IMG/VR virus record: IMGVR_UViG_3300022591_000004
Location: 1-64,000 of that record
From: a virus
Reading direction: 5' to 3' (one strand)
DNA: 64,000 nucleotides
Part shown: positions 1 to 64,000 of the stretch, one piece after another
Layout: each line of letters starts with the position of its first letter
Numbering within the stretch: the stretch's first letter is position 1
Program-made: the position numbers and the translations under genes
The notes under the pieces: model-generated
Told to the model about the DNA's origin: nothing
Database searches by the model: none
The model's input: the letters and a program-made list of their open reading frames with translations, nothing else

Positions 1-70
1 ACCCCAGCCGTGTGGTCTGCTTGCGCTTCAGGGACGGTTCTGGGGTGTTCAGGATAAGTATATATCTTTG

Positions 71-144
71 TGCACCAAGTAGGAGTCGAACCTACAACAT
101 CTAGTTCCTAAGACTAGCGCCTCTACCAGTTGGGCTATTAGTGC
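71..144 (-). tRNA. tRNA-Leu (anticodon UAG) with a short variable arm
   Basis: The minus strand folds into a cloverleaf: a 7 bp acceptor (GCACTAA/TTGGTGC with one G-U pair), a Leu-like D arm with GGTAGA, an anticodon stem CTAGT/ACTAG around loop CTTAGGA, and a T stem GTAGG/CCTAC with TTCGACT. The anticodon is UAG, which reads CUA (Leu). The discriminator is A and CCA is not encoded. Only about five bases (ATGTT) separate the anticodon and T stems, so the long class II variable arm usual for tRNA-Leu is missing. It sits one base from the next tRNA. Confidence 0.85.
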
Positions 145-145
145 G

Positions 146-222
146 TGGTTGCGGGAGTGGGATTTGAACCCACGACCTAGAGCTTATGAGGCTCCCGAGC
201 TTCCGAGCTGCTCTATCCCGCG
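146..222 (-). tRNA. tRNA-Met (anticodon CAU), CCA encoded
   Basis: Minus-strand cloverleaf with anticodon loop CTCATAA, T arm GTGGG-TTCAAAT-CCCAC and encoded CCA at 148-146. Base 1 is C opposite A72, the unpaired end characteristic of bacterial initiator tRNA, but the anticodon stem (GGAGC/GCTCT) lacks the three G-C pairs that define initiators. It is therefore a CAU tRNA with mixed character: elongator Met, initiator-like, or a substrate for tRNA-Ile lysidine modification. Confidence 0.85.
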
Positions 223-285
223 ATAAGAAACCCCCCTGGTGCGCTTTGAGTAGAGGCGTGGGAGGTGTTGTGTCTTAATTATAGC

Positions 286-315
286 AGAAAGCCCCCGATT
301 GCTCAGGGGCTTTCT
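286..315 (-). terminator. Rho-independent terminator of the leftmost minus operon
   Basis: A perfect inverted repeat AGAAAGCCCC / GGGGCTTTCT with a 10-base loop lies just downstream of the last minus-strand CDS (stop at 363). The arms supply both the GC stem and the A/U flanks, so it may work in both directions. Confidence 0.75.
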
Positions 316-362
316 TGCGTTGTTAACGCACCAGTTGAGGGTATATCCGCCTCAAACTCGGA

Positions 363-569
363 TTAGTTTGATTTTGTTCCGTCAGACCAGGTAACTGGAT
401 ATGAAGGTAGTCCTGGGAAAGCGGCTCTAAGAGCAGCGAGTGCAGCGTCTTTATCAGCCTGTGTAACAGCAGCGTCAACTCCACGCAGAGCATCTATTTT
501 TGCTACAGATACGTCTGGTAGACCAGCGGTTATCTGTGCCATTACTTCTGTTTCTTTTGCAGTTAGCAT
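363..569 (-). CDS. Small hypothetical protein, 68 aa
   Basis: Not recognised. The chosen start (MLTAKETEV...) has an AAGGAG ribosome site 7 bases upstream, better than the longer in-frame start seven codons earlier, which overlaps the preceding stop. The first half looks helical and Ala/Asp-rich. The C-terminus (PSYPVTWSDGTKSN) resembles the short terminal segments of phage tail-fibre-associated proteins, but this is only an impression. Last gene of its operon, after the 149 aa protein. Confidence 0.6.
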   Translation of the reverse strand: MLTAKETEVMAQITAGLPDVSVAKIDALRGVDAAVTQADKDAALAALRAAFPGLPSYPVTWSDGTKSN

Positions 570-580
570 TTGTTTTCTCC

Positions 581-1030
581 TTAGTTCCAATTAATGGTGA
601 GGCCTTGGGCGTATACCCAAGGGGGAACGCTTCCCAAGGACAAACCACTAGCTGCAGATACAAAGCTTCCACTAGGGTTTAGCTCAAATACTCCGTATAC
701 TAAGTACGGGCTTGACGCAAACTTAAATGTAGTTCCGTTAAGTGCGGTGTAGTCGTACGCACCCCACGCTACTACACCAGTAATGTGATATACGGTGTTT
801 ATGTCATTGTTAAGTGCGTTTCGTAAAGGCGAGTAGTCCACGCCTCCAAATAAAAATTCTGGAGCTCCAAAATAGCTACGCGACGCGTCTGCGTAATGAG
901 AGTTAAAGCTGGCACCGCTGCCAAAAGAAATTGTGAAACTATTGGCGTAGCTTGGCGCACCAGATACCAGCGAGATTGTTGCTGGGCCAGCGATAGTGGC
1001 TGGGCCAGAAAAGTTATTAGTTACGGACAT
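581..1030 (-). CDS. Hypothetical, possible virion or fibre-type protein
   Basis: 149 aa, rich in Ser, Gly, Ala, Phe and Tyr and poor in charge, a composition typical of beta-rich phage appendage proteins. The N-terminus (MSVTNNFSG) resembles the opening of the 113 aa protein at 61552-61893 (MSVSNVSG). A ribosome site AGAGAGG precedes the ATG. No catalytic motif seen. A structural role is inference from composition. Confidence 0.6.
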   Translation of the reverse strand: MSVTNNFSGPATIAGPATISLVSGAPSYANSFTISFGSGASFNSHYADASRSYFGAPEFLFGGVDYSPLRNALNNDINTVYHITGVVAWGAYDYTALNGTTFKFASSPYLVYGVFELNPSGSFVSAASGLSLGSVPPWVYAQGLTINWN

Positions 1031-1078
1031 GTAAAGCCTCTCTTTGATAAGACTAACAGTAAGTCTAGCAGCTAAAGC

Positions 1079-1108
1079 ACATCGTCCCCTCCTAAAAGGG
1101 GCCGATGT
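1079..1108. other. Strong stem-loop upstream of the 149 aa gene
   Basis: ACATCG-t-CCCCT pairs with AGGGG-c-CGATGT around a six-base loop: 11 bp with one internal mismatch. It sits between stop 1148 and start 1030 on the minus strand. No T-run follows on either strand, so a classical terminator is doubtful; an RNA processing site or a protein operator are alternatives. Confidence 0.5.
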
Positions 1109-1147
1109 GTGACAGGTAGCGAATCCGTCAGTACTAATACTATCAGT

Positions 1148-1384
1148 TTAAGCGTCTTTAAGGATTCTATTGACTTTAGTTCCACAGGTAGCGCACTTGC
1201 TTTGCGCCACCAGTCTGCCTGATTGGGTGTTGTTCACCTTGTAAAAAGTATAATTTTCCGCCTTCTTACACTTAATACAGAACATGACCATCTCACTTTG
1301 GGTAGAAGAAGGCTTAAACTTCACCAAAGCTAAAGAAATCGCCGTTGTAACGATTATGAGCGCATACCCAAATATACTCCTCAT
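1148..1384 (-). CDS. Membrane-anchored DUF5679-like zinc-ribbon protein
   Basis: 78 aa. An N-terminal hydrophobic segment (about residues 5-22) is followed by a zinc ribbon with C36-x2-C39 and C64-x2-C67 in the setting CxKCKK...GRxxxxxKCATCGTKxxRI, which matches the DUF5679 family of small phage and host proteins. DUF5679 normally stands alone, so the membrane anchor is unusual. Start chosen because its ATG overlaps the TGA of the upstream micropeptide (ATGA). Function unknown. Confidence 0.75.
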   Translation of the reverse strand: MRSIFGYALIIVTTAISLALVKFKPSSTQSEMVMFCIKCKKAENYTFYKVNNTQSGRLVAQSKCATCGTKVNRILKDA

Positions 1385-1461
1385 GTCAGACACCAGATAA
1401 TCAGACACATGATAGCTATGCCCGTCACCAGCGCCAGAGGCAACCACTCATCATTCTTCAT
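1381..1461 (-). CDS. Membrane micropeptide, 26 aa
   Basis: The ORF reads MKNDEWLPLALV...CLT with one hydrophobic helix of about 18 residues. GAGGAGG lies 6 bases upstream of the ATG, the start lies inside the end of the preceding gene, and the stop overlaps the next start (ATGA). These junctions argue for real translation. Similar single-helix phage peptides are often of unknown function. Confidence 0.6.
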   Translation of the reverse strand: MKNDEWLPLALVTGIAIMCLIIWCLT

Positions 1462-1600
1462 CAGTATCCTCCTCTAACCGCAATACATAGCCGTTCTTAG
1501 CGCAATAATGTACCACATCACTGAGTGAGGCTTGGAGAAGGAAGTCCAAGGCAACTTCTACCAAGGCAACCTCTTCGCGCAGCTTCTTCTTTTTTCCCAT
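1451..1600 (-). CDS. Hypothetical protein, 49 aa
   Basis: MGKKKKLREEVALVEVALDF... ending in an acidic EEDTDEE tail. Ribosome site AAGGAG before the ATG. A Lys-rich N-terminus leads into an amphipathic helix. The stop overlaps the start of the following micropeptide by 11 bases. Not recognised. Confidence 0.6.
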   Translation of the reverse strand: MGKKKKLREEVALVEVALDFLLQASLSDVVHYCAKNGYVLRLEEDTDEE

Positions 1601-1610
1601 TATCTACTCC

Positions 1611-1883
1611 TTAACAATCAGCGCTATTAGGTTGAGTGGTTATAGCGTTATCGGTTTTATATATCATAGTGGTTCCATCGCAAAACTTAGAGACACCATC
1701 AGGCAAAGTTACTACAGAACTCTTAGGGTCTGGCGTTACAGTTACTGGCGGATTGTGCGGTTCGGGCGTTCTTATTGAGCGGTCGTGAATAGGAATAATT
1801 ACGAAAGTAATAACAGCCGCAAGAACGGCTCCACCAAGAGCAATAAGTATAGAGGGTCCGCCGTTTCCGTTTGGGTCACCCAT
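1611..1883 (-). CDS. Single-pass membrane protein
   Basis: 90 aa: a Gly/Asn-rich N-terminus, a hydrophobic segment at about residues 11-30, a Pro-rich linker, then an exposed C-terminal domain with LPDGVSKFCDGTTMIY and two Cys. The FCDG-T-hydrophobic-Y pattern recurs in small phage membrane proteins as I recall them. Its ATG overlaps the stop of the upstream zinc-finger gene (TAATG). Confidence 0.7.
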   Translation of the reverse strand: MGDPNGNGGPSILIALGGAVLAAVITFVIIPIHDRSIRTPEPHNPPVTVTPDPKSSVVTLPDGVSKFCDGTTMIYKTDNAITTQPNSADC

Positions 1884-2011
1884 TATGCGTTCTCCTTCTC
1901 TGTGACTCGGTTAGTTGACCACTCCATATAACGATTGTGGAAACAGTTAAAGCAGTATTTACCCCACTTGTTGAAGGCGTTTAGCTCTGTACGGCAATCA
2001 AGGCAGTTCAC
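1883..2011 (-). CDS. Zinc-finger micropeptide, 42 aa
   Basis: GTG start with AAGGAG upstream. C3-x2-C6 and C20-x2-C23 form a four-Cys knuckle (NCLDC...YCFNC) followed by a charged helix. Couples to both neighbours: its start overlaps the stop of the 84 aa gene and its stop overlaps the next ATG. Probably a small nucleic-acid- or protein-binding knuckle; role unknown. Confidence 0.65.
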   Translation of the reverse strand: MNCLDCRTELNAFNKWGKYCFNCFHNRYMEWSTNRVTEKENA

Positions 2012-2262
2012 CCTAACTCCTTCTCAATGGCTCGAATAGTGGGGCAGGGATACGGAAATTCAATTCCACATTCTTCGCAAGTGTTGCTAGTAGGGCGAAG
2101 TTCTCCGCTTACGCTCCAAGATTCTCCGTGATGTTTATGCAATTCCACTACTGCACGAAGGGCAAGTAAAGAACGAGCAGGAAACCATTCACCACAGGCA
2201 CTAGCAAAACCGCCTTGGTCAATGTCTTTATTTATATGTTCTAGCAATTCATCGTGTGTCAT
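2008..2262 (-). CDS. Small Cys-containing phage protein
   Basis: 84 aa from MTHDELLEH; TTAGGAGG precedes this ATG, so the longer TTG start is not used. A helical first half is followed by TCEECGIEFPYPCPTIRAIE with C62, C65 and C73. This arrangement, two Cys then PCPTIR(A)I and a short helix, is common in small conserved proteins of actinobacteriophages. Function unknown. Confidence 0.7.
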   Translation of the reverse strand: MTHDELLEHINKDIDQGGFASACGEWFPARSLLALRAVVELHKHHGESWSVSGELRPTSNTCEECGIEFPYPCPTIRAIEKELG

Positions 2263-2402
2263 TACCAGCCTCCTAAGCAATCGTTGGAATGTGTATGTAT
2301 AGAGTACTGAAGTAAGTACGCGCCCTTGGTAGGGGCAAAGAGCTCGGTGTTACAGGCACCACACTTGCCAGACCACTCTTCGGCAAAGAAATCATAGGTC
2401 AT
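2262..2402 (-). CDS. Small zinc-ribbon-like protein, 46 aa
   Basis: MTYDFFAEEWSGKCGACNTE... with CGAC, then H-x-H and a lone C near the end, so a CCHC-type site is possible. The start overlaps the preceding stop (ATGA) and the stop overlaps the following ATG (TAATG). Ribosome site weak, consistent with coupled translation. Confidence 0.55.
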   Translation of the reverse strand: MTYDFFAEEWSGKCGACNTELFAPTKGAYLLQYSIHTHSNDCLGGW

Positions 2403-2590
2403 AGGAGACCGTCTTTCCATATTTCAAATGTTTGATGGGCGCTAATACGCTCTGGTTGAGAGCGTCGACAGTCTTCCTTATGGGTATTAGACGCGTCTTT
2501 ACCACTTAGCTCAGAAACATTTGTAGAGCAGTTGCATCCTGCAATAAGCAGTACCGTGTTGTCTAAAGTGAATTCGAGTAGCTTAGTCAC
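2399..2590 (-). CDS. Hypothetical protein, 63 aa
   Basis: The GTG start (VTKLLEFTLDN...) overlaps the previous stop. The longer upstream reading frame antisense to a better gene was not used. It contains three Cys and a His-rich centre (NTHKEDC) but no recognised motif. Confidence is moderate because it rests on operon packing. Confidence 0.5.
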   Translation of the reverse strand: MTKLLEFTLDNTVLLIAGCNCSTNVSELSGKDASNTHKEDCRRSQPERISAHQTFEIWKDGLL

Positions 2591-2975
2591 CGCAACCACC
2601 CACCTTATCTGATACATAGCCGTGCATCCGCCACCAGAAGCGGTTCTTCCAGTAGCGTAGATTCTTTTTGCGCTTCTGTACAGTTCCTGTGCCACTACCA
2701 ATAGACCACCACTCAAGGGGACGATAGTTCATGGCTGTGGAGTACTCCACTAGAGTAATGGTGTGATACGGCTCTATCTTTTCCGACGGAGGCGTATTTG
2801 GTGTATGTACCGCGCTCCCAGCAGTACCGAGCGCTATGCGAGAGGCGTAGCGGGTAGCGTTGTTATAGCCATTGCAATAGTCTTTGTTATCGGAGCAGGC
2901 GCAGGTGCCATCGGCTATCTCGTTGGCTATCTGCTGGCGAAGCTCTGAGAGCTCTATAGCGAGTGTTTTATTCAT
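2583..2975 (-). CDS. Hypothetical protein, 130 aa
   Basis: MNKTLAIELSELRQQIANEI... begins with a charged amphipathic helix, then a Cys-containing centre (CACSDNKDYC), and ends basic and aromatic (WKNRFWWRMHGYV). The start ATG overlaps the TGA of the upstream membrane peptide, which favours it over the GTG three codons earlier. Not recognised. Confidence 0.6.
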   Translation of the reverse strand: MNKTLAIELSELRQQIANEIADGTCACSDNKDYCNGYNNATRYASRIALGTAGSAVHTPNTPPSEKIEPYHTITLVEYSTAMNYRPLEWWSIGSGTGTVQKRKKNLRYWKNRFWWRMHGYVSDKVGGCGD

Positions 2976-3076
2976 TTGACCCACTTGCGCTTGGCGGAGA
3001 TATACCCGTAGATACCAAGACCAATGCCCAATATGTCGGCAAAGGCGATGACTGCTAATAAGACTTTAACGTACAT
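2972..3076 (-). CDS. Membrane micropeptide, 34 aa
   Basis: MYVKVLLAVIAFADILG... has one hydrophobic helix followed by a basic tail (AKRKWVK), the positive-inside pattern of a small inner-membrane peptide. AGGGG lies upstream of the ATG; start and stop overlap both neighbours. Could be an accessory lysis or superinfection-exclusion peptide, but nothing here proves it. Confidence 0.6.
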   Translation of the reverse strand: MYVKVLLAVIAFADILGIGLGIYGYISAKRKWVK

Positions 3077-3617
3077 TGTTGACCCCTATCGGCGCCTCTG
3101 GCAACTCGTGCATGGGTCGCAGTTCTGTACGAGGAACATACCACGTGCTCTCGTTGTACTTCCACTCTGCTCTCTTGGCATCTTTTCCATACATCCATCC
3201 AAGGGCGGTATAGGGAGCACCCTTCCATTCAGGGCCGATTCTCTTCGTTTTACGTCCTAGACCACCTGCCATCAGTACATAGATGAGCTCATCGCTATCT
3301 CTGCTGGTGATGCGAAGGCCCCGTACTGCATCGGAAAATACTGGGAACTGTGGTGGAAAGGCATATCTCACCTCTCCAAAGCCTGGAATATCTAACTCTG
3401 TCTTGAAAGTATTCTCAGAGGGCACGAAATCTTTTAGGCCCAGCATTCTAGCGAAGGCAATCTCACTACCCGCGCAAATCATATGTTGGAAGGCTTCCCA
3501 TACATCGCCTTCGGAATAATTGACATTAGCCTCTGGACGCGATAAAAAGCGTAGCTGTCTCTCCCAGCCTACCCGTGCGGCTACTGCTTCCTCTTCTACA
3601 CTCAAAAAATAATCCAC
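3066..3617 (-). CDS. Conserved hypothetical, possible PD-(D/E)XK-like fold
   Basis: 183 aa with a GTG start that overlaps the end of the 47 aa leader gene. An N-terminal helical part (VGWERQ...SEIAFARMLGL) is followed by DIPGFGEVR and then DELIYVLMAGG, which recalls the E...D...E-x-R/K layout of restriction-endonuclease-like phage proteins. The match is loose and the family is not established. Largest gene of this leftward operon and near its promoter. Confidence 0.6.
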   Translation of the reverse strand: MDYFLSVEEEAVAARVGWERQLRFLSRPEANVNYSEGDVWEAFQHMICAGSEIAFARMLGLKDFVPSENTFKTELDIPGFGEVRYAFPPQFPVFSDAVRGLRITSRDSDELIYVLMAGGLGRKTKRIGPEWKGAPYTALGWMYGKDAKRAEWKYNESTWYVPRTELRPMHELPEAPIGVNNVR

Positions 3618-3745
3618 GTTTCCCCTTCTTCCTGTGCGATAGTTGCATAATCCTTTAACTCTTGCAGCTTCTCACTCTTCTTCTCCGTCACCTGTTCAGC
3701 AACAGAAATCATTGCTCGTAGGGCGGTAATTGATAAAGACTCCAT
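3602..3745 (-). CDS. Hypothetical helical protein, 47 aa
   Basis: MESLSITALRAMISVAEQV... is a single charged helix, possibly coiled coil. First gene of the leftward operon. No Shine-Dalgarno is visible, and a TGATACT -10-like box ends 8 bases before the ATG, so the transcript could be leaderless, as is frequent in actinobacteria. Confidence 0.55.
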   Translation of the reverse strand: MESLSITALRAMISVAEQVTEKKSEKLQELKDYATIAQEEGETWIIF

Positions 3746-4007
3746 ACCTGCACAGTATCACAGGGCGCCGAATTTCATAAACTCGGCTACTACTTCTGCA
3801 CAATGAGCGATACCTGTTACTGACACCTGGCCTCAATCCTGAGAATTGCCTGAATTAACCCTGGGGGGTGTCTGTGTGTGTAGATAGCCTGTGGATAACT
3901 CGTTGTGGACAACACGGTGTGGATATGTCGGTGCTTGACACTTATTCAGCCTAGTATTACTGTGCTCTTAGTGGACAACACGGTTCACTAATTAGACGGG
4001 GGACACA
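3746..4007. promoter_or_regulatory. Divergent promoter region with three 14 bp-spaced DnaA-like boxes
   Basis: Gap between divergent operons. Boxes TGTGGATAA (3890), TGTGGACAA (3904) and TGTGGATAT (3918) begin exactly 14 bp apart. The 14-mer GTGGACAACACGGT occurs at 3905-3918 and again at 3971-3984, the second copy at the predicted start point of the rightward transcript. A CTGAGAATT element (3838) shared with later gaps is present, but the long inverted-repeat element is not. Confidence 0.65.
3935..3963 (+). promoter_or_regulatory. Promoter P1 (TTGACA-N17-TACTGT)
   Basis: TTGACA at 3935-3940 and TACTGT at 3958-3963 match the sigma70-like pattern repeated before the other plus-strand operons. 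It drives the 4008-4959 gene set. Confidence 0.6.
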
Positions 4008-4265
4008 ATGGCAAAGGTAGACATGCCAGGCGTTCGTAGCTTGCAGAAGCTATGGACAACTATGGTCGAGCAAGGACACGACCCTATCACAGCGGGTCAG
4101 TGGATTAACGGCGCATTTGGCGCAGATTACGAAATCTGCGACTTCTGCAACAAGTACGGCGCGGATGTTTACGAGTACGACATGGGCTCGACCGCAATTT
4201 GCTCGACCTGCGAGGACAACCAACCAACAATCAACGACCTAGTGAAAATGGAGGTGGAGGCGTGA
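4008..4265 (+). CDS. Small zinc-ribbon protein
   Basis: 85 aa with GGGGGA upstream of the ATG. A helical N-terminal half precedes C44-x2-C47 and C65-x2-C68 (ICDFC...ICSTC), a classical treble-clef or ribbon. First gene after promoter P1, so probably expressed early. Function unknown. Confidence 0.7.
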   Translation: MAKVDMPGVRSLQKLWTTMVEQGHDPITAGQWINGAFGADYEICDFCNKYGADVYEYDMGSTAICSTCEDNQPTINDLVKMEVEA

Positions 4266-4438
4266 GCGCCTTCACCTTCCCACGCACCGACAAGACCTAC
4301 AAGGTTACTGTCGAATTCAGCTTCTACGCCGAGGACGAAACCGAGGCGCAGGAAATAATCAAGTACCAGATTCGACGCCCAATCAACACCGACCTAGTTT
4401 CGGTGGACGATGTGACGATGGTCGAGGTTCCCGAGTGA
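4262..4438 (+). CDS. Hypothetical protein, 58 aa
   Basis: GTG start inside the previous stop (GTGA) with AGGTGGAGG upstream; the longer frame that runs back into the preceding gene is rejected. The sequence alternates beta-like segments with an acidic helix (YKVTVEFSFYAEDETEAQEII), a pattern seen in small alpha-beta proteins. Not recognised. Confidence 0.65.
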   Translation: MSAFTFPRTDKTYKVTVEFSFYAEDETEAQEIIKYQIRRPINTDLVSVDDVTMVEVPE

Positions 4439-4578
4439 AGCTAGCTCTAGTGTTGGGGGCGGTTCTCACCGCCCTCATCACACACCTGTTCTTCACCCCT
4501 CACTATGGAAACTGTCAGCCAACTGACATCGGCAAGACCTGTACACTCACTCATTACACTCTCAAGGAAGGCAAATAA
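4435..4578 (+). CDS. Small exported or membrane-anchored protein, 47 aa
   Basis: GTG start overlapping the previous stop. A hydrophobic N-terminal helix (KLALVLGAVLTALITHLFF) is followed by a short exposed tail with two Cys eight residues apart (GNCQPTDIGKTC), suggesting an oxidised loop outside the membrane. Confidence 0.6.
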   Translation: MKLALVLGAVLTALITHLFFTPHYGNCQPTDIGKTCTLTHYTLKEGK

Positions 4579-4580
4579 TC

Positions 4581-4742
4581 ATGGACCCACGATTTACAAT
4601 TGCAGATACTTATAAGAAATTGCAAAAGGCGGGAATTTCTTATAAGGAGTTCGAGGCAGAACTAAACAACTGCGGCGGACCCGAGAACGCTTTTAGAATC
4701 TGCTGGAAGTACCAAGACATGGCAGAGGATTCCTGCGCATGA
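4581..4742 (+). CDS. Hypothetical protein, 53 aa
   Basis: MDPRFTIADTYKKLQKAG... Helical, three Cys (NNCGG, ICWK, DSCA). Starts three bases after the previous stop, with AAGGAAGG upstream. Stop overlaps the next start. Not recognised. Confidence 0.55.
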   Translation: MDPRFTIADTYKKLQKAGISYKEFEAELNNCGGPENAFRICWKYQDMAEDSCA

Positions 4743-4873
4743 TGACCGATTTAGAGTGGATTCTCTTTCAGCTCAATGGAGTTCTGACGGGAAGCCTGAC
4801 CACCGAGCAGAAGCTCGCCAAGCTCACCGAGCTAGTGGCTAATTGCTCAGAGGAGATAGGGCTAAGCGTATGA
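4739..4873 (+). CDS. Hypothetical helical protein, 44 aa
   Basis: Two tandem ATG codons; either may be used. MTDLEWILFQLNGVLTGS... is a leucine-rich helical peptide with an acidic end. Overlaps both neighbours by four bases. Not recognised. Confidence 0.5.
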   Translation: MMTDLEWILFQLNGVLTGSLTTEQKLAKLTELVANCSEEIGLSV

Positions 4874-4959
4874 TTATCCTAGTAGCGATAGCAGTAGGAG
4901 TCTTCGGGGGGTGGCTAGGCTCACTAGCCCCCTCAGTAGAGGATGAAGCACAGATTTAG
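4870..4959 (+). CDS. Membrane micropeptide, 29 aa
   Basis: MIILVAIAVGVFGGWLGSL... then an acidic tail. One glycine-containing hydrophobic helix. ATGA overlap with the upstream gene, and the terminator begins 20 bases after its stop, so it closes the P1 operon. Confidence 0.5.
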   Translation: MIILVAIAVGVFGGWLGSLAPSVEDEAQI

Positions 4960-4978
4960 CCCCCGCTAAAACGACAAG

Positions 4979-5012
4979 CCCGAGAGCCGTTCCTCTCGGG
5001 TTTTGTTGTTTC
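4979..5012 (+). terminator. Rho-independent terminator of the P1 operon
   Basis: Stem CCCGAGAG / CTCTCGGG with a six-base loop, followed by TTTTGTTGTTTCTT. Confidence 0.85.
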
Positions 5013-5046
5013 TTGAGACTTTCCTGAGAATTACCTGAGCGCAAAA

Positions 5047-5127
5047 GTTTGTGTTGGTGGTTGATATGTGTGGTGTATGTGCCTATGCCAGCCAGCGGCT
5101 TGTCTCGCTACGCTCGCCAACACAAAC
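5047..5127. repeat. Inverted-repeat element, copy 1 (81 bp)
   Basis: Left arm GTTTGTGTTGG at 5047-5057 and right arm CCAACACAAAC at 5117-5127 are perfect 11 bp complements. The interior holds TTGATA at 5061, ATGCCAGCCA near the middle and CTCGCTACGCTCG next to the right arm. The outer flanks (GCGCAAAA before, ATTCGG...CGGACATTTC after) recur in the other copies. Confidence 0.8.
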
Positions 5128-5153
5128 ATTCGGGCAATTCGGACATTTCAGGC

Positions 5154-5190
5154 TGTGGATAAGTCGCTGTGTATAACTAGCTGTGGAGAG
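5154..5190 (+). promoter_or_regulatory. DnaA-box-like array (14 bp spacing)
   Basis: TGTGGATAA (5154), TGTGTATAA (5168) and the degenerate TGTGGAGAG (5182) start exactly 14 bp apart. The first two fit TTATNCACA on the opposite strand. Confidence 0.65.
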
Positions 5191-5199
5191 AGAAGGTAC

Positions 5200-5227
5200 T
5201 TGCATTCTCTACTAATGAGAGTAATGT
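5200..5227 (+). promoter_or_regulatory. Promoter P2 (TTGCAT-N16-TAATGT)
   Basis: Spacing and position after the box array match promoters P3 and P4. It drives the DUF932 gene. The 4960-5274 gap otherwise contains the terminator, the inverted-repeat element and the boxes. Confidence 0.6.
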
Positions 5228-5274
5228 TCCTCTTGTCGCTAAACGGCGAATTTTAATACAGAAAGGCAAGGCTC

Positions 5275-6267
5275 ATGGCTCACGATTTAGAACAGGGTAA
5301 CGGTCAGACCGCATTTGCACTACGCGGAGAACCTGCATGGCACAATCTAGGAACCGTATTCGACAAGGATGCGGACATCACAACGAAGCAAATGTTAGAC
5401 CTCGCACATCTCTCCAATTGGAATGTTCGTCTAGAGCCCGTTTCCTATCCTGAGGGCTACACCACTGTCAAGGACGCTTATTCGGTTGTCCGTAATCACC
5501 CATTCAACGGCAATCCCGATGTTCTGTCGGTCGTAGGCGAGCGCTACAAGGTTGTCCAAAATGAGGAACTCTTCTCATTCGGTGACGGCATGCTAGACGG
5601 TGGCGGGGCATGGGAATCGGCGGGTTCTATCAAGGACGGTCGTGTCGTGTTCGGCTCAATCGTTATTCCGCGCGAATTTATCCTCGACCCTAGCGGAATT
5701 GCCGATAAGACAGTTTCCTATCTGCTTGTCCATACATCACATGACGGCTCGACCGCTCTACAGGCGAATGTAACGCCAATTCGCGTGGTCTGCCAGAATA
5801 CCCTCAATATCGCGCTAGGCTCTAGCAAGCAATCTTTCAAGGTTCGCCACACTCAGACAATCGGCGGACGCATGGAAGAGGCACGTCGTGTACTAGGCTT
5901 AACATTCTCCTACATGGACGATTTCCAGAAGCTGGCGCAAAATCTATTCGAGAGCGAGATTACTAATGCCCAATTCGACAAGCTTGTTGCAGGGCTCTAT
6001 CCAAAGCCTGATGAAGCTAGCAAAATGGCAACCACTAAGTACACCGACAAGCTCGACACCATCCACAATCTCTATAAAGTTGCAGCAACGCAAGACGGAA
6101 TTCGTGGCACGAAATGGGGAGCGCTCAACGCGCTCACAGAACGAGTTGATTATTTCCGTACAAGCCGAACAGGAGACAATAAGTCTCTCATGGCTTCTGC
6201 CAGCGGATTCGACGTCCAGACCAACGCTGAAAAGAACAAGATTCTAAAAGCGGTCATGGCACTGTAA
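5275..6267 (+). CDS. DUF932 (TIGR03299-like) phage/plasmid protein
   Basis: 330 aa. The N-terminus (MAHDLEQGNGQTAFALRGEPAWHNLG) and the centre (YLLVHTSHDGS...VTPIRVVCQNTL) are hallmarks of the DUF932 / phage-plasmid-like TIGR03299 family, found on phages, plasmids and in some hosts near replication genes. Full-length for the family, preceded by AAAGGCAAGG. It is alone between promoter P2 and a hairpin, so independently regulated. Biochemical role unknown; a DNA-repair or replication link is only proposed in the literature for relatives. Confidence 0.9.
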   Translation: MAHDLEQGNGQTAFALRGEPAWHNLGTVFDKDADITTKQMLDLAHLSNWNVRLEPVSYPEGYTTVKDAYSVVRNHPFNGNPDVLSVVGERYKVVQNEELFSFGDGMLDGGGAWESAGSIKDGRVVFGSIVIPREFILDPSGIADKTVSYLLVHTSHDGSTALQANVTPIRVVCQNTLNIALGSSKQSFKVRHTQTIGGRMEEARRVLGLTFSYMDDFQKLAQNLFESEITNAQFDKLVAGLYPKPDEASKMATTKYTDKLDTIHNLYKVAATQDGIRGTKWGALNALTERVDYFRTSRTGDNKSLMASASGFDVQTNAEKNKILKAVMAL

Positions 6268-6278
6268 CAAGATAAGTA

Positions 6279-6302
6279 GAGGGGCGGGGAAACCCGCCTC
6301 TC
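6279..6302 (+). terminator. GAAA-loop hairpin after the DUF932 gene
   Basis: GAGGGGCGGG / CCCGCCTCTC pairs fully (one G-U) around GAAA. No T-run follows, so it may stabilise the 3' end rather than terminate by itself. Confidence 0.55.
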
Positions 6303-6340
6303 ACCTAATTCTCAGACACGCCCGAGCGCGTTGCAGAAAA

Positions 6341-6420
6341 GTTTGTGTTGGGTGGCTGGGTGGGGTGGTGGTTGTTTCCTTTAATACTTTCGTAGCTCGC
6401 TTACTCGCTTCGACACAAAC
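6341..6420. repeat. Inverted-repeat element, copy 2 (80 bp)
   Basis: Left arm GTTTGTGTTGG (6341-6351) and right arm CGACACAAAC (6411-6420). The interior is G-rich on the left, with CTCGCTTACTCGC beside the right arm as in copy 1, so it has the same orientation as copy 1. Followed by ATTCGCAAAACGGACATTTC. Confidence 0.75.
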
Positions 6421-6444
6421 ATTCGCAAAACGGACATTTCGGGC

Positions 6445-6478
6445 TGTGGATAACCTGGTGTGGATAAAGATATACACA
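6445..6478 (+). promoter_or_regulatory. DnaA-box-like array
   Basis: TGTGGATAA at 6445 and 6459 (14 bp apart) and an opposed ATATACACA at 6470. Confidence 0.65.
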
Positions 6479-6490
6479 GGGCGAGAGTTA

Positions 6491-6518
6491 TTGACTTCTA
6501 CGATAACAAGAGTATTGT
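6491..6518 (+). promoter_or_regulatory. Promoter P3 (TTGACT-N16-TATTGT)
   Basis: Followed by a leader CTCTGTAAGGCAAATAAC almost identical to the leader after P4, including a second purine-rich GAAGGAGAG ribosome site. Confidence 0.65.
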
Positions 6519-6556
6519 CCTCTCTGTAAGGCAAATAACTACTACAGAAGGAGAGA

Positions 6557-6724
6557 ATGATGATTCAGTCACCATTCACGTCACAGGAAGTCCGTAAGCT
6601 GTTCGTCCTCGTCTGCGCTTCACCAGATATTGAGATGAAGGAAGCCATCGAGCTTCTCAACAAGTTGGATTCTTTGCATATCGCCACCAAGGGCGTCGAA
6701 TATTATGAAAGTCAGGGGGTGTGA
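6557..6724 (+). CDS. Hypothetical protein, 55 aa
   Basis: Tandem ATG starts after GAAGGAGAG. MIQSPFTSQEVRKLFVLV... is largely helical with a C-terminal charged strand. Not recognised. First gene after P3. Confidence 0.6.
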   Translation: MMIQSPFTSQEVRKLFVLVCASPDIEMKEAIELLNKLDSLHIATKGVEYYESQGV

Positions 6725-6725
6725 G

Positions 6726-7007
6726 GTGAAAACACTGGCGGATTTTAAGCGCGCACTTACTGTAGGCACTGAAGTAGAACTACTTAGCTTAGCAAAGAAC
6801 GTCAAGGGTGGGCGCTTGCAGGTTGGTATGGTGCGCCGAGTCACCAAGGCAGATACCACTGGCGTGTACTTGCAAACCGAAGGACTCGAAGGTCGAGGTT
6901 CATTCTTAGGTTGGGATAAGGCTAAAGATTGGGTGTTTGACGGCGATAGGGCTATTAATATCGTCTGGGGCTATTCATACCGAGTATTGAATAAAGAGGG
7001 CAGCTAA
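6726..7007 (+). CDS. Hypothetical beta-rich protein, 93 aa
   Basis: GTG start (VKTLADFKRALTVGTEVELL) two bases after the preceding stop and behind AGGGGG; the slightly longer ATG frame overlaps the upstream gene and is less likely. Its barrel-like pattern (GTEVELL...GRLQVGMVRRVTKA) and the WDKAKDWVF segment suggest a small beta protein. Not assigned. Confidence 0.65.
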   Translation: MKTLADFKRALTVGTEVELLSLAKNVKGGRLQVGMVRRVTKADTTGVYLQTEGLEGRGSFLGWDKAKDWVFDGDRAINIVWGYSYRVLNKEGS

Positions 7008-7021
7008 TACTTAGCTAAGTT

Positions 7022-7039
7022 GAGGGGCGAAAGCCCCTC
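7022..7039 (+). terminator. GAAA-loop hairpin after the P3 operon
   Basis: GAGGGGC-GAAA-GCCCCTC, perfect 7 bp. No T-run. Followed by AATTCTCAG, as after the 6279 hairpin, so the two 3' ends share a design. Confidence 0.6.
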
Positions 7040-7058
7040 AGCCAATTCTCAGGAAAAT

Positions 7059-7138
7059 GTTTGTGTTGACCGAGCGAGCAGCGAGGGCAATCAGTGGCTG
7101 GCATGGGCATATACCTGCATATATCAACCGACACAAAC
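7059..7138. repeat. Inverted-repeat element, copy 3 (80 bp), interior inverted
   Basis: Left arm GTTTGTGTTG (7059-7068) and right arm CGACACAAAC (7129-7138). Read on the plus strand the interior begins CGAGCGAGCAGCGAG and ends TATATCAAC; its reverse complement (GTTGATATAT...CATGCCAGCCA...CTCGCTGCTCGCTCG) aligns along its length with the interior of copy 1. So the middle lies in the opposite orientation although the outer flanks keep theirs. Confidence 0.75.
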
Positions 7139-7165
7139 AATTCGGACATTTCAGACAAATTGGGC

Positions 7166-7199
7166 TGTGGATAACTCGTTGGGGATAAAGTTATACACA
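7166..7199 (+). promoter_or_regulatory. DnaA-box-like array
   Basis: TGTGGATAA (7166) and TGGGGATAA (7180), 14 bp apart, then an opposed perfect TTATACACA at 7191. Confidence 0.65.
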
Positions 7200-7211
7200 A
7201 GGGGAGAGTAT

Positions 7212-7239
7212 TTGACATATCTATAGAAAGCGATAGTCT
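7212..7239 (+). promoter_or_regulatory. Promoter P4 (TTGACA-N16-TAGTCT)
   Basis: The -35 hexamer is consensus. The leader CTCTTTGTAAGGCAAACAACCAC matches that of P3. It drives 7287-8018. Confidence 0.65.
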
Positions 7240-7286
7240 TCTCTTTGTAAGGCAAACAACCACTCTAGAAAGAGAGTAAAGGCAAA

Positions 7287-7535
7287 ATGGCAAAACTTCT
7301 ACCACGCTTTGAGGTAAAGGTTACCGCAGAGTATCACTACGAGTCCGAGGACTTTGATACCGAAGGCAACCTTACCCGCGAAACTGTCGAGAATGACGCA
7401 AGTATCGCTTTCTACGACAATGTTAATAATGCCGAAATCTACTCAACCGAGATTACCAAGTCTTGGTTCGAGTGCGAGGATTGCGGCGAAGATGATGTCG
7501 AAGAAGACCACGAGTGCGAAAACGAGGCTGAGTAA
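7287..7535 (+). CDS. Acidic hypothetical protein with a CxxC-type tail
   Basis: 82 aa, strongly acidic. A beta-like first part (FEVKVTAEYHYESEDFD) is followed by a C-terminal WFECEDCGEDD...HEC that could bind zinc through C-x2-C plus HxC. The stop overlaps the next start. Not recognised. Confidence 0.65.
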   Translation: MAKLLPRFEVKVTAEYHYESEDFDTEGNLTRETVENDASIAFYDNVNNAEIYSTEITKSWFECEDCGEDDVEEDHECENEAE

Positions 7536-7768
7536 TGACACGCAAGGACTACCAGCTTATTGCTAAGACTATTTCAGACTTCCGCTACGAGGGTACGGAG
7601 TTCCGTGACCCTGTAATGATTGCCCTGATTGACCGTCTTGGGGCGCGTATTTGTGAGGCGTTGGAAAACGAAAATCCGCGCTTTAACGCCGATAAATTTC
7701 TAGAGGCTATGGAATACGGAAAACGCCCTACCACCGATGAAATCGTCATGCGAGCGTGGGGGTCGTAA
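7535..7768 (+). CDS. Conserved small phage protein (MTRKDYQLIA family)
   Basis: 77 aa. MTRKDYQLIAKTI...CEALENENPRFNADKFLEAM is a pattern I recall from many small phage proteins of unrelated hosts; the conserved ENPRF(N/D) is present. Entirely helical. Function unknown. The start overlaps the previous stop (TAATG). Confidence 0.75.
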   Translation: MTRKDYQLIAKTISDFRYEGTEFRDPVMIALIDRLGARICEALENENPRFNADKFLEAMEYGKRPTTDEIVMRAWGS

Positions 7769-7821
7769 TGAAAACCACCGAAGACTACTACAAGGCTTAT
7801 TACAAGGGAGAAATAGCGTGA
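7768..7821 (+). CDS. Micropeptide, 17 aa
   Basis: MKTTEDYYKAYYKGEIA begins in TAATG with the preceding stop and ends in GTGA with the next start. Such exact bridging suggests it is translated, possibly only to carry ribosomes to the next gene. Confidence 0.4.
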   Translation: MKTTEDYYKAYYKGEIA

Positions 7822-8018
7822 AAAAAGGCATTAAAGAAGTCCTTCAGATTGCTCTAGAAGAAGCTGACGACTATAGCTACGTCCTAACACAGGAACAAGC
7901 CGCAGAACATCGGGGCGCAAAATACGCTCTATACGAGGTTTATCAGTATCTCTTTGATGAGTCATACCAGACCGAGCGTGACAAGCGCCTAGAGGCTAAA
8001 CAGAGTTCTCCCGCGTAA
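7818..8018 (+). CDS. Hypothetical helical protein, 66 aa
   Basis: GTG start behind AAGGGAG; the ATG of the longer frame lies in the upstream gene and is rejected. KKGIKEVLQIALEEADD...RDKRLEAKQ is helical and charged. Last gene of the P4 operon. Not recognised. Confidence 0.6.
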   Translation: MKKGIKEVLQIALEEADDYSYVLTQEQAAEHRGAKYALYEVYQYLFDESYQTERDKRLEAKQSSPA

Positions 8019-8054
8019 GTTATTTGCCTTTCTGACGCGGTTGAGATGGGACAT

Positions 8055-8090
8055 AGAGCGGAGACTACCCTTCGCTCTTTGTTCATTTTA
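8055..8090 (+). terminator. Terminator of the P4 operon
   Basis: AGAGCG / CGCTCT stem with a 12-base loop followed by TTGTTCATTTT. Confidence 0.6.
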
Positions 8091-8118
8091 GTAGAAAATT
8101 CGCGCCTAAGCGCCAAAA

Positions 8119-8218
8119 GTTTGTGTTGGTCACTCCTTGATATGGTCATATATGTGCATAATGTGCTGTGCTGGCTATCACACGTGACAAAACCCACCCA
8201 CCCGCTACCAACACAAAC
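8119..8218. repeat. Inverted-repeat element, copy 4 (100 bp)
   Basis: Arms GTTTGTGTTGG(T) at 8119-8130 and (A)CCAACACAAAC at 8207-8218 are perfect over 12 bp. The interior starts with CTTGATATGGTCATATATGTG and has GTGCTGGCT in the middle, so it lies in the copy 1 orientation but is about 20 bp longer. Inside is TTGATA (8137) N16 TAATGT (8159), which fits the promoter pattern of this region. Confidence 0.75.
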
Positions 8219-8257
8219 ATTGCCAGCCTTGTCAAATCTGAGAGTTAGCTGAGAGAG

Positions 8258-8280
8258 TTATCCACAGAGAGTTATCCACA
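8258..8280 (-). promoter_or_regulatory. Pair of perfect DnaA boxes
   Basis: TTATCCACA at 8258 and 8272, again 14 bp apart but in the opposite orientation to the other arrays. Confidence 0.7.
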
Positions 8281-8335
8281 GGCTGCGAGCGCCCAAGTGG
8301 GCAAATATCGACAAATTGACATGTAAATAAAGAGA

Positions 8336-8351
8336 TGTTTCACGTGAAACG
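8336..8351. promoter_or_regulatory. parS-like ParB binding site
   Basis: TGTTTCACGTGAAACG differs from the bacterial chromosomal parS consensus TGTTTCACGTGAAACA only at the last base, and its core GTTTCACGTGAAAC is a perfect 14 bp palindrome. ParB (Spo0J) proteins of actinobacteria and firmicutes bind this sequence. Only one copy was found in the window. Confidence 0.85.
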
Positions 8352-8473
8352 CTGATTCGGCTACTATTTAGCTGAGTAGAGAGAGTAAGCGGTGGTAAGA
8401 CCAGATTGCTGGGGGTATCCCGAGTGTTCCTATCGCATAGCCTGAGAAGAAGCTGAGTGAGAGCTGAGAGAGA

Positions 8474-8510
8474 CTATCCCTATCCCCTTCCCTATCCCTA
8501 TACCTATATA
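8474..8510. repeat. CCCTAT-type short tandem repeats
   Basis: CTATCCCTATCCCC is followed by TTCCCTATCCCTATACC, giving four or five irregular pyrimidine-rich hexamers next to A/T-rich DNA. Possibly iteron-like or melting-related. Confidence 0.5.
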
Positions 8511-8555
8511 AAGAAAGGCTCAGAATCGCTTAGGCGCGAAATTTTTATAGGGGGT

Positions 8556-8592
8556 TGTGGATAACTGCTTGTGGATAAACACCTGTGGATAA
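8556..8592 (+). promoter_or_regulatory. Three perfect DnaA-like boxes at 14 bp spacing
   Basis: TGTGGATAA at 8556, 8570 and 8584, the most regular array in the window. An A/T-rich ACTATTTATTTATC follows. Confidence 0.75.
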
Positions 8593-8613
8593 CTATTTAT
8601 TTATCGTGGTGTG

Positions 8614-8642
8614 TTGCATTATCCCTTTTTATCCCCTAGTGT
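8614..8642 (+). promoter_or_regulatory. Promoter P5 (TTGCAT-N17-TAGTGT)
   Basis: Lies just after the triple box array and ahead of the long operon from 8730 to 12949. Same hexamer style as P1-P4. Confidence 0.55.
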
Positions 8643-8729
8643 CCTGTCTATCAGGTTATGAGTGATAACAAGTAAGCGATTAGGTAGCCCTAGTCCACCT
8701 GATACACCTACCACAACGAAAGGCAACAC

Positions 8730-9023
8730 ATGAACCTCACACAAAAGCAAAATGTCGCTAAAAGCCTGAAAAACGCTAAGGGTATCGCGTGGGATACCTG
8801 CCATAAGATTTATATTCTTATGGACGATAATCAAATGGAACTCATGCGCGGTTATGGCTATGACCCATTGGTTAGCTCAGTAGATACTACCCCTGACGAG
8901 ATGTTGGCTCTTATCGAGGATTGGTTCGACAATTCGTGCGACCTACGTTTCATTGACTCTGTAACTACTGACACCGAGAATCCTAACGCGGGATTTCTTA
9001 CTGTTGTAGGGCAGGATTTCTAA
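8730..9023 (+). CDS. Conserved small phage protein, 97 aa
   Basis: MNLTQKQNVAKSLKNAKGIAWD then CHKIYILMDDNQMELMRGYGYD: a helix followed by a basic strand-turn, then an acidic helix. I associate the (GI.WD.CHKIY) pattern with conserved proteins of unknown function in actinobacterial phages. AAAGG precedes the ATG; first gene after P5. Confidence 0.65.
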   Translation: MNLTQKQNVAKSLKNAKGIAWDTCHKIYILMDDNQMELMRGYGYDPLVSSVDTTPDEMLALIEDWFDNSCDLRFIDSVTTDTENPNAGFLTVVGQDF

Positions 9024-9355
9024 TGAGCTATATAAAGAGCCTATTAGAGGATATTAACGCCGAGTGCGAGAACGAAAATATCCCTGTCAAGGCGTTTATT
9101 GCTTATCTAGATAATGACCATATCCCGCTAGGGGAGTGGCAAGACCATATTCCTAACTTCCATGAGGCTTACGTAGGTAAGTACGATTCGGTCGCGGATT
9201 TTGCTTCTGATATGGCTGAGCGCTTGGGCGTATTTACTGAGGCTAGTAGTTATGACTCTTTCTTGGTTCGATACTTTGATTTCGAGGCTTGGGGGCGCGA
9301 TTTATTACAGGGTGATTACTGGGAGATTGACGGTTACTACTTTGGGAGTTACTAA
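9023..9355 (+). CDS. ArdA-like antirestriction protein (short form)
   Basis: 110 aa. EAYVGKYDSVADFASDMAE, then RYFDFEAWGRDLLQGDYWEIDGYYFGSY, matches the second half of ArdA (Y-G-Y-D-S...DFA...YFDxExxxRDLxxxDY). ArdA proteins mimic B-form DNA and block type I restriction enzymes; strong acidity fits. Classical ArdA is about 165 aa with an extra N-terminal domain, so this is a shortened relative. Overlaps the previous stop (TAATG). Confidence 0.75.
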   Translation: MSYIKSLLEDINAECENENIPVKAFIAYLDNDHIPLGEWQDHIPNFHEAYVGKYDSVADFASDMAERLGVFTEASSYDSFLVRYFDFEAWGRDLLQGDYWEIDGYYFGSY

Positions 9356-9356
9356 G

Positions 9357-9542
9357 ATGAATACACGTCACCACCACGATACCGTCAAGATTCTGTATGA
9401 CGAGTCGGTGCTATGCCTACCGTGTTGGAACGGTCAAGAGGGCGCGATTATCAGCACCGAAGAACGTTGCCCCGAGTGTAGTGGGGCGGATATTCAGGAC
9501 AAGATTACCGAGTGCGATAGTTGCGGAGAGGTTATTAACTAA
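9357..9542 (+). CDS. Three-knuckle zinc-ribbon protein
   Basis: 61 aa. Three C-x2-C pairs (C20/C23, C38/C41, C53/C56) suggest one or two zinc sites. Start taken just after the previous stop; the longer frame is an out-of-context extension through the ArdA gene. Role unknown. Confidence 0.7.
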   Translation: MNTRHHHDTVKILYDESVLCLPCWNGQEGAIISTEERCPECSGADIQDKITECDSCGEVIN

Positions 9543-9543
9543 G

Positions 9544-9813
9544 ATGAATAAATGTTACGAATGCGGTTGGTCGGATTCTGATATGGGATTCTTCACCGAA
9601 GAAGCGGGCAAACTGTATTGCTCACTTCACCGCTCGCTATCCATGCAAGAGCTTTCCGAGCTGACCCATGAGACTCAGGTCGAGCGCTTTGGGTTCTGCA
9701 CCTGTGAGGAACAAGAGAACTTTCCTTACTCAGATTGTCCTAGACCCGAGCCCGAAGAAAAAAACGACTGGTCACTCTACGGAGTGCAGAAAGGATACGA
9801 AGACCATGCTTAA
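9544..9813 (+). CDS. Cys-rich hypothetical protein, 89 aa
   Basis: MNKCYECGWSDSDMG... with C4-x2-C7 and YCSLH forming a likely N-terminal zinc knuckle, then a second Cys group (FCTCEEQEN...DCPRPEPEE). The ATG follows the previous stop (TAAG ATG). Not recognised. Confidence 0.65.
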   Translation: MNKCYECGWSDSDMGFFTEEAGKLYCSLHRSLSMQELSELTHETQVERFGFCTCEEQENFPYSDCPRPEPEEKNDWSLYGVQKGYEDHA

Positions 9814-10060
9814 AGTAAGCTCAGTAAAGCACGAAGACACCGCTTGGGACAAGTTTATTAACCTTACTTATGAAGGTAATGAGTACCGCGCTATTCTCCA
9901 TTGGGATAAGTGGGAAGGGTACGAACTGGTGAGCTTTACAAACCCTAAGGGTGAATGGATTGACACGCCTGAGTGGGCTGTTGATTGGGAAGAACACAAC
10001 GAGAAGAGCCTTAACTATCTATTAGATGAGTTGAGCGACGAAAAACTAAAGGAGAACTAA
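9806..10060 (+). CDS. Hypothetical protein, 84 aa
   Basis: The ATG lies in the end of the upstream gene behind GAAAGGATACGAAG. Beta strands with many Trp (HWDKWEGYELVSF...WIDTPEWAVDWEEH) then an acidic helix. Not recognised. Confidence 0.6.
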   Translation: MLKVSSVKHEDTAWDKFINLTYEGNEYRAILHWDKWEGYELVSFTNPKGEWIDTPEWAVDWEEHNEKSLNYLLDELSDEKLKEN

Positions 10061-10062
10061 AC

Positions 10063-10494
10063 ATGGGATACACACACTACTTTCAGATTCATAAAGAGAT
10101 TGCACCTACGCGCTGGAGCTACTTTATCAAGGGCGCAAATACTATCCTAAGCCACGCATGGGACTTTGCCCTAGAGGGTGAGCTTAATAGTGAGGTCGTA
10201 GTTATCAACGGCATAGGTGAAGAGGGGCATGAGACCCTGTTTATTAGTAGGACTAATACACGCTGGGAATTCGTCAAGACCGCCAAGAAACCTTATGATG
10301 ATGTGGTTACGGCTATCTTAATCCTAGCTCGTTATGTCTTTGATGAAGACTCCTTCTCCCTATCTTCTGACGGTTCATGGTCAGATTGGTCGCTAGGGCG
10401 CGAATTATTTACTGAGGCTATGTTCTTAGAACCTGCCGAGCAAACCGTATTCGGCAACACCAAGCACGTCTTTCCTGAGAGGACTCTCGCATAA
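10063..10494 (+). CDS. Conserved phage/bacterial protein (MGYTHYF family)
   Basis: 143 aa. MGYTHYF, an ETLFISR strand and FVKTAKKPYDDVVTAILILA match a widespread family of uncharacterised proteins on phages and plasmids that begin MGYTHYW. Full length for that family. AAGGAG upstream. No known activity. Confidence 0.8.
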   Translation: MGYTHYFQIHKEIAPTRWSYFIKGANTILSHAWDFALEGELNSEVVVINGIGEEGHETLFISRTNTRWEFVKTAKKPYDDVVTAILILARYVFDEDSFSLSSDGSWSDWSLGRELFTEAMFLEPAEQTVFGNTKHVFPERTLA

Positions 10495-10973
10495 TGCACA
10501 CACTACATTGGATTGCGGTAGAGGCAGATAATGAACCTGAGGCTTTCTCAAAGGCACAAACAGAGATGATTAGCGCGGAAGGCATGTGGTGGGACTGGTA
10601 TGACAATTCTATTGGCGGTCGCTGGGCTAATAATGATTGGTGCAAAATCTATCAAGGCAAAGATATCTTGATTGGTTTAGACCATGTTAAGACTAATCGT
10701 AAAGAAGAAGTTGAGAGAGCGTTAGAGAAGATAGACCTATCTGAGTTTGAGTCTCAACTTAATAATTATGACGGAGAAGATGTAGTCACTACCGATTACT
10801 CCCTGAACCTATGGCGTATTAAAAAGCTCGCGCAGTTATTAGACGGAGAGTGGAATTGCGACTCTTACTTCTATGACATGGTTTATGGAAGCGCGAATAT
10901 GGCAGACCTATTAAAGCGCATAGAGTCTGACCCTGATAAGCAGTTCCTCGTCCCTATTGACTTTCACTTTTAA
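10494..10973 (+). CDS. Conserved hypothetical phage protein, 159 aa
   Basis: An N-terminal segment HTLHWIAVEADNEPEAF is followed by WWDWYDNSIGGRWANNDW, a W-D-W-Y...GGRW motif I recall from proteins next to the MGYTHY family in other phages. Overlaps that gene (TAATG), which supports a functional pair. Activity unknown. Confidence 0.7.
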   Translation: MHTLHWIAVEADNEPEAFSKAQTEMISAEGMWWDWYDNSIGGRWANNDWCKIYQGKDILIGLDHVKTNRKEEVERALEKIDLSEFESQLNNYDGEDVVTTDYSLNLWRIKKLAQLLDGEWNCDSYFYDMVYGSANMADLLKRIESDPDKQFLVPIDFHF

Positions 10974-10984
10974 GGAGAACAACA

Positions 10985-11059
10985 ATGAATAACGACGAAA
11001 ATGGTCTAAACATATCTCAGTTTAATATCATAGATATAAAAGTGGAAGCAGGAGAATAA
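10985..11059 (+). CDS. Micropeptide, 24 aa
   Basis: MNNDENGLNISQFNIIDIK... with AAGGAG upstream of the ATG and a TAATG overlap with the HTH gene. Could be a leader peptide for the regulator. Confidence 0.45.
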   Translation: MNNDENGLNISQFNIIDIKVEAGE

Positions 11060-11223
11060 TGGAGAAGTTTTATACACCCGCGCAGGTAGCCGAGGCTATG
11101 TCTGTCACAAGAGAGACTATCTATAAGCTGATTAAAGAGGGCAAACTGAACTCATATAAGTTTGGCGGAATGGTACGCATATCAGAGTCACAACTAAGAG
11201 AAGCATTGGAGAGTACCAAGTGA
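11059..11223 (+). CDS. Excisionase/MerR-type helix-turn-helix protein
   Basis: 54 aa: FYTPAQVAEAMSVTRETIYKLI then GKLNSYKFGGMVRISESQL, the winged HTH of the excisionase family (HTH_17), with the recognition helix around residues 16-26 and a C-terminal wing. It would bind DNA as a regulator or recombination directionality factor. No integrase or invertase is seen in the window. AGGAG before the ATG. Confidence 0.8.
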   Translation: MEKFYTPAQVAEAMSVTRETIYKLIKEGKLNSYKFGGMVRISESQLREALESTK

Positions 11224-11480
11224 ACTCAACACAAACCACGCCGATTGGCGCGACAGTAATGATTCGCTGGAAGGATATGCCTGAGGAGTTACAGTTTCAG
11301 GAATATATCTCTTTTGGGGAGTACGACGAAGATAGCGAGCAAGATGGTTTTGGCGTTGATGATTTCTTTATCTTCAGCTATGTAGATAGCCTAGAGGAGT
11401 TGCAACGCATGGAAGGAAAGCTAGATAATCTTAATTTTGATTGGTTACTAACAGAAATCGGAGAAGTGCATTATGCGTAA
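11220..11480 (+). CDS. Acidic hypothetical protein, 86 aa
   Basis: GTG start in the HTH gene's stop (GTGA). Strongly acidic centre (SFGEYDEDSEQDGFGVDD), a composition seen in DNA mimics, but no family match. Its end overlaps the protease start by eight bases. Confidence 0.6.
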   Translation: MNSTQTTPIGATVMIRWKDMPEELQFQEYISFGEYDEDSEQDGFGVDDFFIFSYVDSLEELQRMEGKLDNLNFDWLLTEIGEVHYA

Positions 11481-12375
11481 GTTATTACTAGCCTTAATAG
11501 TGGGTGCGACCCTTGTCTCACCTGCCTATGCTGGTACACCAACGACACCTACGGTTGTCCTTGTGGATAGCGGAGTTAATGACTCGTTGTTTAGCGCGAA
11601 TATCGTTTATGAAGCGTGTTTTATTGAGAATACCACCTGCGCTAACGGCAAAAATTCTATGGAAGGCGTGGGGTCTGCTCAGCAAGTTACCACATCTACT
11701 AATGCTGAGGTTAATCACGGAGAAAATATGCTCTCTATCATGGTTAAAGTTAATCCTAGTATTAAAGTAATTCCTATAAAAATTGTGGGAGTTACGGCGT
11801 TAGGGAATCCCTATCTGTATTCTTTAGCCTCTGTTAAATCCTCGTTGGATTGGGTCGTGGCTAATCAAGCTAAGTTTAATATTGGAGTAGTTAATATCTC
11901 TCAAGGCGCGATATTCGCTGGGTGTGCCGTCCCTGCTGGATTACAGCAAGATATTAACATCTTACAATCAGAGAACGTTCAGGTCGTCGCCGCAACAGGT
12001 AACACCAGTAACAGAGCTCAAATGTTTGCACCTGCCTGCTTGCCTAACGTCATCTCAGTAGGAGCAACGGATAATCCGTGGGGTGGTATGCAACCTTACG
12101 CATGGGACTCAAAAGCTAATCCTAGTATTGGTCTATACAGCAACGGAAACAGTTCTACAACCCTTTACTCGAATGCTCGATACTTTGTTACTCAGCTTAA
12201 TGGAGTGGTGAAGTTTATGGCTGGCACGTCCAACGCCACAGCCGCAGTATCAGCATGGCTTAGCCTCAATAGAGGGGCAAATTGGACAACAACATACAAT
12301 AATCTGATAACATCAGCCTCGGGAACAGCAACCAACCAATGGCTTACGGGTCACTACCTATTCATTAACTCATAA
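11473..12375 (+). CDS. Secreted subtilisin-like (S8) serine protease
   Basis: 300 aa. A signal peptide (MRKLLLALIVGATLVSPAYA, cleavage after about residue 20) precedes a compact subtilase core: D32 in VLVDSG, H82 in NHGENM, the oxyanion Asn N177 in VVAATGN, NVISVGATD, and S253 in GTSNATAA. All catalytic residues are present; the usual HGT reads HGE. The propeptide is absent or very short. Predicted to be exported and to cut proteins outside the membrane. Unusual in a phage early operon; lysis aid, surface-protein removal or anti-competitor roles are possible. Confidence 0.85.
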   Translation: MRKLLLALIVGATLVSPAYAGTPTTPTVVLVDSGVNDSLFSANIVYEACFIENTTCANGKNSMEGVGSAQQVTTSTNAEVNHGENMLSIMVKVNPSIKVIPIKIVGVTALGNPYLYSLASVKSSLDWVVANQAKFNIGVVNISQGAIFAGCAVPAGLQQDINILQSENVQVVAATGNTSNRAQMFAPACLPNVISVGATDNPWGGMQPYAWDSKANPSIGLYSNGNSSTTLYSNARYFVTQLNGVVKFMAGTSNATAAVSAWLSLNRGANWTTTYNNLITSASGTATNQWLTGHYLFINS

Positions 12376-12385
12376 GGAGAGAGAC

Positions 12386-12655
12386 ATGGCTAAGAAAATA
12401 GAAAAGTCGCTAGACGCGTCACTTACTAAGAACACCTCAGTAGAGCGGGGCGGTGCATGGCTTCTCACCGTAGAAGATGACAATGGCATTAACCACTCAG
12501 CTTGGTCTAATCTTTCAGCCGCTAAACGGTATCTAAAAGCGTACGTTATGGAAAACACGACACGTAAGTCTATTAAGATGGAAATTAAAGCAACAGATGA
12601 AAAAGAAAAGCCAACTCACTTAACAGGTTCTATTGCATGGAAGGTAAATGCTTAA
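12386..12655 (+). CDS. Hypothetical protein, 89 aa
   Basis: AAGGAGAGAG upstream. A basic N-terminus, beta strands (GGAWLLTVEDDNGINHSAW), a helix (NLSAAKRYLKAYV) and a final strand. A small alpha-beta protein of unknown function in the same operon as the protease. Confidence 0.6.
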   Translation: MAKKIEKSLDASLTKNTSVERGGAWLLTVEDDNGINHSAWSNLSAAKRYLKAYVMENTTRKSIKMEIKATDEKEKPTHLTGSIAWKVNA

Positions 12656-12840
12656 TGAAAAAAGTAATCCTAGTGGCAACCGCTTTGACCGCGTTTTCTA
12701 TCTCATCAGCGCAGGCAAGCACCCCTAATCTTGCTGGCTATATCTGTGTGGACAAGCAAGGCGTACACCATATGTGGCAGGACGCTTTTAACGGCTCTAC
12801 ATACTGCAAGTTAATTAAGAATCCTAATAAGAAGAGCTAA
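12655..12840 (+). CDS. Small secreted protein, 61 aa
   Basis: The chosen ATG overlaps the previous stop (TAATG). A signal peptide KKVILVATALTAFSISSAQA (AxA site, cleavage near residue 22) leaves a mature peptide of about 40 residues with two Cys (YICVDKQGVHHMW...STYCKL), probably a disulfide. Together with the protease it makes two exported products in one operon. Confidence 0.7.
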   Translation: MKKVILVATALTAFSISSAQASTPNLAGYICVDKQGVHHMWQDAFNGSTYCKLIKNPNKKS

Positions 12841-12841
12841 C

Positions 12842-12949
12842 ATGGGATTCGAAAAAGACCCGATTATCCCCGATGAAGATTGGGGCGCTACCGAACCGTT
12901 TACAGGATTCGGAGATGATGAAGATGATTACGGTGAAGACGAAGAATAA
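12842..12949 (+). CDS. Acidic micropeptide, 35 aa
   Basis: MGFEKDPIIPDEDWGATEP... ending GDDEDDYGEDEE. Starts one base after the previous stop and ends just before the terminator. Strong negative charge suggests a binding tail or DNA mimic, unproven. Confidence 0.5.
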   Translation: MGFEKDPIIPDEDWGATEPFTGFGDDEDDYGEDEE

Positions 12950-12954
12950 ATAAT

Positions 12955-12982
12955 AAAGCCCCTGATTTATCAGGGGCTTTTT
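12955..12982. terminator. Bidirectional terminator between converging operons
   Basis: AAAGCCCCTGA-TTTA-TCAGGGGCTTTTT: a perfect 11 bp stem with A and T flanks on both sides, between stops 12949 (+) and 12984 (-). Confidence 0.9.
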
Positions 12983-12983
12983 G

Positions 12984-15017
12984 CTATTGGTTATCTTTAA
13001 TTAATCTTACTTCACACGCGTCTGTTGTGCAGTAAGCCTCGCCCACCGCGTCAGCCGCCATACCAGCATAGACACCAGCAAAATCAATAGGGAAGAGAGT
13101 CATAGTCGCCTCTTCATAATCTTCTTCACTAATCTGAGTGTATGGCATCTGTGGATAAGTAGTGTTTCCTGAAGGCAAGAATGAGACGGTCTTGAGTTGT
13201 CCTTCGTGCATATGAAGAACCCTCTTAATCTCATTACTCTCTGTCTCAGGGTCAAAAGAGACCGTTACTGATACAGAATTATCTGACCACTCGTACTGTG
13301 CGGCGGCGGCTAGATGAATCTTCTCGTAAATAGAGACTTCCTTCTCAGAACGGAGAGCGTCCGACTTGACAGGGAAGAACACTACTGAGGTTGTCTTAGG
13401 AGACTCACTTGCTGGTTCGACACGATAGTTAGCCATCTTAAAGAGAGGCAACATAGGGTCAGAGTTAGCAAAGCGAATTGCACGAAGGAAGAACTTACCG
13501 CCAACAGACCAGTGCACACCTGGGCTCTCACCTGCGAGGATAGAGACTGTTCCTGATGGCTTGACAGTTGTCATCTTGATTGACTCACGAATACCGAGCC
13601 ACTCTGAGTAACCCTTATCGTATTCCTTGACAACAACGTAGCCCTCATCGAGCCACTTGCGAAGAACAGGGAGACCCTTATTATCAGAGAAGTTAGCAAC
13701 ACCTGAGACAGAGGTTCCGATACGACGGTTACGTTGCATGATGGCGTTGGTTTCTTCCCAGTGGGTAGGCAAGAGAGTCACGGTCTTGGCATAGAGATAA
13801 GCAAACTTGAGAGTGCGCTTAAAATCATCTAAGTTATCGTGACGATTAAGATAGGTCTCAACTAGAGTGCAACACTCATACGATTCAAGAGATTGTTCAG
13901 CGCATGGGTTGTATCCCATAGCACGCCAGTCCTTGTTGTTGATACCATCCTTGAGACGACCATACTTTCGTGTGACATCCATCCAGATAACACCTGGCTC
14001 TCCATTGTGGGCGATACCATCCACAATAGCGGAGAGGTCTTGACCTACCGATACCTCAACAGAGTTGTTAGACATCCACGCCCAGCCTGGGTTCTTAGGG
14101 TCATAAGAGTTGCGCTCAGGGAACTTCTCGGCGTTCTTAAGATTGAGGAAGTCTTGGTCGTCAATGCGACCCATCAACAACTCAGCTGAACGACGAACGT
14201 TTCCTGATACAACACAAACGCCAATCATATTTCCGATGTCAGCAATATCCACGCGAGTCAGCTTCTGACCTGCTCGGCCATCGAACATCTTAGTAATGTG
14301 GTTGTGAAGTTTCTCTAGTGGCTCGTGTCCCGCGGCTGTTCCTCCAAAGGTTTTAATCGGAGTACCTGCTGGGCGGATTTCTGAGTAGTCAAAGATAGGC
14401 TTCTTCGTATCTGGCTTAAGGTAGGAATTGAGGAGGGCGGTAAGTGATTCCACCCAGCCTTCTCTGGTGTCAGGAATGACATATGTATCTCCTTGGGTAG
14501 GGGCAAAAATTGCGAAGTCTTTGTCCGCACCTTTGTCGTCGAATCCAACACCTACGCCGAGCATCGACGCCTCCATGAGGAAAGCAAAAGGCTTGGCTGG
14601 GTTGAGCTTGGTCATAGAATCTGTGGAAACAAAGGCACAGTTTTGGAGCGCGGCTGAGTTGCGTTGCTCATTAACAAGCGGAGTACCCATGACCCATAGT
14701 CCGCGTCCTGGTGGTGTCCACTTGAGGTTCCATAGTCGGTCGAAAGCCTCTTTAGCGGAGGCAGCTGCCTTGGAGTCTGACCATGGAAGTCGGTTCAACT
14801 TGGCGTGGTCTTTCTGAAGCGAATACATACCGTTGATGACTCGCTCGCAGACATCTGTCCACGTCTCTTTAGTGCCATCTTCTTTGAGTCGGGAATAGGT
14901 ACGAAGGAAAGTAATCTCTCCTACCGAGTTGCCTGCCGCGTCTTGGTATCCCCACGGAACCTTCTTGTCCCGATATCCTGTCAGGAAATCTTCTGTCAGA
15001 CGGAAAGACAAACCCAT
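12984..15017 (-). CDS. nrdJ: Class II (B12-dependent) ribonucleotide reductase
   Basis: 677 aa, of the monomeric ribonucleoside-triphosphate reductase type. Active-site Cys map well: C127 (LQNCAFVS), C372 with E374 (YNPCAEQ), C382/C383 (YECC), and a C-terminal swinging pair C663/C668 with the same spacing as Lactobacillus RTPR C731/C736. SGNVRRSAE and the glycine-rich GVGVGFD loop fit. It makes dNTPs for replication using adenosylcobalamin, independent of oxygen. Slightly shorter than bacterial RTPR (about 740 aa). Last gene of the long leftward metabolism operon. Confidence 0.93.
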   Translation of the reverse strand: MGLSFRLTEDFLTGYRDKKVPWGYQDAAGNSVGEITFLRTYSRLKEDGTKETWTDVCERVINGMYSLQKDHAKLNRLPWSDSKAAASAKEAFDRLWNLKWTPPGRGLWVMGTPLVNEQRNSAALQNCAFVSTDSMTKLNPAKPFAFLMEASMLGVGVGFDDKGADKDFAIFAPTQGDTYVIPDTREGWVESLTALLNSYLKPDTKKPIFDYSEIRPAGTPIKTFGGTAAGHEPLEKLHNHITKMFDGRAGQKLTRVDIADIGNMIGVCVVSGNVRRSAELLMGRIDDQDFLNLKNAEKFPERNSYDPKNPGWAWMSNNSVEVSVGQDLSAIVDGIAHNGEPGVIWMDVTRKYGRLKDGINNKDWRAMGYNPCAEQSLESYECCTLVETYLNRHDNLDDFKRTLKFAYLYAKTVTLLPTHWEETNAIMQRNRRIGTSVSGVANFSDNKGLPVLRKWLDEGYVVVKEYDKGYSEWLGIRESIKMTTVKPSGTVSILAGESPGVHWSVGGKFFLRAIRFANSDPMLPLFKMANYRVEPASESPKTTSVVFFPVKSDALRSEKEVSIYEKIHLAAAAQYEWSDNSVSVTVSFDPETESNEIKRVLHMHEGQLKTVSFLPSGNTTYPQMPYTQISEEDYEEATMTLFPIDFAGVYAGMAADAVGEAYCTTDACEVRLIKDNQ

Positions 15018-15073
15018 TTCGACCTTCTCTCTTTGTAGTTAGCACCCCATCATGCGGGGAGTGTATAAGTTTA

Positions 15074-15157
15074 GCGATGCGTTACAGTAATGCACAGGCA
15101 GACTAAGTGCCAATTGGGGCACACGCGATTCCATAGGAGCTTTATCACTCCTATCGC
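15074..15157 (-). ncRNA. Candidate structured leader upstream of nrdJ
   Basis: In the 143-base gap before nrdJ, the minus-strand RNA has GCGAT (15157-15153) that can pair either with ATCGC at 15129-15125, enclosing TAGGAG/CTCCTA, or with ATCGC at 15078-15074, enclosing the whole region. A TGCC-ccaatt-GGCA hairpin lies between. Two exclusive pairings suggest a switch or attenuator. No cobalamin-riboswitch box is recognised; it may instead be the 3' end of the upstream gene. Confidence 0.35.
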
Positions 15158-15160
15158 ATA

Positions 15161-16633
15161 TCAGCCTTCGCTGATATCTTTAATAATTTTGGTGGTCTGC
15201 TCTTCATTTAAGCCGCCGTTTGGCAGCTCTCGAAGGGCTTGCGCCTTGTCTCCAAAGATGTTAGAAAGCACACCAGCAGACCCATTTTTTGCCTCTACAG
15301 TCATGCGAATAAACGAGGCTGAGTCGTCCAAATCCTTGGTAGTTTTGATGAGCTTAAACAATCTGTCAATCTCTTGGGAAACGTTTGGGTCTGCGTATCC
15401 ACCGTTCATTTCTTCAGTAAAACGCATAAAAGCGACTCTTTGACCCTGCATTTCAATCATTGCGTTAATCAAACTCTTAAGTTGGTCTTTAGTCTTTACC
15501 TCAATAGGAAGGTTGAAAGCGCACATTGTTTGCGGCTTAAAAGCAGGGCAGTTGGCGGCTACAAAACAGGTATCGCACTGGCGAATTGTGCTACTTTGCG
15601 AGCGCACAACAGGAACGTCTTTGATGATGTCTTGACCATCTTCATCGGTCTCTACAACGGTCTTAAAGTCGTATCCGAAGACGGGTAAATTGCCCATTTC
15701 TTCTGGATTTCGGCTCTCAACTTTCCGCATGCCAATACCCTTGTTATCGCTTACGCTGGGGGTAGTTTCCCCACTATCCTCCACATCGCTCCACTCGCTG
15801 TTATGCGATAGGAAGCCGTCTTCTGCGCCACTCATGTTCATCCTCGCTTCGTATTGTTCGTATGACCATACAGCCAGACGACAGACTTCTTGTGGGTCAT
15901 CTTCCATAATCAGGTCGTAGCTCAAGCCCGCCTTTTCATACACCTTGGCGTATCGTACCCGAGCTTGCTCCTTCATACTCTTGTTGTATCTAACAAGCTT
16001 AGTACCGTCCCAGACAATCGTTTCACCGTGGAGCATGGGAGCCAGCCATGACAGGGTACTGGCGGTCTCTACCTTGACCTGACGCAGGTTGTAGGGCTTA
16101 GCGGTGTTTATGGCGTGGAAGCGGGTTCCTCGGGCTGTATAGCCCCGTGTAAGGGCGGCTAGCTGGGTCTCGTGCTCAATGTCGTCACCCATGATTCCTA
16201 TGTCTAGGTAGTGCTCGACCATCTTCTTAAAACCGTCTATGCCTGTCTGGGGCTGCCAAACTGGTTGGAACTTGGAGGGCGGAACTTCATTCCAGCAGGT
16301 CTTCCTCTGCTCTGCAATAAACTCAGGAGTGAGCATGGGGTGGACAACCTCATTAAAGCTCACAATCCTGTCTATGTTATTGGCGATGAACTCCTCGTAC
16401 AGGGCGCAAAATTCTTCTAGCTCATCCTGTGTGAGCTTTTCGACCTTGGGGATACCTGCATGGGCGTAGATATGGGTATCGGGCGTAAAGTAATTCTCTA
16501 AAAGGTATGCCTTAGTTTTGGGTAACCCACGACGATATAGGCGCCAGAAACTAACCCCAACATGGTTGGCGGTGGTGGACTCTAGAAGGGTACGGTTGGA
16601 TGGAACTTCCGCACCTAAGTAAATGATTCGCAT
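15161..16633 (-). CDS. Conserved phage protein with a C-terminal four-Cys cluster
   Basis: 490 aa. The first 260 residues (MRIIYLGAEVPSNRTLLES..., later TRFHAINTAKPYNLRQ and HGETIVWDGTKLVRY) form a conserved domain that I recall in large actinobacteriophages; the layout hints at a TIM-barrel, as in tRNA-guanine-transglycosylase-like phage enzymes, without proof. After an acidic linker, CDTCFVAANCPAF...MC could hold zinc or an iron-sulfur cluster. The start overlaps the stop of the HAD-like gene. Confidence 0.7.
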   Translation of the reverse strand: MRIIYLGAEVPSNRTLLESTTANHVGVSFWRLYRRGLPKTKAYLLENYFTPDTHIYAHAGIPKVEKLTQDELEEFCALYEEFIANNIDRIVSFNEVVHPMLTPEFIAEQRKTCWNEVPPSKFQPVWQPQTGIDGFKKMVEHYLDIGIMGDDIEHETQLAALTRGYTARGTRFHAINTAKPYNLRQVKVETASTLSWLAPMLHGETIVWDGTKLVRYNKSMKEQARVRYAKVYEKAGLSYDLIMEDDPQEVCRLAVWSYEQYEARMNMSGAEDGFLSHNSEWSDVEDSGETTPSVSDNKGIGMRKVESRNPEEMGNLPVFGYDFKTVVETDEDGQDIIKDVPVVRSQSSTIRQCDTCFVAANCPAFKPQTMCAFNLPIEVKTKDQLKSLINAMIEMQGQRVAFMRFTEEMNGGYADPNVSQEIDRLFKLIKTTKDLDDSASFIRMTVEAKNGSAGVLSNIFGDKAQALRELPNGGLNEEQTTKIIKDISEG

Positions 16634-17088
16634 TAGACTCTAGGGTCTTCCTTAATCATTTCAATTTGTTTGTCTAGCTCATCCTCAATAGCTGCCCAGC
16701 TCTTCATTCCTTGACGTCCATCTGGACGGAACTCTGGGCGTAGATAAGTAGGGTGCAAAAACAGTAGGGTGTCTAGCCCAATCTCTAACAGCTTCTTGGC
16801 TAGGTCAGTGTTACCTGTGACTACCAACTCCACCTTGCCTTGGGAACGAACGTACTTGACTTGTTCAATATCTGGGTCATCTAGAACACCTGGGACATTC
16901 AGGTCTACAAGGTCATCGAACTTATTTATCTTATGCTCTAACAACCAACGATTAGTTCTTGCCTTGTCATCGCAGAGCAAAATAACGCGGACGTCTTCAT
17001 TAAACATCTTATACAAGGCAAGACCCTGATAGATAGGACTCCCTGTATCAGAACGCAATACGTCATCTACGAACATTACTATTGCCAA
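16633..17088 (-). CDS. HAD-like phosphatase family protein
   Basis: 151 aa. MFVDDVLR near the start supplies the D-x-D-like nucleophile segment of HAD hydrolases, RVILLCDDKARTNRWL and ELVVTGNTDLAKKLLE fit motif II and the following helices, and FLHPTYLRPEFRPDGRQG is a phage-specific end. Likely a small HAD-fold protein; catalysis uncertain because motif I reads FVDDV. Adjacent to the 490 aa protein and the nucleotidyltransferase. Confidence 0.6.
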   Translation of the reverse strand: MAIVMFVDDVLRSDTGSPIYQGLALYKMFNEDVRVILLCDDKARTNRWLLEHKINKFDDLVDLNVPGVLDDPDIEQVKYVRSQGKVELVVTGNTDLAKKLLEIGLDTLLFLHPTYLRPEFRPDGRQGMKSWAAIEDELDKQIEMIKEDPRV

Positions 17089-17111
17089 AATGTGCTCCGA
17101 TTGAACTTAGG

Positions 17112-18044
17112 TTAGTGCTTGTATGTTGCTGCTCTACGAACTAGAACACTAGCATCTGGTAGTGTCATTCCGTAGGTCTGTGACTCAAAATCTTCTCGTG
17201 TCTTGGTAGAAATATCTTTTAACTGCTTGAGGGCTTGCACAACTCCACCACGTTTTCCTGCCTGCCAACGGTAGTTAGCATAGTCGGCATACCCCTTACC
17301 ACTGGGGCTAAACGCAGACCCGCGTCCGTGATGGATGTCCTCAAATAACGCTGCGCCCTGGTCTACAGCCAGTTTAAGCGCAGCCTCAGCATTAAGACGA
17401 GCGGAGGCAGTAGTAGCAGAACCAATGTTGGCGAGCGCCTGTGAGTAACGTTCTAGAATCTCAACAGCCATGTTTTCATCGCGGGCAACCATCTGTTCCC
17501 ACTGTGGCTTGCTTTTGATGTTAGGCTCGCTAGGCTCTACTGTCCAGTCATCATCTGTCAGTGAGTAGGCGGCGTACGGCTTGATGTTTCTGATATCAGT
17601 ATTGACATTGACATAGAAGGTCAGCTCAAAAGAATCTAAATAGTTTTCTGTAAGCGGGTATAGCTCAGCGCGAAAATCATCATTGAACATATTGGCAATC
17701 TCTTGGTCGCTAAGACCCGCAAATTTTGTGTTGGAACGACGGAACGCTATGTAATCAACACCTACTAGACAATCAAGGTCTGCTGGTGTGCGATTAGCTG
17801 CCCACTGATAAGAAACGCCAGAGCCAGCAAGCCAAGCGTAAATGTAAGCTTCAGGGTTGTAATAGTGGCGACGCAAGTGGTCAAATAAAATACTGAGGAT
17901 GCCGTTGCGTACGCTACCGATAAGGCGATTGTTGCGAAACAGGCGTGGGTCTAAGCCAGGATTGGGTGAACTAAAGTACGAGGTTTCTGATGGCTCTAGC
18001 TCTACGGGCACAGCGTTCTTAGCTAATGCTTCGTAGATGTTCAT
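17112..18044 (-). CDS. Nucleotidyltransferase-like protein
   Basis: 310 aa. AGSGVSY at residues 73-79 followed by TPADLDCLVGVD (D89, D91) is the GS...D-x-D signature of the pol-beta-type nucleotidyltransferase fold. The rest is helical and uncharacterised. May transfer nucleotides to RNA, protein or a small molecule. Its place beside the HAD-like and 490 aa genes suggests a shared pathway. Confidence 0.7.
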   Translation of the reverse strand: MNIYEALAKNAVPVELEPSETSYFSSPNPGLDPRLFRNNRLIGSVRNGILSILFDHLRRHYYNPEAYIYAWLAGSGVSYQWAANRTPADLDCLVGVDYIAFRRSNTKFAGLSDQEIANMFNDDFRAELYPLTENYLDSFELTFYVNVNTDIRNIKPYAAYSLTDDDWTVEPSEPNIKSKPQWEQMVARDENMAVEILERYSQALANIGSATTASARLNAEAALKLAVDQGAALFEDIHHGRGSAFSPSGKGYADYANYRWQAGKRGGVVQALKQLKDISTKTREDFESQTYGMTLPDASVLVRRAATYKH

Positions 18045-18058
18045 TAGCTTAGTATAGT

Positions 18059-18295
18059 CTAGTCTTCGTCTTCTTCTTCTTCTAAAACTTCTAAATCAGG
18101 AACCATTGTGTAGAACCAGTCAGGATGTGCGCCTCTATCCGTAATAAGCGCCATTGAAATGTCTACAGGAAATCCTGCGCGACGAAATGATTTGTACAAC
18201 TCATGCAGTTGGATGGCGTGAATATCTAATGGCGTTAGCTCTTCATTTTTGACAACAGAAACTCTTTTAGTTGGTTTCTTACGAGGAGTTGCCAT
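18059..18295 (-). CDS. Hypothetical protein, 78 aa
   Basis: A basic N-terminus (ATPRKKPTKRVSVVKN), a helical centre (HAIQLHELYKSFRRAGFPVD) and an acidic tail (EEEEDED). Conserved-looking small protein of the metabolism operon; function unknown. Confidence 0.65.
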   Translation of the reverse strand: MATPRKKPTKRVSVVKNEELTPLDIHAIQLHELYKSFRRAGFPVDISMALITDRGAHPDWFYTMVPDLEVLEEEEDED

Positions 18296-18318
18296 AATCG
18301 CCCCTTAGGTCTGTGTAG

Positions 18319-18597
18319 TTACAGTATACCTTTGTCTGACAGCGCCTGGCGGATTGAACTAGCTGTGCGTTCTGACTCAGATTGACTGTTTGCCGCCAAT
18401 TTAGCCACAATTAAGTTAGCTAGGTCGTTATTAGACATCACTTCTAGAACGTCAGTACAGCCCCGTCGAACGTCTAGGACTGTGGCATCCCTCTGGGGAG
18501 AAAAATTGGTGTTGACGTCTGTGGTGGCAAAAAATGTACCGTCTTTGCGGAGGGCGATAGCAAACACCGCCTCTACATCTACGACAATATCACTCAT
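18319..18597 (-). CDS. Hypothetical protein, 92 aa
   Basis: Beta-rich N-terminal half (FAIALRKDGTFFATTDVN) and a helical C-terminal half (NNDLANLIVAKL...SSIRQALSDKG). Start overlaps the end of the upstream gene by eight bases. Not recognised. Confidence 0.65.
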   Translation of the reverse strand: MSDIVVDVEAVFAIALRKDGTFFATTDVNTNFSPQRDATVLDVRRGCTDVLEVMSNNDLANLIVAKLAANSQSESERTASSIRQALSDKGIL

Positions 18598-19138
18598 ACA
18601 AACCGCGCTCCTTGAACGCCTTTTGTTGGTTATACATCTTTACAGGGCAAAAGTCACATAGATAAACTTTGATGTTTGACTTACCTAAGCCTTCGGCTCG
18701 GCGTTCAGCATCTGTTCCTGCGTTCAACTTCTTACGCTCATGCTTGTAATCGGAGCACTGACCCTTAGGGCTATTATGAATCTTCCAACAGCTCATTGCG
18801 TCTTGGCTGTAGGTGTCTTTAAGTCCGTAAAATCCTGTACCAAAAACATCAAGACCTGACGACGCGCCCTTACCGAAAAAGGTTTCACGCAATTCTGCAA
18901 CAATACTTTCTTTGACCTTTGGGGTCATCCAGTAGCCTTGGAGCACGTCCATAAGGGGATATCCAACATGGTCTGGTCCATGCTTACTTGCAGCCAGCTC
19001 AACAAAAGGGTTGTCGTCTTGCTTATACTTACCTTCGCCTAGATACTCACCAGTTTTAGTATAGGGAAGTTCTTCGATTGTTTGGCATGTTTTACAAACA
19101 AGAAGGTTAAAACGTTCGGTCTCAAAGGTATCGGCCAT
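18590..19138 (-). CDS. Cys-rich phage protein, likely zinc-binding
   Basis: 182 aa. C15-x2-C18 near the start and C161-x2-C164 (YLCDFCPVK) near the end probably form one zinc site by bringing the termini together; CW and GQCSDYKHERKKL lie between. Such proteins recur next to DNA-metabolism genes in large actinophages. Function unknown. Confidence 0.65.
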   Translation of the reverse strand: MADTFETERFNLLVCKTCQTIEELPYTKTGEYLGEGKYKQDDNPFVELAASKHGPDHVGYPLMDVLQGYWMTPKVKESIVAELRETFFGKGASSGLDVFGTGFYGLKDTYSQDAMSCWKIHNSPKGQCSDYKHERKKLNAGTDAERRAEGLGKSNIKVYLCDFCPVKMYNQQKAFKERGLYE

Positions 19139-19164
19139 AGCCGAAGCTTATCATAGACTCACTA

Positions 19165-19701
19165 CTAATCGTTGTAGTAATTAGCCCTAATCGGGTTGTG
19201 TCCTTCTTTAAGCTGGCGCTTTCTTTCGGCTTTTCTTTTAGCCTCTGCTGCAGTTTTTTCAGCCGCTTTTTCCGCTGCCGCTTTAGCCGCAAGGGTGGCA
19301 TCGGTCTTAATCTTTACGCCTGACGCAACGGGACCTGCGGGAGCAGCTGTCTTCTTAGGAGCAGGTTTAGCAGCAGGCTTAGGTGTTGGAGCTGCGGCTT
19401 TTTTAGGTGCTGGTGCAGACTTCTTAACCGCAGCCTTTTTAGCTGCAGGCTTCTCTTCCTTATACACATAAGGCTCAGTACGAGTATTAGTGGAGGGGTA
19501 GCGCGTCGATTGCTTAGGCTCTGATTCCATTCCAGGTGCAACAGGCATAATGATGCGCTTTTTGTTGTCCTTGCCCTTAGCCACGTCAATGTTATGGTTT
19601 ACATCTCGACTAGCCATAATTCCTTGATGAATAGGGTTCTTAGCGTCAAAATTTACGACACGAAGGCTGCTAGGTCCGCGGTCTTCTACTCCTTCAGCCA
19701 T
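19165..19701 (-). CDS. Histone H1-like Lys/Ala/Pro-rich protein
   Basis: 178 aa from MAEGVEDRG; the longer frame adds codons inside the neighbouring gene and is rejected. Residues about 85-160 are repeats of AAKK, PAPKK and PKPAAK, like the tail of histone H1 and bacterial H1-like proteins, ending in an Ala/Lys/Glu helix. Probably binds DNA non-specifically or is a disordered linker. The low-complexity part makes alignments unreliable. Confidence 0.65.
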   Translation of the reverse strand: MAEGVEDRGPSSLRVVNFDAKNPIHQGIMASRDVNHNIDVAKGKDNKKRIIMPVAPGMESEPKQSTRYPSTNTRTEPYVYKEEKPAAKKAAVKKSAPAPKKAAAPTPKPAAKPAPKKTAAPAGPVASGVKIKTDATLAAKAAAEKAAEKTAAEAKRKAERKRQLKEGHNPIRANYYND

Positions 19702-19846
19702 TGTTAATCTTCTTCTGTGAGTGCTCTCGAGGCTGCGTGCTGGTGAAATGGTTTTCCATCTCATCCATGGTTTCTGGGGTTAGGTAGTCCCAGCCTTCTG
19801 GACGGTCGTCAGTCTGCTCAGGAAATTGTGACTCTGTTGGCTTCAC
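19694..19846 (-). CDS. Small ESQF-motif protein, 50 aa
   Basis: GTG start overlapping the upstream TGA (GTGA). VKPTESQFPEQTDDRPEGW... then an acidic, Met-rich segment and a basic end. The first residues share x-P-x-E-S-Q-F with two genes just upstream and, more loosely, a third. Disordered-looking. Function unknown. Confidence 0.6.
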   Translation of the reverse strand: MKPTESQFPEQTDDRPEGWDYLTPETMDEMENHFTSTQPREHSQKKINNG

Positions 19847-20232
19847 TTTTTGCTCGAATCAATGTCAATAACTTTACGCTCTTTGCCAGGAAAATGGGCT
19901 TTACCTACCGTACGTGATTTTTCTGCGTCTTTATTTTGCGCTTCACGAACAGCTGAATTGTACTTAGCAATGGTTCCTTCTTTTGTAGCATTAGTAAGCT
20001 CAGTACTAATTTTATTAAAGTGCTCTTTAGAAAGGGGCGGAACTCCGTGCTTATTTTCCTTGTGAACTACAGTCACATTAGGCGAAAATTTTTCACGGGT
20101 TGTTCCAAGAGATGCATGACCCATGACGTTATCTGAAACTTCCATAGGAAGTCCGCCAGAACCTGTGGTGCCTCGTGTGTATCCACGCAAAGTCTCTGGA
20201 AGCTTTGGAAATTGGCTTTCTTTTGGCTCCAT
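19843..20232 (-). CDS. ESQF-motif protein, 129 aa
   Basis: Start MEPKESQFP with AAAGGA upstream, chosen over a start 13 codons earlier. Low-complexity N-terminal half with Gly/Thr, then a helical basic half (KEHFNKISTELTNATKEG...) and a charged end. Shares the N-terminal motif with its neighbours. Confidence 0.6.
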   Translation of the reverse strand: MEPKESQFPKLPETLRGYTRGTTGSGGLPMEVSDNVMGHASLGTTREKFSPNVTVVHKENKHGVPPLSKEHFNKISTELTNATKEGTIAKYNSAVREAQNKDAEKSRTVGKAHFPGKERKVIDIDSSKK

Positions 20233-20234
20233 GA

Positions 20235-20432
20235 TTATTCCTTTTCCCATGCTGCACGCTGAGCTTGCCATTCACGGTTATGCTCACGAGCTGCTTCGTA
20301 GTCATCAATACTAATATGACGATAGTCGTCGTCGCCACCTGCAGCAATAGCGCCCTTAGGCCACATATGTGGCTGTGGGAAGTTAGGTATGCTCTTGCCT
20401 TTATCGGCAAACTGCGACTCTTTAGGGTTCAT
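20235..20432 (-). CDS. ESQF-motif protein, 65 aa
   Basis: MNPKESQFADKGKSIPNFPQ... then a helical end rich in Glu, Arg, Trp and Ala (DDYEAAREHNREWQAQ). The start overlaps the upstream stop (TAATG). Role unknown. Confidence 0.6.
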   Translation of the reverse strand: MNPKESQFADKGKSIPNFPQPHMWPKGAIAAGGDDDYRHISIDDYEAAREHNREWQAQRAAWEKE

Positions 20433-20674
20433 TACTTACCTGGATTCCATTCAACTTTAGCAGGCTTTGGCATGCCACCTTTAATTGCTCGTGCAATGTG
20501 CATACCAACATCTTTAGAAGTTGCTTCTGGATGTACGTCAAATTCATAGCTGGCTGTGGCGTAGTGCTGTACATCTTCTTCAGCAGGTGTTACCAAAACA
20601 TGTTGTCTTGGTCCAAGCATTTCTGCTGCAGAACCAGTAACTCGCTTAGAATCGTGTGCGCGGTCTTTTGTCAT
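20432..20674 (-). CDS. Hypothetical protein ending in NPGK, 80 aa
   Basis: MTKDRAHDSKRVTGSAAEML... with a beta segment (HYATASYEFDVHPEA), a helix, and a C-terminus VEWNPGK. The gene just upstream also ends KVNPGK. Not recognised. Confidence 0.6.
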   Translation of the reverse strand: MTKDRAHDSKRVTGSAAEMLGPRQHVLVTPAEEDVQHYATASYEFDVHPEATSKDVGMHIARAIKGGMPKPAKVEWNPGK

Positions 20675-20675
20675 A

Positions 20676-20882
20676 TTACTTACCTGGATTAACCTTGTTG
20701 GCTTCTTCAGAGTTGATGAAGCCGTAGTTCATATATGGGTGCAGACCTGCACGCTCTTGCTTAACAATCTGGTCACCAAGACCAGGAATAACAGTGGTAT
20801 TTGGACGTGCCTTACGGTACTTGCCGTCGGTTGCGCCCTCATCAAGTGAAACGTTCATGGAACGCGAATTATTTACGGTCAT
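20676..20882 (-). CDS. Hypothetical protein ending in NPGK, 68 aa
   Basis: MTVNNSRSMNVSLDEGATDG... basic and Gly-rich centre, C-terminus NKVNPGK. Start overlaps the stop of the zinc-ribbon gene (TAATG). Not recognised. Confidence 0.6.
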   Translation of the reverse strand: MTVNNSRSMNVSLDEGATDGKYRKARPNTTVIPGLGDQIVKQERAGLHPYMNYGFINSEEANKVNPGK

Positions 20883-21112
20883 TAGGCCATCCGTCCTTTG
20901 AGGTGTTTAGCTTGCTTACGGCGTGTGCAATTTGGGCACGTATCCGTATGTAACGATTGTACGGGATTTAAGGTCATGCCACATTCAATACAAGGCTTAG
21001 AGCCGTTGTAATAGGTCTTTCTGAGGTCACGCTGGGTGTCTAGGCGCACATCTTCAGCCCCTGCCATGCCATCGCCTGTGGAATCTGTTAACAGACCTGG
21101 GTCGTTATTCAT
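20882..21112 (-). CDS. Zinc-ribbon protein, 76 aa
   Basis: Start MNNDPGLL overlaps the end of the next gene and has AGGG 8 bases upstream; two earlier ATGs are possible. CIECGMTLN...TDTCPNCTRRKQAKH gives two C-x2-C pairs with a basic tail, a DNA- or RNA-binding ribbon type. Function unknown. Confidence 0.65.
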   Translation of the reverse strand: MNNDPGLLTDSTGDGMAGAEDVRLDTQRDLRKTYYNGSKPCIECGMTLNPVQSLHTDTCPNCTRRKQAKHLKGRMA

Positions 21113-21362
21113 CTGACAACCCTGCGCGTTCATGAGCTTCTTTAATTCTTTTATCGGGGGAGGGCATAAAAGCAGGAACATTCTTGCCCCTGTGAGCTAA
21201 ACGAGTAGAAAGACCTGCGCTTGCTCCCATCCTATCATTTACTTTTGAGTTTAAATCAGCTGCTTCTTCCCAAACAATTGTTTTATCACGATTATATGCT
21301 TGAGCAATATCTTGTGGGGACGGTTCTACACCAACTTTAAAATCTTGGTTATTACGTGGCAT
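21105..21362 (-). CDS. Hypothetical protein, 85 aa
   Basis: MPRNNQDFKVGVEPSPQDIA... helical, basic, followed by a proline-containing linker and an amphipathic end (DKRIKEAHERAG). Overlaps both neighbours. Not recognised. Confidence 0.6.
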   Translation of the reverse strand: MPRNNQDFKVGVEPSPQDIAQAYNRDKTIVWEEAADLNSKVNDRMGASAGLSTRLAHRGKNVPAFMPSPDKRIKEAHERAGLSDE

Positions 21363-21718
21363 TAGACGGCTCCTCCGAGGTCGTTGCGGCTTGATGATTC
21401 TGTGGTATTTGGGGTTTGGCTAAAGTCTGATTCTACACGTTGCTGAGCACGTCCAGGGAGTTGAACAATGTCTTCAAGGGTCAATTCTGTATCTGTGTAT
21501 CCATAGCGCTCAGGAAATAGTACAACTTGGGGTAGTGGAGGGCGCACATATTCTTGTAATTCGGCGCCTGTCATTAAGTTAGCTGCTAATGATTGGCTCA
21601 GTAGACGCTCTTGATTAGAGGCAAAGGGGCCGATATAAGCTTGGGGTGGGTAGGCAGCCTCTGGTGGTGCTTGCCACGGTTTACGGGAGTAAACACCGTC
21701 TGACATTCTTCCTGTCAT
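21362..21718 (-). CDS. Hypothetical protein, 118 aa
   Basis: A Pro/Tyr-rich start (RKPWQAPPEAAYPPQAYIG), a helical centre (SNQERLLSQSLAANLMTG) and a polar C-terminus. TAATG overlap upstream. A structural or adaptor role is guesswork. Confidence 0.6.
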   Translation of the reverse strand: MTGRMSDGVYSRKPWQAPPEAAYPPQAYIGPFASNQERLLSQSLAANLMTGAELQEYVRPPLPQVVLFPERYGYTDTELTLEDIVQLPGRAQQRVESDFSQTPNTTESSSRNDLGGAV

Positions 21719-22116
21719 TAAAATCCCCCTGAACTTGGAATTTTTCGCTGGTGAGTTTCAAATATTTCTACGGGGACATCAGCTTCTGGGTCGTGAGCCA
21801 GCTGAGACGCCAACCTATGGTTACCGTTAACTAAATTAAGACCCTTGTTATTTGGTCCCGTAAAAATGCGTAATGGTTCTTTAATTCCGTTTTTTTCAAT
21901 ATCATCATGGAAGCTATTTAGTCTTCCAGATGTAGCGTCAGATTGATTTTGAGTTAACTTTCTAGAAAGCATCTCACGTTCAGAAGATTTTTGTTTTTCA
22001 GACTTTGGTTTACCAGGAACACTGGGCTCACTGTGCACGGCCTCATCTAAATTTATATGCTCAGCAATATCTTTAGCCTTCATATACTGCTTAAAAGGAG
22101 ATTCACTTGGAATCAT
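21718..22116 (-). CDS. ParB/Srx-like nuclease-domain protein
   Basis: 132 aa. Residues about 66-120 fit the ParB N-terminal (ParB/sulfiredoxin) fold: helix, NGIKEPLRIF, a strand, then LVNGNHRLASQLA (the G-N/H-H-R box at 98-101) and VPVEIFE. It lacks the HTH and dimer domains of chromosomal ParB, so it is probably not a centromere binder; small phage relatives may be nucleases or CTP/ATP-using modifiers. The N-terminus MIPSESPF resembles the ESQF group. Confidence 0.75.
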   Translation of the reverse strand: MIPSESPFKQYMKAKDIAEHINLDEAVHSEPSVPGKPKSEKQKSSEREMLSRKLTQNQSDATSGRLNSFHDDIEKNGIKEPLRIFTGPNNKGLNLVNGNHRLASQLAHDPEADVPVEIFETHQRKIPSSGGF

Positions 22117-22117
22117 A

Positions 22118-22657
22118 TTACTTCCAGTTCGGTGATAGTGAGCTCAAACGCTTTGCGCGGTTGAGATTAACGCCCATAGGTGAATCGCTCTTCGCTGCTG
22201 GACCCGCCTTACCGTCGTTAGGCAAGTGTGGTGCTGGAGCTAGGTATTGGTTATCTGTATTGCGCTTAGTTCTAATAACGTTACCGTCACGAACGCCAGC
22301 CATTTGACGGCGAATTCCACGCTCTGGACCTAAGTCAGCTGGGTAGTAATAACCAGCAGCGTCGATGCGCTCGCCTTTGTGCACACCACGTTGATAACCG
22401 CGTTGTGTGATGCGAACCTTGAGTGAGTCTAAGACGTTTTCTGATGTGGAACCTGGACGACCGCGGTCATCACGACGTGTACGAATGGTCCCAAGATAGC
22501 CTTCAGGATACTCCGCAGAAGGCTGACGACCTACGCCTAAACGTAAGAAGTCAAGTTCACTCCTGGCGACTGGGACGCCGCCTCCGCCGTAGCTTGTATT
22601 TGTACCATACATACCTGCGGCACCTAGATTTTGAACGTTTTGATGCGGACCTGGCAT
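22118..22657 (-). CDS. Hypothetical Arg/Gly-rich protein, 179 aa
   Basis: A Gly/Asn-rich beginning (GAAGMYGTNTSYGGGG), then many Arg-Gly and Arg-Asp turns. Likely partly disordered and nucleic-acid-associated or virion-associated. No family recognised. Confidence 0.6.
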   Translation of the reverse strand: MPGPHQNVQNLGAAGMYGTNTSYGGGGVPVARSELDFLRLGVGRQPSAEYPEGYLGTIRTRRDDRGRPGSTSENVLDSLKVRITQRGYQRGVHKGERIDAAGYYYPADLGPERGIRRQMAGVRDGNVIRTKRNTDNQYLAPAPHLPNDGKAGPAAKSDSPMGVNLNRAKRLSSLSPNWK

Positions 22658-23055
22658 TAGATGTCCACCCGCTTTCTACGCTCAGCTGTTCTTATAGCGT
22701 GACAGTTAGCGCAAACAACTTCGCACTTTGCTATCTCTAACCATATAGATTCTACGCTCCTATTACCGATTTCTTCACCTATATTAAAAAGCTTTTTTGT
22801 TCCTGGTAAATGGTCGAACTCAAGAGCAGCTGGGTGTTTGTTAAACCCGCAATCGGCGCATCCTTTTTCTAACTGATACGCATGTACTTTTGCCAGTTTT
22901 CTTTCTATGTTTGGTCGCGTGTACTTAACGTACAAGCACCGATTGCACATAGCTTGTCTAGTACCACTTTGCCGACCTTTAGCCCATCGCATCTTAAACT
23001 TAGTTTCAGGAAACGACTGCTTGCAGGATGTACAGGTTTTTAGAGTATCCATCAT
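22657..23055 (-). CDS. HNH endonuclease
   Basis: 132 aa. A zinc ribbon (C8/C11, C37/C40) is followed by an HNH core: GCADCG (C66, C69), EFDHLPG (D81, H82) and CANCHAIRT (C115, C118, H119). The four Cys around FDH and the final CxxCH match phage HNH nucleases. Could be a free-standing homing endonuclease, because it interrupts an otherwise tightly overlapped set of small genes. Confidence 0.85.
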   Translation of the reverse strand: MMDTLKTCTSCKQSFPETKFKMRWAKGRQSGTRQAMCNRCLYVKYTRPNIERKLAKVHAYQLEKGCADCGFNKHPAALEFDHLPGTKKLFNIGEEIGNRSVESIWLEIAKCEVVCANCHAIRTAERRKRVDI

Positions 23056-23106
23056 TACTCCAGGATACTCTATTAATAGCCATTATTGACGCCAAAGGCG
23101 TTCGTT

Positions 23107-24285
23107 CTAGCGAAACCCGCCTAGTACTACTAACTCACGACGGGCATCAAAACCCTGACCTACAACTAAAGACACGATTCCTGGGTGCGATTCCAAACCC
23201 GACTTATCACGCCACCAACCTGAACCGTTGTCCATAGCTGGGTTTTGGATGAATAGTCTAGTTCCTACGCTTTGAACATCGTAGTGGTGAAGGTGACCGA
23301 CATTGAGGATATCTGCCTGTGCAACTGCACAGTTACCCATAACTTGACCCGACCACCACTTGACCATATCTGCTTTTTGGTGACCATGAGCCATGCCGTA
23401 CATAGTGCCATTTAAATTAACGCACAAGGTGCTGTCGTCTTTAGCTGGGTAGCGAAATTCCACCTTGTTACGAAGGTACTCGTTCTCTTGGCAAGCGTCC
23501 TCTACGGCGCGAACAATTTCAATCTGCCAGGAATCTTCTGGGCGCGAAACTAAGAAGCGCTGAACTTCATCGTGGTTTCCTGGCACTACAGGAACGATAA
23601 TCTTGCTGGCAAAGGGTGCCATGGCCTTAATCTGTGCCATGAGCACACGACGACCAACCTGTACCTGTTGTGCTACTCCAATATCGTGGCGACCCATGAC
23701 TTTACCTTTTTGGCTGGTCATTCCCTCGATGCAGTCGCCAAGCTGGGGAAGGGCAATCTGTGTGATGCGATTGGGATACTTCTTCATCAACAATTTATGG
23801 TGCTCTACGCACTCATCAAATGCACGTAATACTCGGTCAACAATAGCTGGCGTATCATCTTTTCCATATTGAGTATCACCAAGGCTGTAAACGGCTGTTA
23901 AATCTCCACCAGTTTGCTCATGTGATTTTCCTGGCTTCCACTTATTAAGCTCGTCAATAAGGGCTTGAGCATCGTAATCAATTCCTACGCCACTAGCAGG
24001 AACAATGTTAAGTCGCAAGGACTCTAGCCATTCTCCATCGTAACGTTGCCAACGTCCACGTCGTACAGAAGTAACTGTCCATTCATCGGGATTTAGATTG
24101 GCTTCAATAAGTGCGTCTCGTGCGCCTGGAACTGTTTCACCAGCTGCTGGCGAGGAAACTACATAACCGCCTGTTTCGCTAATCTCAGAACGTGGTCGCC
24201 ACGCTTCTGGCACATCTTTTGTAACGTTATCTGAACCTTCTTTTCCTGCCTTTATAAAATTATTAAAGTCATCTTTTATAGACAT
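23107..24285 (-). CDS. Calcineurin-like metallophosphoesterase
   Basis: 392 aa from MSIKDDFNN, whose ATG lies within the end of the upstream gene. Metal-binding motifs in order: SLGDTQYG, QLGDCIEG, VPGNHDEV, GMAHGHQ and VGHLHHYD, the full metallophosphoesterase set. About 110 N-terminal residues precede the core. Probably a phage DNA exonuclease/phosphoesterase of the SbcD/Mre11 type or a nucleotide phosphatase; no SbcC-like partner is adjacent. Confidence 0.85.
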   Translation of the reverse strand: MSIKDDFNNFIKAGKEGSDNVTKDVPEAWRPRSEISETGGYVVSSPAAGETVPGARDALIEANLNPDEWTVTSVRRGRWQRYDGEWLESLRLNIVPASGVGIDYDAQALIDELNKWKPGKSHEQTGGDLTAVYSLGDTQYGKDDTPAIVDRVLRAFDECVEHHKLLMKKYPNRITQIALPQLGDCIEGMTSQKGKVMGRHDIGVAQQVQVGRRVLMAQIKAMAPFASKIIVPVVPGNHDEVQRFLVSRPEDSWQIEIVRAVEDACQENEYLRNKVEFRYPAKDDSTLCVNLNGTMYGMAHGHQKADMVKWWSGQVMGNCAVAQADILNVGHLHHYDVQSVGTRLFIQNPAMDNGSGWWRDKSGLESHPGIVSLVVGQGFDARRELVVLGGFR

Positions 24286-24530
24286 GAGCACCAATGGTTT
24301 CTGTGTGAACGAAATGTGGTTGTTCGGAAAGGTAAATCAGGAAACTTTAAAACTAAAAACCTATGTAGCTCTAGTGTGGATGTCTTTGTCTCTAACAACT
24401 CTTTAAATTCAGCTACTAATTGGTCATCTTGCTCTTTTAGCCATTCACCAACTGAACATCTACCTTTAGAAGCAGGTCCCGCACTAGCGGTAGCTTTTGT
24501 TAAGTTAGCTAGTTCATCTTTTAATGACAT
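24276..24530 (-). CDS. Putative small DNA-binding protein, 84 aa
   Basis: MSLKDELANLTKATAS... then CSVGEWLKEQDDQLVAEFKEL...TLELHRFL...TTTFRSHR, which looks like a helix-turn-helix with the recognition helix around TTTFRSHR. Its first residues (MSLKDE) resemble the start of the phosphoesterase (MSIKDD). No upstream overlap; 77 bases of spacer with a terminator precede it. Confidence 0.6.
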   Translation of the reverse strand: MSLKDELANLTKATASAGPASKGRCSVGEWLKEQDDQLVAEFKELLETKTSTLELHRFLVLKFPDLPFRTTTFRSHRNHWCSCL

Positions 24531-24563
24531 GGGTGTTATTCAACCACACCTTGAGGGTTATAT

Positions 24564-24601
24564 CAAACAAAAAGCCCCCCATTTCTGGAGGGCGTTTTGC
24601 A
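24564..24601 (-). terminator. Rho-independent terminator
   Basis: On the minus strand GCCCTCC-AGAAAT-GGGGGGC (one G-U) followed by TTTTTGTTTG. It lies downstream of the 24608-24919 gene and upstream of the 84 aa gene. Confidence 0.8.
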
Positions 24602-24607
24602 AGTTTT

Positions 24608-24919
24608 TTATTCAGCCATACCTGCTGAAAAGTTAGGCTTGCTACGGTTAATCGCTGGGGGAATCAAACGACCGTTACCCTGGGTTGCGCCAGCTTCTGG
24701 TGATGTCTGCTTCTCAAATCCAACCTTGATACCGTAACGAGCGCCTGAGCGCGCCTTAACGTGTGAGCGGTGTCCTGCATCCTTGATAGATGGGTCGCCA
24801 GCTTGTGCGCCCTTCTTCTTCATCAGCTTGCCCTTTTCAGGTGCAACTGTCTTGAAATCAACCTTGCTTACTTTAGCCGAGGCTGGAGCAATGTGTGGAT
24901 TGCTTTTTGCTTTTTCCAT
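24608..24919 (-). CDS. Basic hypothetical protein, 103 aa
   Basis: The chosen ATG (MEKAKSNPHIAP) has AAAGGA upstream. Lys/Ala/Gly-rich, no hydrophobic core, similar in composition to virion-associated basic proteins. Just ahead of a terminator, so it ends its transcript. Not recognised. Confidence 0.6.
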   Translation of the reverse strand: MEKAKSNPHIAPASAKVSKVDFKTVAPEKGKLMKKKGAQAGDPSIKDAGHRSHVKARSGARYGIKVGFEKQTSPEAGATQGNGRLIPPAINRSKPNFSAGMAE

Positions 24920-24978
24920 GGGTTTCCTTTGCAAAGGGGGTTAAATAAGAATAGAACCTTTAGGCGCGGAATTAGTGC

Positions 24979-25263
24979 TTAACGGGCTTCGACTACGAAC
25001 ACGATGGCAGAAATCTGCCCATCGTGGCTCTCAATGCTGGCAAAGCCAGGAATGCAACTGAGGTCTAAGCCGCGTGGAGCTGTGTATCCACGGGCGATTG
25101 CAATGGCTTTAACGGCTTGATTTACTGCGCCTGCGCCAACGGCACGAATCTTGCATCCGCGAGTCTCATAGATGCTGTGGGCAATTGCTGATGCTACGGC
25201 TTGTGGGTTGCTTCCTGCGCCTACGCGGAGGATGCCCTCTTCTTCTTTTACTACTTCAGACAT
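24979..25263 (-). CDS. spoVS: SpoVS-family (Alba-like) protein
   Basis: 94 aa. ILRVGAGSNPQAVASAIAHSI, RAVGAGAVNQAVKAIAIARGY and DLSCIPGFASIE match stage V sporulation protein S over its whole length. SpoVS adopts an Alba-like fold and is thought to bind nucleic acid; in Bacillus it affects sporulation and division. In a phage it may organise DNA or alter host regulation. Family match is clear, role is not. Confidence 0.93.
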   Translation of the reverse strand: MSEVVKEEEGILRVGAGSNPQAVASAIAHSIYETRGCKIRAVGAGAVNQAVKAIAIARGYTAPRGLDLSCIPGFASIESHDGQISAIVFVVEAR

Positions 25264-25330
25264 GTTTACCTTCTTATGCTCGGATTAGTATTACCCATAA
25301 AGTATGGGTTTCCAAGCGCCGAATTTCAGG

Positions 25331-25504
25331 CTAAACGTCTATGGGAGTTGGTGCTGTGGCCTTTGAACCGCAAAGGGCGCACTCCATGTCCAGCATATAT
25401 AAGGATATTTCGCCGTCCTCAAACATGGCTTGGACGTTCCAAAGCATAGACCCACAGATACAGACGTGTAGGGGATTGTCTTTATCTCGTAGGTCAAGGG
25501 CCAT
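25331..25504 (-). CDS. Zinc-ribbon protein, 57 aa
   Basis: MALDLRDKDNPLHVCICGS...ECALCGSKA with C-x-C and C-x2-C. TAATG overlap with the upstream gene. A short hairpin (ACCCAT/ATGGGT, 25293-25309) lies between this gene and spoVS. Function unknown. Confidence 0.6.
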   Translation of the reverse strand: MALDLRDKDNPLHVCICGSMLWNVQAMFEDGEISLYMLDMECALCGSKATAPTPIDV

Positions 25505-25740
25505 TAGAGCAGCTCAATCTTCTTTTCTAGTTGAGCGCGCATAATACGGGGGGATGCAAAGGTCAATACCTCGCGCCAATAACAATCCATACATCCGCAA
25601 TAAGGCTGACCTGAAAGGGTTTCCACATCTTCGTCTGAGTCTACACTGTCCTGTACAACCATCATGTACTCATCAAGGTCTTTTTGGAACTGTGATGCCC
25701 ATGCTGGGTCATTAATTACAAATGACTCTTCAATCATCAT
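25504..25740 (-). CDS. Hypothetical protein with a CGCMDC motif, 78 aa
   Basis: The first of two tandem ATGs overlaps the upstream TGA. Acidic helical first half (WASQFQKDLDEYMMVV), then PYCGCMDCYWREVL with three Cys that may bind metal. Not recognised. Confidence 0.6.
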   Translation of the reverse strand: MMIEESFVINDPAWASQFQKDLDEYMMVVQDSVDSDEDVETLSGQPYCGCMDCYWREVLTFASPRIMRAQLEKKIELL

Positions 25741-25904
25741 TGTCCGCCCCACCCTCCGCCTTTAAACTGCAGTCCTGGTACCGAATATACCTTGGTCATA
25801 TCGTAACCACATTTGGGGCAAGGAACGGTAGGCGACTCTTGCATACCGTGATTGACCTCAATGGTTGTATCACATTCAATACATGTGTAATCGTAACGTG
25901 GCAT
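25737..25904 (-). CDS. FmdB-like zinc-ribbon regulator, 55 aa
   Basis: MPRYDYTCIECDTTIEV...VPCPKCGYDM followed by a Gly-rich end is the FmdB/CxxC_CxxC_SSSS zinc-ribbon type, widely distributed in bacteria and phages, proposed as transcription-related or redox-sensing. Starts in TAATG with the preceding gene and overlaps the next by four bases. Confidence 0.75.
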   Translation of the reverse strand: MPRYDYTCIECDTTIEVNHGMQESPTVPCPKCGYDMTKVYSVPGLQFKGGGWGGQ

Positions 25905-26053
25905 TATCCAGCTCGCTTAGCTGCACGGACCTTTAGCTTGGCTGGTGAATAGCCGCCTACGGTCTTACCCTTTTTAACGTTAGTCTTAGGGTTCTTCTTA
26001 GATGCCTTGCCGTTTGGACGGGCATCGTTTCTATTTCCTTTAGCTTTAGCCAT
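25904..26053 (-). CDS. Very basic small protein, 49 aa
   Basis: MAKAKGNRNDARPNGKASKK... about one third Lys/Arg and no acidic cluster. TAATG overlaps at both ends with RuvC and FmdB genes. Likely binds nucleic acid; composition resembles ribosomal-protein tails or packaged DNA-condensing peptides. Confidence 0.6.
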   Translation of the reverse strand: MAKAKGNRNDARPNGKASKKNPKTNVKKGKTVGGYSPAKLKVRAAKRAG

Positions 26054-26604
26054 TATCTCTCCCTGAACTTGGGGTCTTGTAGTTTAGTATACACATCCTT
26101 TTCGTACTCCAACTCCGCTGAACCTGAAACAAGCTTAGCTAAGGCGTAGGAGTCTGCAGCATTGTCATCGCTAATGTCTGCTCCCCACTTCTTAAATACG
26201 TATAGGAGCATTTGGCTTTTAGATATACCGTTGCCTTTGCCTGTCACGTATTTCTTCAAGTTAGTGGGAGGGACAATAAGGGGATAAACGCCAAATTCAT
26301 ACATGGTCATCTTGACCACTGCGCCAAGCTCTCCCAGCATATTTGCCATCTGAGAACCAAAAGCATAACCCTCCATGGCGGCATCTACAATTTCATACTG
26401 GTATAGAACATCCATCATAAAGCCCTGAATATTTTTTAGGCGCTGAACGCCTGCACCTTCAGCTTTATATACAATGCTGTAGTAATCAGTCTTGTTCTCT
26501 GCGTCTAGGGCTGTTATGGCAAATCCACTATAGGACTGGTCAATACCTATGTAGACAGGCTTGCCTTCTACCAACCCGCCATTAAAAAGCTTAGGCTTTG
26601 CCAT
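26053..26604 (-). CDS. RuvC-like Holliday junction resolvase
   Basis: 183 aa. RNase H-fold acidic residues are visible: D22 in YIGIDQSYSG, E78 in AAMEGYAFG, and the D146/D147...D151 group in SDDNAADSYALA. It would cut four-way junctions made during recombination-dependent replication and packaging. Followed and preceded by overlapping genes; the Hjc-like nuclease upstream may have a related job. Confidence 0.88.
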   Translation of the reverse strand: MAKPKLFNGGLVEGKPVYIGIDQSYSGFAITALDAENKTDYYSIVYKAEGAGVQRLKNIQGFMMDVLYQYEIVDAAMEGYAFGSQMANMLGELGAVVKMTMYEFGVYPLIVPPTNLKKYVTGKGNGISKSQMLLYVFKKWGADISDDNAADSYALAKLVSGSAELEYEKDVYTKLQDPKFRER

Positions 26605-27101
26605 TAAGCAGTAAATCTATTGTTGCGCATACGGTCTCTATCACTAGAGGTACGGCGTGTAAGCTCACGACTAACAAGATTGTAGTAGCGCTCCATATTA
26701 TCCTGTGTGGTCTCCATAAGCTTGCGGTAAGCGTATACATAACTCTTTACCTGTAGCTTTTCTTGGATTTCAGGGCGCAATAAAACAGCGGCTTTGAGTA
26801 AACCAGCCTTCTCTGTGGCCTTTCCTGTAGAGGTCTGCATAAGGGCATACGCCTCAGCGCGGTCGTATTCGTTCTCTGCCTCTAGCTCTGCAACCTGAGC
26901 GCACGCGGTCTGCGTGCGCATCATGTTGTAGTTCTCCATGTACTTAGAAGCCATCACCATAAGCTCTTGGTCGTCTACCAACGTAATGTCCTCGGGAAAC
27001 TCTGGCATATCTAGGTCGAGCACTTGGCGGATATTTAATCCCTGCTCTCCCAAGAGCTTAATGATGTCTTTACTAACTCCTGTGGCTTCAAGCTTGAACA
27101 T
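26604..27101 (-). CDS. Helical hypothetical protein, 165 aa
   Basis: Start MFKLEATGV overlaps the end of the Cas4-like gene. The sequence is nearly all helix with an NIRQVLDLDMPEFPED turn and a basic C-terminus (SRELTRRTSSDRDRMRNNR). It lies between nuclease genes and could be a recombination mediator, but no family signature was recognised. Confidence 0.65.
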   Translation of the reverse strand: MFKLEATGVSKDIIKLLGEQGLNIRQVLDLDMPEFPEDITLVDDQELMVMASKYMENYNMMRTQTACAQVAELEAENEYDRAEAYALMQTSTGKATEKAGLLKAAVLLRPEIQEKLQVKSYVYAYRKLMETTQDNMERYYNLVSRELTRRTSSDRDRMRNNRFTA

Positions 27102-27966
27102 CGTTATACACCTTACACTGGTAGCAACCTTCGTTATGGTCAATATTACACGCAGGTGCTTCTTTCTTGTCAACTGCATCCACAATCATCTGGGCAGCTT
27201 CTAGTATATGGCTAATACCAAAGTCGCTCTTAGGAACAACGAATTCCTTTTGCGTTTGATTAGCTTTGTTCTCGTAAAGGAATAGCGCTTCCTGAGGTTG
27301 AATCTCTAGGTTCATTAGCTCGGCTAGCTTCATATACATCTGTGCCTGCTTAATATGTGACATGAAAGGGGCGTCTAGTGCCTTCCACATGGCGTCTAAA
27401 TTACCGTCGTGTTCTGCCATAAGGTTAGGGGCTTCAAATCTAAAGGTACCTGCTCCAATGGACTTAATCTCAAGGAGTAGCGGGTCGCCAAAATTTAATA
27501 GAATTCCATCCGCATGACCTGCGATGCGCAACGGCTCATATACTAGAGGCACTTCTCTGTACTCTAAATAGCTGGCGTCAGCTTTGTGGTCAGACGGAGT
27601 ACCAATAAACGTTGAACGGCAGTCTTTGCAGTAGTACTTGCCCCACAGGTTTCCCATATCTTTAAATATGTTTTGCCAACCATTATGGATATCGTGACCT
27701 GTTTGGAACACGCGCTTTTGACTTAAAGTTACACGATATTTGCTAGGAGGTGGTGGGAATCCTAGTAGCTGAAAGTATGACCCTCTGTAGCACCAATCGT
27801 CTTTAACCATGGCTGAAGGGTGCAATACGTCCGAACGACGTGAGGTATCGGCTGGTAGTGTGATAAGGAATCGTTCTACGGTAGTAAGGACCCGTGACTC
27901 TTTCTTACCTGCTTCAAGAAAACGTTTGAGCGTTCCCTCTGGCTTAAACTTTTCTTCCTTTGCCAT
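27088..27966 (-). CDS. Cas4-like PD-(D/E)XK exonuclease
   Basis: 292 aa. The nuclease core is GHADGILL...PLLLEIKSIG...HIKQAQMYM (D, E-x-K and the QxxxY helix), with a distal EALFLYENK strand. Cys pairs CKDC (before the core) and GCYQC (near the end) could bind metal, as in Cas4/AddB-type enzymes. Probably 5'-end resection for RecA-mediated recombination. No CRISPR system is present. Confidence 0.85.
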   Translation of the reverse strand: MAKEEKFKPEGTLKRFLEAGKKESRVLTTVERFLITLPADTSRRSDVLHPSAMVKDDWCYRGSYFQLLGFPPPPSKYRVTLSQKRVFQTGHDIHNGWQNIFKDMGNLWGKYYCKDCRSTFIGTPSDHKADASYLEYREVPLVYEPLRIAGHADGILLNFGDPLLLEIKSIGAGTFRFEAPNLMAEHDGNLDAMWKALDAPFMSHIKQAQMYMKLAELMNLEIQPQEALFLYENKANQTQKEFVVPKSDFGISHILEAAQMIVDAVDKKEAPACNIDHNEGCYQCKVYNDVQA

Positions 27967-28276
27967 GTTTTTCCAACCAACCTTCTAGTGAGAGACCAAC
28001 CTTAGCAGCTTTTCGTTTCAATGCGTTACGCTCTCGGTGGCTGAGTCCTCCCCATATACCGTGCTGTTCATCCATCTCTTCTGCATAAAGCAGACATTTA
28101 AGACGAACTGGACATTCAGGGGCGCCATCTTTACCAAAGCAAACGGCTTTAGACTTATCGGCTATGTTTTTGTATTTAGATTTATCGCGTGGCGGGTACC
28201 ATAACTCTGTATCCATGCCACGGCATTTAGCGCTATGACGCCAGTCTTCTACGTAGCCTGAGCTTTCGTACGACAA
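27944..28276 (-). CDS. WhiB-family iron-sulfur regulator
   Basis: About 110 aa. WRHSAKCRGMDTELWYPP, ECPVRLKCLLYAEE and HGIWGGLSHRERNAL are diagnostic of WhiB proteins of actinobacteria and their phages. Four Cys are present (C20, C48, C57, C63 counting from the upstream GTG), but the usual C-x2-C centre is C-x8-C. The TTG start sits 5 bases after AGGAG; a GTG two codons earlier overlaps the ribosome site. Likely binds host sigma factor and redirects transcription. Confidence 0.9.
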   Translation of the reverse strand: MSYESSGYVEDWRHSAKCRGMDTELWYPPRDKSKYKNIADKSKAVCFGKDGAPECPVRLKCLLYAEEMDEQHGIWGGLSHRERNALKRKAAKVGLSLEGWLEKHGKGRKV

Positions 28277-28593
28277 GTGCACTCCTGAATATTCTGGCGA
28301 AGTTCCAGGAAGTCGTCTTCTAAAAGCATTACATAATTCTCGTTGTTTAGACTAATACCTAATACGGGCATTCGGCTATCAAGAATTGCTTCGTTGACAA
28401 TCTTCTCCAAAACTGTCGCTTTGACAGTGAAGGATGCTTTGCCCGTCCACTTATGTTCTATAAGTAAATCGCTACTTCGGACATCGCCTTTACGATTCCA
28501 AAAAGCTCCGCTAGCAGCTGTACGCTTGCCATCGATAGCTTTTGCTAATCGTGCCTCATGCTTCTTAGACTGCTTTTGTCCTTCACTCCTCAT
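28249..28593 (-). CDS. Hjc/Hjr-like PD-(D/E)XK nuclease
   Basis: 114 aa. An N-terminal helix with QSKKHEARLAKAI, then GDVRSSDLLIEHKWT giving the D...E-x-K triad, a VKATVLEKIVNEAI helix and a VLGISL strand. This compact order matches archaeal-type Holliday junction resolvases and small phage endonucleases. Its start lies inside the recA end. Could be a second junction-cleaving enzyme beside the RuvC-like protein. Confidence 0.75.
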   Translation of the reverse strand: MRSEGQKQSKKHEARLAKAIDGKRTAASGAFWNRKGDVRSSDLLIEHKWTGKASFTVKATVLEKIVNEAILDSRMPVLGISLNNENYVMLLEDDFLELRQNIQECTCRTKAQAT

Positions 28594-29641
28594 CGGAGTA
28601 TTCGCCTACAAACTTTGACCCCGCTTTAATGGAGTCTAGTACGTCGCGCTCTAGGGCTTCTTTCAGGTCTATCTCTTCCCGTATAGAGCCAAGCATACCA
28701 TCTGCCCCTTGCCACTGGCGACCTGCGTACCGATAATAGGCTCCTGCGCGTGTTATGACCTTGTTGATGATTCCCATAGCAACTATCTCTTTGGCGAAGT
28801 CATAATTACCGCGGTCAACCACTCCCCCAGGGGCAAAATAGAAGTCAATGAAGGCGGTCTGCTGTGGGGGAGCGGACTTATTCTTCAGGGTGCGAATCTT
28901 GATGGTCTGTCCCACACGGTGCTTATCCTGACCTGTGCCTTCTTCAATCCAGTCATCGCGCTTAATTTCAATTCGAGTAAAGAAGGCGTAATCCTTGCCC
29001 AGTCCACCTGGGGTGGTGCGTGGGTCTCCATACATAACGCCAATCTTGGAGCGCCACTGGTTAATCATAATGCCGATAAAAGGGCGTTCAGACTCTGTGA
29101 GGGAGCGCTTAGACGCTTTTCCTACCTTACGGAAGAACTTGTTAGTCAGCAGGGCTGTACGACCTACTGTTGACTCTTCCATTTCTTTCTCGTTCTCTGA
29201 GCTAGGAACAAGGGCAGGAAGACTATCAATGACAACGCAATCAACAGCCTTACTCTCGACGATTTCAATGACCGCTTCATAAGCGTCCTCCATGATGTTA
29301 GTTGAGATAACGTAGATGCGCGATAAATCAACCCCACACATCTCAGCGTATGCAGGAACCCATTCTTCTGCGGCTACCCATACAGTAGTGAACTCTGGGT
29401 CTTTAGCTTGGTTTGCTGCAATAGTCTTGAGGGCGATAGCGGTCTTACCGTTGGATGCTTCACCAATAATTTCATGCCATTGGTTGACTGGCCATCCGCC
29501 GCCAAGTGCAACGTCAAAGGACAAAGAACCTGTGGTCATACGTCCGCTAATATCAATAATGTCTTCACCAAGCACAACTGTATCGGCGCCCAGCTTTTTG
29601 TTAATCTTGTTAATTACTTTAAGAAGCTCTGCATTTGCCAT
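28583..29641 (-). CDS. recA: RecA/UvsX recombinase
   Basis: 352 aa. Walker A GEASNGKT near residue 61, Walker B CVVIDSLPALVP, the L1/L2 area MINQWRSKIGVMYGDPRTTPGG, and a RecA-like C-terminus with acidic tail (VGEYSDEE). Slightly divergent from bacterial RecA, closer in style to phage UvsX/RecA. Drives strand exchange with the adjacent nuclease and resolvase genes. Confidence 0.93.
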   Translation of the reverse strand: MANAELLKVINKINKKLGADTVVLGEDIIDISGRMTTGSLSFDVALGGGWPVNQWHEIIGEASNGKTAIALKTIAANQAKDPEFTTVWVAAEEWVPAYAEMCGVDLSRIYVISTNIMEDAYEAVIEIVESKAVDCVVIDSLPALVPSSENEKEMEESTVGRTALLTNKFFRKVGKASKRSLTESERPFIGIMINQWRSKIGVMYGDPRTTPGGLGKDYAFFTRIEIKRDDWIEEGTGQDKHRVGQTIKIRTLKNKSAPPQQTAFIDFYFAPGGVVDRGNYDFAKEIVAMGIINKVITRAGAYYRYAGRQWQGADGMLGSIREEIDLKEALERDVLDSIKAGSKFVGEYSDEE

Positions 29642-30033
29642 TAAATGTGTCCAATGATTGTCTGTGGATTAAACCCGCCTGATGCTACTTGTTTTGCTGG
29701 AATTGCAGCGCCTCCGCTGCTTCCTCCTTGACCAACAATTCCTTTACCTAAACCTGAACCCGACTGTTGAACTGGGTAACCGCAATCATAACAGCGAGCC
29801 ATGGCTTGCATGCCACGCGCTGCATCTGTAAGACTTCCGTAGTTACCGCTACCGCATCCAGGACAACGTGGCGCTTGTGGCACCATCTGTTGCTGCGGTG
29901 GGTACTGCGGTTGTTGTGGTGCAGCGTACTGCGCTGGCTGTGGGGCAGCATATTGAGGAGTAGGGGCTTGTGGTGCCTGCGGTTGTGCGGGTGCTCCTGT
30001 TAACTTTGTAGCCCACCAGTTACTACTCATCAT
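29641..30033 (-). CDS. Pro/Gln-rich protein with a zinc ribbon, 130 aa
   Basis: Residues 12-55 are a PQ/PA repeat (APQAPTPQYAAP and similar). Then CPGCGSGNYG...RCYDCGYP makes a C-x2-C/C-x2-C ribbon, and a Gly-rich end follows. The arrangement recurs next to recA in actinophages as I recall. Possibly an adaptor for the recombination or replication machinery. Confidence 0.7.
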   Translation of the reverse strand: MMSSNWWATKLTGAPAQPQAPQAPTPQYAAPQPAQYAAPQQPQYPPQQQMVPQAPRCPGCGSGNYGSLTDAARGMQAMARCYDCGYPVQQSGSGLGKGIVGQGGSSGGAAIPAKQVASGGFNPQTIIGHI

Positions 30034-30487
30034 CTTCCTCTCTATAGCCTGTCCCAGTACCTATTGTATGGGTATGAAGAATATCAAGTTGTATGCCAGA
30101 TGAAAAGGCGGTTACTAATGCCGAAAAACCTATGGCTTTATAGAAACTACCCATCGCCTCTATCTCCTCTTCGCTGGGAGGAGTTAAGTCCCAGCTAGGC
30201 AAATCACGTACCTGCGTAGCGACTACAACCTTTGCGTTTAATTCACTAATAACATCTATGTAAGGAATTAACTCGTCTATGTAGGACAGCCTAATCTCGC
30301 TGTCTTCGACTTCTTTGTTATCCCCTTCTTCGCTGACGGGATTAAGTCCAAGACTAACTGCTACCTCGTTAGGGTTCTCAATACTGAGGTCGTACAACGC
30401 CCAGCGCAATATGGTGCTAAAAGGAACCTCAGTGCGTTCAACGCTGGATTCCTCATTGTTTCTAAAAAACTTATCGAACCAACTCAC
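30023..30487 (-). CDS. Hypothetical protein, 154 aa
   Basis: GTG start overlapping the polymerase stop (GTGA). A basic, aromatic N-terminus (SWFDKFFRN), a helical centre with acidic turns, and a hydrophobic stretch near residues 120-140 that may be a core helix rather than a membrane span. Not recognised. Confidence 0.65.
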   Translation of the reverse strand: MSWFDKFFRNNEESSVERTEVPFSTILRWALYDLSIENPNEVAVSLGLNPVSEEGDNKEVEDSEIRLSYIDELIPYIDVISELNAKVVVATQVRDLPSWDLTPPSEEEIEAMGSFYKAIGFSALVTAFSSGIQLDILHTHTIGTGTGYREEDDE

Positions 30488-32484
30488 TTTGCCTCTCCCC
30501 AACGCTGGACTACTTTGACGTCTGCTAATAAAGGTACATCTAGAAGGTTGATGCCTTCCATGGCCTCTCTAATAGCTTCTGCCGTCTCCGCAGCTTTACT
30601 ATCGGGAGTTAGGGTGACAAGTTCATCATGTACGGTAAGGAGTATCTTAGCCTCTTTAGGAACCATATCCTGTGCGCGAATCATGGCGAGTTTAATAATA
30701 TCTGCCGCTGAACCTTGGATACGCGTGTTAAACGCCTGACGTTCAGCGCTGGACTTTTCGCTAAAGCTCTTGGAGTTAATCTCTGGAAGGTATCTACGGC
30801 GCCCAAGAAGCGTGGTGACGTACCCTCGTTTACGAGTAGTTGATATGACAATATTACGATAAGTATTGACGGAACCAAATTTCTCCGCAAAATCATTCAA
30901 AAGCTGTTTAGCCTCGTTGAGCTTACAACCAATCTGATGAGCAATCTTGTCTGGACCTACGCCGTATGCCATGGCTAGGACAAGGACCTTTCCAGCTTTG
31001 CGGTTGACTCCCATGGTGTTACCTACTGTTGTATAGATATCTTCGCCCTCTAGGTAGTTCTGCATCATAATAGGGTCTTTTGACATAGACGCAATAACTC
31101 TAGGCTCAATCTGCGAGTAATCGGCTACCACTAATTTGTACCCTGGTGGGGCGTAGAACAGATTACGAAGCATACGACCATACTGTTTATCCTCTGGAAC
31201 CTTCTCAGGGTCTTCAGGAGCGGGAATATTCTGCAAATTAGGATTCTTACTAGAAAAACGACCTGTCTCAGCCCCGTGCTGAACAAAGTCGCAGTGAATC
31301 TTGCCGTTAATCAAAATGCTCTCTTTAGTCTCTGTCTTTGACTTTCCAGCTGTGGTTCGAGTTACCTCTCCACCCAGGTAAGGGATGACATAAGTAGACA
31401 ATAACTTGTTAAGGTCAGCGTATTCGAGCATAGCGTTGACTAACTTGTTGCTGTTTCGGTAAGGCTCCAAAGCGTCAGCTGCTACTGAGTAATCAGACAG
31501 CTCTAAAGGAATGTTCTCTGCCTCTTTTGCCTGTCCTTTTGGAGTCAAAATCTTTGGCTTTAGACCCTGACCTCCATTCTCTACGCTCCCATAAAGAATC
31601 TGTTGCTTCTCTGGGTTAGAGTTAATGTTAAAGACTTTGCCAGCAATACGATAAATATCTGAGCGCGCCTTTTCAATGTTAATTTCTAGCTGGTCGTGGA
31701 GCTTAACAAGCTGCTCGGTATCTATAGGGGCACCAGCAAGCTTCATTTCACAAAGAACCTTAAGGACACCCATCTCTAGGTGCATTACCTTGGTTAACTG
31801 TCCTTCTTCTAATTTCTTAACAAGGACATTCTTGTAAAGCAAAAATGTGTACTTAGCGTCAAGGTAAGCGTACTTAGCTACCGTACTGAACGAGTACTTC
31901 TCGACCTCTTTACCGACGCCTTTAACCATGTGATAGCCGAACTCTCGAGCTAAGCAGTCATCAAGACTGACCTTGTTCTTGTTCTTGTTATCGTATAAAA
32001 ACGAAGCTATTAACGTGTCAAAGTAAGGACCTGTGGGGACCTGTCCGTCATAGTATTTAGCCACAGACGTTAAATCAAAAATTAAGTTGTGACCAACAAG
32101 GGTTCTGCCAGTGCCGAACATCAAAGGCTTAAGCGCCTCAAAAACTTCTGCAGGGAATAGCTGCTTAGGTGAAGGGCCAAAGGTAACTGTGGCTTTTTTC
32201 TTGTCTTTTGAATAATCGATTTCACGCAAGGTAAGACCTGCTGCAGCTCTTTTTTCGCCAACACCTGTTAGGGGAAACTCTTCTGAGAGAAACTCGCCGT
32301 TAGGGTGACCTAATGGGATTACATCTCCTCGCCCGTGTGTTGCGAGAGAAATCCATAAAACTTCGTTTACTACAGTAATAACTCTTTGTGGACCTACGGT
32401 TTCTACGTCATAGGCAAACGCGTCTTGCTGGAGATAATAATTAACTAACTCATCTAACTGTTCTTTGGTCGTAATAATGTTCAT
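30484..32484 (-). CDS. polA: Family A DNA polymerase with 3'-5' exonuclease
   Basis: 666 aa; the chosen ATG (MNIITTKEQL) has AAGGGG upstream. 3'-5' exonuclease motif AYDVETVG near residue 25, then a polymerase domain with motif A VADYSQIEPRVIA, motif B RKAGKVLVLAMAYG, and motif C LLTVHDELV. No 5' nuclease domain, as usual for phage enzymes. The main replicative polymerase, next to SSB-like, primase and helicase genes. Confidence 0.95.
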   Translation of the reverse strand: MNIITTKEQLDELVNYYLQQDAFAYDVETVGPQRVITVVNEVLWISLATHGRGDVIPLGHPNGEFLSEEFPLTGVGEKRAAAGLTLREIDYSKDKKKATVTFGPSPKQLFPAEVFEALKPLMFGTGRTLVGHNLIFDLTSVAKYYDGQVPTGPYFDTLIASFLYDNKNKNKVSLDDCLAREFGYHMVKGVGKEVEKYSFSTVAKYAYLDAKYTFLLYKNVLVKKLEEGQLTKVMHLEMGVLKVLCEMKLAGAPIDTEQLVKLHDQLEINIEKARSDIYRIAGKVFNINSNPEKQQILYGSVENGGQGLKPKILTPKGQAKEAENIPLELSDYSVAADALEPYRNSNKLVNAMLEYADLNKLLSTYVIPYLGGEVTRTTAGKSKTETKESILINGKIHCDFVQHGAETGRFSSKNPNLQNIPAPEDPEKVPEDKQYGRMLRNLFYAPPGYKLVVADYSQIEPRVIASMSKDPIMMQNYLEGEDIYTTVGNTMGVNRKAGKVLVLAMAYGVGPDKIAHQIGCKLNEAKQLLNDFAEKFGSVNTYRNIVISTTRKRGYVTTLLGRRRYLPEINSKSFSEKSSAERQAFNTRIQGSAADIIKLAMIRAQDMVPKEAKILLTVHDELVTLTPDSKAAETAEAIREAMEGINLLDVPLLADVKVVQRWGEAK

Positions 32485-32548
32485 ATAGTTCCCCTTATGG
32501 GCGGAAAAGGCAGACCAAGGGGATAGGTCTGCCTTTCCCACATCTATG

Positions 32549-33202
32549 TTAGACGAGTGCGTCTACGACTTCGTTAAGCTCTTCAACAGACTTACGAATT
32601 ACTGACTCAGCAGTAAATGGAACCATCTCTGCAATTGCAGCTTCGGCGGTAGCCTCGTCGATGCTCCAGTCTTCTTGGAGGTCACGACCCTTAACAGGGT
32701 TGAGGATGTAAGTAGTTTGCTGCATCTGACCGCGACGAGCAACTGCCCAATAGTTCTTGGACAATGGGCCCGCTGGTGAATGATGCGCTGCATGAAGCGA
32801 CTTAAAGAACAATGGAGAAACGACCATCTTTGTTAGGGTGGTTCCCTCAGGTGTGAGAACCGCTACAGAGAACGCATACTTCTTCTCTGGCTTGTGGTTA
32901 AGACGAACGCAAATTGGGCATCCGCTACCAAGGCACGTGTATGAACGTTGTCCTTCTGTTTTTTCAGTAAGGAAGTGAAACCCGTAAATAGCGTATGGGC
33001 CATCTGGGTCAAGGAACTTGATTACCTGAAGAGTCTCGGTAATCTTGAAGTCTTTTGCAAACTCCTTGGGCTTAATCAGAGCTTCTGCTGCTTCCCAACC
33101 AGACTTAATTGCGTCTGTGGGATTTCCTGTTGGACGGTCATCTACGTTTTCGATAGAAAACTCGTCAACCTCTGGAACGAATGAATCTGTTTGAACTGAC
33201 AT
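32549..33202 (-). CDS. Single-stranded DNA-binding protein (phage type)
   Basis: 217 aa. An acidic N-terminus; an OB-like middle with QVIKFLDPDGPYAIYGFHFL and a zinc-type CLGSGCPICVRLN; then VAVLTPEGTTLTKMVVSPLFF and a charged acidic-ended C-terminus. The layout matches phage ssDNA-binding proteins adjacent to family A polymerases. Sequence identity to T4 gp32 is not evident; assignment is by pattern and position. Confidence 0.7.
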   Translation of the reverse strand: MSVQTDSFVPEVDEFSIENVDDRPTGNPTDAIKSGWEAAEALIKPKEFAKDFKITETLQVIKFLDPDGPYAIYGFHFLTEKTEGQRSYTCLGSGCPICVRLNHKPEKKYAFSVAVLTPEGTTLTKMVVSPLFFKSLHAAHHSPAGPLSKNYWAVARRGQMQQTTYILNPVKGRDLQEDWSIDEATAEAAIAEMVPFTAESVIRKSVEELNEVVDALV

Positions 33203-33246
33203 GGGTACTGCTCCTTTGTATGTTTGAACTGCTTGGCTTTGAACTG

Positions 33247-33714
33247 CTAGATTTTTGTTTCGGTAGCCAGGATTTTACTCCAAGCCTCAGCTATCTCCAC
33301 AGGGAGCTGCTGGTGTTCAGACCATTCTATACGCTTGACTTCTAAAAGTCCAGCCTTATCAAATAAGTCCACCGCAGCTTCAATCATGGCTCGGCTATAG
33401 AGGCGACGCCCCTTATGTTCCTCACCATGCTTGTTCTTTTTCGTAGGTAGGCGGTACGGAGCGGTAGGAAGGTAACCTAACTTGTTCCACAATCTGATGG
33501 AAGCAAATGGCCTTCCTAAAGCTTGAGCTAGTGAACCCGCAGCAAACAACTCAATGTCTTTACCATTGGATAATGTTTTTACAAAGGGTTTGGCGTCCCA
33601 AGCAGGCACGTCTGCTCTGACTTCCTTTACCTTGGGCTCACGTCGCTTTCGTTTACTGCCTGGGTAAAAGACGTCCAGGTCGGCAAACGTTGAGTCAATG
33701 AAGTCGTCGGACAT
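33247..33714 (-). CDS. MerR-like HTH DNA-binding protein
   Basis: 155 aa. A basic N-terminal region (SKRKRREPKVK), then FAAGSLAQALGRPFASIRLWNKLGYLP...GRRLYSRAMIEAAVDLF, a winged HTH of MerR type with an insertion between helix and wing. Likely a regulator or origin-binding factor for the replication operon. Confidence 0.75.
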   Translation of the reverse strand: MSDDFIDSTFADLDVFYPGSKRKRREPKVKEVRADVPAWDAKPFVKTLSNGKDIELFAAGSLAQALGRPFASIRLWNKLGYLPTAPYRLPTKKNKHGEEHKGRRLYSRAMIEAAVDLFDKAGLLEVKRIEWSEHQQLPVEIAEAWSKILATETKI

Positions 33715-33716
33715 TG

Positions 33717-34106
33717 TTATCCGTTGACTAGAAATGCGTAGGAGACTTTGACAGGGAACATCTTTTCAATCTCTTCTTCTGTAAGCAGGTCTTTTGCATA
33801 TGCAATCATAATCGCATCTTGGTCTAAGGTAGTTACTACCTTAGTGCAGGACTCTTCCAAGCCATGCTCTTGAAGGATTTGTTTTGCTATATCCATATCG
33901 AGGTTTTGAGACTCTTTACGCTGTTTAGTTAACTTGATTCCGTCAACTTCGAGAACGGTATGTCCTCTAGCGTCTAGCTCACCAATAGCCTCTACTGATT
34001 CCAGAAGGCGCTTTTTAAGCTCTGATTCGCGTTCAGATAAGAACTTCATCTGTTGCTTCAGAGCAACGTATTGCTTTGCGTATTGATTGACTTCTGTTGT
34101 GTCCAT
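33717..34106 (-). CDS. Coiled-coil hypothetical protein, 129 aa
   Basis: Residues 5-45 (QYAKQYVALKQQMKFLSERESELKK...) predict a coiled coil; then a beta-hairpin (HTVLEVDGIKLTKQR) and an acidic helical end. Common arrangement in phage proteins upstream of SSB-like genes. Function unknown. Confidence 0.65.
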   Translation of the reverse strand: MDTTEVNQYAKQYVALKQQMKFLSERESELKKRLLESVEAIGELDARGHTVLEVDGIKLTKQRKESQNLDMDIAKQILQEHGLEESCTKVVTTLDQDAIMIAYAKDLLTEEEIEKMFPVKVSYAFLVNG

Positions 34107-34145
34107 TAAATCCCCTTCGATTCATGGACGAGATTAGTAGGCTAC

Positions 34146-34286
34146 TTATGCCTTGTCAACTAGATAGGACTCAAGCGCGTCAATAATTACGCTGGTCACA
34201 GTTACGCCTTCGCTGGCAGCCTTCTTCTGTACGGCTTTCCAGATGTCGTCAGAAACGCGAATAGTACGCGTAGGGGTCTTAGGCAT
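34146..34286 (-). CDS. Ribbon-helix-helix (CopG/Arc-like) regulator
   Basis: 46 aa from MPKTPTRTIRVSDDIW; AGGG lies 9 bases upstream of this ATG, while an ATG three codons earlier (34295) is too close to it. TRTIRVSDDIWKAVQKKAA then SVIIDALESYL is the ribbon-helix-helix fold, DNA-binding as a dimer. A possible TAGACT -10 box lies just upstream. Probable transcription regulator of the replication genes. Confidence 0.8.
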   Translation of the reverse strand: MPKTPTRTIRVSDDIWKAVQKKAASEGVTVTSVIIDALESYLVDKA

Positions 34287-34343
34287 ATTAGGCATCCCTA
34301 TAGTCTAAAGAATACGCGTTAAAAAAAGTCCTTAAAAGGCTTT

Positions 34344-35933
34344 TTATACTGAGGCTAGTTGTAAAAACTGGCGCAAACTACCCACTGTAAGGGGTACTCC
34401 GCCCTTATCGTCGATACCTTCTCCGTCAATAATAGCGCTAGCCACTGACGTCTTTTGCTGGAGTGATTCGTACTGGCGCTCTTCAATAGAGCCCGCAATT
34501 AATATATCTTGAATGACTATTGAGGGCCAAGTAGAGGACGCACGTTTGATTCGTCCGTTACGTTGAGTAGCAGCGCCTGAAGACCAAGGTAAATCATAGT
34601 TAACCAGTAGATTTGCGGCGGGCAAATCAACGCCATAACCACCTGCATCAGAGCTAATGAGCACCCGTACTTCCAGTAACGTGTTGAAAGCAATTTTATT
34701 CTCCTCTTTAGTCTTAGCGTCTAACTTACCTGAGTATAGACGGCAACGGTCAGCCCCTAAGCGTTCCGCTATCTTGTCTAGCATGTCTACATAGGTGGCA
34801 AAAATAACTACCTTATTGGCTGGGTTAGCGTCTAGAAAATCAGATACGTACTCTACAAGAGTCTCTAGCTTGCTAGAGCTGGTAAGACCTTCTAAAAGCC
34901 CTTCTTGGACAAGCTCATTAGCATAGCTAGAACCCTCTCCACTGAGCTGTAAAAACTTCTGTGCGCTGGTACGCAATAAGTCTGGGTGAGAGCACAGCAT
35001 CTTTAGGGCGCCAATTTTAGACATAATCTTGCCACGCCATTCATCTTCTGGGCCGTTGCGTTTACTCTCATAGCCGTAGTGAGCCATGATGTTAAACGAG
35101 CCACCAAAGAGTGCTTGAGCCTCATCTAAATCAGCAAGCAAGTCTTTTCTAATTCGTTCGTAGAGACGAGAAGACTTTCTATCAAAGACGACCTTGATAG
35201 GGTCTTTGTGGATGGAGTCAGGCAAGAAAGGAGCAACGTCTGGGTCTTTTTGAGATTTGCGAACAGACGCAGTTTGCATAATTCCAAAGAGAACGTCTAG
35301 ATTTTTATAGCGCTCTACTCCACCCCACGAATTGCGAATGATGTATAGCTGGTCAAAGTAATCAAACCTTTTGAGAACGTCGGGGTCTACAAACTGCATG
35401 ATAGAGAACAGCTCTTCGGGCTTACCGTTTTCAATAGGAGTTCCCGTAAGAGCAAACTTAAATTCTGCTGTGCCTAAACGCTTTGTGTATTTAGACCTCT
35501 TAGACTTAAAAGACTTGATAGCAGTTGCTTCGTCAAGTACTACAAATCCTCTGGGGAGTTTTTTGACGAAATCCCAGTCGTTAACAATTTGCTCATAATT
35601 GAGGATAATGTAGTCGACTTTGGTGGTTCGCCAATTGTATGCAGCGTCGTACTGCTCTGCTCTTTTAGCTTTGGTTCCATCAATGACCAAAGCACGTGAA
35701 GTACCATCGGTAAATTTCTCAATCTGATTAGCCCACTGATATTTCAGTGATGATAAACAGATTACCAAACCAGGCTCTTTAATTTGTCGTGAATCCATAA
35801 GCCGTTCTATAGCGGCAATAGTTAACACAGTCTTACCTAAACCTAAATCATAAGCAACGAGCATCTTCTTGCGCTCGCACATACGTTCTACTGCTTCGGG
35901 TTGGTAAGGAAGCAGTGTTCCTTTAAACGACAT
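34344..35933 (-). CDS. SNF2-type superfamily II helicase
   Basis: 529 aa. Walker A DLGLGKTVLTI, motif II VVLDEATAIKS, motif III FALTGTPIENG, later SSDAGGYGVDLPAANLLVNYDLPW and ATQRNGRIKRAS for motifs V and VI. These are SNF2-family features; such ATPases move along duplex DNA. Probably helps replication forks or clears host proteins. ATG overlaps the kinase stop. Confidence 0.9.
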   Translation of the reverse strand: MSFKGTLLPYQPEAVERMCERKKMLVAYDLGLGKTVLTIAAIERLMDSRQIKEPGLVICLSSLKYQWANQIEKFTDGTSRALVIDGTKAKRAEQYDAAYNWRTTKVDYIILNYEQIVNDWDFVKKLPRGFVVLDEATAIKSFKSKRSKYTKRLGTAEFKFALTGTPIENGKPEELFSIMQFVDPDVLKRFDYFDQLYIIRNSWGGVERYKNLDVLFGIMQTASVRKSQKDPDVAPFLPDSIHKDPIKVVFDRKSSRLYERIRKDLLADLDEAQALFGGSFNIMAHYGYESKRNGPEDEWRGKIMSKIGALKMLCSHPDLLRTSAQKFLQLSGEGSSYANELVQEGLLEGLTSSSKLETLVEYVSDFLDANPANKVVIFATYVDMLDKIAERLGADRCRLYSGKLDAKTKEENKIAFNTLLEVRVLISSDAGGYGVDLPAANLLVNYDLPWSSGAATQRNGRIKRASSTWPSIVIQDILIAGSIEERQYESLQQKTSVASAIIDGEGIDDKGGVPLTVGSLRQFLQLASV

Positions 35934-36459
35934 CAAACTCCCCTAGATTGGCTGCAATCTGACCTTTGAGACCATCCAACCCTGTGTTATTCATAATTAC
36001 TCGGTCAAACTTCCAATAGTCTAACGCTGACTCTGAAGGATGGTCGTTTACTGGTGAGTAACCTGGTCGCATAACGCGCCATACTTCACCATTCAAATCT
36101 TTGATAGCGCTGGCTTCATTAGGAAACCGAACATCGGTAAAGACGACCTTCTGTGACGAAGATACTCCCTTCATCGCTTGGTCAATCCAAAAGTTCTCGC
36201 CAAACATATCTCGACCTACTTCAGTGCCAAATACTTGTAGAAGACGTCGAGCGTCGGTATAACGCTTGGCATACTCCCATCCGTGCATGTCAATTATTTC
36301 TTGAAGTCGTGTCCCTCCTGCAACAAAAGGGTTTAGCGCGTAAAGAGCGGTACGCATGGGCTCAGCAAAAGCGCGGTTGTCGTAACCATGCAGTCCAATA
36401 AGCATTCCTGCCACGGTGTCCTTGCCAGATTGTGCGTATCCTGATAGACCAATAATCAT
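35923..36459 (-). CDS. Deoxynucleoside monophosphate kinase
   Basis: 178 aa. P-loop GLSGYAQSGKDTVAG, LLQVFGTEVGRDMFGENFWI and VFTDVRFPNEA, with HPSES near the end, match phage dNMP kinases of the T4 gp1 type. Converts dNMPs to dNDPs and complements the ribonucleotide reductase in dNTP supply. Confidence 0.9.
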   Translation of the reverse strand: MIIGLSGYAQSGKDTVAGMLIGLHGYDNRAFAEPMRTALYALNPFVAGGTRLQEIIDMHGWEYAKRYTDARRLLQVFGTEVGRDMFGENFWIDQAMKGVSSSQKVVFTDVRFPNEASAIKDLNGEVWRVMRPGYSPVNDHPSESALDYWKFDRVIMNNTGLDGLKGQIAANLGEFDVV

Positions 36460-37385
36460 AAGAAAGCCCTCTTTCCGTGGATGGAGTGACGTGCGTTGTT
36501 TAACCCGAACATTATCTCAGCCTTGCTCATTCCTCCAATGTCCTTCATGTCTGTTTGCTCATAGTTGAAGAACCAACACTCAAATCCCATGGTGCGCGAA
36601 TACTCTAATAAAGTCGCTGATGAGCTTATTCCAGCTTCATCATTATCCATAGCAAAGACAACCCTATCGGCTGAACGAATAAGGTTAATCTGTTCTTTAG
36701 ATACTCCAGAGCCACAGGTAGAGACGCCGCCTAAGATGCCTACAGAAGCTAAACGAGCTACATCCAACGGAGACTCTACAACAATCATTTCAGAGCCGAT
36801 GTAGCGTTCATAGCCAAATAAACACGAAGACTTACTTACCTTAGGAGGAAAGTTATTAAATCGTCGTTCTTTAAACCACTTCTCTTGCCAACCAATTAAC
36901 TTATTAGTAAAAGGGTCGCGTAAGGGCAAAATCCAACTGCTGTTCTTCTCATTCCACAAGATGCCGTAATAGTCCGCAGCGACACCTGTCAATCCGCGAG
37001 ATTTAAGCGCATAGTCTGGAGGGGTAACAAAAGCGCTTAACATAGACTCAGTAACAGGCTCTGTGCGCTCAGGTAGTGGGGCTGGAGTAATCAGCTTTTG
37101 AAACGCTTTGCTAAGGTTGCGTTCCCCGCTGTTTACCCATTGAGTTGCCATCTCTGAATCAAATCCCTGAACATAAGAAACAAGACTTTGTACACCACCT
37201 TTGAAGTGGCAGGAGAAGCAGTTATGAGCACCTGTATCGGCGTTGATAGACCACGAAGGGTTGCTGTCTAGCTTTCCCTTGCGCTCTAAGTGAGCTGGGC
37301 AGTGCCCTTTAATTTCATCGCCGTTGATAGAAACAATCTCAATACCCAGTCTGTCGAGCAGGTCTTCCATCTCTTCTACGGTCAT
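36456..37385 (-). CDS. DNA primase (CHC2 zinc + TOPRIM)
   Basis: 309 aa. An N-terminal CHC2-type zinc finger (C29, H32, C56, C59: GHCPAH...NCFSC) is followed by a TOPRIM core (MIVVESPLDVARL with the Glu, and VVFAMDNDEAG with the D-x-D). No fused helicase; the DnaB gene is separate and overlaps by four bases. Makes RNA primers for lagging strands. Confidence 0.9.
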   Translation of the reverse strand: MTVEEMEDLLDRLGIEIVSINGDEIKGHCPAHLERKGKLDSNPSWSINADTGAHNCFSCHFKGGVQSLVSYVQGFDSEMATQWVNSGERNLSKAFQKLITPAPLPERTEPVTESMLSAFVTPPDYALKSRGLTGVAADYYGILWNEKNSSWILPLRDPFTNKLIGWQEKWFKERRFNNFPPKVSKSSCLFGYERYIGSEMIVVESPLDVARLASVGILGGVSTCGSGVSKEQINLIRSADRVVFAMDNDEAGISSSATLLEYSRTMGFECWFFNYEQTDMKDIGGMSKAEIMFGLNNARHSIHGKRAFL

Positions 37386-38608
37386 AGGTCGGTCTCGTCA
37401 ATCTCTCGGAAAGCGCCAGTATTCCAATCCCACAACATGGATACTTCCATGTTTCCTGAGTTACGTGAAGCAATAACTTTAAGAAGACGAGTGCTGTCTA
37501 CATTTTCGTCTTCGCGTTGAAGACCAAAAATAACATCCGCGTCTTGGTGGAATGAGGAAGAGTAGCCAATAGCGTCAGTTGTTACTTGGCCGTTGCGCAT
37601 TTTATTTTCCAAAATCTGAGTGGAAATAATGACAGGCTTATTTACACGCTGAGCCAAACGCTTGAGAGAACGAGTGATATTAGTAAGCGCTTGTGGGCTG
37701 CCTGGCTTCTCACCGTTTTCATCAATCATCAAGTACATACCGTCAATGAACACCACATCAGGCTGAAGTATCTGAATCTTGCTAGCTACCGCTGAAACGG
37801 TTGAACCCTCTGTTGCCCCTACCAACCAAAACTTTTCACGCATTTGAGAAACCGCTTTCAGCTTTGCTTTAACGCGGGACTCTTCTTCGTCTGTTAAAGC
37901 TCCGCTTTGATAACGCGTGTGTGAGACACGTGAGCGCATAGCGACATAGCGAGAGAGCTGCTCTTGGTTCGTCATCTCAAACGACTGAAACATTGGAGTA
38001 CTACCTTTAAGGTGGATGTTCTGAGCAATCTGCATAGCAAGAGTGGACTTACCCGTCTTTGGCGGTGCAACAATAATAATCAGTTGACCATTTTGTAATC
38101 CATTTGTTGCCTTATCAATCGTAGGAAACCCTGTGGGAACTCCTAGCAATCCTGGATTGCTTTTGCGGTACAGGTAGTCGTCCCACAACTGCATGGGGTT
38201 TTCGGTAATGTCAATGTCAGAAGACTTTGTTAGTCCTTCTTCTTCTAACTTAACTATTCCACGTTGTAGAGAAATAAGTGCGGCTTCGTGGTCGCGTTCT
38301 TTTTCTAATTGGTCAATCGCTTCTCCCACCATACTGATGGTGGCAATCTTGCGACGACGAGCGACAATCTCATCTAATAGGTAATCAATACTGTCCTGGA
38401 CAGGTGCAACTTTGTATGTAGGAAAATTTTCTGTGACTACATCAAGGCTCGGGCACTCGCCATACTTAGTAAAATGAGATTTAAGAAGAGCCCACACTTT
38501 GCGGTCTTCGTTATCCATGAACCATGAGTCATTGACATTGCGCTCAAATAACTTAGTCAGGTCACGTGTCTCAATGACCTTGCTAAGAAGCAGCTGCTCT
38601 TTGTTCAT
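37382..38608 (-). CDS. dnaB: DnaB-like replicative helicase
   Basis: 408 aa; ATG overlaps the upstream stop (ATGA). The N-terminal helical domain is followed by a RecA core: GVPTGFPTIDKATNGL, Walker A VAPPKTGKSTLA, Walker B DVVFIDGMYLM, and VIISTQILENKM. Typical length for phage DnaB. Acts with the overlapping primase and the DnaC-like loader two genes upstream. Confidence 0.92.
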   Translation of the reverse strand: MNKEQLLLSKVIETRDLTKLFERNVNDSWFMDNEDRKVWALLKSHFTKYGECPSLDVVTENFPTYKVAPVQDSIDYLLDEIVARRRKIATISMVGEAIDQLEKERDHEAALISLQRGIVKLEEEGLTKSSDIDITENPMQLWDDYLYRKSNPGLLGVPTGFPTIDKATNGLQNGQLIIIVAPPKTGKSTLAMQIAQNIHLKGSTPMFQSFEMTNQEQLSRYVAMRSRVSHTRYQSGALTDEEESRVKAKLKAVSQMREKFWLVGATEGSTVSAVASKIQILQPDVVFIDGMYLMIDENGEKPGSPQALTNITRSLKRLAQRVNKPVIISTQILENKMRNGQVTTDAIGYSSSFHQDADVIFGLQREDENVDSTRLLKVIASRNSGNMEVSMLWDWNTGAFREIDETDL

Positions 38609-39012
38609 AGTTGTGTGAAGTCCAATCCCCAATGTCCGTACCGTAGCAGCCTAGTCGGTAAATCCAAAACCCCAACAACTTCTGGTCGGTATGGCAGTTC
38701 AGAGACTAGGTGCTCTACTGATTCATACTTAGTAAAATAACGAAAGGGATTAGTCCCCATCTCATCCAAGTGGTTAATCATCTCTTGAAGGGCGTCCTCG
38801 TTTAAGGTAAAGGATGCAAGCTCCATGGTATACCCCTTATTTTGGGAGTATACGTAAAGACGGCTAAGTAACGTCCTATTGAGCTTAGCTTCTTTAGACG
38901 CTACTGGTATTACTTTAAGAACCTTTTTTACGGTAATGTCGTAATCAAAAAAAGTATCAGTAGTAACGATAATGCGCTTAGGCAAATCGTTACTGATGTC
39001 CCCTTTGTACAT
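38605..39012 (-). CDS. Hypothetical protein, 135 aa
   Basis: MYKGDISNDLPKRIIVTTDTFFDYDITVKK... with LNRTLLSRLYVYSQNKGYTMEL and a conserved-looking end LDLPTRLLRYGHWGLDF. Placed between the helicase and SWIM genes. Possibly a replication accessory, not recognised. Confidence 0.65.
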   Translation of the reverse strand: MYKGDISNDLPKRIIVTTDTFFDYDITVKKVLKVIPVASKEAKLNRTLLSRLYVYSQNKGYTMELASFTLNEDALQEMINHLDEMGTNPFRYFTKYESVEHLVSELPYRPEVVGVLDLPTRLLRYGHWGLDFTQL

Positions 39013-39327
39013 TTACAAAACCTCTGGTATTCCAAACTTTAGTAAGAACTCTCTATTATGTTTAGTAGAAAGCTTGGCCTTAGCCACATCTGTTTCTGTA
39101 ACGTTTTTAGATAAAGAAGGCTCATAAATACCGTCATTCATATCCATGCGAAGCTGGACAAGATTAACGTGTTTGCACCTTCCTCGCCCTTTGTAATTTG
39201 GGCAGGTGCAGACAAGCTTGTCATCAAGGGTAAGACCAACTTCAAAAACGCTGGGTGAAGGGATTTGAGTGTCGTTCAGAAAAATCTGAAACAACATGAT
39301 GTCCTCTTGCACTGCACGCTCCTTCAT
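39013..39327 (-). CDS. SWIM-type zinc-finger protein
   Basis: 104 aa. LVCTCPNYKGRGRCKHVNLVQ gives the C-x-C...C-x-H signature of SWIM domains, found in DNA- and protein-binding factors. ATGA overlap with the loader gene supports this start, though an ATG ten codons on is possible. Likely partners the replication proteins. Confidence 0.75.
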   Translation of the reverse strand: MKERAVQEDIMLFQIFLNDTQIPSPSVFEVGLTLDDKLVCTCPNYKGRGRCKHVNLVQLRMDMNDGIYEPSLSKNVTETDVAKAKLSTKHNREFLLKFGIPEVL

Positions 39328-40022
39328 CGTTGAGACCTTCTTAAGTCTAACTCTCCGTCTACGGGAACATAAAGAAACGCTTCTCGTATAAAGCTTCCTG
39401 TGGCGTCTCCGTACGTTTCTGCCCAGTTGTCTCGCTTGATATTGCTAGTAACAATCGTAGGCAATCCATTGTTGAATCTGGTGCGCAACACATGATGAAG
39501 CATATTTTTTTGCCATCCAGACAGACTAGAGTGCTCTTTTCCTATGTCATCAATAATCAAAATTCTAATGTTGTAAGCATCATCTCGGCATTCACCAAGC
39601 ATTCCGTCATACAGGACTTTATCGCTCTCATACGGCTCGTCGTCCATAAGGCGCCCTTTTAGGTCTAAGACATCGTTAAAGGTGGCAAAGTAACATGGGC
39701 GAACAATGACCTTGCCCTCTTGAGGTACAAAAGCCTCTAGTGGAAACGTAGCCATAACCTCTTGGATAACCGCCAAAGCAAGGGTAGTTTTTCCTCTACC
39801 TGGCTCTCCGTAAAAAAGGATTCCTCGGCCGCATTTAGCCCCTCCAGCCTTCAGGATGTATTCACCTGACAAAGCAAGCTTAACCCAGCCTCTAACGGCC
39901 TCTAAAGCCTTTTCTGGGGCATCTGTACAGTCACCTAAAGTCCACCCTAAACGAGCTGTGGGTATAGAGGCGGACTGCACCCATGAACGACGGCGAATTT
40001 TTAGGTCTTCTAGCTTAAACAC
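39324..40022 (-). CDS. DnaC/IstB-like AAA+ helicase loader
   Basis: 232 aa from the GTG overlapping the upstream stop; the longer ATG frame runs through that gene. Walker A FYGEPGRGKTTLAL, Walker B ILIIDDIGKEH, then VLRTRFNNGLPTIVTSNI for sensor 1. Matches phage loaders that place DnaB on DNA. Confidence 0.85.
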   Translation of the reverse strand: MFKLEDLKIRRRSWVQSASIPTARLGWTLGDCTDAPEKALEAVRGWVKLALSGEYILKAGGAKCGRGILFYGEPGRGKTTLALAVIQEVMATFPLEAFVPQEGKVIVRPCYFATFNDVLDLKGRLMDDEPYESDKVLYDGMLGECRDDAYNIRILIIDDIGKEHSSLSGWQKNMLHHVLRTRFNNGLPTIVTSNIKRDNWAETYGDATGSFIREAFLYVPVDGELDLRRSQR

Positions 40023-40881
40023 CAAAATCCTCCCCAAACTCTCGTTTCCACTCTTCTTCTGCCTCAACCATAGCGGTTGCCAAATCATCTGACGAATTGA
40101 GACGGGCTTTGGCTTGAAGAGCTAGCTCAGGAAACCGTTTGATAAAGGTTTTCCACAACATGTCACCGTTAGTCTCTTTATTGACTTTAAGGGCGCCAAA
40201 AAACAACCGCATCATTTCTTGTTCTACTTCTCCGTCAGTGTCGTATGTCTGACGAGCTTTGGACAGGGCTATAAAAAATCGGCTTCCAGCAAGTTTCCAC
40301 GGAGGAATCCCCCAAATGGCACTCATCTGAGAAACAAACTCATTAGCGGACTGGTTAACGTTCCAGCCTTTAGGAGAAGCGGTTTCTCTGTCAACGACGT
40401 CTTTAGCGTGTTTTTCTGACTTCTGCTCTTGATAGGTAGCTTTGCGCTCAGCCATCGCTTTAAGGCGTTCGGCTTGGCGCTCATCAGCATCGGAGCTTGA
40501 GGTGCTCTTGAAAAACTCGTACCCCACCTTTTCCTCCAATCGCCCGATTGATGTTTTATTAATATCTATAACTGAATTAGCTAATACTTGTATTAAGCTA
40601 TTCTGCTCACTGTGTAGTATCTGAGGACGGCTTTTCAGGCCCCAGGAAGCCGCCTCCATAAATCCCTTTTCAGTTACATAACTTACAGTCTTGACCTCAT
40701 TGTTGACCCGTTCTTTGCGGGTAACAATCAGTCCAGCCTCTCGCAGCTCTTTCAGTGCGGTTCGTATTGCGTCTCGTCCTTCAGCTACCTCTTCGGCAAG
40801 GCGTGCAGCACTGATAGACATATCAGCGTTGATGAAGTACGCCAAAGCACCACGTGCCCGAAGAGATAGTTTTTTATCCAC
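40015..40881 (-). CDS. Winged-helix replication initiator-like protein
   Basis: 288 aa, GTG start overlapping the previous stop (TAGTGG). An N-terminal winged helix (LRARGALAYFINADMSISAARLAEEV...LKELREAGLIVTRKE) recalls DnaD/phage replication-initiation or transcription proteins; a charged linker and a second helical domain (WGIPPWKLAGSRFFIALSKAR) follow. Together with the loader it may recognise the origin. Assignment by pattern. Confidence 0.7.
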   Translation of the reverse strand: MDKKLSLRARGALAYFINADMSISAARLAEEVAEGRDAIRTALKELREAGLIVTRKERVNNEVKTVSYVTEKGFMEAASWGLKSRPQILHSEQNSLIQVLANSVIDINKTSIGRLEEKVGYEFFKSTSSSDADERQAERLKAMAERKATYQEQKSEKHAKDVVDRETASPKGWNVNQSANEFVSQMSAIWGIPPWKLAGSRFFIALSKARQTYDTDGEVEQEMMRLFFGALKVNKETNGDMLWKTFIKRFPELALQAKARLNSSDDLATAMVEAEEEWKREFGEDFGV

Positions 40882-41444
40882 TATAGTGTCTTTAATGTTT
40901 CCTTGAGAGTCTTAACGAGCTCTTCAGCGTTTTTAAGCGCCTTTTCTACTTGAGCCCTAGTGTCTTCTAGGATAGGTGAGCTTAATGGCAGCTGGTCAGG
41001 CTCTTCCTTTACAGCCAGCTTCGGCGTTTCCTTAGGTTCTTCTACCTCATTGAGGGGGACAAGCCCGTCACAGAGATTAAAGGCGGGAATTTGGCTAGCG
41101 ATGCAGGACGCCAAAATACTGTTGTCCTCATTCCACAGTAGGTAGGCAACAGAATCCTGACCCGCCATAAACTTGATAGCGTCCTCTACAGGATTAAGAG
41201 ATGGGGATTGCGAGGCGCCAGGAATTCCTATAGTGCTGGCGTCGTCGTTGCAAAAAACCATAAGGTCTTTGCCTACTTCTTTTGAGTATTGGGCGGCAAA
41301 ACTTTGGCTCTTAGTAGGTTGCTTGTCGTAAGCAACGACTAGAGTTCCTTCTTCACCTTTTGCGTAATAGTGGTCTTCCACCAGGGCTTCAATATTTGCC
41401 CGAGTGCTTTCTCCACTACCCGCAACTAAAACGTAATAAGTCAT
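40881..41444 (-). CDS. Conserved phage protein, 187 aa
   Basis: Residues 1-125 form an alpha-beta domain starting YYVLVAGSGESTRANIEALVED, similar to nucleotide-binding Rossmann-type openings and seen in other large actinophages as I recall. The last 40 residues are a Lys/Glu helix. First gene of the replication block. Function unknown. Confidence 0.65.
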   Translation of the reverse strand: MTYYVLVAGSGESTRANIEALVEDHYYAKGEEGTLVVAYDKQPTKSQSFAAQYSKEVGKDLMVFCNDDASTIGIPGASQSPSLNPVEDAIKFMAGQDSVAYLLWNEDNSILASCIASQIPAFNLCDGLVPLNEVEEPKETPKLAVKEEPDQLPLSSPILEDTRAQVEKALKNAEELVKTLKETLKTL

Positions 41445-41480
41445 GGGTCCTCCTTTGATGGAGGCACAGACTACACAGGT

Positions 41481-41765
41481 TTAGCGCTCTTTGCCAACTG
41501 CGTGGATAACCGCGGCTTGGTAGGTGTTGATGCGTTCTGCCACGATAACTAACAGAGAGCCAAAAAATGCTCCAGAAACAGAGTAAATAATAAAGTTCTT
41601 TACTCCGCCTACGTTACTAAGGCCAGTAGCTCCAGCAGAGGTAAGAAGGCATAAAAACGCCCGAATAAGGCGCATATCCATAAAAGCTTCTAAAACAGAA
41701 ATAAGTTGGTTAATGACCGCAAAAACAAACGCGGTAAATCCAGAGATAAGAAGTAAGGTCAGCAT
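41481..41765 (-). CDS. Small membrane protein, holin candidate
   Basis: 94 aa with two or three hydrophobic segments (about residues 2-22, 35-50 and 57-78) and a charged C-terminus (HAVGKER). Size and topology fit a holin, but no endolysin gene lies next to it, so the role is open. Confidence 0.55.
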   Translation of the reverse strand: MLTLLLISGFTAFVFAVINQLISVLEAFMDMRLIRAFLCLLTSAGATGLSNVGGVKNFIIYSVSGAFFGSLLVIVAERINTYQAAVIHAVGKER

Positions 41766-41777
41766 GAACCTATCATA

Positions 41778-43808
41778 CTATGTATTAGGTTGTGCAAAGA
41801 ACAACTCAAAAGTGCTGCCTGACATTATCCAATCAGGGATTTTAGCGATAAGGCGACTTTCAATAGAAAATCGGTTTTTATAATAGTGGCTTCTGGAAGC
41901 GTCTGTAGTGCCTTCCCAGAATACGTCACTCAGTTCTGCTACGCCGTGTGACCCATCAAAGTACGTGTTCATACTAGAGCTTTTTTCAAAGAGGGCAGAG
42001 TCGACCACAACCTGATTTCCTGTTCCAGCACTTCCAGCAGCGGTGGCGGTCCAGGTTATTCCTACAACAGCAGTAGCTGCGGTATCGGGGGCAATATCAG
42101 TAACAAAAGGGCGAACAAAGTGGGTAGTCGCTGTCTGAGGCGTACCAGTAGCAGTACTGATTAACGAGTTACTGCTGTCATACCACTTAATAAACGCAGT
42201 GACTGGCGTCGGAGAATCTCCTGCATCAGTCGCACACGAATAAGCACTAAACGTGTAGTCGTTATTTGCAAGGATGTTCATAGGCGCTGAAGAAAGAGTC
42301 ACCGTTCCAGCAGAGCTAGCATACATTTCCCCTGCTTCAGTACTGTTAACGACAGAACCCGCCAAACCCAAAATATCTCTAGGGTCTGTGGAGAGCGCAA
42401 TAGTTCCGTTATCTACGGACCAAAATGTTTGAGGAAATGCAAAGTTTGGGTTAAGAATTTCGTTAATACGAGTGGCAATTAATGTGATTTCTATTTGACG
42501 AGCGTCTTGGAAAAAAGTAGCTGAAAAACCAGATTCAAACTGAAGCGCATCAAAGTAGTGCTTTTCTCCCAAAGATGGGCTGGCAATCTTAATGTTTGGA
42601 ACGGCAAACGCTGCAGATGAAGGAGCTGTAACAGATGATGTTATACGAGTCCAAGAGCTAGTATTAGTTGTTGTAGTAGAACCGTAAGAAGATGCAGTTA
42701 GCGCGGCGCCTTTAATGTCGTACCAAAGTATTTGCGCATTAACCGCACGACCAGTGGAACCAGCTTTACTGTACGCGGTAAAAGTGTAACTAGAGCCTCC
42801 TGTTACGGGAATTCCGTAATGAAGCGGCGTATCCCCAGACAATCCAATGATTACGTTTGCGCTAGCAACAGCAGATACCTGCAACGTTGCCTTTTGTAGA
42901 TTAGGGAACTGTGCCTGACTAGAAGATTCAATATAAGGTGTTATAGTAGGTGAGTCTGTAGACAAGTGTCTTATCAAAGTAGCGTTTGATACAGATACCC
43001 AATTACCAATAGTTTGTTCAAAGGAAGAATCGTTTTGGTCCAACATTAAATTTTTTCCTCTAACAATAGTGTTGTCGTATCCAGCATACGATTTAATAAA
43101 GTCTTTTAGTCCTAGTAAAGTTCCTTTAATAAGAAACAAGCGTGAGATATTACGCAAAAAGATTTTAGACTGCTTGATTCCTAGTGCAGGTTCGTATTTA
43201 AGTCCAAATTCTTGCATAAAGGTAGGAATAAGAAGCCCATTGAGATTGGTTACATCATAACGATTGGTGATATTTTCAGCAGAGCTTTTGTACACATCTA
43301 GTTGAAAAGCAAAGAGAGTGATAAAACGCTGTAAAAAAGTGTTTGTTGATTCTAATGAAGTGTCATTAGGAATCTGTGAGCTAAGAATTTCAGGCAAGTA
43401 CCTAAACATTGCCGAAGAAGTTCCGTAATCTTTAACAGAAACTCCAATAGCGTCACCAGCACGCTGCCAGGTGTAGTGCACAGTTTCTCGTACAAATAAG
43501 CTGTAATAATATGGCTTAGCTGGGCCAAGCTTAACGTTATTTGGTACTTGACCCGAATCTAGATAGGAAGTTCGTGAGGCGCCGTTTTCATCCTCAAACA
43601 ATACGTCGCCATCTTCAGCGTTTACAGCAAATCCGTATGGGCTGCGAACCAAGCGAATAAAGTCCCATGCTCCTGAAGGAGTAAACCACGAAAGCTGAAC
43701 CTGTTGGTAGTAATAAGGCTTAGCTAGGAAGTTTCCCGCAACGTATTCTGTAAGATTATTGGCACCGTAATACGCGGTGTCATAATAATCAATTCCATAT
43801 TTAGCCAA
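41778..43808 (-). CDS. Tail_P2_I-like baseplate/tail protein with carbohydrate-binding-like domains
   Basis: 676 aa. The N-terminal 270 residues resemble tail protein I/baseplate wedge components (FLQRFITLFAFQLDVYKSS...TFMQEFGLKYEP...LFLIKGTLLGLKDFIKSYAGYD). Two related beta domains follow (about 290-440 and 450-610; both have PxNxxFAFxxxWxx-like starts and W/DS-type ligand faces, like CBM4/9 modules). Likely joins baseplate and fibres and touches host sugars. Confidence 0.8.
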   Translation of the reverse strand: MAKYGIDYYDTAYYGANNLTEYVAGNFLAKPYYYQQVQLSWFTPSGAWDFIRLVRSPYGFAVNAEDGDVLFEDENGASRTSYLDSGQVPNNVKLGPAKPYYYSLFVRETVHYTWQRAGDAIGVSVKDYGTSSAMFRYLPEILSSQIPNDTSLESTNTFLQRFITLFAFQLDVYKSSAENITNRYDVTNLNGLLIPTFMQEFGLKYEPALGIKQSKIFLRNISRLFLIKGTLLGLKDFIKSYAGYDNTIVRGKNLMLDQNDSSFEQTIGNWVSVSNATLIRHLSTDSPTITPYIESSSQAQFPNLQKATLQVSAVASANVIIGLSGDTPLHYGIPVTGGSSYTFTAYSKAGSTGRAVNAQILWYDIKGAALTASSYGSTTTTNTSSWTRITSSVTAPSSAAFAVPNIKIASPSLGEKHYFDALQFESGFSATFFQDARQIEITLIATRINEILNPNFAFPQTFWSVDNGTIALSTDPRDILGLAGSVVNSTEAGEMYASSAGTVTLSSAPMNILANNDYTFSAYSCATDAGDSPTPVTAFIKWYDSSNSLISTATGTPQTATTHFVRPFVTDIAPDTAATAVVGITWTATAAGSAGTGNQVVVDSALFEKSSSMNTYFDGSHGVAELSDVFWEGTTDASRSHYYKNRFSIESRLIAKIPDWIMSGSTFELFFAQPNT

Positions 43809-44294
43809 TTACATTCCGCCTAATAGTAAGTTTTCTGTGTAGTCGGTTGCACCTAGCTGAGGGTTAGTTGCATACAAAATGCCATCTGGACCGATACGCG
43901 TCATCACCGTTCCGCTGGAGTTCTTCCATTGCATAAGGTCAGCGGTTTGGCCCGAGGCAGCAGTAATAGTAATACCTACTGTGCTGGCTGTAGGGGAAAT
44001 AGTGCTTCCACCAGCCACTTTTACATACTGAGAGTGCGTATCAGCAACGATTCCTGCTTCAATATTTGCAAGACGAGCAATAACGGTGGAAAAATCACGT
44101 CCATCGTTGTACCAAGAAGATGATGCCGTTGGAGAAGTAGAGAGTGAAGGGGTAACTCCCAAAGTGGTTTCAATAGAAACTACCTCTACACGAAGTGTAT
44201 TTGGGTCAGCTGCGTCAATAATGTCAACGTTGTTTTGCTTATTAGGCCCAAAGTTAACAACGCTAGCTGGATATGTAGGTGTGTATGAGGTCAT
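43809..44294 (-). CDS. Tail fibre or baseplate-attachment protein
   Basis: 161 aa from MTSYTPTYPASV. NNVDIIDAADPNTLRVEVVSIETTLG is a recurring N-terminal module of actinophage fibre proteins; HSQYVKVAGG and GPDGILYATNPQLG follow. Stands between gp6/J and the P2_I-like protein. Structural. Confidence 0.65.
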   Translation of the reverse strand: MTSYTPTYPASVVNFGPNKQNNVDIIDAADPNTLRVEVVSIETTLGVTPSLSTSPTASSSWYNDGRDFSTVIARLANIEAGIVADTHSQYVKVAGGSTISPTASTVGITITAASGQTADLMQWKNSSGTVMTRIGPDGILYATNPQLGATDYTENLLLGGM

Positions 44295-44302
44295 TTTTAT
44301 CC

Positions 44303-46039
44303 TTAACTTATGATTCCGCCGAGAGGAGTAATATCGAATACTCCGCGCATAGGGAGCTCGTTTAGTGCACAAGAAACAGTATTAACTCCAGTTAACGCTA
44401 ATGAAGATGTCCAGATATTAGCGCTTGCGTTTGTTCCAGTGCCTCCAGCATTAGCAGACATAGTGATGGTTCCTGAGCCCTTGTTAATAGCTGTTATTGT
44501 CGTACCATCAGGAATAGTTACTGCGCTAGAGATACCTGCGACAAGAGACACATCTTGTCCCACAGCCACGTTTAAAAATGAAGATACGCTGCTAATGGTG
44601 GGTGAGCCCGCTGTAATGCTCCCTGTAAACGTTGCATCTGCTCGAGTAAGGAGGGTTACATCTACGTAGTCCACGCCAGGGACAGATGCAGAGATAACGT
44701 TGTGAATGTATTGAAGAGCAACCGTTTCTCCAAATACCACATTGTCAAAGTCAAGAAGAGATAGCAAAGCTGCGTTAATTCCCTTTGTTACATCGCTCTG
44801 TTTGTAGTTAGGAAGAATATGCGCGTTTAACGAAATGTTAATAGGTACATAGGTTGGGGGGTTAATAGTAATTGTCGTAGTAGCGGGAGCCTTATCCGTA
44901 ATAAAAGTGATGACGTCACCAGATGCGTTAGTAAAGGTTGTTGTCTGACTTCCGTCAGCAGCTACGCCAGGAGTTCCTAGACTAGAGTCTCCAAAAGGCG
45001 CGATATACAGAACAATGCTGTTGTAAGCAGCGCCAGAATCCGCGATAGCTTTGGCTACGGATGGAACCTGCACAGCAAGCGCTCCAGCGTCAGCTAGTGA
45101 TACTAGGCGGTTCAGAGCCGTGTACGCTAGGGGAGCATTGATACGAATGCTGTCTGTAGTCTCTGGGTCAGCTCCACCAGTAGCCGCAGATGCGTTGGTA
45201 ACTCGTAGTCCTGCAACAACGTTGTTTAGTTGATAGGTCAGCGTTCCTGGACCAACGTTTCCTGAAGCTCCGCCACCTACGCGGTAAGTAACATAGATAG
45301 AGCTTGTAGGAGGAATTCGTCCGCTGATACCGTCGCCAAATGTAATATATGAAACGTTGTTGGCGTCTGTGGATACAGAGTACACAGGGTCGTTATAGCC
45401 AGCATCAATAAGGTAAGAGAGCTCTGTGTACGAAGAACCTGTTGGTACTCCACCGACTAGTGAACCGACAATGACGCTTGATGTGTTAGCAATTAAAGGG
45501 GACTTAGATAGAGAGAATACCTGGTTAGCATTTCCGTTTGAGTCACCTACATACTCGTAATTAATCGTAGTTCCTTGAGTAGCGGTAACAGAAACAGATG
45601 AGTTAGCTGCCACGCTTACAGGAGTTGTGTTATCTGTTTCAAAAACAATCTGAGTATTGACGCCGTTAACAGTAGTGGTAGTAGCCACTTGAGTCTTTGG
45701 TCCCACGTTTAGTGTAGAGCCCGTAGAGTTTGTAAATGTTAACGTTACCTTTGCAGGAGCTCCTGGGCTAGGAGTGTATCCAAGCATGTTAGCAATAGAC
45801 AATACTGAGCTACGTTGTGTAGCTGTCTGGATAAAGCCTTCGTTGGCTGCTCGGTCGATATAGTAGTTCAGCATGTCACCCATGTAGGCAAACAGCTCAA
45901 TAAGGGTGATACCAAAGTCTGAGGCATCTGTACTTGTCCACTCTGGCAAAAGAGACGGAATAAGGTTAATCATGTCGTCACGAATAGCAGCATAATCACG
46001 TGAGGTGTAGTCCACCTGCGGGATAAAGTTCGATGCCAT
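44303..46039 (-). CDS. Baseplate J/gp6-like wedge protein
   Basis: 578 aa. YTSRDYAAIRDDMINLIPSLLPEWT...SDFGITLIELFAYMGDMLNYYIDRAANE is the classic start of J-like/gp6-like baseplate proteins. Beta-rich middle and end. Forms the inner baseplate ring with gp25. Confidence 0.9.
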   Translation of the reverse strand: MASNFIPQVDYTSRDYAAIRDDMINLIPSLLPEWTSTDASDFGITLIELFAYMGDMLNYYIDRAANEGFIQTATQRSSVLSIANMLGYTPSPGAPAKVTLTFTNSTGSTLNVGPKTQVATTTTVNGVNTQIVFETDNTTPVSVAANSSVSVTATQGTTINYEYVGDSNGNANQVFSLSKSPLIANTSSVIVGSLVGGVPTGSSYTELSYLIDAGYNDPVYSVSTDANNVSYITFGDGISGRIPPTSSIYVTYRVGGGASGNVGPGTLTYQLNNVVAGLRVTNASAATGGADPETTDSIRINAPLAYTALNRLVSLADAGALAVQVPSVAKAIADSGAAYNSIVLYIAPFGDSSLGTPGVAADGSQTTTFTNASGDVITFITDKAPATTTITINPPTYVPINISLNAHILPNYKQSDVTKGINAALLSLLDFDNVVFGETVALQYIHNVISASVPGVDYVDVTLLTRADATFTGSITAGSPTISSVSSFLNVAVGQDVSLVAGISSAVTIPDGTTITAINKGSGTITMSANAGGTGTNASANIWTSSLALTGVNTVSCALNELPMRGVFDITPLGGIIS

Positions 46040-46434
46040 TAGTACTCCTGAATAACGTCGCCAGAACGGGTAAGGGTTCCTGTCTTCAAAGAAGTTTGAG
46101 CTTTTTCTTTATTAGGCAGGGTATAGTCAATTGTAATGGTTAATATGCCTGATTGCTGGTCCATACTGACCGACACATTGTTAAGTACGAGGGCGTCTAA
46201 GTGCTTGGTGAATACTTCGCGCACGCTTGCAGCCGCTGTGTTAGCCGCGTCTTGTGGAGCCTGAAATAGAGCGCTTCGTATAGTGCCGCCGTATCCGTTT
46301 CTAAATACTCGTTCCCCAACGCCAGTCATAACGGCAGCAGTTACTCGGCTTTGCCAGATTGCTCGTTGGTCATTGGACGACAGAATTGAGCCCGAAGCAT
46401 CCACAGAAAAAGGAAGAATTATTGCGCGTTCCAT
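46039..46434 (-). CDS. gp25/GPW-like baseplate wedge protein
   Basis: 131 aa. DQRAIWQSRVTAAVMTGVGERVFRNGYG and LTITIDYTLPNKE follow the gp25-like fold of T4 and P2 (GPW). Adjoins the gp6/J gene, as in most myoviruses, and overlaps its start. Confidence 0.85.
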   Translation of the reverse strand: MERAIILPFSVDASGSILSSNDQRAIWQSRVTAAVMTGVGERVFRNGYGGTIRSALFQAPQDAANTAAASVREVFTKHLDALVLNNVSVSMDQQSGILTITIDYTLPNKEKAQTSLKTGTLTRSGDVIQEY

Positions 46435-46782
46435 TTAGTACACTCCTACCCATAGAGGAAAGTTGGTATCTCCACCTTCAAACATAACCCATACACCTTG
46501 ACCGATAGACGGAACTTTAATGTGGTCAGAATGTGCTGAGTTTAAAGTTACAGAATGCGTGTGGGACCCATAGCTTCCCACGCTAGCCGCCGTAGTCGTG
46601 TAAGAATCCGTATGGGGGTCGTGCGTAGAGTTTCCTGTAATTGGGTTTACTGGATAGGCCCAGGTTGTCCAATTTGTATTTAGCACCTGTGGGACCGTAA
46701 GGCGAATTTTATTTGCGTTATCAGGGTCCTGGTTATCCTGGCATACGCCTCGGTATATTCCGTAGTACATGTTATCGACCAT
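46435..46782 (-). CDS. Baseplate spike OB-fold protein (gp5/VgrG-type)
   Basis: 115 aa. YYGIYRGVCQDNQDPDNANKI...VPQVL...SIGQGVWVMFEGGDTNFPLWVGVY is the OB-fold of gp5 and gpV. The tip helix is absent, so it is a short central hub or spike. His-rich loop (HDPHTDS...SHTHSV) may bind metal. Confidence 0.8.
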   Translation of the reverse strand: MVDNMYYGIYRGVCQDNQDPDNANKIRLTVPQVLNTNWTTWAYPVNPITGNSTHDPHTDSYTTTAASVGSYGSHTHSVTLNSAHSDHIKVPSIGQGVWVMFEGGDTNFPLWVGVY

Positions 46783-48094
46783 GTGTGTTCACCATTTTTT
46801 TCATAACTGCTGCTGGCATCTTTTTCTCTGCAATAGTGGGGGCTTTTAAGTTCCCTCCAGCCCCTACCCATTGGTGCGTAGGAATGCCCTTGGCAGAGAC
46901 CTTAGAAACGTTTTTTACTTTAGACACAGGAGCTTTGTATGACTCCTTTACTGTAACTCCGACCTTTTTTAGCGACGTAGTTGGCAAAGAGTTCTTTTGA
47001 CGTACTCCAGGGGTGACAACTCTTTTTATAGTCTCGTTGGGAGACACGATGTTTTTGTTATCTGTCCACTGAGTAGATAGTCCTAAGGAATCCGCACCTA
47101 CTGTTATAGTAGTTGTGTATTCAGCGTTGCCTTTAATGTTATGAGATACAGAGAGCACTGTCCAGTATCCAGAATACGTAGGGCCTATTCCATCAAGATA
47201 TACAGGGCTATCAGGCAATAACGAGGGGTTTCCTAAAACAACTGCCTCGCCTCGGTAGGCATATCGGTTTCTTTCGTCAGCAGCGGTAGCCTCATACTGC
47301 GCAATTTCATAGGTAGGTGCTACTACTTTAGTGTGATAAGCGTCAAATATAGGAGCAACTTGCTTTGCTCTCGTATGGTTAATAGGGGTTTGGTTAACAT
47401 GGGTATGCTCGGTAACAGACGACCTATCTACGCCACTAACAGCAACTGTAGTTTTAGTTGCATCTGCGTAAGGAATGGCTTCTCCCACCATAGGAGTGAA
47501 AGAGAATATACCTGTAAATTTTACGTCTAACCCTTTCATTATGAAATACGCAGCCTCTTGGCGAGTATCAGTAAACTCTTGGGTTAACGGTTGAAAGATG
47601 ATAGTTGTGTTATCGGCTTTTAAGGAGTACCCGTTTTGTTTTGCTAGTTTTACCATGAACTCCCAGTCAGACAGACCTGCCTGTGAAATTTGGTCGTACA
47701 TACGTGGCGTAGGCACTGCAATATACGAAAAGTTATTAGCATTAGCTATATCGGCTATTACTTGGTCCGCAGTTGTGTTTAACCACACTCTTTGAGATTG
47801 TTGCTTAAGTATCCTAGAGGCACCAATAAGGGTGATATCCACATAGTTTTTATCTGGAGCTAGGTCAGGGACAATATGATGAACATACCCATTAAAAACT
47901 CTGTTATTACCTACTCCGCGGATATTAACAGTGACGGGGGTTCCGTCTGAAATTGAGTCGTAAGGGACAGCCCAGTCGATAAATCTAACGGTTAAAAGCT
48001 CGTGCTCGTACCTAGCCCAAGACGAGTGCAGGCTGTATCCACGACTAGGCGGAATACTTAATGTAGGAAACTCTACGTTAAGGTAATTAAACAC
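46772..48094 (-). CDS. Baseplate hub protein (gp27/late control D-like)
   Basis: 440 aa, GTG start. Beta-barrel start (VRFIDWAVPYDSISDGTPVTVNI...FNGYVHHIVP), then NTTADQVIADIANAN and LSDWEFMVKLAKQNGYSLKA, characteristic of gpD/gp27 hub proteins. A basic, Lys/Pro-rich C-terminus (VKESYKAPVSKVKNVS) extends beyond the core and may interact with the spike. Confidence 0.82.
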   Translation of the reverse strand: MFNYLNVEFPTLSIPPSRGYSLHSSWARYEHELLTVRFIDWAVPYDSISDGTPVTVNIRGVGNNRVFNGYVHHIVPDLAPDKNYVDITLIGASRILKQQSQRVWLNTTADQVIADIANANNFSYIAVPTPRMYDQISQAGLSDWEFMVKLAKQNGYSLKADNTTIIFQPLTQEFTDTRQEAAYFIMKGLDVKFTGIFSFTPMVGEAIPYADATKTTVAVSGVDRSSVTEHTHVNQTPINHTRAKQVAPIFDAYHTKVVAPTYEIAQYEATAADERNRYAYRGEAVVLGNPSLLPDSPVYLDGIGPTYSGYWTVLSVSHNIKGNAEYTTTITVGADSLGLSTQWTDNKNIVSPNETIKRVVTPGVRQKNSLPTTSLKKVGVTVKESYKAPVSKVKNVSKVSAKGIPTHQWVGAGGNLKAPTIAEKKMPAAVMKKMVNTHGR

Positions 48095-48365
48095 GAGGAA
48101 CCTTAATGATTGTTCCAGGAGCGATATTAATAAAATCTACAATTGTAGGGTTGTACTCAGGTATGACCCACCACAACTCAGGACGTTTGTAGTACTGGTA
48201 CGCAATTTGTTCCAGCCGCTCACCCTCGACGTATTGGTGCTCCCACCAGCTGATAAGGCCAGGGGCATCTACGTTGTAGTAAACAATAGGGTTGGCGTTG
48301 CCATCCTCAGTAATTGCAACAAAGTCAATCAGTTCGTTGTAGTAACGAGAGTTTTGGTAAATCAA
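48087..48365 (-). CDS. LysM-like baseplate protein (gp53-type)
   Basis: 92 aa; TTG start overlapping the upstream stop. ISWWEHQYVEGERLEQIAYQYYKRPELWWVIPEYN...INIAPGTIIKVPRV is a LysM-like fold as in T4 gp53 and small tail proteins X. Helps attach the wedge to the hub. Confidence 0.78.
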   Translation of the reverse strand: MIYQNSRYYNELIDFVAITEDGNANPIVYYNVDAPGLISWWEHQYVEGERLEQIAYQYYKRPELWWVIPEYNPTIVDFINIAPGTIIKVPRV

Positions 48366-49843
48366 TTGCCCACCAACCCACTATTTGTGACCATCTGCGT
48401 ATTAACACGAAGGTCAATAGTCACACTGACATCTGTTCTAATAGGAATCATATCCCTAGTGAACGCTAAATGCGTTACGTTTACGCCAGAAAGAACGCCT
48501 ACAAATTTTTGCTGACCTAAGTCTACACGCACGTAGGCCATTTTTAAGTACCCAATATTAGCTGTAATTTTTCCACCGATACCGATAGCATCTTTTCCAT
48601 TTGTAGACGCATACAGATACTCTAGGTCAGCCTCAGTACCATAAGTAAGAAGGTCAATAACTTTTTGCTCAATTTCAGTATCAGAACCGCTTGGAGTCCC
48701 AATATTGTAATAATCCAAATAGCTTTTTTTAATTACTGGCAGTGTATCTAATTTCTTTTTAGAAGAGCCAGCATTAGCAAGCTCAATAAGTTTATTGTTA
48801 GCGATACTAGCGCCAATATCCATATCGCCTTTCATAGACGCAAAGTCATTAGTGCGGTCTAACCGAAGAGTAAAGGTCAACGAAGAATTACCTGTTACAA
48901 ATCCTGTAGATGCTGCAGAGGGGTCAGATGCGTTTGGAGTGATGTTAGAGTTCGTAGACGTATCTTGACTAAACGTTTCTGGGTTCCAAATAAACTGAAA
49001 TCCATAATTATTTGTTGTTGGAGGAGGGGCTGCCTTTCCTTTTTTAGAAGATGCAGTTGTTGGAGTTCCCGTAGTTGTAGTTCCTAAATAAGGTTGGTAC
49101 ATCCAAATGCGCCCACGACGAGTTTGGTGAAAGTTATCTAACCTTTTATTAGTAGCGTCAGGCGCAATATCATAAGGGTCTACAGGTAGGCTCCATGCGT
49201 GAGGAGGCAAGTTCCACATAAAATTATCGGGTGGATTTTCTGGAGGTAACTCTTGAGTTTGAGGTTGCGCAGGAGGGACCTTCTTTGCTGATGTTCCCGA
49301 AAACAAAGTATTAGTGTTTTTATTAATTAGGCTATTATTTTTAGCGAGAGCGGACTTTAAGCTGTTTACCTTAGTTTGAATTTTTGACGTTTGGTTAAGC
49401 AGGTAAGTAATGTCGCTGTTCAACAACGCTTTGTCAGGAGAGCTTAATGTGCCACTATACGCAGAGGTTCCTACACGAGCGTGTATCTGTCTGTTATACG
49501 TGTTAGTTATAGTGGAGCTTGGGACAGGAGTAGCTAAGGTGTAGTTGGCGCCCCAGTCACTGTCGGTTACTATATTTTGCTCCCAAATGATTACTTTGTT
49601 GTAGGCAGCAATCTGTTCTTCCATAGTAGTAGCGCTAGCTCTATCACTAGGAAAAAGGTCATTAGAAGGAATTCCGTAGGTGCTTGTAAGCTGAGCATTG
49701 ATAGAGTCGTTCGCTTTAATAAGCGTAGATAGTTTAGTATTAGCTTGTTGAGCTTCCAGCGCTAGTTTGTGTTGGGCGATAGCTTTATCAAGAGTAGTTT
49801 GAACGCTAACGGCGCCCTTTTTTGACGTGTTTATGCTTGACAT
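48362..49843 (-). CDS. Tail/baseplate protein, hub-associated
   Basis: 493 aa. A helical, polar N-terminal 180 residues, a Pro-rich linker (VPPAQPQTQELPPENPP), then a beta domain whose end (MAYVRVDLGQQKFVGVLSGVNV...IPIRTDVSVTIDL) resembles tail proteins that precede LysM proteins in many myoviruses. Between tape measure and LysM genes, so probably part of the hub or tube initiator. Confidence 0.65.
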   Translation of the reverse strand: MSSINTSKKGAVSVQTTLDKAIAQHKLALEAQQANTKLSTLIKANDSINAQLTSTYGIPSNDLFPSDRASATTMEEQIAAYNKVIIWEQNIVTDSDWGANYTLATPVPSSTITNTYNRQIHARVGTSAYSGTLSSPDKALLNSDITYLLNQTSKIQTKVNSLKSALAKNNSLINKNTNTLFSGTSAKKVPPAQPQTQELPPENPPDNFMWNLPPHAWSLPVDPYDIAPDATNKRLDNFHQTRRGRIWMYQPYLGTTTTGTPTTASSKKGKAAPPPTTNNYGFQFIWNPETFSQDTSTNSNITPNASDPSAASTGFVTGNSSLTFTLRLDRTNDFASMKGDMDIGASIANNKLIELANAGSSKKKLDTLPVIKKSYLDYYNIGTPSGSDTEIEQKVIDLLTYGTEADLEYLYASTNGKDAIGIGGKITANIGYLKMAYVRVDLGQQKFVGVLSGVNVTHLAFTRDMIPIRTDVSVTIDLRVNTQMVTNSGLVGN

Positions 49844-52122
49844 TATGAACTAGCCACCTTTGAGTGTATACCTATAGACATAAGCTCTTTTTTAATAAGA
49901 GATGCAAGCTTTTGCTCGTCAAATTGTGAACCTTGTGGCACCGTAATAGGAATCGTTATATCCCCATATGTGATGGTTGTACCACCATTGTTTGAAGATG
50001 GGTCAAGTGTACCATTCTTAGGATTAATAGATAAGTATGATTTTGCCATTTTTGCAGAAGAGTAGTTGAGGGTTGACGAGCTAGCTCCCTGCCCAATACC
50101 AGAGCCACCTGCCATTCCACCGCTCATAGCGGAAGATGGTGAGTACCCCATAAGCTCATTCATGTTAAGGCCCTGGATGCCACCGCCAGTCATGCCACCC
50201 GACAAGCTAGCCATAAAGCTGTTTAGGTCTCCTACAGCTCCGTTGCTTCCTGAACCGTTGAGCAAGTTGCTGTTAATAGATGTTCCAGTCGCACCATTAA
50301 TGACGCGTCGTGCAGCCACTACAGTACTGAGGTCTACACCGACGACTTCTACAGCACCGCCTGTATGAGGCGCCTGAATAATTTGGTTGTTACCCATGTA
50401 GATAGCTACGTGACCTGGTGCGTTAGCTGGGCCATCAAAGAACAACAGGTCACCAGGCTGTGCATTGCGAGGGTCAACCGCTGTACCACAATTTACCTGT
50501 GCGTAAGTAGTACGTGGAAGCATCACACCGACCTTGGCAAATGCGTACTGAACAAAAGATGAGCAGTCAAAACCTACTGTGTTAGAGCCCTGATTAGTTC
50601 CCCGTGTAGGGCCGCCAATACTTCCGCCTCCCCATGAATAAGGGGTGCCTACCGCAGATAGACCAGCACGTAGAGCGCCAGATACTCCAGACGAGCTTGA
50701 AACACTGGTAGTTTGTGGCTTTACTGTTGCGCCTAAACCAAGACCACCAGAAGCCGCTGCCCCTGCAGCACCAGCTACAGCTGAGGTTCCCGCTAAAATA
50801 GCGGCGTCAACGAGTAGGCCTCCGCCAGCAGGGTCAACAATTTCTCCTGCAATTCCTCCAGCAGCCAGTTCAACGTCTTTTATAATGCTCTTGCCTTTAA
50901 ACAGGCTACCTATTTTAGAGAATAAACTTTGTCCAGTCTTGCTTCCAGCAAGAGCTTTTCCTGCGCCCAAAAATCCACCCAAAGCAGATGCAATTCCACC
51001 AGCAATTGACTGGCCAATATTATTGTTAAGACCTGTTTCTAGCTTAGCTAGCTGCTTAACAAGCCCTTGATTTGCGGTCACAATTTGCGCTAATTGATTC
51101 GTTGCCTTAACAAGAAGGTTGTTTGCTTCTGTAAATCCTTGAGCCATAGGATTCTGAGCAGCGGCAGTTAAACCAAACTGAGATTGATTAAGTGCACTTG
51201 CGGAGTTAAGAGCCGCGGTAGTCTGACCAGTTGCTGTCGTGCTTGCTTTACTTAGGCTACCTCCTTGAGCAAATTGAAGTGCTGCAGTCTGTAGTGCTTG
51301 GAATAGAGTAGGGTCTCCAGCTGAAGCGGCTTGAAGAAGGTTGTACAAACCGTTTCCAGGCTGAAGGGCAATAGCAATATTGCTTGCGTTTAGCTTTCCA
51401 CCTGATTGAGAGACAGCCAAATTCCAAATATCTTTAAAGATAGCGGCTGGACTACGCTCAGCTCCGTTTGAACCTCGAACTTGAATGCCCATCATACGTA
51501 ATGTGTTAACGGATTGAGCAGAGTTTAAAGAGGCTGTAGCTTTCATTGCGCTCTGGAAACTGCCCGTAAGGTTGGATACCTGAGCTACTCCAGGAAGAAT
51601 CTGACTGTTGTAGCCAGGAAGTCCTGGAAGAACTCCATTGGCCGTTCCTTGCGCAATAGCCTGTTGTAAATCAGATGAGCTAGAAGAAGTTCCCATGCCC
51701 ATAATATTTCGTACAGTGGCGTTTACGTTCCCCTGCATCCCTGAAAATTTTGCTTGGGAAGTTAATAGCTGTGAGGAAACTGCTTGTTGAACAGTAGGAA
51801 GGGCGTTAGCAAAAGAGGCTCCCATTCCCAAAGCAGCAGTTCCTAAAGATGAGACAACTCCACCAATAGTAGAGAGTGCACCCCCACCAGAGCCAAATCC
51901 ACCAGTAAAGCTTCCTCCGCCAGCTGCTATCGAGGAACCACCACCGCCAAGAACACTACTAAGAAATCCAGAGGCGCCAGAAGTACCGCCAAGATTCTTA
52001 GCGATACTTTTGGTCTTGTCATCCATAGCCCCCAACATAGTAAGGGCTTTTTGCAACGCGGTATTAAGGTCGGCAACAGCCTTGCTCATAGTGCCAGAGT
52101 CCATATTAAACTCGTTAGCCAT
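49843..52122 (-). CDS. Tape measure protein with NlpC/P60 peptidase domain
   Basis: 759 aa. Helical, Ala/Gly/Ser-rich, with hydrophobic segments in the middle as usual for tape measures. From about 485 to 605 there is an NlpC/P60 domain with C520 (DCSSFVQYA), H571 (GHVAIYMG) and H586 (APHTGG), which would cut peptidoglycan during injection. A Gly/Met-rich segment and a small C-terminal beta domain follow. Short for a tape measure, implying a tail of roughly 100 nm by the usual rule. Confidence 0.85.
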   Translation of the reverse strand: MANEFNMDSGTMSKAVADLNTALQKALTMLGAMDDKTKSIAKNLGGTSGASGFLSSVLGGGGSSIAAGGGSFTGGFGSGGGALSTIGGVVSSLGTAALGMGASFANALPTVQQAVSSQLLTSQAKFSGMQGNVNATVRNIMGMGTSSSSSDLQQAIAQGTANGVLPGLPGYNSQILPGVAQVSNLTGSFQSAMKATASLNSAQSVNTLRMMGIQVRGSNGAERSPAAIFKDIWNLAVSQSGGKLNASNIAIALQPGNGLYNLLQAASAGDPTLFQALQTAALQFAQGGSLSKASTTATGQTTAALNSASALNQSQFGLTAAAQNPMAQGFTEANNLLVKATNQLAQIVTANQGLVKQLAKLETGLNNNIGQSIAGGIASALGGFLGAGKALAGSKTGQSLFSKIGSLFKGKSIIKDVELAAGGIAGEIVDPAGGGLLVDAAILAGTSAVAGAAGAAASGGLGLGATVKPQTTSVSSSSGVSGALRAGLSAVGTPYSWGGGSIGGPTRGTNQGSNTVGFDCSSFVQYAFAKVGVMLPRTTYAQVNCGTAVDPRNAQPGDLLFFDGPANAPGHVAIYMGNNQIIQAPHTGGAVEVVGVDLSTVVAARRVINGATGTSINSNLLNGSGSNGAVGDLNSFMASLSGGMTGGGIQGLNMNELMGYSPSSAMSGGMAGGSGIGQGASSSTLNYSSAKMAKSYLSINPKNGTLDPSSNNGGTTITYGDITIPITVPQGSQFDEQKLASLIKKELMSIGIHSKVASS

Positions 52123-52124
52123 GG

Positions 52125-52280
52125 CTACCTACCTCGTCTCTTTATGGCTCTTTCAAGCCAGTTGTTACGCTCTCTAAAAGAAAGAGAACGTATGTCACTT
52201 AATGTCCAACCTGGAAACGCTCTAGTAAGCGCCTCAAAGGAATCTAATAAGTTTTCGTACTGTTCGCTGCTATAGGCGAA
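52125..52280 (-). CDS. Second tail assembly chaperone segment, reached by +1 frameshift
   Basis: Frame FAYSSEQYENLLDSFEALTR... RERNNWLERAI, 51 codons after the slip, with no ATG, GTG or TTG start available: an in-frame TAG lies just upstream. It overlaps the end of the 263 aa frame at TTG-TTT-CGC, where a tRNA-Phe on UUU can move +1 to UUC. The L-S-F-R-E-R-x-N-W-L pattern matches the downstream halves of phage G/GT chaperones. Ends two bases before the tape measure start. Confidence 0.75.
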   Translation of the reverse strand, partial: FAYSSEQYENLLDSFEALTRAFPGWTLSDIRSLSFRERNNWLERAIKRRGR

Positions 52281-53061
52281 ACAAAGCTACGAGACTAATA
52301 GGAGTATCAACAGATGCTCCACATGCCTCGCAGTTCTTCTTCACCTCCCCAAGGCGTGGGCCTGGGTTCTTTTCTAAAATTTCATTGATGATAGTTTCGC
52401 GGTCCTGCATGCCCAGCTTAAGAACTGTTGATGCTCCCAGTGAGCCCTTGCCGTTTACCGAAAGGACGCAACCTTCAAGAAGAATGGTATTCAGCTCAGC
52501 TGAAGTTTTATCTGCATTCTCTGTTAGTAGCCGTTGCACGTAGCCATTAGGCAAAGTAAGGACTGCTGTGCCGTTCTTTAACTGAACTTCCCAGTTACGG
52601 TCATCGATTGGGTTCTTTAAATAGATGGTTGGGATATCCTCGTTTAAATCAATAGGGACAACAGAGGTTACTCCGCAGTTACATGTAAACTGATAGTCTG
52701 CTGTATCTCCAAAGGTTACTCGACGAATAGCAAGAAGAATTGCATCGCGGTCTGCAGCAAGGATGTCATCTAGGTCCTCTTTGCGAACCTTTTCTCCACC
52801 AATGCTTACTAACCCTCTTTGAAGAATGGTAGTCAAGACACGTCCTAGACCGCCAGCTTTTGCAATAGCTTCTTCATCAGCACCATTAAGTTCTCGCACT
52901 TCTGCGTACTTAACTAGGGTGCCTTCCTGGGTAATAAAACCCCCAGGAAGGTTAACCTCACTATTTGATGGTGGTACCGTTGTTACCTGTGGTGCTGCTT
53001 CTTTTGTTACTTCCTCAATAGCAGCGCTAACTGCCTTGGGGTCTTGTGTTAATGTGCTCAC
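52270..53061 (-). CDS. Tail assembly chaperone / gp26-like zinc protein
   Basis: 263 aa. Middle FTCNCGVTSVVPIDL and end KNCEACGASVDTPISLVALF give two Cys pairs like T4 gp26-type baseplate/assembly proteins. Position between tube and tape measure, and the frameshifted extension at its 3' end, identify it as the G-type chaperone that coats the tape measure during tail assembly. Confidence 0.8.
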   Translation of the reverse strand: MSTLTQDPKAVSAAIEEVTKEAAPQVTTVPPSNSEVNLPGGFITQEGTLVKYAEVRELNGADEEAIAKAGGLGRVLTTILQRGLVSIGGEKVRKEDLDDILAADRDAILLAIRRVTFGDTADYQFTCNCGVTSVVPIDLNEDIPTIYLKNPIDDRNWEVQLKNGTAVLTLPNGYVQRLLTENADKTSAELNTILLEGCVLSVNGKGSLGASTVLKLGMQDRETIINEILEKNPGPRLGEVKKNCEACGASVDTPISLVALFRL

Positions 53062-53085
53062 GTATTATGCTCCTTAGAGTGTTAG

Positions 53086-53727
53086 TTAATTAGCGACTCC
53101 GCCAGAAGTACTGGCGTCATCGGCTCCTGCTGTAGACATAAAGCCAACAGATAGACCTTCGTGTACAAGCGTCATTTGCTCGAACAAGATGTTCTGGTCA
53201 CCAGCGTTTAGGTCTGAGTACTGAAGGGTGGTAATCCAAGCGTTGTGCACCTTGAAGTGCATTTTTGCTGACTTTACTAAGTCGTCTTTATCGCCCACCT
53301 GTGCAGGATGGTCAAGAACGTAGATATCCACATCAACGCGGAAATCTCCACTACCTGCAGCGGTAGCGATTCCTTCTCCAGCAGCAGCTGCAAAAAGCCC
53401 GCGCATCCACTTGATGCCCTGGTAGTTACCTACAAGGGTACCGTGTTGGAAGGTGATAGGTGTGAAAGTCGTCATTCCTGGAATCTGGTGAATGGTGGTG
53501 TTGTATCCGCCTTCACGGTAAGGAATAGACTGAGTGTTAATTCCCAAACCAGTGATGCTGGTAAAACCAGCTACGGTTGTAGGGGTGATATCAGTGCTGA
53601 AGACTCCTGTGCTTCCGTTCTTAGTCGCCGCAGAAAACTCTGCAATGAACTTAAAGTTACGTAAGGGGTCTGTCGCAAGACTTGACCAACGTTGGATACT
53701 TGATGTTGGAGTTGGGGGTGTTGCCAT
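53086..53727 (-). CDS. Tail tube protein (gp19-like)
   Basis: 213 aa. DPLRNFKFIAEF...VAGFTSITGLG...YREGGYNTTIHQIPGMTTFTPITFQHGT and the ITTLQYSDLNAGDQNILFEQMTLVHEGL end fit the gp19 / T4-like tube fold. Follows the sheath gene as expected. Confidence 0.9.
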   Translation of the reverse strand: MATPPTPTSSIQRWSSLATDPLRNFKFIAEFSAATKNGSTGVFSTDITPTTVAGFTSITGLGINTQSIPYREGGYNTTIHQIPGMTTFTPITFQHGTLVGNYQGIKWMRGLFAAAAGEGIATAAGSGDFRVDVDIYVLDHPAQVGDKDDLVKSAKMHFKVHNAWITTLQYSDLNAGDQNILFEQMTLVHEGLSVGFMSTAGADDASTSGGVAN

Positions 53728-53739
53728 TTATTGGGCTCC

Positions 53740-55236
53740 TTACGCCACAGTGACGGTTGCGCCGCCATCGAACTGACCGATATTGATTACTACGAACTCA
53801 GCTGGACGCTGCAACGCAACGCCTACCTGAATGTTGACCTGACCCGCCTCTACAGTAGACAAGGTGTTGTTTGAAGAGTCGCACAGCACAAAGAAAGCTT
53901 GCTGAGGAGTAGAGCCACGAAGTCCGCCTTGAGACCAGAAATTAGTCAAGAATCCATTAAGGATGCTGCTAATACGACGGTAAAGAACAGTGTCGTTTGG
54001 CTCAAAGATGGCAAAGTTGGTGAGGTCAACAAGCGCCTTCTCTAAGTAGATAAGCGAACGACGTACTGGTACGTACATACTTGCGTAACCAGACTCAAGT
54101 GTGCGAGCGCCCATAACAACGATTCCAGAACCGTTAATATAGCGAATCGCGTTCACTGGAGCTCCAGCGCTATTTAGAGCGTCCAAGTTAGCGTTAGTTA
54201 ACGACGGAACTGAAACAGCTCCTGCAAGGCGCACAGAAAGTCCAGCTGGAGCTTTCCATACACCGCGTGCCTTATCCGTAGCAGCATACTTACCTACAAT
54301 TGCTCCGCCTGGGTTTGCAGCCGTAATTACTGTTCCTGGCGTGCTATTTGTTGGGTCGTTGATAGTAATAGGTGGATAGTAAACTGCTCCGTACGAAGTT
54401 TGAGTGTATGCAGCTGACAACGTTAGTTGGTTAGTTACCGTGTCATTGATTGGGTCAATAACAACAAATACATCACCACGTGCTGAGGCATACGCCAATA
54501 GCTCGTTAACAGATGTTGAGTCGGTTACGCCTGGCGCGTTTAAAATAAGAGACTGTGTAACAGTATCAAACGCATTAACTCCGCCAGCAATATCAGATGC
54601 TCCAGGAGCCGTACCGTCAGCTCCAGATGTTAGGGCTGTCACTGATTGTGGAGAAGGGTTACGAAGAGCTCCAGAACCAGATGAACCTGCGTCTACAGCT
54701 ACAATATACGCAGACTGTGAGTTAATCACAGAAGTAGCGTATCGAGCATCAGATGCTGTCATTGACAAGTTAGTATAGGTTTCTACCTTGTTTGATGCAG
54801 CAGTTCCGCCGTAGTACACGATAAGGTCAAAGGTGTTAGCTGAACCTGGTGAGTTCTGGATAAGGATGTTAATTCCATTCCCCCACGCACCAGGGTTATT
54901 AGCCTTGATAGTCAAAGTATTTGCTGGGGATTCTTGGTTATCTTGGAATGTACGGGTTGCCTGTGCAGTAGAGCCCTTAATTACGCGTGTAACGTACGCT
55001 TGGCTTCCACCGTTAGCAAAGTACAAGAACACGGCAAGAGCGAGGCTATTATTAGCTCCCCAACCGCCGAACTTGTTGAGGTAATCACTCCACGAGCTAA
55101 CGAGAGTAGGTGTCAGAGGACCACGAGCGTTGACGCCAATAAAAGCGGCTACTGAATCGGAGTTTGCTCCAACAACAGGTGCGATTGGGTTCAGGGTTTC
55201 CTGAACGTACACTCCTGGGCGTTGATATGCAGTCAT
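53740..55236 (-). CDS. Contractile tail sheath protein
   Basis: 498 aa. GVYVQETLNPIAP start, then LTPTLVSSWSDYLNKFGGW...LALAVFLYFANGGSQAYVTRV, and ending in PVRRSLIYLEKALVDLTNFAIFEPND...RISSILNGFLTNFWSQGGLRG..., which are hallmark sheath segments. Confirms a contractile tail. Highest-expression virion gene in the module. Confidence 0.95.
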   Translation of the reverse strand: MTAYQRPGVYVQETLNPIAPVVGANSDSVAAFIGVNARGPLTPTLVSSWSDYLNKFGGWGANNSLALAVFLYFANGGSQAYVTRVIKGSTAQATRTFQDNQESPANTLTIKANNPGAWGNGINILIQNSPGSANTFDLIVYYGGTAASNKVETYTNLSMTASDARYATSVINSQSAYIVAVDAGSSGSGALRNPSPQSVTALTSGADGTAPGASDIAGGVNAFDTVTQSLILNAPGVTDSTSVNELLAYASARGDVFVVIDPINDTVTNQLTLSAAYTQTSYGAVYYPPITINDPTNSTPGTVITAANPGGAIVGKYAATDKARGVWKAPAGLSVRLAGAVSVPSLTNANLDALNSAGAPVNAIRYINGSGIVVMGARTLESGYASMYVPVRRSLIYLEKALVDLTNFAIFEPNDTVLYRRISSILNGFLTNFWSQGGLRGSTPQQAFFVLCDSSNNTLSTVEAGQVNIQVGVALQRPAEFVVINIGQFDGGATVTVA

Positions 55237-55251
55237 TATTTATCTCCTTGA

Positions 55252-55869
55252 TTAGGGTTGAACGGGTGTAAAACCAGTTGGTATGTTCGTAGTAATCCGA
55301 TTGATTTCAACAGTTTGTACGGTGGATAGGGCGCTATTAGCAGTCGATGGTGTCATCTCACTAATAACTCTTACGGTGAAGACGCTTCTAAAGAGGCGTC
55401 GTCCATCCTCAATCATGTCTCGCTTAACGAAACCATCGAGGAACATACTGCGGTATGCAGTCTCTGTACCAAGCTCATTAGGGACTTCTAGGCTTCCGTA
55501 TTGGCTTGGAAATTTATTCTGTAGCTGGAAAAGTATGCCGCGGTCATGCCGTGGATGGCGCGAATATGCAGCTACTTGATAGGTAATGTCATAAGGCAAC
55601 GGTGTTTGGTAGCGGTAGACAGAGCCTTCTGCAGGTGCGACTGTTCCACGATTGTCGTTGTCATAAATCATTCCTGACATCTGACGCTCTTTGGCAGCAC
55701 GAATGTCAATAAGCTCAATAATAATATAAGGATAGCTTTGAACAGTAACTTCAACGTCTGGGTATCCAAACCACACTTTGACAGGTCGTACTGACGCCTT
55801 TTCATCAGAGACGTTAATTCCCTGAAGCAAGTTCTTCATGGCAGCGTCTTCAGCAAGGATAAAGCTCAT
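55252..55869 (-). CDS. Tail terminator/completion-like protein
   Basis: 205 aa. VKVWFGYPDVEVTVQSYPYIIIELIDI near the N-terminus and a beta-rich middle fit tail terminator or gp15-like sheath-capping proteins. Located directly upstream of the sheath gene. Precise homology not established. Confidence 0.65.
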   Translation of the reverse strand: MSFILAEDAAMKNLLQGINVSDEKASVRPVKVWFGYPDVEVTVQSYPYIIIELIDIRAAKERQMSGMIYDNDNRGTVAPAEGSVYRYQTPLPYDITYQVAAYSRHPRHDRGILFQLQNKFPSQYGSLEVPNELGTETAYRSMFLDGFVKRDMIEDGRRLFRSVFTVRVISEMTPSTANSALSTVQTVEINRITTNIPTGFTPVQP

Positions 55870-56192
55870 TAGAACATCCTCATTTCTGCCATGATAGCTA
55901 CAACGCTATCTTCAAGGATATTTCCTAGGTGTCCACCAACCCGAGCAACAAATGGGCGAATAACAGATGAGGAGGCTGAGTTAGGAGTTCCGTACTCTAA
56001 GTTGTTTACTTCGTCGTCCAGCTCTTCTGGGTAGGAGACATGTAGCTCTCCGTCCTGAGGCTTGATAGAAAGGCTAAGCGCAACATCCGCAGGCCATCCC
56101 GCAGCAAGAGCAAATTTTTGTAACATGGGGGTGAGTTGTTCAGACGCTTTTTCACTAGCGTCTTTGACGGCTGTGCTTACGGCCGCGTTCAC
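55869..56192 (-). CDS. Neck/minor tail protein
   Basis: 107 aa. The GTG (VNAAVSTAVKD) overlaps the preceding stop (GTGA), so the listed earlier frame is not used. A helical start, then GWPADVALSLSIKPQDGELHVSYPEELDDEVNNLEYG, which looks like an HK97 gp10-type connector motif. Probably links portal and tail. Confidence 0.6.
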   Translation of the reverse strand: MNAAVSTAVKDASEKASEQLTPMLQKFALAAGWPADVALSLSIKPQDGELHVSYPEELDDEVNNLEYGTPNSASSSVIRPFVARVGGHLGNILEDSVVAIMAEMRMF

Positions 56193-56320
56193 TTGCGAAA
56201 CAATCGCCACAAAGCAGCAGCGAGAATACCCTTAGCTAACACATGGTTGTCTGGAGCAGAGGGTGCAGAAAACGCGCCCTGTACAAACTCTTTCTCAGAC
56301 GGCTTGTCAATTTCAGCCAT
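56189..56320 (-). CDS. Small protein, 43 aa
   Basis: MAEIDKPSEKEFVQGAF... with a C-terminal amphipathic helix (NHVLAKGILAAALWRLFRK). GGAG precedes the ATG; its stop overlaps the next start. First gene after the 56395 terminator, so perhaps the first of a separately promoted tail transcript. Confidence 0.6.
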   Translation of the reverse strand: MAEIDKPSEKEFVQGAFSAPSAPDNHVLAKGILAAALWRLFRK

Positions 56321-56394
56321 AGCAAAACTCCATTCGGAGGGTATTACGCAAGGTACTGCCTGAAGCCCCGCACAGGACTTCCCTTAAAGTATAA

Positions 56395-56420
56395 AGGCCC
56401 CCCTATTTCTAGGAGGGCCT
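56395..56420 (-). terminator. Rho-independent terminator inside the virion module
   Basis: On the minus strand AGGCCCTCCTA-GAAA-TAGGGGGGCCT (11 bp, one G-U), followed by TTATACTTT. It separates the basic-protein genes from the tail genes. A new promoter should lie in 56321-56394 but none is clear. Confidence 0.8.
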
Positions 56421-56434
56421 AACTACTAAGTCTT

Positions 56435-56644
56435 TTACTTAGACTTCTTTACCTTAGAGGCTAGTGCCTTGTCCATCTTGGCATCTGCCTTAGCCGATGG
56501 CTTCTTTGCATCCATCTTCTTGTCAGCCTTTTCAAAAGCTGACTTCTGCTTAGGAGACATGCCCTTCATTACCTTGGCATCTTGCTTCTTATCGGCCTTC
56601 TTAGACATAGGGCCCTTTTTACCGCATCCACATGTAGCGCACAT
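56435..56644 (-). CDS. Lys-rich protein with a Cys start, 69 aa
   Basis: MCATCGCGKKGPMSKKADKK... then repeats of KADKKMDAKK. Very basic and Met-rich, low complexity. Start overlaps the previous stop. Similar small basic proteins accompany virion genes in actinophages; may condense or bind DNA in the head. Confidence 0.65.
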   Translation of the reverse strand: MCATCGCGKKGPMSKKADKKQDAKVMKGMSPKQKSAFEKADKKMDAKKPSAKADAKMDKALASKVKKSK

Positions 56645-56982
56645 TATTCGGCATCCTCTTCTTCGTCGTCAGAATCATCTTCTGAATCTTCTGAATCATC
56701 CCAGTCTTCGTCTGAATCGTCAGAGTCGTCTTCTGAATCATCAGCCTCAATAGCTGAGTCATCTTCTGAGGTTTCGTCCGCTTCTGGAGCGTCTACTGGG
56801 GCTGTTGTCACATCGTCTGCAGGAGCAGCGGCGTCAGCAACAGGAGCAGCGACGTCAGTTGCGTCTACTGGAGTTGTTGTATCGTCAGACATTTTTGTAC
56901 CTTTTTTCCTGGCTAAGCGCCGTTGGTTTTTAGCAGCCCTCTTATGTCGGGCTAAGCTAATTTTAACATTATTCTTTTTCAC
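56644..56982 (-). CDS. Bipolar basic-then-acidic protein, 112 aa
   Basis: The GTG start overlaps the upstream TGA (GTGA), supporting the longer form; a second start (MSDDTTTP) exists after 30 codons. The first 30 residues are basic (RHKRAAKNQRRLARKKGTK), the rest Ala/Pro/Val then a pure Asp/Glu/Ser tail (DDSEDDSDDSDEDWDD). May be two translated forms. Likely disordered scaffold or DNA-mimic tail. Confidence 0.6.
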   Translation of the reverse strand: MKKNNVKISLARHKRAAKNQRRLARKKGTKMSDDTTTPVDATDVAAPVADAAAPADDVTTAPVDAPEADETSEDDSAIEADDSEDDSDDSDEDWDDSEDSEDDSDDEEEDAE

Positions 56983-57158
56983 TTCTTACCTTTAGCAGCC
57001 ATTTTTTCCATCTTAGCCACGCCGTACTTTTTGATGCCAGCGGCAGCTGCTACAGCGGCTGGATTCTTGGCGCCAGACTTCTTAGCCTTCTTTTCAATCG
57101 CTTCAAAGCGCTCTCCTGAACCGAGCTTAGCCTTTTTTGCGGTCTTCTTTTCTGCCAT
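56979..57158 (-). CDS. Small basic conserved phage protein, 59 aa
   Basis: MAEKKTAKKAKLGSGERFEAIEKKAKKSG...AVAAAAGIKKYGVAKMEKMAAKGKK. The GSGERFEAIEKKAKKSGAK pattern is typical of small proteins beside head or neck genes in actinobacteriophages as I recall them. Function unknown. Confidence 0.7.
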   Translation of the reverse strand: MAEKKTAKKAKLGSGERFEAIEKKAKKSGAKNPAAVAAAAGIKKYGVAKMEKMAAKGKK

Positions 57159-57279
57159 TTTTCTTACCTACTTTCTTGGGCAACGTCTTGCCCTGAGGGG
57201 TTTCTTTCTGCCATTGTCGTGCCATCTTTGGGTGAGTAGCGTACATCCACCCTTTTTGCGCCTCTGATTTAAAAGGCAT
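57127..57279 (-). CDS. Conserved small protein (MPFKSEAQ type), 50 aa
   Basis: MPFKSEAQKGWMYATHPKMARQW...ETPQGKTLPKKV matches a recurring phage family (MPFKSEAQRRWMYANHPE...). Basic, with a helix then a Pro/Lys tail. Overlaps the preceding gene (TAATG) and the next by 32 bases. Confidence 0.7.
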   Translation of the reverse strand: MPFKSEAQKGWMYATHPKMARQWQKETPQGKTLPKKVGKKNGRKEDRKKG

Positions 57280-57896
57280 TAAGGCGTTCCTCCATCAATA
57301 ACTGTTTCTGAAGGGGGAGGCAGCATAATTGTAGGAGAAGGATAAGGAGGGTAAGTGTTTGCTGGTGCTTCCCAATTGTCAGGTACATTTGAGGCGTAGT
57401 CAAGGAATTGAGTGGAGTTGACCATTTCTTCAGGGGCAAGCTGGATACAGTCAACTACTACAAGGGCAAATCGCTCACCGATAATTCCGCGCTGCTGAAC
57501 ACCATAAGGACGGAAGATTTCGCCCTTCCATAAGATGCGGCCACGGTTTTGGATATCGGGGTTGTTCAAGACATTAGAGTCAATCTTCTCAATGTCTCGA
57601 GAGTTTAAGGTTAGATGAAGAGTATCGGTGTTGTAGAAGCCGCGCTCATCCTGAGGAACTTGACCTTGAGAAATGACCGCCCGAACGATGGGAAGCTTGT
57701 AAGGGCCTTTCCATACGAGACCTTCTGTAGAGCTGCCCGTGTCATAAATAGGGTCTACCGTAGAGTGAACGTTGTCGTATACCCACCACAAGGCATGAGT
57801 TCCTACTGGGTTCTTGAGGTCCCAGTCAATGCCGTCTTGGATGGCATCAAATTCATAGTCGGCGTCAAAACGACCGCCAGGAGTATACCCGCGCAT
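57279..57896 (-). CDS. Neck/head-tail connector-type protein
   Basis: 205 aa. TPGGRFDADYEFDAIQDGIDWDLKNP at the start and a beta-rich body (YNTDTLHLTLNSRDIEK...GRILWKGEIFRPYGVQQRG) ending Pro-rich. Position between glycosyltransferase and basic small proteins, upstream of the tail genes, suggests a head-tail stopper. Not firmly assigned. Confidence 0.55.
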   Translation of the reverse strand: MRGYTPGGRFDADYEFDAIQDGIDWDLKNPVGTHALWWVYDNVHSTVDPIYDTGSSTEGLVWKGPYKLPIVRAVISQGQVPQDERGFYNTDTLHLTLNSRDIEKIDSNVLNNPDIQNRGRILWKGEIFRPYGVQQRGIIGERFALVVVDCIQLAPEEMVNSTQFLDYASNVPDNWEAPANTYPPYPSPTIMLPPPSETVIDGGTP

Positions 57897-57937
57897 ATAA
57901 GTATTATCTCCTACTTGCAGGTAGTTGTAAGGTCTTT

Positions 57938-58921
57938 CTAACGATTGTAGGCAGGAGGAATGTACCGCTCCATATATGGCCCATAAATAGGATGGACTTT
58001 GGCGTACTTGTAAAACCTATCAATTTTGTCTTTATTACTAGGGTCTTTAACAAAAGTTAAATAAGACTGCTTAATCTCATCAGCGTATTCCTTTTTAGAA
58101 AGCAGTTTGGGGTTGGCCCCACTAAGTCGGTAGCTATCTGATTCAACAACAAAGTTTACATTATTTAAGTACAGATGTGATATAGGGACTACTTGATTAG
58201 GAGAAACTAAAGAAAACCCTGCGTCTAGCAAATTCATGGTTTGAATGAGTTCTTCTTCCCAAAATATAGTTGTTTCAGGAAGACCTGAGTATTCATAGAA
58301 ATGCTTATTTGAAAACGCGAACTGAGCACTGAACTTTACTGCAGGCAAAAACAGCTCACCTCTTAAAAATGAGGGTTCATGCACCAGGTCTTTATCTTCC
58401 CAACTAGGCAAACCACCAGCAAATTTAAAGTCTTTTATAAAAAAACAGTACTTAGCAACACGTGGTCGGTTGTAGTAATCACGCATCCCTGCGTCATCAT
58501 GCTCGTAAGAAGGAAGATAAGACGTTAAAATCGTCTTCTCATTTTTAGTTTCCTTAACTGCATCTGTAAACATATCAACAAGTTTGGTATCCCAGTCCTT
58601 ATCAAACATTGTGTGAGAGTCTATCTGCAGTATGTAATCCTCGTTATTGTACATAGATAAAGCAGTGTTTCTACCGAACCCAATGCTAGGTGTGTACTCT
58701 CCAACTTTAAAGTGTTTAATCTGTATTTGTGGGTACCTTTTTAACGGTAAAACTTTATTGTTAAAGAACTCACTTTCGGATAAACCATTGTTTGCAGGAA
58801 CCTCCATGAATACAAGACCAATTGAAATGTCCTGCGGGTTACTGGCGTTCTCTATGGCTTCCTGAACGGTAAAGGGCAACTGATTGTCTAAAAAACTAGG
58901 TATAGCAATGTAGATAGACAT
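57938..58921 (-). CDS. GT60-like N-acetylglucosaminyltransferase
   Basis: 327 aa. A GT-A start (IYIAIPSFLDNQLPFTVQEAIENA), SIGFGRNTAL, D-x-D-like QIDSHTMF, then EHDDAGMRDYYNRPRV and SKKEYADEI...YGPYMERYI. Resembles the [Skp1]-hydroxyproline GlcNAc transferase family (GT60), which is found in several phages. May glycosylate capsid or tail proteins, or host surface polymers. Confidence 0.8.
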   Translation of the reverse strand: MSIYIAIPSFLDNQLPFTVQEAIENASNPQDISIGLVFMEVPANNGLSESEFFNNKVLPLKRYPQIQIKHFKVGEYTPSIGFGRNTALSMYNNEDYILQIDSHTMFDKDWDTKLVDMFTDAVKETKNEKTILTSYLPSYEHDDAGMRDYYNRPRVAKYCFFIKDFKFAGGLPSWEDKDLVHEPSFLRGELFLPAVKFSAQFAFSNKHFYEYSGLPETTIFWEEELIQTMNLLDAGFSLVSPNQVVPISHLYLNNVNFVVESDSYRLSGANPKLLSKKEYADEIKQSYLTFVKDPSNKDKIDRFYKYAKVHPIYGPYMERYIPPAYNR

Positions 58922-59118
58922 TACTGCTCAACCTCAACAAAGGTGGGGTTGCTTAAAAATAACGCCGCTAAACGAGGAGTATTAACTTGAAACTTTTCAA
59001 TAATGACGCCCTCTACAACAACTCCTAATGTTATGGGAGGAAACTCCACATACTCTGTTGGTGGAGGGGGTAAAAACTTAGCGGATTTTTTCACGAGTAG
59101 TCCTTTATCTTTCTCCAT
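58921..59118 (-). CDS. Hypothetical protein, 65 aa
   Basis: MEKDKGLLVKKSAKFLPPPPTEYVEFPPITLG... Pro-rich start then beta strands (VVVEGVIIEKFQV). Overlaps the DUF6065-like gene by 28 bases. Not recognised. Confidence 0.55.
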   Translation of the reverse strand: MEKDKGLLVKKSAKFLPPPPTEYVEFPPITLGVVVEGVIIEKFQVNTPRLAALFLSNPTFVEVEQ

Positions 59119-59771
59119 ACTTTTTTATACATGGCTTTTCCTGACCGTGTTTTTGCCGCCAGTAGCGCTGTTTTTTCAGTGCTTGTCCAGTCTTGGGCAT
59201 ACGTCCAGCTATCACGTTTAATAGGTATTATTTGCGCGTACGGAGTTCCTGCAGGGATTACTCCTTCAAAACCAGATTTAATAAAAAATGGGATATTTCC
59301 CCAAGCGGGGTATACATCAGAGTCCACAATTGCAGACATGGTGGTAAAGGGGAGCTCAAAGCGATTTAGGGGATGAGTAACCAAACTGCTAAATCCTTTT
59401 GGTGTTTTCCATCCCCATTGACTTGGCCAAATTAAATGGTTGTCCTCATGCCCAGCAGGACGAGGAATAGTGGTTCCTGTCTGCCCTTTACGCTCACCCA
59501 CTAAAGGTTCTTTTGATTCCCATTCAAGTTTTAAGTTGCCTTCAGAATCCCGTGAAACAAAAATATCTTCAGGAGTTACTAGCGCATAACCAGAAATAAG
59601 GCCGTCTAAAAATGGAGCACATGTTTTTAGCCCAGGTACTTCTTCCCCGTGAGGGGTCTTGTAATAACGTTCTGCACGGGTATACCATTCAGGAATAAGT
59701 CCCTTTATTGGTACAGGCCGTTTCCAACTTTTATCCACATTATGACTAGGTATGAACTTTACAAGCTTCAT
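59091..59771 (-). CDS. DUF6065-like conserved protein
   Basis: 226 aa. IPEWYTRAERYY, TCAPFLDGLISGYALVTPEDIFV, WPSQWGWKTPKGFSSLVTHPLN, LPFTTMSAIVDSDVYP and IPAGTPYAQIIPIKRDSW form a conserved pattern seen in phage and marine bacterial proteins that I recall as DUF6065. Often near glycan or methyltransferase genes. Function unknown. Confidence 0.65.
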   Translation of the reverse strand: MKLVKFIPSHNVDKSWKRPVPIKGLIPEWYTRAERYYKTPHGEEVPGLKTCAPFLDGLISGYALVTPEDIFVSRDSEGNLKLEWESKEPLVGERKGQTGTTIPRPAGHEDNHLIWPSQWGWKTPKGFSSLVTHPLNRFELPFTTMSAIVDSDVYPAWGNIPFFIKSGFEGVIPAGTPYAQIIPIKRDSWTYAQDWTSTEKTALLAAKTRSGKAMYKKVWRKIKDYS

Positions 59772-59787
59772 GTATGCTCCTTATTAT

Positions 59788-61542
59788 TTAACCCGTTACT
59801 TGTGCCGTAAAGCTTCCTATAGTGTTTCCTTGGTTTTGCGGTGATTGGACAAGAATAATACCATGCAGGTTACCCGAAGGGGTAACGGAGGATGTTGTTG
59901 CAGAGCCTACTGATGTGGCAAGCGTGTTGTCGCTATACGCGGTTGCCGTAACCGTATTTCCACTTACTACGACTTTTAAAGCAGTAGAAATAGCTGTAAG
60001 GGCGGACGAAACTACTGTAGTGACCGTTCCTGCTACAGATTGGTACAAGTTAATCGCGTAGGAAGTTACTGCCTTTGAATCAGGCGCTGGATTAGCGTAG
60101 GCAGTATACGCGTAGTAGTAGTAGCTTGTAAACGCGCTATTGTATACATAGTATGTATAAGGGGAATAGTACGAGTACGTGTAGTAATAGTGAGGGGGAG
60201 TGTATCCTACGCCATGTATCCAAGCTGTACCGTTGTACGGTCCAGATGTTCCTGCTGGGTGATACGATGAGCCTGTTCCTGTAGCCGAGTAAGAGTAGGT
60301 ATATGCGTAAGTGTATGTATCGTTTTCTACGCTAACAGCGGCCCACCAGTTGTTGGTGTCCTGAACCATAAAAGCAATACCAGTACCTAAAGAAGCATTT
60401 AGTGAGGTTACTGTAACAAGGGGGCTTTGTAGGTCAACAGCCGCTATGGATGCGCTTGTTGAGCTAACAGTATCGTCTGATTCCGCTAATCCACTTTTAG
60501 CGTACCAAACTCCTTTAATGGCTTGCCATAAAGTTCCCGATGTAGTTGTGCCCAAAGAACCAGAAGTAGTGCGATTAAAATCGTCCGTAACAATAGGAAT
60601 AGGCGCCACCGAGTTAGATGCGGAAGAAGGCAAAGAAGAACCATTTGCATTAACAACAGTAACAGTAAACGTGTAAAAAATACTGGGCAAAAAGTTTCCA
60701 GTAACTGTGAGTGGGCTAGAGGAGCCCGATACAGTAAGGGGAATACTAGGAGAGCTTGTTACCGTGTAAGAGGTTATTGACGAACCTCCAGTAGCCCCTG
60801 GTGTAAAAGGAATAGAAACTGTCGTAGAGTTTGTAACAGATACAGTGCCAATAACTGGGGCATCAGGAACTGTTTTTATTGTTACAGAGGATGATGCGGA
60901 AGAGGCGTTTGATATTCCGTTGTCGTTTGTAGCCGTTACTGTAAAGGTATAAGAAGTATTTGAGTTTAGCCCTGTAACCGTAACAGGGGAGTTTCCCGTT
61001 GCAGTAACGCCGCCAGGACTAGATGTTACCGTGTACTGTGTTATTGCTTTTCCACCAGAAGCAGGAGAGGTAAAAGAAACTGTAGCCCGTCCATTATTAA
61101 ATCCAGAGCCTGAGTTTACTGCGATAGCAGAGGTTATTGTTGGAGAGTCAGGCACAGATGTAGGGGTTACAGATGTAGTTGTAAAAGGCGATGATGAGCC
61201 TGCTCCACTTGTACCCCGAACGGAAAATGTGTAGGAAGTACCTGGAGTAAGTCCAGTAGCGATAAGTGGGTTTTGCGAACTACTTGATGTAACACTGTCT
61301 GGGGTAGAGGTAGCCGTAAGCCCTGTAGCTGTTCCTCCAGTAGAAGCAACAGTAATCGGGATAGATACTGCCGCGCTATTAAAAGGTCTATTTGTACCAA
61401 TATCCGTAGGAGTTCCTACCGATAATAAATCAGGAACATCAGGTATCTTTACTGAAGGACGACTTATCTGGCCCTTTTGATACTGCTTATCTGAAGACGT
61501 TCTAGCAGAGGCAGACTCTTCGCTGACGTGTCTAGGACCCAT
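59788..61542 (-). CDS. FN3-repeat fibre protein with a Tyr-rich segment
   Basis: 584 aa. About three or four fibronectin type III-like repeats (residues about 35-310: TGLTPGTSYTFSVRGTSG, TGLNSNTSYTFTVTATND and similar), then a LamG/adhesin-like beta domain. Residues about 410-490 are unusually rich in Tyr (YTYAYTYSYS, HYYYTYSYYSPYTYY). Likely a surface fibre or decoration that touches host polysaccharide. Confidence 0.75.
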   Translation of the reverse strand: MGPRHVSEESASARTSSDKQYQKGQISRPSVKIPDVPDLLSVGTPTDIGTNRPFNSAAVSIPITVASTGGTATGLTATSTPDSVTSSSSQNPLIATGLTPGTSYTFSVRGTSGAGSSSPFTTTSVTPTSVPDSPTITSAIAVNSGSGFNNGRATVSFTSPASGGKAITQYTVTSSPGGVTATGNSPVTVTGLNSNTSYTFTVTATNDNGISNASSASSSVTIKTVPDAPVIGTVSVTNSTTVSIPFTPGATGGSSITSYTVTSSPSIPLTVSGSSSPLTVTGNFLPSIFYTFTVTVVNANGSSLPSSASNSVAPIPIVTDDFNRTTSGSLGTTTSGTLWQAIKGVWYAKSGLAESDDTVSSTSASIAAVDLQSPLVTVTSLNASLGTGIAFMVQDTNNWWAAVSVENDTYTYAYTYSYSATGTGSSYHPAGTSGPYNGTAWIHGVGYTPPHYYYTYSYYSPYTYYVYNSAFTSYYYYAYTAYANPAPDSKAVTSYAINLYQSVAGTVTTVVSSALTAISTALKVVVSGNTVTATAYSDNTLATSVGSATTSSVTPSGNLHGIILVQSPQNQGNTIGSFTAQVTG

Positions 61543-61551
61543 GTGAACCCC

Positions 61552-61893
61552 TTAAGCGCTGATGTCGCCGTATAGTACCCAAGCATCTGTAGAGACTTGA
61601 ATAAGCTCTGCTCGAGAGTATTGGGCGCGAGTTTTTAATCCAGGTGTTCCGTTGATAGTAACTCCAGAAGCACCAGCAAAAGTTACTTGTCCAGCACCGT
61701 ACTGAATAACAGATACTTTGCTACCGACAGGGATTCCTGCCACAGAGTACAAGGGAACGGTAATAGTGTTTGAGCTGCTGCTCGTCGCCAAGATAACCTT
61801 AGAAGCATCTGTTGACGCTAAGGTGTATGAGGAAGATTGCGAGTTAATCGCGCTTGGTTGCCCGATGAGTCCGCTAACGTTGGAGACAGACAT
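61552..61893 (-). CDS. Head-fibre/decoration-type protein, 113 aa
   Basis: SSYTLASTDASKVILATSSSSNTITVPL...GSKVSVIQYGAGQVTFAG...TRAQYSRAELIQVSTDAWVLYGDI is a pattern common in phage fibre C-terminal and decoration proteins. Beta-helix-like. Paired with the following 111 aa gene. Confidence 0.68.
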   Translation of the reverse strand: MSVSNVSGLIGQPSAINSQSSSYTLASTDASKVILATSSSSNTITVPLYSVAGIPVGSKVSVIQYGAGQVTFAGASGVTINGTPGLKTRAQYSRAELIQVSTDAWVLYGDISA

Positions 61894-62228
61894 TAAGAGA
61901 GCTCACTTCCAAAGGCGCTAAATGACATGGTTGCACTAGAGCCGTATACCTGAATTTTATCGCCAGAAGCTAGAGTCAAACCAAGAGTCAGAACTGTAGA
62001 GTCAGAACCAGCAACAGTTGCGCCGTAGATAATCCAGTGTTTAGCGGCAGTAGAGCTGTCTGCTGACGGACGGACGGCAATGCGGTAGGTAGCTGGGGTT
62101 GAAGCTTGGTTACAGATGGTGACTGTAGAAACAATCGCCTGAGCACCTGCGGTGTAAAGGGTGCCTTCTGTAGTTGCCCCAAGGGTAGCTGTTGCTACTT
62201 GACCCAAGACCTTATATGTGGTTGCCAT
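61893..62228 (-). CDS. Small virion-type beta protein, 111 aa
   Basis: MATTYKVLGQVATATLGATTEG..., TVTICNQASTPATYRIAVRPS, and a beta-rich end. Typical of small phage structural proteins found near fibres. Overlaps the 113 aa gene (TAATG). Confidence 0.65.
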   Translation of the reverse strand: MATTYKVLGQVATATLGATTEGTLYTAGAQAIVSTVTICNQASTPATYRIAVRPSADSSTAAKHWIIYGATVAGSDSTVLTLGLTLASGDKIQVYGSSATMSFSAFGSELS

Positions 62229-62284
62229 TGATACTCCTTAAATGCGGTAGTTAATTATCTCCATATGGCGCCTTTTTTGTGCGC

Positions 62285-62848
62285 TTAACTAATCTTGCTG
62301 AGGTTGTTTTCTACCGCTGTCTTATACATAGGGGCAAGGTCTTTTTCTAAAAGGTCATTAAAGAGCTGGATAGACTCGTCCTTGCGCCCAACCCACCATG
62401 CGGCAACGGCCTTTTGAAAAGTCAAAACGTACGGGTCTATATACCCTAAGGTGAGGGGTAGAAGGCCAAGCTCTTGGGTGGAAAAGTACAGGCCAACCTC
62501 AGCTGCTGTGTAGGACTCTTGCCACTTTTTATTGCGCTCATAGTATTGCGCCAACACAAACCATGCCTCTGGACGATTAGGTAGGTAAGCAATTGCTTTG
62601 TCTATTAAGTTCTTTACTGTATTGGTGCGATTTTTTTGGCGCTCAAAGCAGTTAGAGGATTCTAATAGTGCTGCGTAGACAAGCTCTGGGGTTGAATAGT
62701 ATCCGTACTCAGCAGTGCGTAGGTAAAACGAGACGGCGCTCGCAGTCTGCCCAATCTTTTCGTACTCAACTGCAGTCATAAAGCTAAGAGCAGGATTAAA
62801 TGGGTCGTTGGAAATGTCGACAATTAGTTTGTTAATAGCCTCATACAT
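62285..62848 (-). CDS. TPR-like protein of the glycan module
   Basis: 187 aa; ATG overlaps the upstream stop (ATGTATGA). Repeated helix pairs (NPALSFMTAVEYEKIGQTASAVSFY, RPEAWFVLAQYYERNKKWQESY, FQKAVAAWWVGRKDESIQLF) are TPR-type, as often attached to phage glycosyltransferases. May scaffold sugar-transfer enzymes. Confidence 0.75.
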   Translation of the reverse strand: MYEAINKLIVDISNDPFNPALSFMTAVEYEKIGQTASAVSFYLRTAEYGYYSTPELVYAALLESSNCFERQKNRTNTVKNLIDKAIAYLPNRPEAWFVLAQYYERNKKWQESYTAAEVGLYFSTQELGLLPLTLGYIDPYVLTFQKAVAAWWVGRKDESIQLFNDLLEKDLAPMYKTAVENNLSKIS

Positions 62849-63839
62849 TGAGTGCCTCCTCGATGAGTTCATCTACCACTGTAGCTGGCACTTCTAGTAC
62901 AAAGGCAGCGTTATCAACAAAACCAAAACTAATAATAAGAGAACTGTCATGTACTGCTGCTCCTGCCGCGAATTCAATTTGACCATCTAAGAATGACCAT
63001 GACTGTGGGGATACTCCAATTAGGTTAAGCTCAGAATCCCACACACATAAACGATGGCGGTAAGTGCCATTTTTTTGCCCCAAGTAATTCTTAAAGAGAA
63101 CTACCTCATGGGTAATAGCAATATAGTTATCGCCCCACTTGACGAGCTGGCTACCGCCACGTTGGTCAGCGTTGACTACTTTACCTGGTGTTACCTGTAC
63201 CTGAGTGCACTTCTCTTCATTAGGGTAAGCCTGAACAACCTCAGTAGGAGAAGTCCACTTGATGTACTGGTATTCTTTATCAAGAATAGGCATCCAGTTT
63301 TTTTCGCAGTAAGACTCTGGATTAACAGGGGCAGGTATGCGAGTGCGCGAAATCTCTTTCGCTGTCCATGCATCCTTATCAATCTCTAGCTCAGAAAGCT
63401 CCATACGCCCCTGACCATTAGTGGTGGTGTCTCGGCGCACACCAGTTCCGTAATACCTGCCGTCCCATTTTACGAGTCGAGCATCTTCTAGACCAACAAA
63501 TGTCCAGATAGGTTGAACGTCTAACAGGGTAGTGTCGATAAGGGTGTAGTTAATGACGTTGTAGTCTTTATCCAAACGGCAGAAATAGTTCGCTGTTACT
63601 AAGCGTTGGTCTTCTTCTGGATGCAGATAAGAAAGCGGGCCCCAGATGCTAGGAAAGCGCTGGTCGTTCTCAGCGTGATAAAGGGTGTAGTTGATATGGC
63701 GCAAGATACAAAGGATGTCCCCATCATCGTCTATAAAGATAGATGGGTTCATCAGCCCTGTACCCTGAGTAACCTCAGCGGGGATAATAAGCGGCTTTAA
63801 TCTACCGCCAGCCTGTACCGATTTTTGCACCAAGTTCAT
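62841..63839 (-). CDS. GH130-like five-bladed propeller protein
   Basis: 332 aa. LMNPSIFIDDDGDILCILRHINYTL, VGLEDARLVKWDGRYYGTGVRRD, YCEKNWMPILDKE, and WGDNYIAITHEVVLF recall the GH43/GH130-type propeller of glycoside phosphorylases and phage galactosyl-related enzymes. Catalytic acids cannot be pinned down here. Precedes the TPR gene and probably acts on phage or host sugars. Confidence 0.75.
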   Translation of the reverse strand: MNLVQKSVQAGGRLKPLIIPAEVTQGTGLMNPSIFIDDDGDILCILRHINYTLYHAENDQRFPSIWGPLSYLHPEEDQRLVTANYFCRLDKDYNVINYTLIDTTLLDVQPIWTFVGLEDARLVKWDGRYYGTGVRRDTTTNGQGRMELSELEIDKDAWTAKEISRTRIPAPVNPESYCEKNWMPILDKEYQYIKWTSPTEVVQAYPNEEKCTQVQVTPGKVVNADQRGGSQLVKWGDNYIAITHEVVLFKNYLGQKNGTYRHRLCVWDSELNLIGVSPQSWSFLDGQIEFAAGAAVHDSSLIISFGFVDNAAFVLEVPATVVDELIEEALNV

Positions 63840-63855
63840 GGATTAAGTGTAGCGT

Positions 63856-64000
63856 TTATTCCTCAGTACGTGTGTTCCACCACATCGTGTAGTAGTCATA
63901 ATCAAAGTTAAAGCGCTTCATATGCTGAGCGATAGCCCCAGTATGGGCGTGGACAGGAACTCCAACAGCTTTTAATTTACGAAAAAAGACAATATCTTCG
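63856..64000 (-). CDS. Glycosyltransferase C-terminus (partial)
   Basis: Only the last 48 codons are in the window: EDIVFFRKLKAVGVPVHAHTGAIAQHMK...WWNTRTEE. E-D-x-x-F-x-x-x-x-x-x-G-V and the later H are typical of the ends of family 2-type transferases. The gene continues past 64000. Confidence 0.65.
   Translation of the reverse strand, partial: EDIVFFRKLKAVGVPVHAHTGAIAQHMKRFNFDYDYYTMWWNTRTEE

Follow-up and report, generated by a model that had tools for sequence, protein, structure and literature searches.

Four inverted-repeat elements at operon boundaries

The window analysed here, the first 64,000 nucleotides of a 95,668-base record, belongs to an uncultivated phage of the actinobacteria type, in which, as in dozens of its relatives, inverted-repeat elements lie between early operons. 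Four elements, none assigned to a strand, were located in the window: element 1 at 5047..5127 (81 bp, ends GTTTGTGTTGG/CCAACACAAAC), element 2 at 6341..6420 (80 bp, ends GTTTGTGTTGG/TCGACACAAAC), element 3 at 7059..7138 (80 bp, ends GTTTGTGTTGA/CCGACACAAAC) and element 4 at 8119..8218 (100 bp, ends GTTTGTGTTGG/CCAACACAAAC). The whole phage record contains these four pairs and no fifth end pair. With at most one mismatch, the 11-mer of the ends matches the window at 12 places, against 1.24 expected, and none of 100 shuffles reaches 12; end pairs spaced 45-165 bp apart number four in the window and zero in each of 20 Markov shuffles. The originally predicted coordinates are thus borne out. The ends, described as near-identical, are not perfect in elements 2 and 3: their right ends read TCGACACAAAC and CCGACACAAAC, and element 3 begins with GTTTGTGTTGA. 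These imperfect ends indicate that motif position 9 tolerates T.G. The flanks are conserved as predicted, AAAA preceding all four elements and CGGACATTTC following three. The left half of element 2 is G/T-rich. At the place orthologous to element 1, the related locus L002 carries a relative whose sequence is identical throughout the element. The interior of element 3 is an inverted relative of that of element 1 (inverted score 55, direct score 18, shuffle maximum 26). This inverted kinship had been overlooked in the original prediction, as had the DnaA-box-like repeats and the same layout in dozens of phages, both described below.

The usual order of features is a gene, a terminator-like hairpin, the element, an array of boxes (often DnaA-box-like), a promoter and the next gene. 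The predicted terminator-like hairpins are present before all four elements, but a clear T-rich tail is seen only before those at 5047 and 8119. The hairpin with a T-rich tail before element 1 (4976..5003) and that before element 4 (8055..8078) are both on the plus strand and were called by consensus match only. DnaA-box-like repeats with 14-bp spacing lie downstream of each of the four elements: pairs whose starts are 14 bp apart occupy 5154..5176 and 7166..7188 (minus strand, the second repeat with one mismatch in both cases), 6445..6467 (minus strand, exact) and 8258..8280 (plus strand, exact), and three exact repeats with the same distance between starts (8556..8592, minus strand) stand before the gene at 8730. 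Candidate plus-strand promoters were read by eye at 5200..5227 (TTGCAT-16-TAATGT, ahead of the gene at 5275) and 7212..7239 (TTGACA-16-TAGTCT), and a match to the promoter consensus was found at 6491..6518 (TTGACT-16-TATTGT). Promoter calls in the region number 8 versus 6.2 expected, barely above chance, and the candidate at 6491..6518 is therefore weak. The gene at 5275..6267 (plus strand) is a DUF932 gene (Pfam PF06067, E 5e-54; phrog_1221), which served as the anchor for collecting related early-gene loci.

A family of elements in related phages

Elements of this kind are present in 36 of the 80 related early-gene loci and make up a family of 145 distinct members, 56-143 bp in length. Lack of conservation of the ends and of their spacing in relatives had been named as the outcome that would speak against the original prediction; the opposite was found, both being conserved. 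The end motif is 11-12 bp long, with the family consensus TKKTTRNGYTGG, and each lineage has its own version at nearly all copies, so that the motif is uniform inside genomes and varies among lineages (GTTTGTGTTGG, GTTTGTGCTGG, TTGTTGAGTTGG, TTGTTACGTTGG, GTTTGGGTTGG). Two palindrome polarities occur, with the motif directed inward or outward. In the loci L008 and L013 one motif copy has TTGCTG and the other TTGTTA/TTGTTG, and the two pair incompletely, which suggests that sequence rather than pairing is kept at the ends. Helical phasing of the end spacing (10.5 bp) gave a nominal p of 0.0006 with relatives counted and 0.09 once similar elements were collapsed, and is therefore not claimed.

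The surroundings recur in the relatives as well. A strong hairpin lies at most 50 nt upstream of 113 of 128 family elements, 43 have a T-run at the junction (random positions, 5%) and 47 are followed within 35 bp by a DnaA-box-like repeat; the downstream start codon, located for 82 of the 128, is at a median distance of 124 bp. In the whole records G002 and G003 the hairpins and nearly all exact boxes are restricted to one early region, as are the hairpins in the whole record G005, and in other lineages different arrays take the place of the DnaA-like boxes. Among cultivated relatives, nine isolate DUF932 regions are without elements, as are two large stretches of Streptomyces phage BRock, and literature searches found no description of such elements in freshwater actinophages. 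A cellular origin was considered and rejected: a search of 84,980 cellular genomes gave a single match, to a hairpin in the chromosome of an Acetobacteraceae MAG; one match is within chance expectation, and hairpins with arbitrary arms would give such a match by chance.

Arms, spacers and break points

In most relatives the motif forms the outer portion of a perfect stem of 20-32 bp. The stems of 105 hairpins comprise 2,564 pairs, only six of them non-Watson-Crick and none G.T or A.C. Repeats of ~8 bp recur in the arms, and the unpaired spacers, 12-51 bp within perfect arms of at least 18 bp, are mostly unrelated from copy to copy. Comparison of orthologues recovered 15 two-sided arm changes and no one-sided change.

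The original prediction offered a structured RNA as one option. Readthrough from the upstream operon, whose gene precedes the element, would then yield 3' hairpins acting in mRNA end protection, as a processing site or as a second-stage terminator. A fold bias towards the plus strand does exist: elements 1-3 fold better as plus than as minus strand (element 2 with z -4.3), and over 128 elements the plus strand has an advantage of 1.0 kcal/mol (p 0.036), the spacers giving ~1.0 (p 0.0002). However, the terminators next to the elements are more strongly biased (-1.8 kcal/mol, p 2e-7, GU 134 versus 67) and the elements, being related, are not independent, while element 4 folds better on the minus strand. 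The elements are sited past the terminator-like hairpin and before the promoter, wobble pairs are absent from the stems, and motif mismatches are tolerated where sequence is kept. Position, pairing and the kept motif sequence favour DNA, and we regard the RNA option as a minority possibility. The elements have no match in Rfam, either at the gathering threshold or at E<=1, and the known repeat families do not fit on the tested features, in keeping with the earlier statement that no known class is matched.

The spacer of the element at L004:4559 is inverted with respect to its orthologue at L007:4572, and inversion was also found among paralogues. An invertible cassette, as originally proposed, would behave in this way, a recombinase flipping the spacer and altering expression of the neighbouring operon. 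Yet orthologous spacers otherwise nearly always share one orientation (inversions in L104 were left out of this comparison, since gene direction had not been used to orient that locus), and spacers of 12-51 bp are short for site-specific inversion. Neither a tyrosine recombinase (PF00589) nor serine recombinase (resolvase) families were found in 14 records including that of the window, some of which may be incomplete. Co-oriented orthologues and the lack of these recombinases make a programmed switch very improbable. Template switching has two products, arm homogenisation and spacer inversion (PMC8604942, PMC8794818). The two-sided changes together with the inversion would thus bear the mark of template switching acting on DNA hairpins, a process for which a recombinase is not required.

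One element is precisely missing in L011 compared with L016, L018, L034, L100 and L102, leaving a clean empty site without target duplication. Three pairs of relatives (window/L002, L078/L049, L021/L033) differ by the gain or loss of gene modules, and the break points of these differences fall in or at elements. Both observations lend something to the originally suggested mobile elements, which would be selfish or non-autonomous palindromes (MITE- or REP-like) served by a transposase in trans, and so do the multiple copies found in a genome, whose ends are conserved, and the related spacers in inverted orientation within one genome. Against mobility, no Y1 transposase (PF01797) and no tyrosine or serine enzyme was found in the 14 records, although a host enzyme is possible; in addition, only operon boundaries are occupied, spacers are mostly unrelated, the empty site lacks a target duplication and the cellular match is at chance level. 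We consider this origin quite unlikely. The same break points might instead mark hot spots of module exchange, or the elements might act in single-strand initiation or fork handling together with the DnaA-box-like arrays, which in G002 and G003 lie beside elements and almost nowhere else. But short shared repeats are expected to exchange without a dedicated function, DnaA-like boxes are swapped for other arrays in other lineages, and one element per operon boundary is a better fit to transcription units. A role in recombination or replication therefore appears unlikely.

An operator-like reading and known systems

The reading we favour, at somewhat less than even confidence, is that the elements are operator-like paired motif sites for a lineage-specific phage factor, comparable to SPBRE/MrpR or the cluster K ESAS discussed below, with hairpins reshaped by template switching. 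The anatomy, the lineage-specific ends, the concerted arm changes, the spacer inversion, the empty site and the module break points are all evident in the sequences; that template switching lies behind them, that a protein binds and that transcription is affected is inferred. Two inverted TKKTTRNGYTGG-type motifs, ~60-140 bp apart between the operon terminator and the following promoter, would both be bound by a putative phage-encoded factor whose specificity varies by lineage, and binding would co-regulate or insulate early operons. Since the two motif copies are inverted repeats of each other, the DNA could fold back on itself as a hairpin while it is replicated. Template switching by the polymerase would make the inner arms identical, at times flip the spacer and sometimes remove the element, and recombination between elements would carry gene modules in or out.

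Several observations count against the operator reading. The HTH_17 gene at 11059 is strong only in the window's record and, not being common to other element-bearing records, was rejected as the cognate factor. Arms of 20-32 bp with ~8 bp repeats would be superfluous for pure operators, and the lack of clear helical phasing, the dispensability in L011, the two polarities and the near-chance promoter calls also weigh against it. ParB families were not found in the 14 records, and ArdA, considered as a shared feature, occurs in 2 of the 14. It is conceivable, though we would not expect it, that the elements constitute a kind of phage control element that has so far gone without a name: each early operon boundary would carry a hairpin with ends that a lineage-specific factor reads as a 'self' mark, each lineage controlling its own operons and the polarities marking two operon sets.

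Almost nothing is known of how the abundant phages of uncultivated freshwater bacteria control their genes. With its lineage-specific ends, a boundary element of this kind would mark early transcription units directly in sequence, and the ends would provide a handle for finding the cognate factor. The ~145 natural variants are suited to studying how replication reshapes DNA hairpins. They also call for caution, since template switching can yield the perfect covariation that is usually read as proof of selected RNA structure.

Integron attC sites have a similar length range, conserved ends and a variable palindromic interior, and adjoin gene modules; their core ends are GTTRRRY and RYYYAAC. The ends of the elements (GTTTGTG/CACAAAC) have T at position 4 and do not fit this core, the stems here are perfect, and no IntI-type tyrosine recombinase was found in the 14 records. 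REP/RAYT and other Y1 elements go with a Y1 transposase in the genome, of which no match was found in these records. Inverted repeats shaped by template switching in yeast coding DNA (PMC8604942) and in RNA genes (PMC8794818) are alike in arm homogenisation, two-sided changes and spacer inversion; template switching, however, is a mutational process and not an element family, and leaves the shared ends and the one-per-operon placement unexplained.

Among phage repeats, the ESAS of cluster K mycobacteriophages (PMC3203893) are likewise inverted repeats within single genomes; their spacer varies, their consensus is subcluster-specific, and they are confined to non-structural genes. They have imperfect 17 bp arms and mostly 4-13 bp spacers, and are found at translation starts, where a 13 bp SAS adjoins them, whereas the elements described here have spacers of 12-51 bp, perfect stems of up to 32 bp and a median position 124 bp upstream of the start codon. 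The 17 bp dyad repeats of cluster O mycobacteriophages (TGTTCGG-3-CCGAACA; PMC4351075) are also repeated symmetric actinophage sites, partly intergenic and with inter-copy deletions, but occur in more than 30 copies, one third of them intragenic, and have no variable-stem hairpin. SPBRE of Bacillus phage SP-beta (PMC10516654) is a single 15 bp motif with a regulator, MrpR, whereas the elements are two inverted motifs 60-140 bp apart in a hairpin past the terminator, with no tyrosine-recombinase gene found. As with SPBRE, one phage carries the same conserved motif repeatedly, at several of its promoter regions; SPBRE, too, was first recognised purely from sequence, and its role as the site of a phage regulator was established afterwards (PMC10516654).

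The window elements and their surroundings

The window covers bases 1-64000 of an IMG/VR virus record 95,668 bases long. The four inverted-repeat elements noted between its plus-strand operons are present at 5047-5127, 6341-6420, 7059-7138 and 8119-8218 (elements 1-4). Shuffled sequence yields no end pairs at such spacing. The ends, originally described as near-identical, deviate at positions 9-11 in elements 2 and 3. No fifth end pair occurs in the whole record. Elements 1 and 3 are related in opposite orientation: compared inverted they score 55, compared directly 18, and shuffles reach at most 26.

The layout runs from the upstream gene through a terminator-like hairpin, the element, a box array and a promoter region to the next gene. 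The window boxes resemble the DnaA box TTATCCACA, with starts exactly 14 bp apart (one mismatch allowed in some). Pairs start at 5154/5168, 6445/6459, 7166/7180 and 8258/8272, and two triplets, starting at 3890/3904/3918 (3890-3926) and 8556/8570/8584 (8556-8592), have no inverted-repeat element directly before them. Other lineages carry different short arrays in place of these boxes, by eye for example TTATTACGATTTGATAAC or GTTTACCT-N3-GTTCACCT. In three whole records of relatives the elements are confined to one early region, which in two of them (G002 and G003, the third being G005) also holds nearly all exact boxes.

A parS-like sequence, TGTTTCACGTGAAACG, lies at 8336-8351, a single base off canonical parS; in G003 a parS-like core at 85710 lies ∼6 bp from an element. 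No ParB_N protein was found in the window's record or in G003, and the site may recruit host ParB. The early region also encodes an ArdA-like antirestriction protein (9023-9355; Pfam E 8e-10) and a Subtilase-family protein that seems to carry a signal peptide (11473-12375). By single-protein comparisons the nearest cultivated relatives are Streptomyces phages: the DUF932 protein is at most 56% identical to those of Stanwilliamsviridae-type phages, and the DNA polymerase ∼39% identical to those of phages such as Alone3 and BRock. The GC content is 46%, and the host is presumably an uncultivated freshwater actinobacterium.

The element family in related phages

Relatives were gathered through the DUF932 gene (5275-6267) and through the end pair itself (30 stretches); all are metagenomic contigs, many of them fragmentary. 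Combining exact and tolerant searches with a general search for hairpins produced a set of 145 distinct elements, 56-143 bp long with a median of 81 bp, a few of which may be ordinary terminators. At least one element occurs in 36 of the 80 DUF932 loci. The hairpin threshold was passed 175 times in the real loci, counting copies of the same contig, and never in 1.25 Mb of mono-shuffled control. Only one of 84,980 cellular genomes, an Acetobacteraceae MAG, has an exact match to the end pair, as part of the hairpin GTTTGTGTTGGGATGGGGGGCC on its chromosome (L123:303-373); this match is within chance expectation and probably fortuitous.

Where a relative lacks GTTTGTGTTGG, the equivalent place is occupied by hairpins with different ends, common to nearly all copies in a genome. 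The motif classes, like the box arrays, were assigned in part by visual inspection: TTGTTGAGTTGG in loci L004, L006 and L007, TTGTTACGTTGG in L010, GTTTGGGTTGG in L025, TTGTTAGG/TTGTTGGG/TTGCTGGG-TTGG in L005, L008 and L013, and GTTTGTGCTGG in some copies in L020, L021, L047 and L078. Right-aligned, the lineage ends fit TKKTTRNGYTGG. The palindromes have two polarities, with the motif inward (113 classified) or outward (13 classified and several by eye), and seven loci (L004, L005, L006, L007, L008, L025 and L039) combine both, with outward elements in the left part of the early region and inward ones in its right part.

Elements and modules are gained and lost. L011 lacks an element of 109 bp found in L016, L018, L034 and L100 (107 bp in L102), and there the flanks meet as GCGCGGAAAT-G-CTGTGGCG. 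An additional ∼1 kb module with its own element immediately precedes the counterpart of element 1 in L002. L078 has two elements with a gene between them where L049 has a single one, and L033 and L021 differ similarly. These differences are most simply attributed to recombination between the repeated elements. None of the three recombinase families sought (tyrosine, serine and Y1 type) was found in 14 records.

Stem evolution and the level of action

Among the 2,564 stem pairs of 105 hairpins whose arms reach 18 bp or more, six are non-Watson-Crick and none is G.T or A.C; the finder penalised mismatches but still permitted them. Comparison of orthologous elements, which are not independent of one another, revealed 15 two-sided pair changes and no one-sided change. 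Between L004:4559 and L007:4572 the arms match and the flanks correspond, while the spacer is inverted. Both arm homogenisation and spacer inversion have been described as outcomes of polymerase template switching at inverted repeats (PMC8604942, PMC8794818). Stem covariation alone is therefore no proof of a selected RNA. In the window's own lineage the arms measure only about 8-14 bp, so the family does not depend on a long stem. Further structures accompany some stems: at L006:389-528 an inverted repeat whose 64 bp arms match perfectly spans the box array and end motif; the stem past the end motif often carries two ∼8 bp direct repeats (TTGCCTAT-like) in L004, L005, L007, L008, L010 and L013; and a local right-end hairpin (TTGG...CCAA) competes with outer end pairing at L003:5805, L016:9780, L019:6884, L047:3856 and elsewhere.

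That the elements act as RNA is a live alternative. Their predicted folding is biased to the plus strand by 1.0 kcal/mol (p 0.036), a small effect among relatives that are not independent, and element 2 folds well on that strand only. However, the bias is larger (1.8 kcal/mol, p 2e-7) at the neighbouring terminators, which serve as an internal positive control, and a DNA element is favoured by the position of the elements, by the mismatched motif copies and by the almost complete lack of wobble pairs. The left and right motif copies are not identical in L008 and L013, so what is conserved at the ends appears to be their sequence, not their pairing. We consider it likely that the elements are hairpins of DNA whose evolution proceeds by template switching, a reading better supported than that of operator-like sites.

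A possible role and known phage repeats

Recognition by a phage factor would be the easiest explanation for three features: the shared ends, their lineage specificity and the placement of one element per operon boundary. In that case the elements would serve the early operons as paired sites of an operator-like or insulator kind. We offer the operator-like role tentatively, as somewhat short of probable; no factor recognising the ends was found in this analysis. The repeated element of SP-beta is a precedent for phage-factor sites found by sequence: binding by MrpR, the master repressor, was shown 24 years later (PMC10516654). The nearest actinophage repeats, the ESAS of cluster K, differ from the elements in arm, spacer and place (PMC3203893), and the cluster O repeats are shorter and lie partly within genes (PMC4351075).

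Follow-up and report, generated by a model that had tools for sequence, protein, structure and literature searches.

A reversed interior in one of four inverted-repeat elements of a phage early-gene array

The array of four elements and its surroundings

The stretch of DNA analysed here (the window) covers bases 1 to 64,000 of a virus record of 95,668 bases, which carries tailed-phage genes and is distantly related to Streptomyces phages of the Karimac kind. It contains four plus-strand elements with inverted end repeats, copy 1 (5047-5127), copy 2 (6341-6420), copy 3 (7059-7138) and copy 4 (8119-8218), each with perfectly matching ends of 8-12 bp. Copy 3, the subject of this analysis, is bounded by GTTTGTGTTG / CGACACAAAC; its left end, GTTTGTGTTGA, occupies 7059-7069 on the plus strand, and its right end 7129-7138 on the minus strand (CGACACAAAC when read on the plus strand). 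Copies 1 and 2 are in the forward orientation, copy 1 being identical at 81 of 81 bases in the relative L129, and copy 2 having the flanks nearest to those of copy 3. Copy 4 is the final element of the array and is followed by about 510 nt without a plus-strand open reading frame (ORF) of at least 40 amino acids.

Upstream of copy 1 stands a terminator-like hairpin (4979-5000, plus strand), which L129 shares and follows with an extra cassette, while upstream of copy 3 a GC-rich hairpin (7022-7039, plus strand) was recognized by eye; the latter has no T-run, and the terminator scan did not flag it. A 20-bp motif is also found upstream of these two copies (5020-5039 and 7037-7056), in opposite orientations but on the same side of each. 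Downstream, every copy is followed by DnaA-type boxes, a single one after copy 1 (5154-5162, plus strand) and copy 3 (7166-7174, plus strand), and two after copy 2 (6445-6467, plus strand) and copy 4 (8258-8280, minus strand). The region 3890-8600 holds 11 of the 16 such boxes of the whole record, many of them separating an element from the early gene that follows. The promoter scan placed a promoter-like pair, TTGACT-16-TATTGT, downstream of copy 2 (6491-6518, plus strand), which is weak by itself since the scan returned 6 in total where 4.1 were expected, and by eye we noted a possible promoter, TTGACA-16-TAGTCT, downstream of copy 3 (7212-7239, plus strand) that falls below the threshold of the scan.

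The cassette behind copy 1 encodes a DUF932 protein (5275-6267, plus strand), which served as the query for relatives. The copy-3 cassette includes a small ORF (7287-7535, plus strand) with no relative among the viral contigs searched; two ORFs of this cassette yielded no relatives in our searches, and a third yielded 58 loci, none of them with an element. The noncoding stretch behind copy 4 (8219-8729) carries DnaA-type boxes on both strands, a palindrome, TTTCACGTGAAA, at 8338 that we take to be parS-like, and a GGCTACT motif that, judged by eye, recurs in several relatives behind the final element; this stretch is possibly an origin or an RNA gene.

Elsewhere in the window, a PHROGs scan covering 40 proteins from a mechanical list of 121 ORFs identified a RuvC-like Holliday junction resolvase (26053-26604, minus strand; phrog_159, E 4.5e-30, with no Pfam match), and a RecA/UvsX-like recombinase is encoded at 28583-29641 (minus strand). 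The protein at 15161-16633 is related to queuine tRNA-ribosyltransferase (phrog_887), which we presume may indicate modified DNA bases. At 71-265 there are two tRNA matches on the minus strand, together with a sub-threshold match to the abiF RNA at 230-265.

The interior of copy 3

An initial annotation, made from the sequence alone, had proposed that copy 3 carries its interior in the orientation opposite to that of copy 1, and the comparison of interiors bears this out. The reverse complement of the copy 3 interior aligns to the interior of copy 1 with a local score of 55, a value reached by none of 2000 dinucleotide shuffles (mean 18.7, sd 3.5, maximum 44), whereas the direct comparison gives a score of 18, which is at chance level (539 of 2000 shuffles as good). 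Among the 12 comparisons possible between the four window copies (6 pairs in both orientations), the reversed match of copies 1 and 3 is the sole outlier. The runners-up are the direct comparisons of copies 2 and 3, 1 and 4, and 3 and 4 (12, 30 and 44 of 2000 shuffles as good, respectively), followed by the reversed comparisons of copies 2 and 3 (49) and 2 and 4 (51).

The outside flanks were likewise said to keep the same order, which holds on one side of the element. Over 150 nt on the downstream side, copies 1, 2 and 3 are similar in direct order (z 15.7 for copies 1 and 2, 13.7 for copies 1 and 3, and 25.4 for copies 2 and 3), but in the 120 nt upstream, likeness is confined to copies 2 and 3 (z 8.6), with copies 1 and 3 at z 0.5. 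Taken together, the interior and flank comparisons therefore describe copy 3 as a reversed, copy-1-like interior of about 58 bp placed inside copy-2-like flanks. Copies 2 and 3 also have in common a T on the left and a G on the right at end position 9, and this single position hints that the reversal may lie inside the ends.

A family of elements with paired arms

DUF932 relatives are encoded in 514 phage records. From the DUF932 protein search we took the best 80 of 136 loci, 27 of which contain one or more elements matching the search pattern, giving 74 distinct elements in the window and these loci; the addition of further contigs raised the number to 103, drawn from 199 raw and 112 unique contexts. 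The same pattern applied to the window and the 80 loci found 98 matches in the real sequence and none when the sequence was reversed without complementing. The ends are conserved across the family (GTTTGTGTTGG / CCAACACAAAC) at end-to-end lengths of 59-143 bp, a conservation that is partly by construction because the defining pattern fixes much of the first 10 positions (the one used to retrieve loci L009-L128 fixes positions 1-8). Chance hits probably account for a few of the 103 elements (for instance L040, L119 and L120), and we therefore prefer the set of 74.

Outside this set, elements of the searched form were found in none of the four DUF932-gene stretches of the isolated phages Karimac (L326), Angela (L562), Trina (L563) and Comrade (L564). 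A pattern search for relatives of the window group matched at least 120 stretches, with both ends in none among the matches listed, and in cellular genomes one end plus a DnaA box matched 22 bacterial or archaeal stretches, with both ends in none of the 22, so that this search singled out no host. We found no description of these elements in the literature searched, which does not prove that none exists.

In the related phages, the elements sit between early-gene cassettes, and the usual order, as judged by eye, runs from the end of a gene through a hairpin or terminator, the element, a DnaA-type box and a promoter-like region to the next gene. A DnaA-type box lies within 110 nt downstream of 50 of the 74 elements. 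Fourteen elements close their array. Behind 10 of these, copy 4 among them, the stretch free of plus-strand ORFs exceeds 300 nt, and behind the other 4 it measures 119-224 nt; most of these last elements belong to a longer, C-rich type, with L130 and L158 as exceptions. Many of the interiors are unlike one another, and only 149 of all pairs among the 74 elements reach even a modest score (at least 28 in one orientation).

The arms, which span 8-30 bp across the family, fall into two classes. In 45 of the 74 elements, all of the outer 18 positions pair (810 of 810 Watson-Crick), the other 29 pair at 9-14 of these positions, and no element lies between the two classes. In the set of 103, the long-arm class (arms of 18-30 bp) numbers 54, with 968 of 972 positions Watson-Crick paired, the rest being one G-T, one A-C and two mismatches. 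The arms also change in concert: where two relatives retain the same long-arm element (28 pairs), 19 changes are two-sided, 11 of them transversions and 8 transitions, and 1 is one-sided, in a count for which at least one member of each pair had to pair at 18 of 18 positions and whose pairs share members, so that they are not independent. Four comparisons with a replaced element were left out of this count; a wider count gives 39 two-sided changes, 20 of which come from these four comparisons and cannot be taken as changes by descent. Two positions near the ends give the same picture across the 74 elements, with position 6 (T-A in 71, G-C in 3) and position 8 (T-A in 65, C-G in 9) free of mismatches even though the pattern allowed them, while end position 9 is mismatched in 9.

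The window copies belong to the short-arm class, and their predicted folding as single-stranded DNA is weak. For copy 1, 9 and 16 of 200 shuffles fold as well on the two strands, and for copy 4, 58 and 11, which is marginal in both cases; copies 2 and 3 fold no better than shuffles (99 to 154 of 200 as good). With short arms and weak folding in the window, the evidence from the arms therefore concerns the family more than copy 3 itself.

As for orientation, a direct match is clear (z above 6) in 65 of the 149 scoring pairs and a reversed match in 11, the strongest reversed pairs being copies 1 and 3 of the window and the pairs formed by slots A and B in L176, L205 and L208. In L208, the interiors of the two slots match at z 13.0 reversed and 2.1 direct, with the downstream flanks in direct order (z 9.6), and in L205 the corresponding values are 10.2, -0.5 and 3.5. 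L205 and L208 are related and so count as one further case, not two. The arrangement that a site-specific inversion would leave, as invoked in the initial annotation, can thus be recognized to the extent that the interior is inverted relative to a paralogue with the downstream flank in place, in the window and in this second case. Within the window group, 4 of the 7 elements examined are forward (two in the window and two in L129) and 3 reversed (copy 3, L129:4741 and L354rc:579).

Orientation at any one slot is, in contrast, stable. Both flanks of the slot are homologous in 40 pairs of relatives; 35 of these have the same orientation, 4 have a replaced element and 1 is too diverged, and none shows a flip. 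When one homologous flank sufficed (154 pairs), 57 pairs agree, 96 have no clear likeness of the interior and a single one is opposite, namely window copy 1 and L129:4741, which share only the upstream terminator. Copies 1 and 2 themselves have the same orientation in L129, the nearest relative. Because inversion appears only in paralogous pairs, insertion in reverse and inversion in place look alike in these data.

Some gains and losses of whole cassettes have their breaks at elements. The distance from the shared terminator to copy 1 is 1042 nt in L129 and 32 nt in the window, with the right break 4 bp before copy 1. An extra cassette in L205 relative to L176 is bounded by breaks in two successive elements, falling in the left arm of the first and in the right arm of the second; between L208 and L176, the breaks lie inside one element and 7 bp past the next, and the stretch in which L148 differs from L160 and L164 begins or ends near an element. 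At L139:5779, compared with L334:709 and L047:13584, an element has been swapped as a unit between flanks that are 97-98% identical. The association of breaks with elements is, at this level of sequence comparison, suggestive. Large indels are, however, also common at element-free places in the same contigs, and the apparent role of the elements as joints may therefore merely reflect their intergenic place.

Possible origins of the reversed interior

On balance, we consider it probable that template switching from arm to arm, or an exchange through the symmetric ends, reversed the interior once, and that the result was then inherited. The interior of copy 3 would have been turned around, or pasted in backwards, a single time, most likely by a DNA polymerase switching templates between the inverted arms, or alternatively by recombination and the exchange of elements via ends that read alike from both sides. 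The agents would be the ordinary proteins of replication and recombination, with no dedicated invertase, and the reversed form would then have been passed on as a fixed variant. The same process could preserve the complementarity of arms whose sequence changes, and could make the elements sites at which whole cassettes are gained or lost. We infer this to be the best-supported molecular route because arm homogenization and spacer inversion are both seen, and the RecA-like and RuvC-like proteins encoded in the record add to its support. Against it stand the confinement of strict arm pairing to the long-arm class, the window arms measuring 8-12 bp, and the lack of a flip at one slot among the 40 pairs.

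Precedents for such a route exist. In yeast, template switching has been described to homogenize the arms of inverted repeats and to invert the spacer between them (PMC8604942), and template switching has been reported to create and maintain hairpins (PMC8794818). The likeness to the yeast case extends to two-sided changes that keep the arms complementary (counted here in long-arm pairs only) and to a reversed spacer between retained flanks (here the downstream flank, in paralogous pairs), with no recombinase needed (PMC8604942). It differs in that the yeast inversions described concern single loci in genes and are short, appearing as substitutions of 2-5 bp, whereas here about 58 bp are reversed, in a phage family with a conserved end sequence and with no flips at one slot in 40 pairs (PMC8604942). 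In a chloroplast spacer, a loop of 25-27 bp bounded by inverted repeats no shorter than 18 bp is described to occur in either orientation (PMC2903610); such hairpin inversions are reported to flip within species at one locus, while here the orientations differ only between slots (PMC2903610). The conservation of the end sequence, which template switching alone leaves unexplained, also counts against this route and suggests a protein that reads the ends. As to function, the elements may act as a border or as a protein-binding site for each early transcription unit.

This consideration leads to the strongest competitor, which we nevertheless regard as rather unlikely, namely that the elements are sites for a regulatory protein. 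The ends would serve as half-sites for a protein, encoded by phage or host, by which each early promoter is looped or insulated, and the interior would be free to drift, to be replaced or to take either direction. Conserved ends, the DnaA-type box within 110 nt of 50 of the 74 elements, the occurrence of either orientation and the weak folding of the window elements all agree with such a site, but it leaves unexplained the arms of 18-30 bp with their perfect pairing and two-sided changes, as well as the wide span of end-to-end lengths (59-143 bp). A partial parallel to the elements is offered by the extended start-associated sequences (ESAS) of cluster K mycobacteriophages, inverted repeats whose function is reported as unknown (PMC3203893). 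Both lie 5' of a subset of non-structural phage genes; the ESAS described there are imperfect repeats of 17 bp with spacers of mostly 4-13 bp and an adjoining 13-bp SAS, unlike the arms of 8-30 bp and longer interiors found here (PMC3203893). The exact SAS motif, GGGATAGGAGCCC, does not occur on either strand of the record. As to function, the elements may act as a border or as a protein-binding site for each early transcription unit.

More tentatively still, one could speculate that the elements are the joints of a cassette system that works without an integrase, in which reversed interiors such as that of copy 3 would be scars of exchange. Conserved ends around a structured, fast-changing middle would then let the replication and recombination proteins of the phage swap entire early transcription units. 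Integron attC sites are structured, sequence-variable borders between exchangeable gene cassettes and have the end motifs RYYYAAC / GTTRRRY. The elements resemble them as structured borders of variable sequence between exchangeable cassettes, and differ in that these motifs are present at the ends of none of the four window copies, that no tyrosine integrase (PF00589) was found in the record, and that the elements lie on the promoter side of the cassette.

An element acting as RNA, its stem serving in read-through transcripts, for instance as a site of processing or as the structure of a 3' end, is improbable. The stems of the relatives are indeed stable (53 elements folded as RNA at 25 C average -53.1 kcal/mol on the gene-sense strand and -51.2 on the opposite one), and by eye terminator-like hairpins lie directly upstream of many elements. 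The two strands, however, fold about equally, G-U pairs are missing, at the DUF932 loci, from all 810 outer positions of the 45 long-arm elements and number 1 of 972 in the wider set, and the promoters appear, again by eye, downstream, which would put the element outside the message of its own gene. Rfam gave no match at the window elements (E up to 1), and in 8 relatives none at gathering score apart from one Phe_leader hit on the opposite strand over an L151 element, which we set aside as hairpin similarity.

Equally improbable, to our reading, is the model put forward in the initial annotation, a set of phase-variable switches in which a site-specific recombinase acting on the ends flips the interior, so that a promoter within it comes to face the downstream genes or to face away from them. 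Conserved inverted ends are to be expected of such a switch, and flanking inverted repeats are present here as in known invertible promoter switches (8-12 bp at the four copies); the interior is reversed with the downstream flanks in place, and both orientations occur among slots. Opposite orientations at the same locus are, however, absent from the 40 pairs of relatives with both flanks homologous. The annotation had seen no invertase, and this stands when the search is extended beyond the window, as the tyrosine (PF00589), serine (PF00239), IS110 (PF01548) and Y1 (PF01797) families have no match in the 95,668-base record, which is possibly incomplete; a host enzyme is a possible source. The protein at 11059-11223, proposed as excisionase-like, is a small DNA-binding protein (54 aa, HTH_17) that need not be an excisionase. 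The promoters expected inside the elements fare no better. The TTGATA boxes pointed out earlier are present, but promoter-like pairs are no commoner in the interiors than after shuffling (on the plus strand 40 of 103 elements and on the minus strand 45; shuffle mean 36, maximum 49). A loose scan finds one plus-strand pair each in copies 3 and 4 and none in copies 1 and 2, so that the single pair of copy 3 does not point back as had been claimed; a stricter scan finds none inside any of the four, and the promoter-like sites near copies 2 and 3 fall outside the elements. The absence of flips, the lack of a recombinase match in the record and the chance level of interior promoters led us to abandon the switch as the main reading.

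Improbable, too, are short MITE-like or REP-like mobile elements inserted in either direction, which would fit the terminal inverted repeats, the several copies, both orientations and the replacement at a slot, but which are at odds with the lack of a clear target-site duplication (longest abutting direct repeats of 0, 0, 3 and 0 nt at the four copies), of a Y1 transposase (PF01797) in the record and of both ends in any of the 22 cellular stretches, with the many unrelated interiors, and with a position that is similar every time.

The elements provide a natural series for tracing, at one kind of site across many related phages, how arms change on both sides, how spacers are inverted and how cassettes are gained or lost. 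A reversed interior between inverted repeats need not imply a phase switch, and the series suggests how the early-gene cassettes of uncultured phages may be swapped without a site-specific recombinase.
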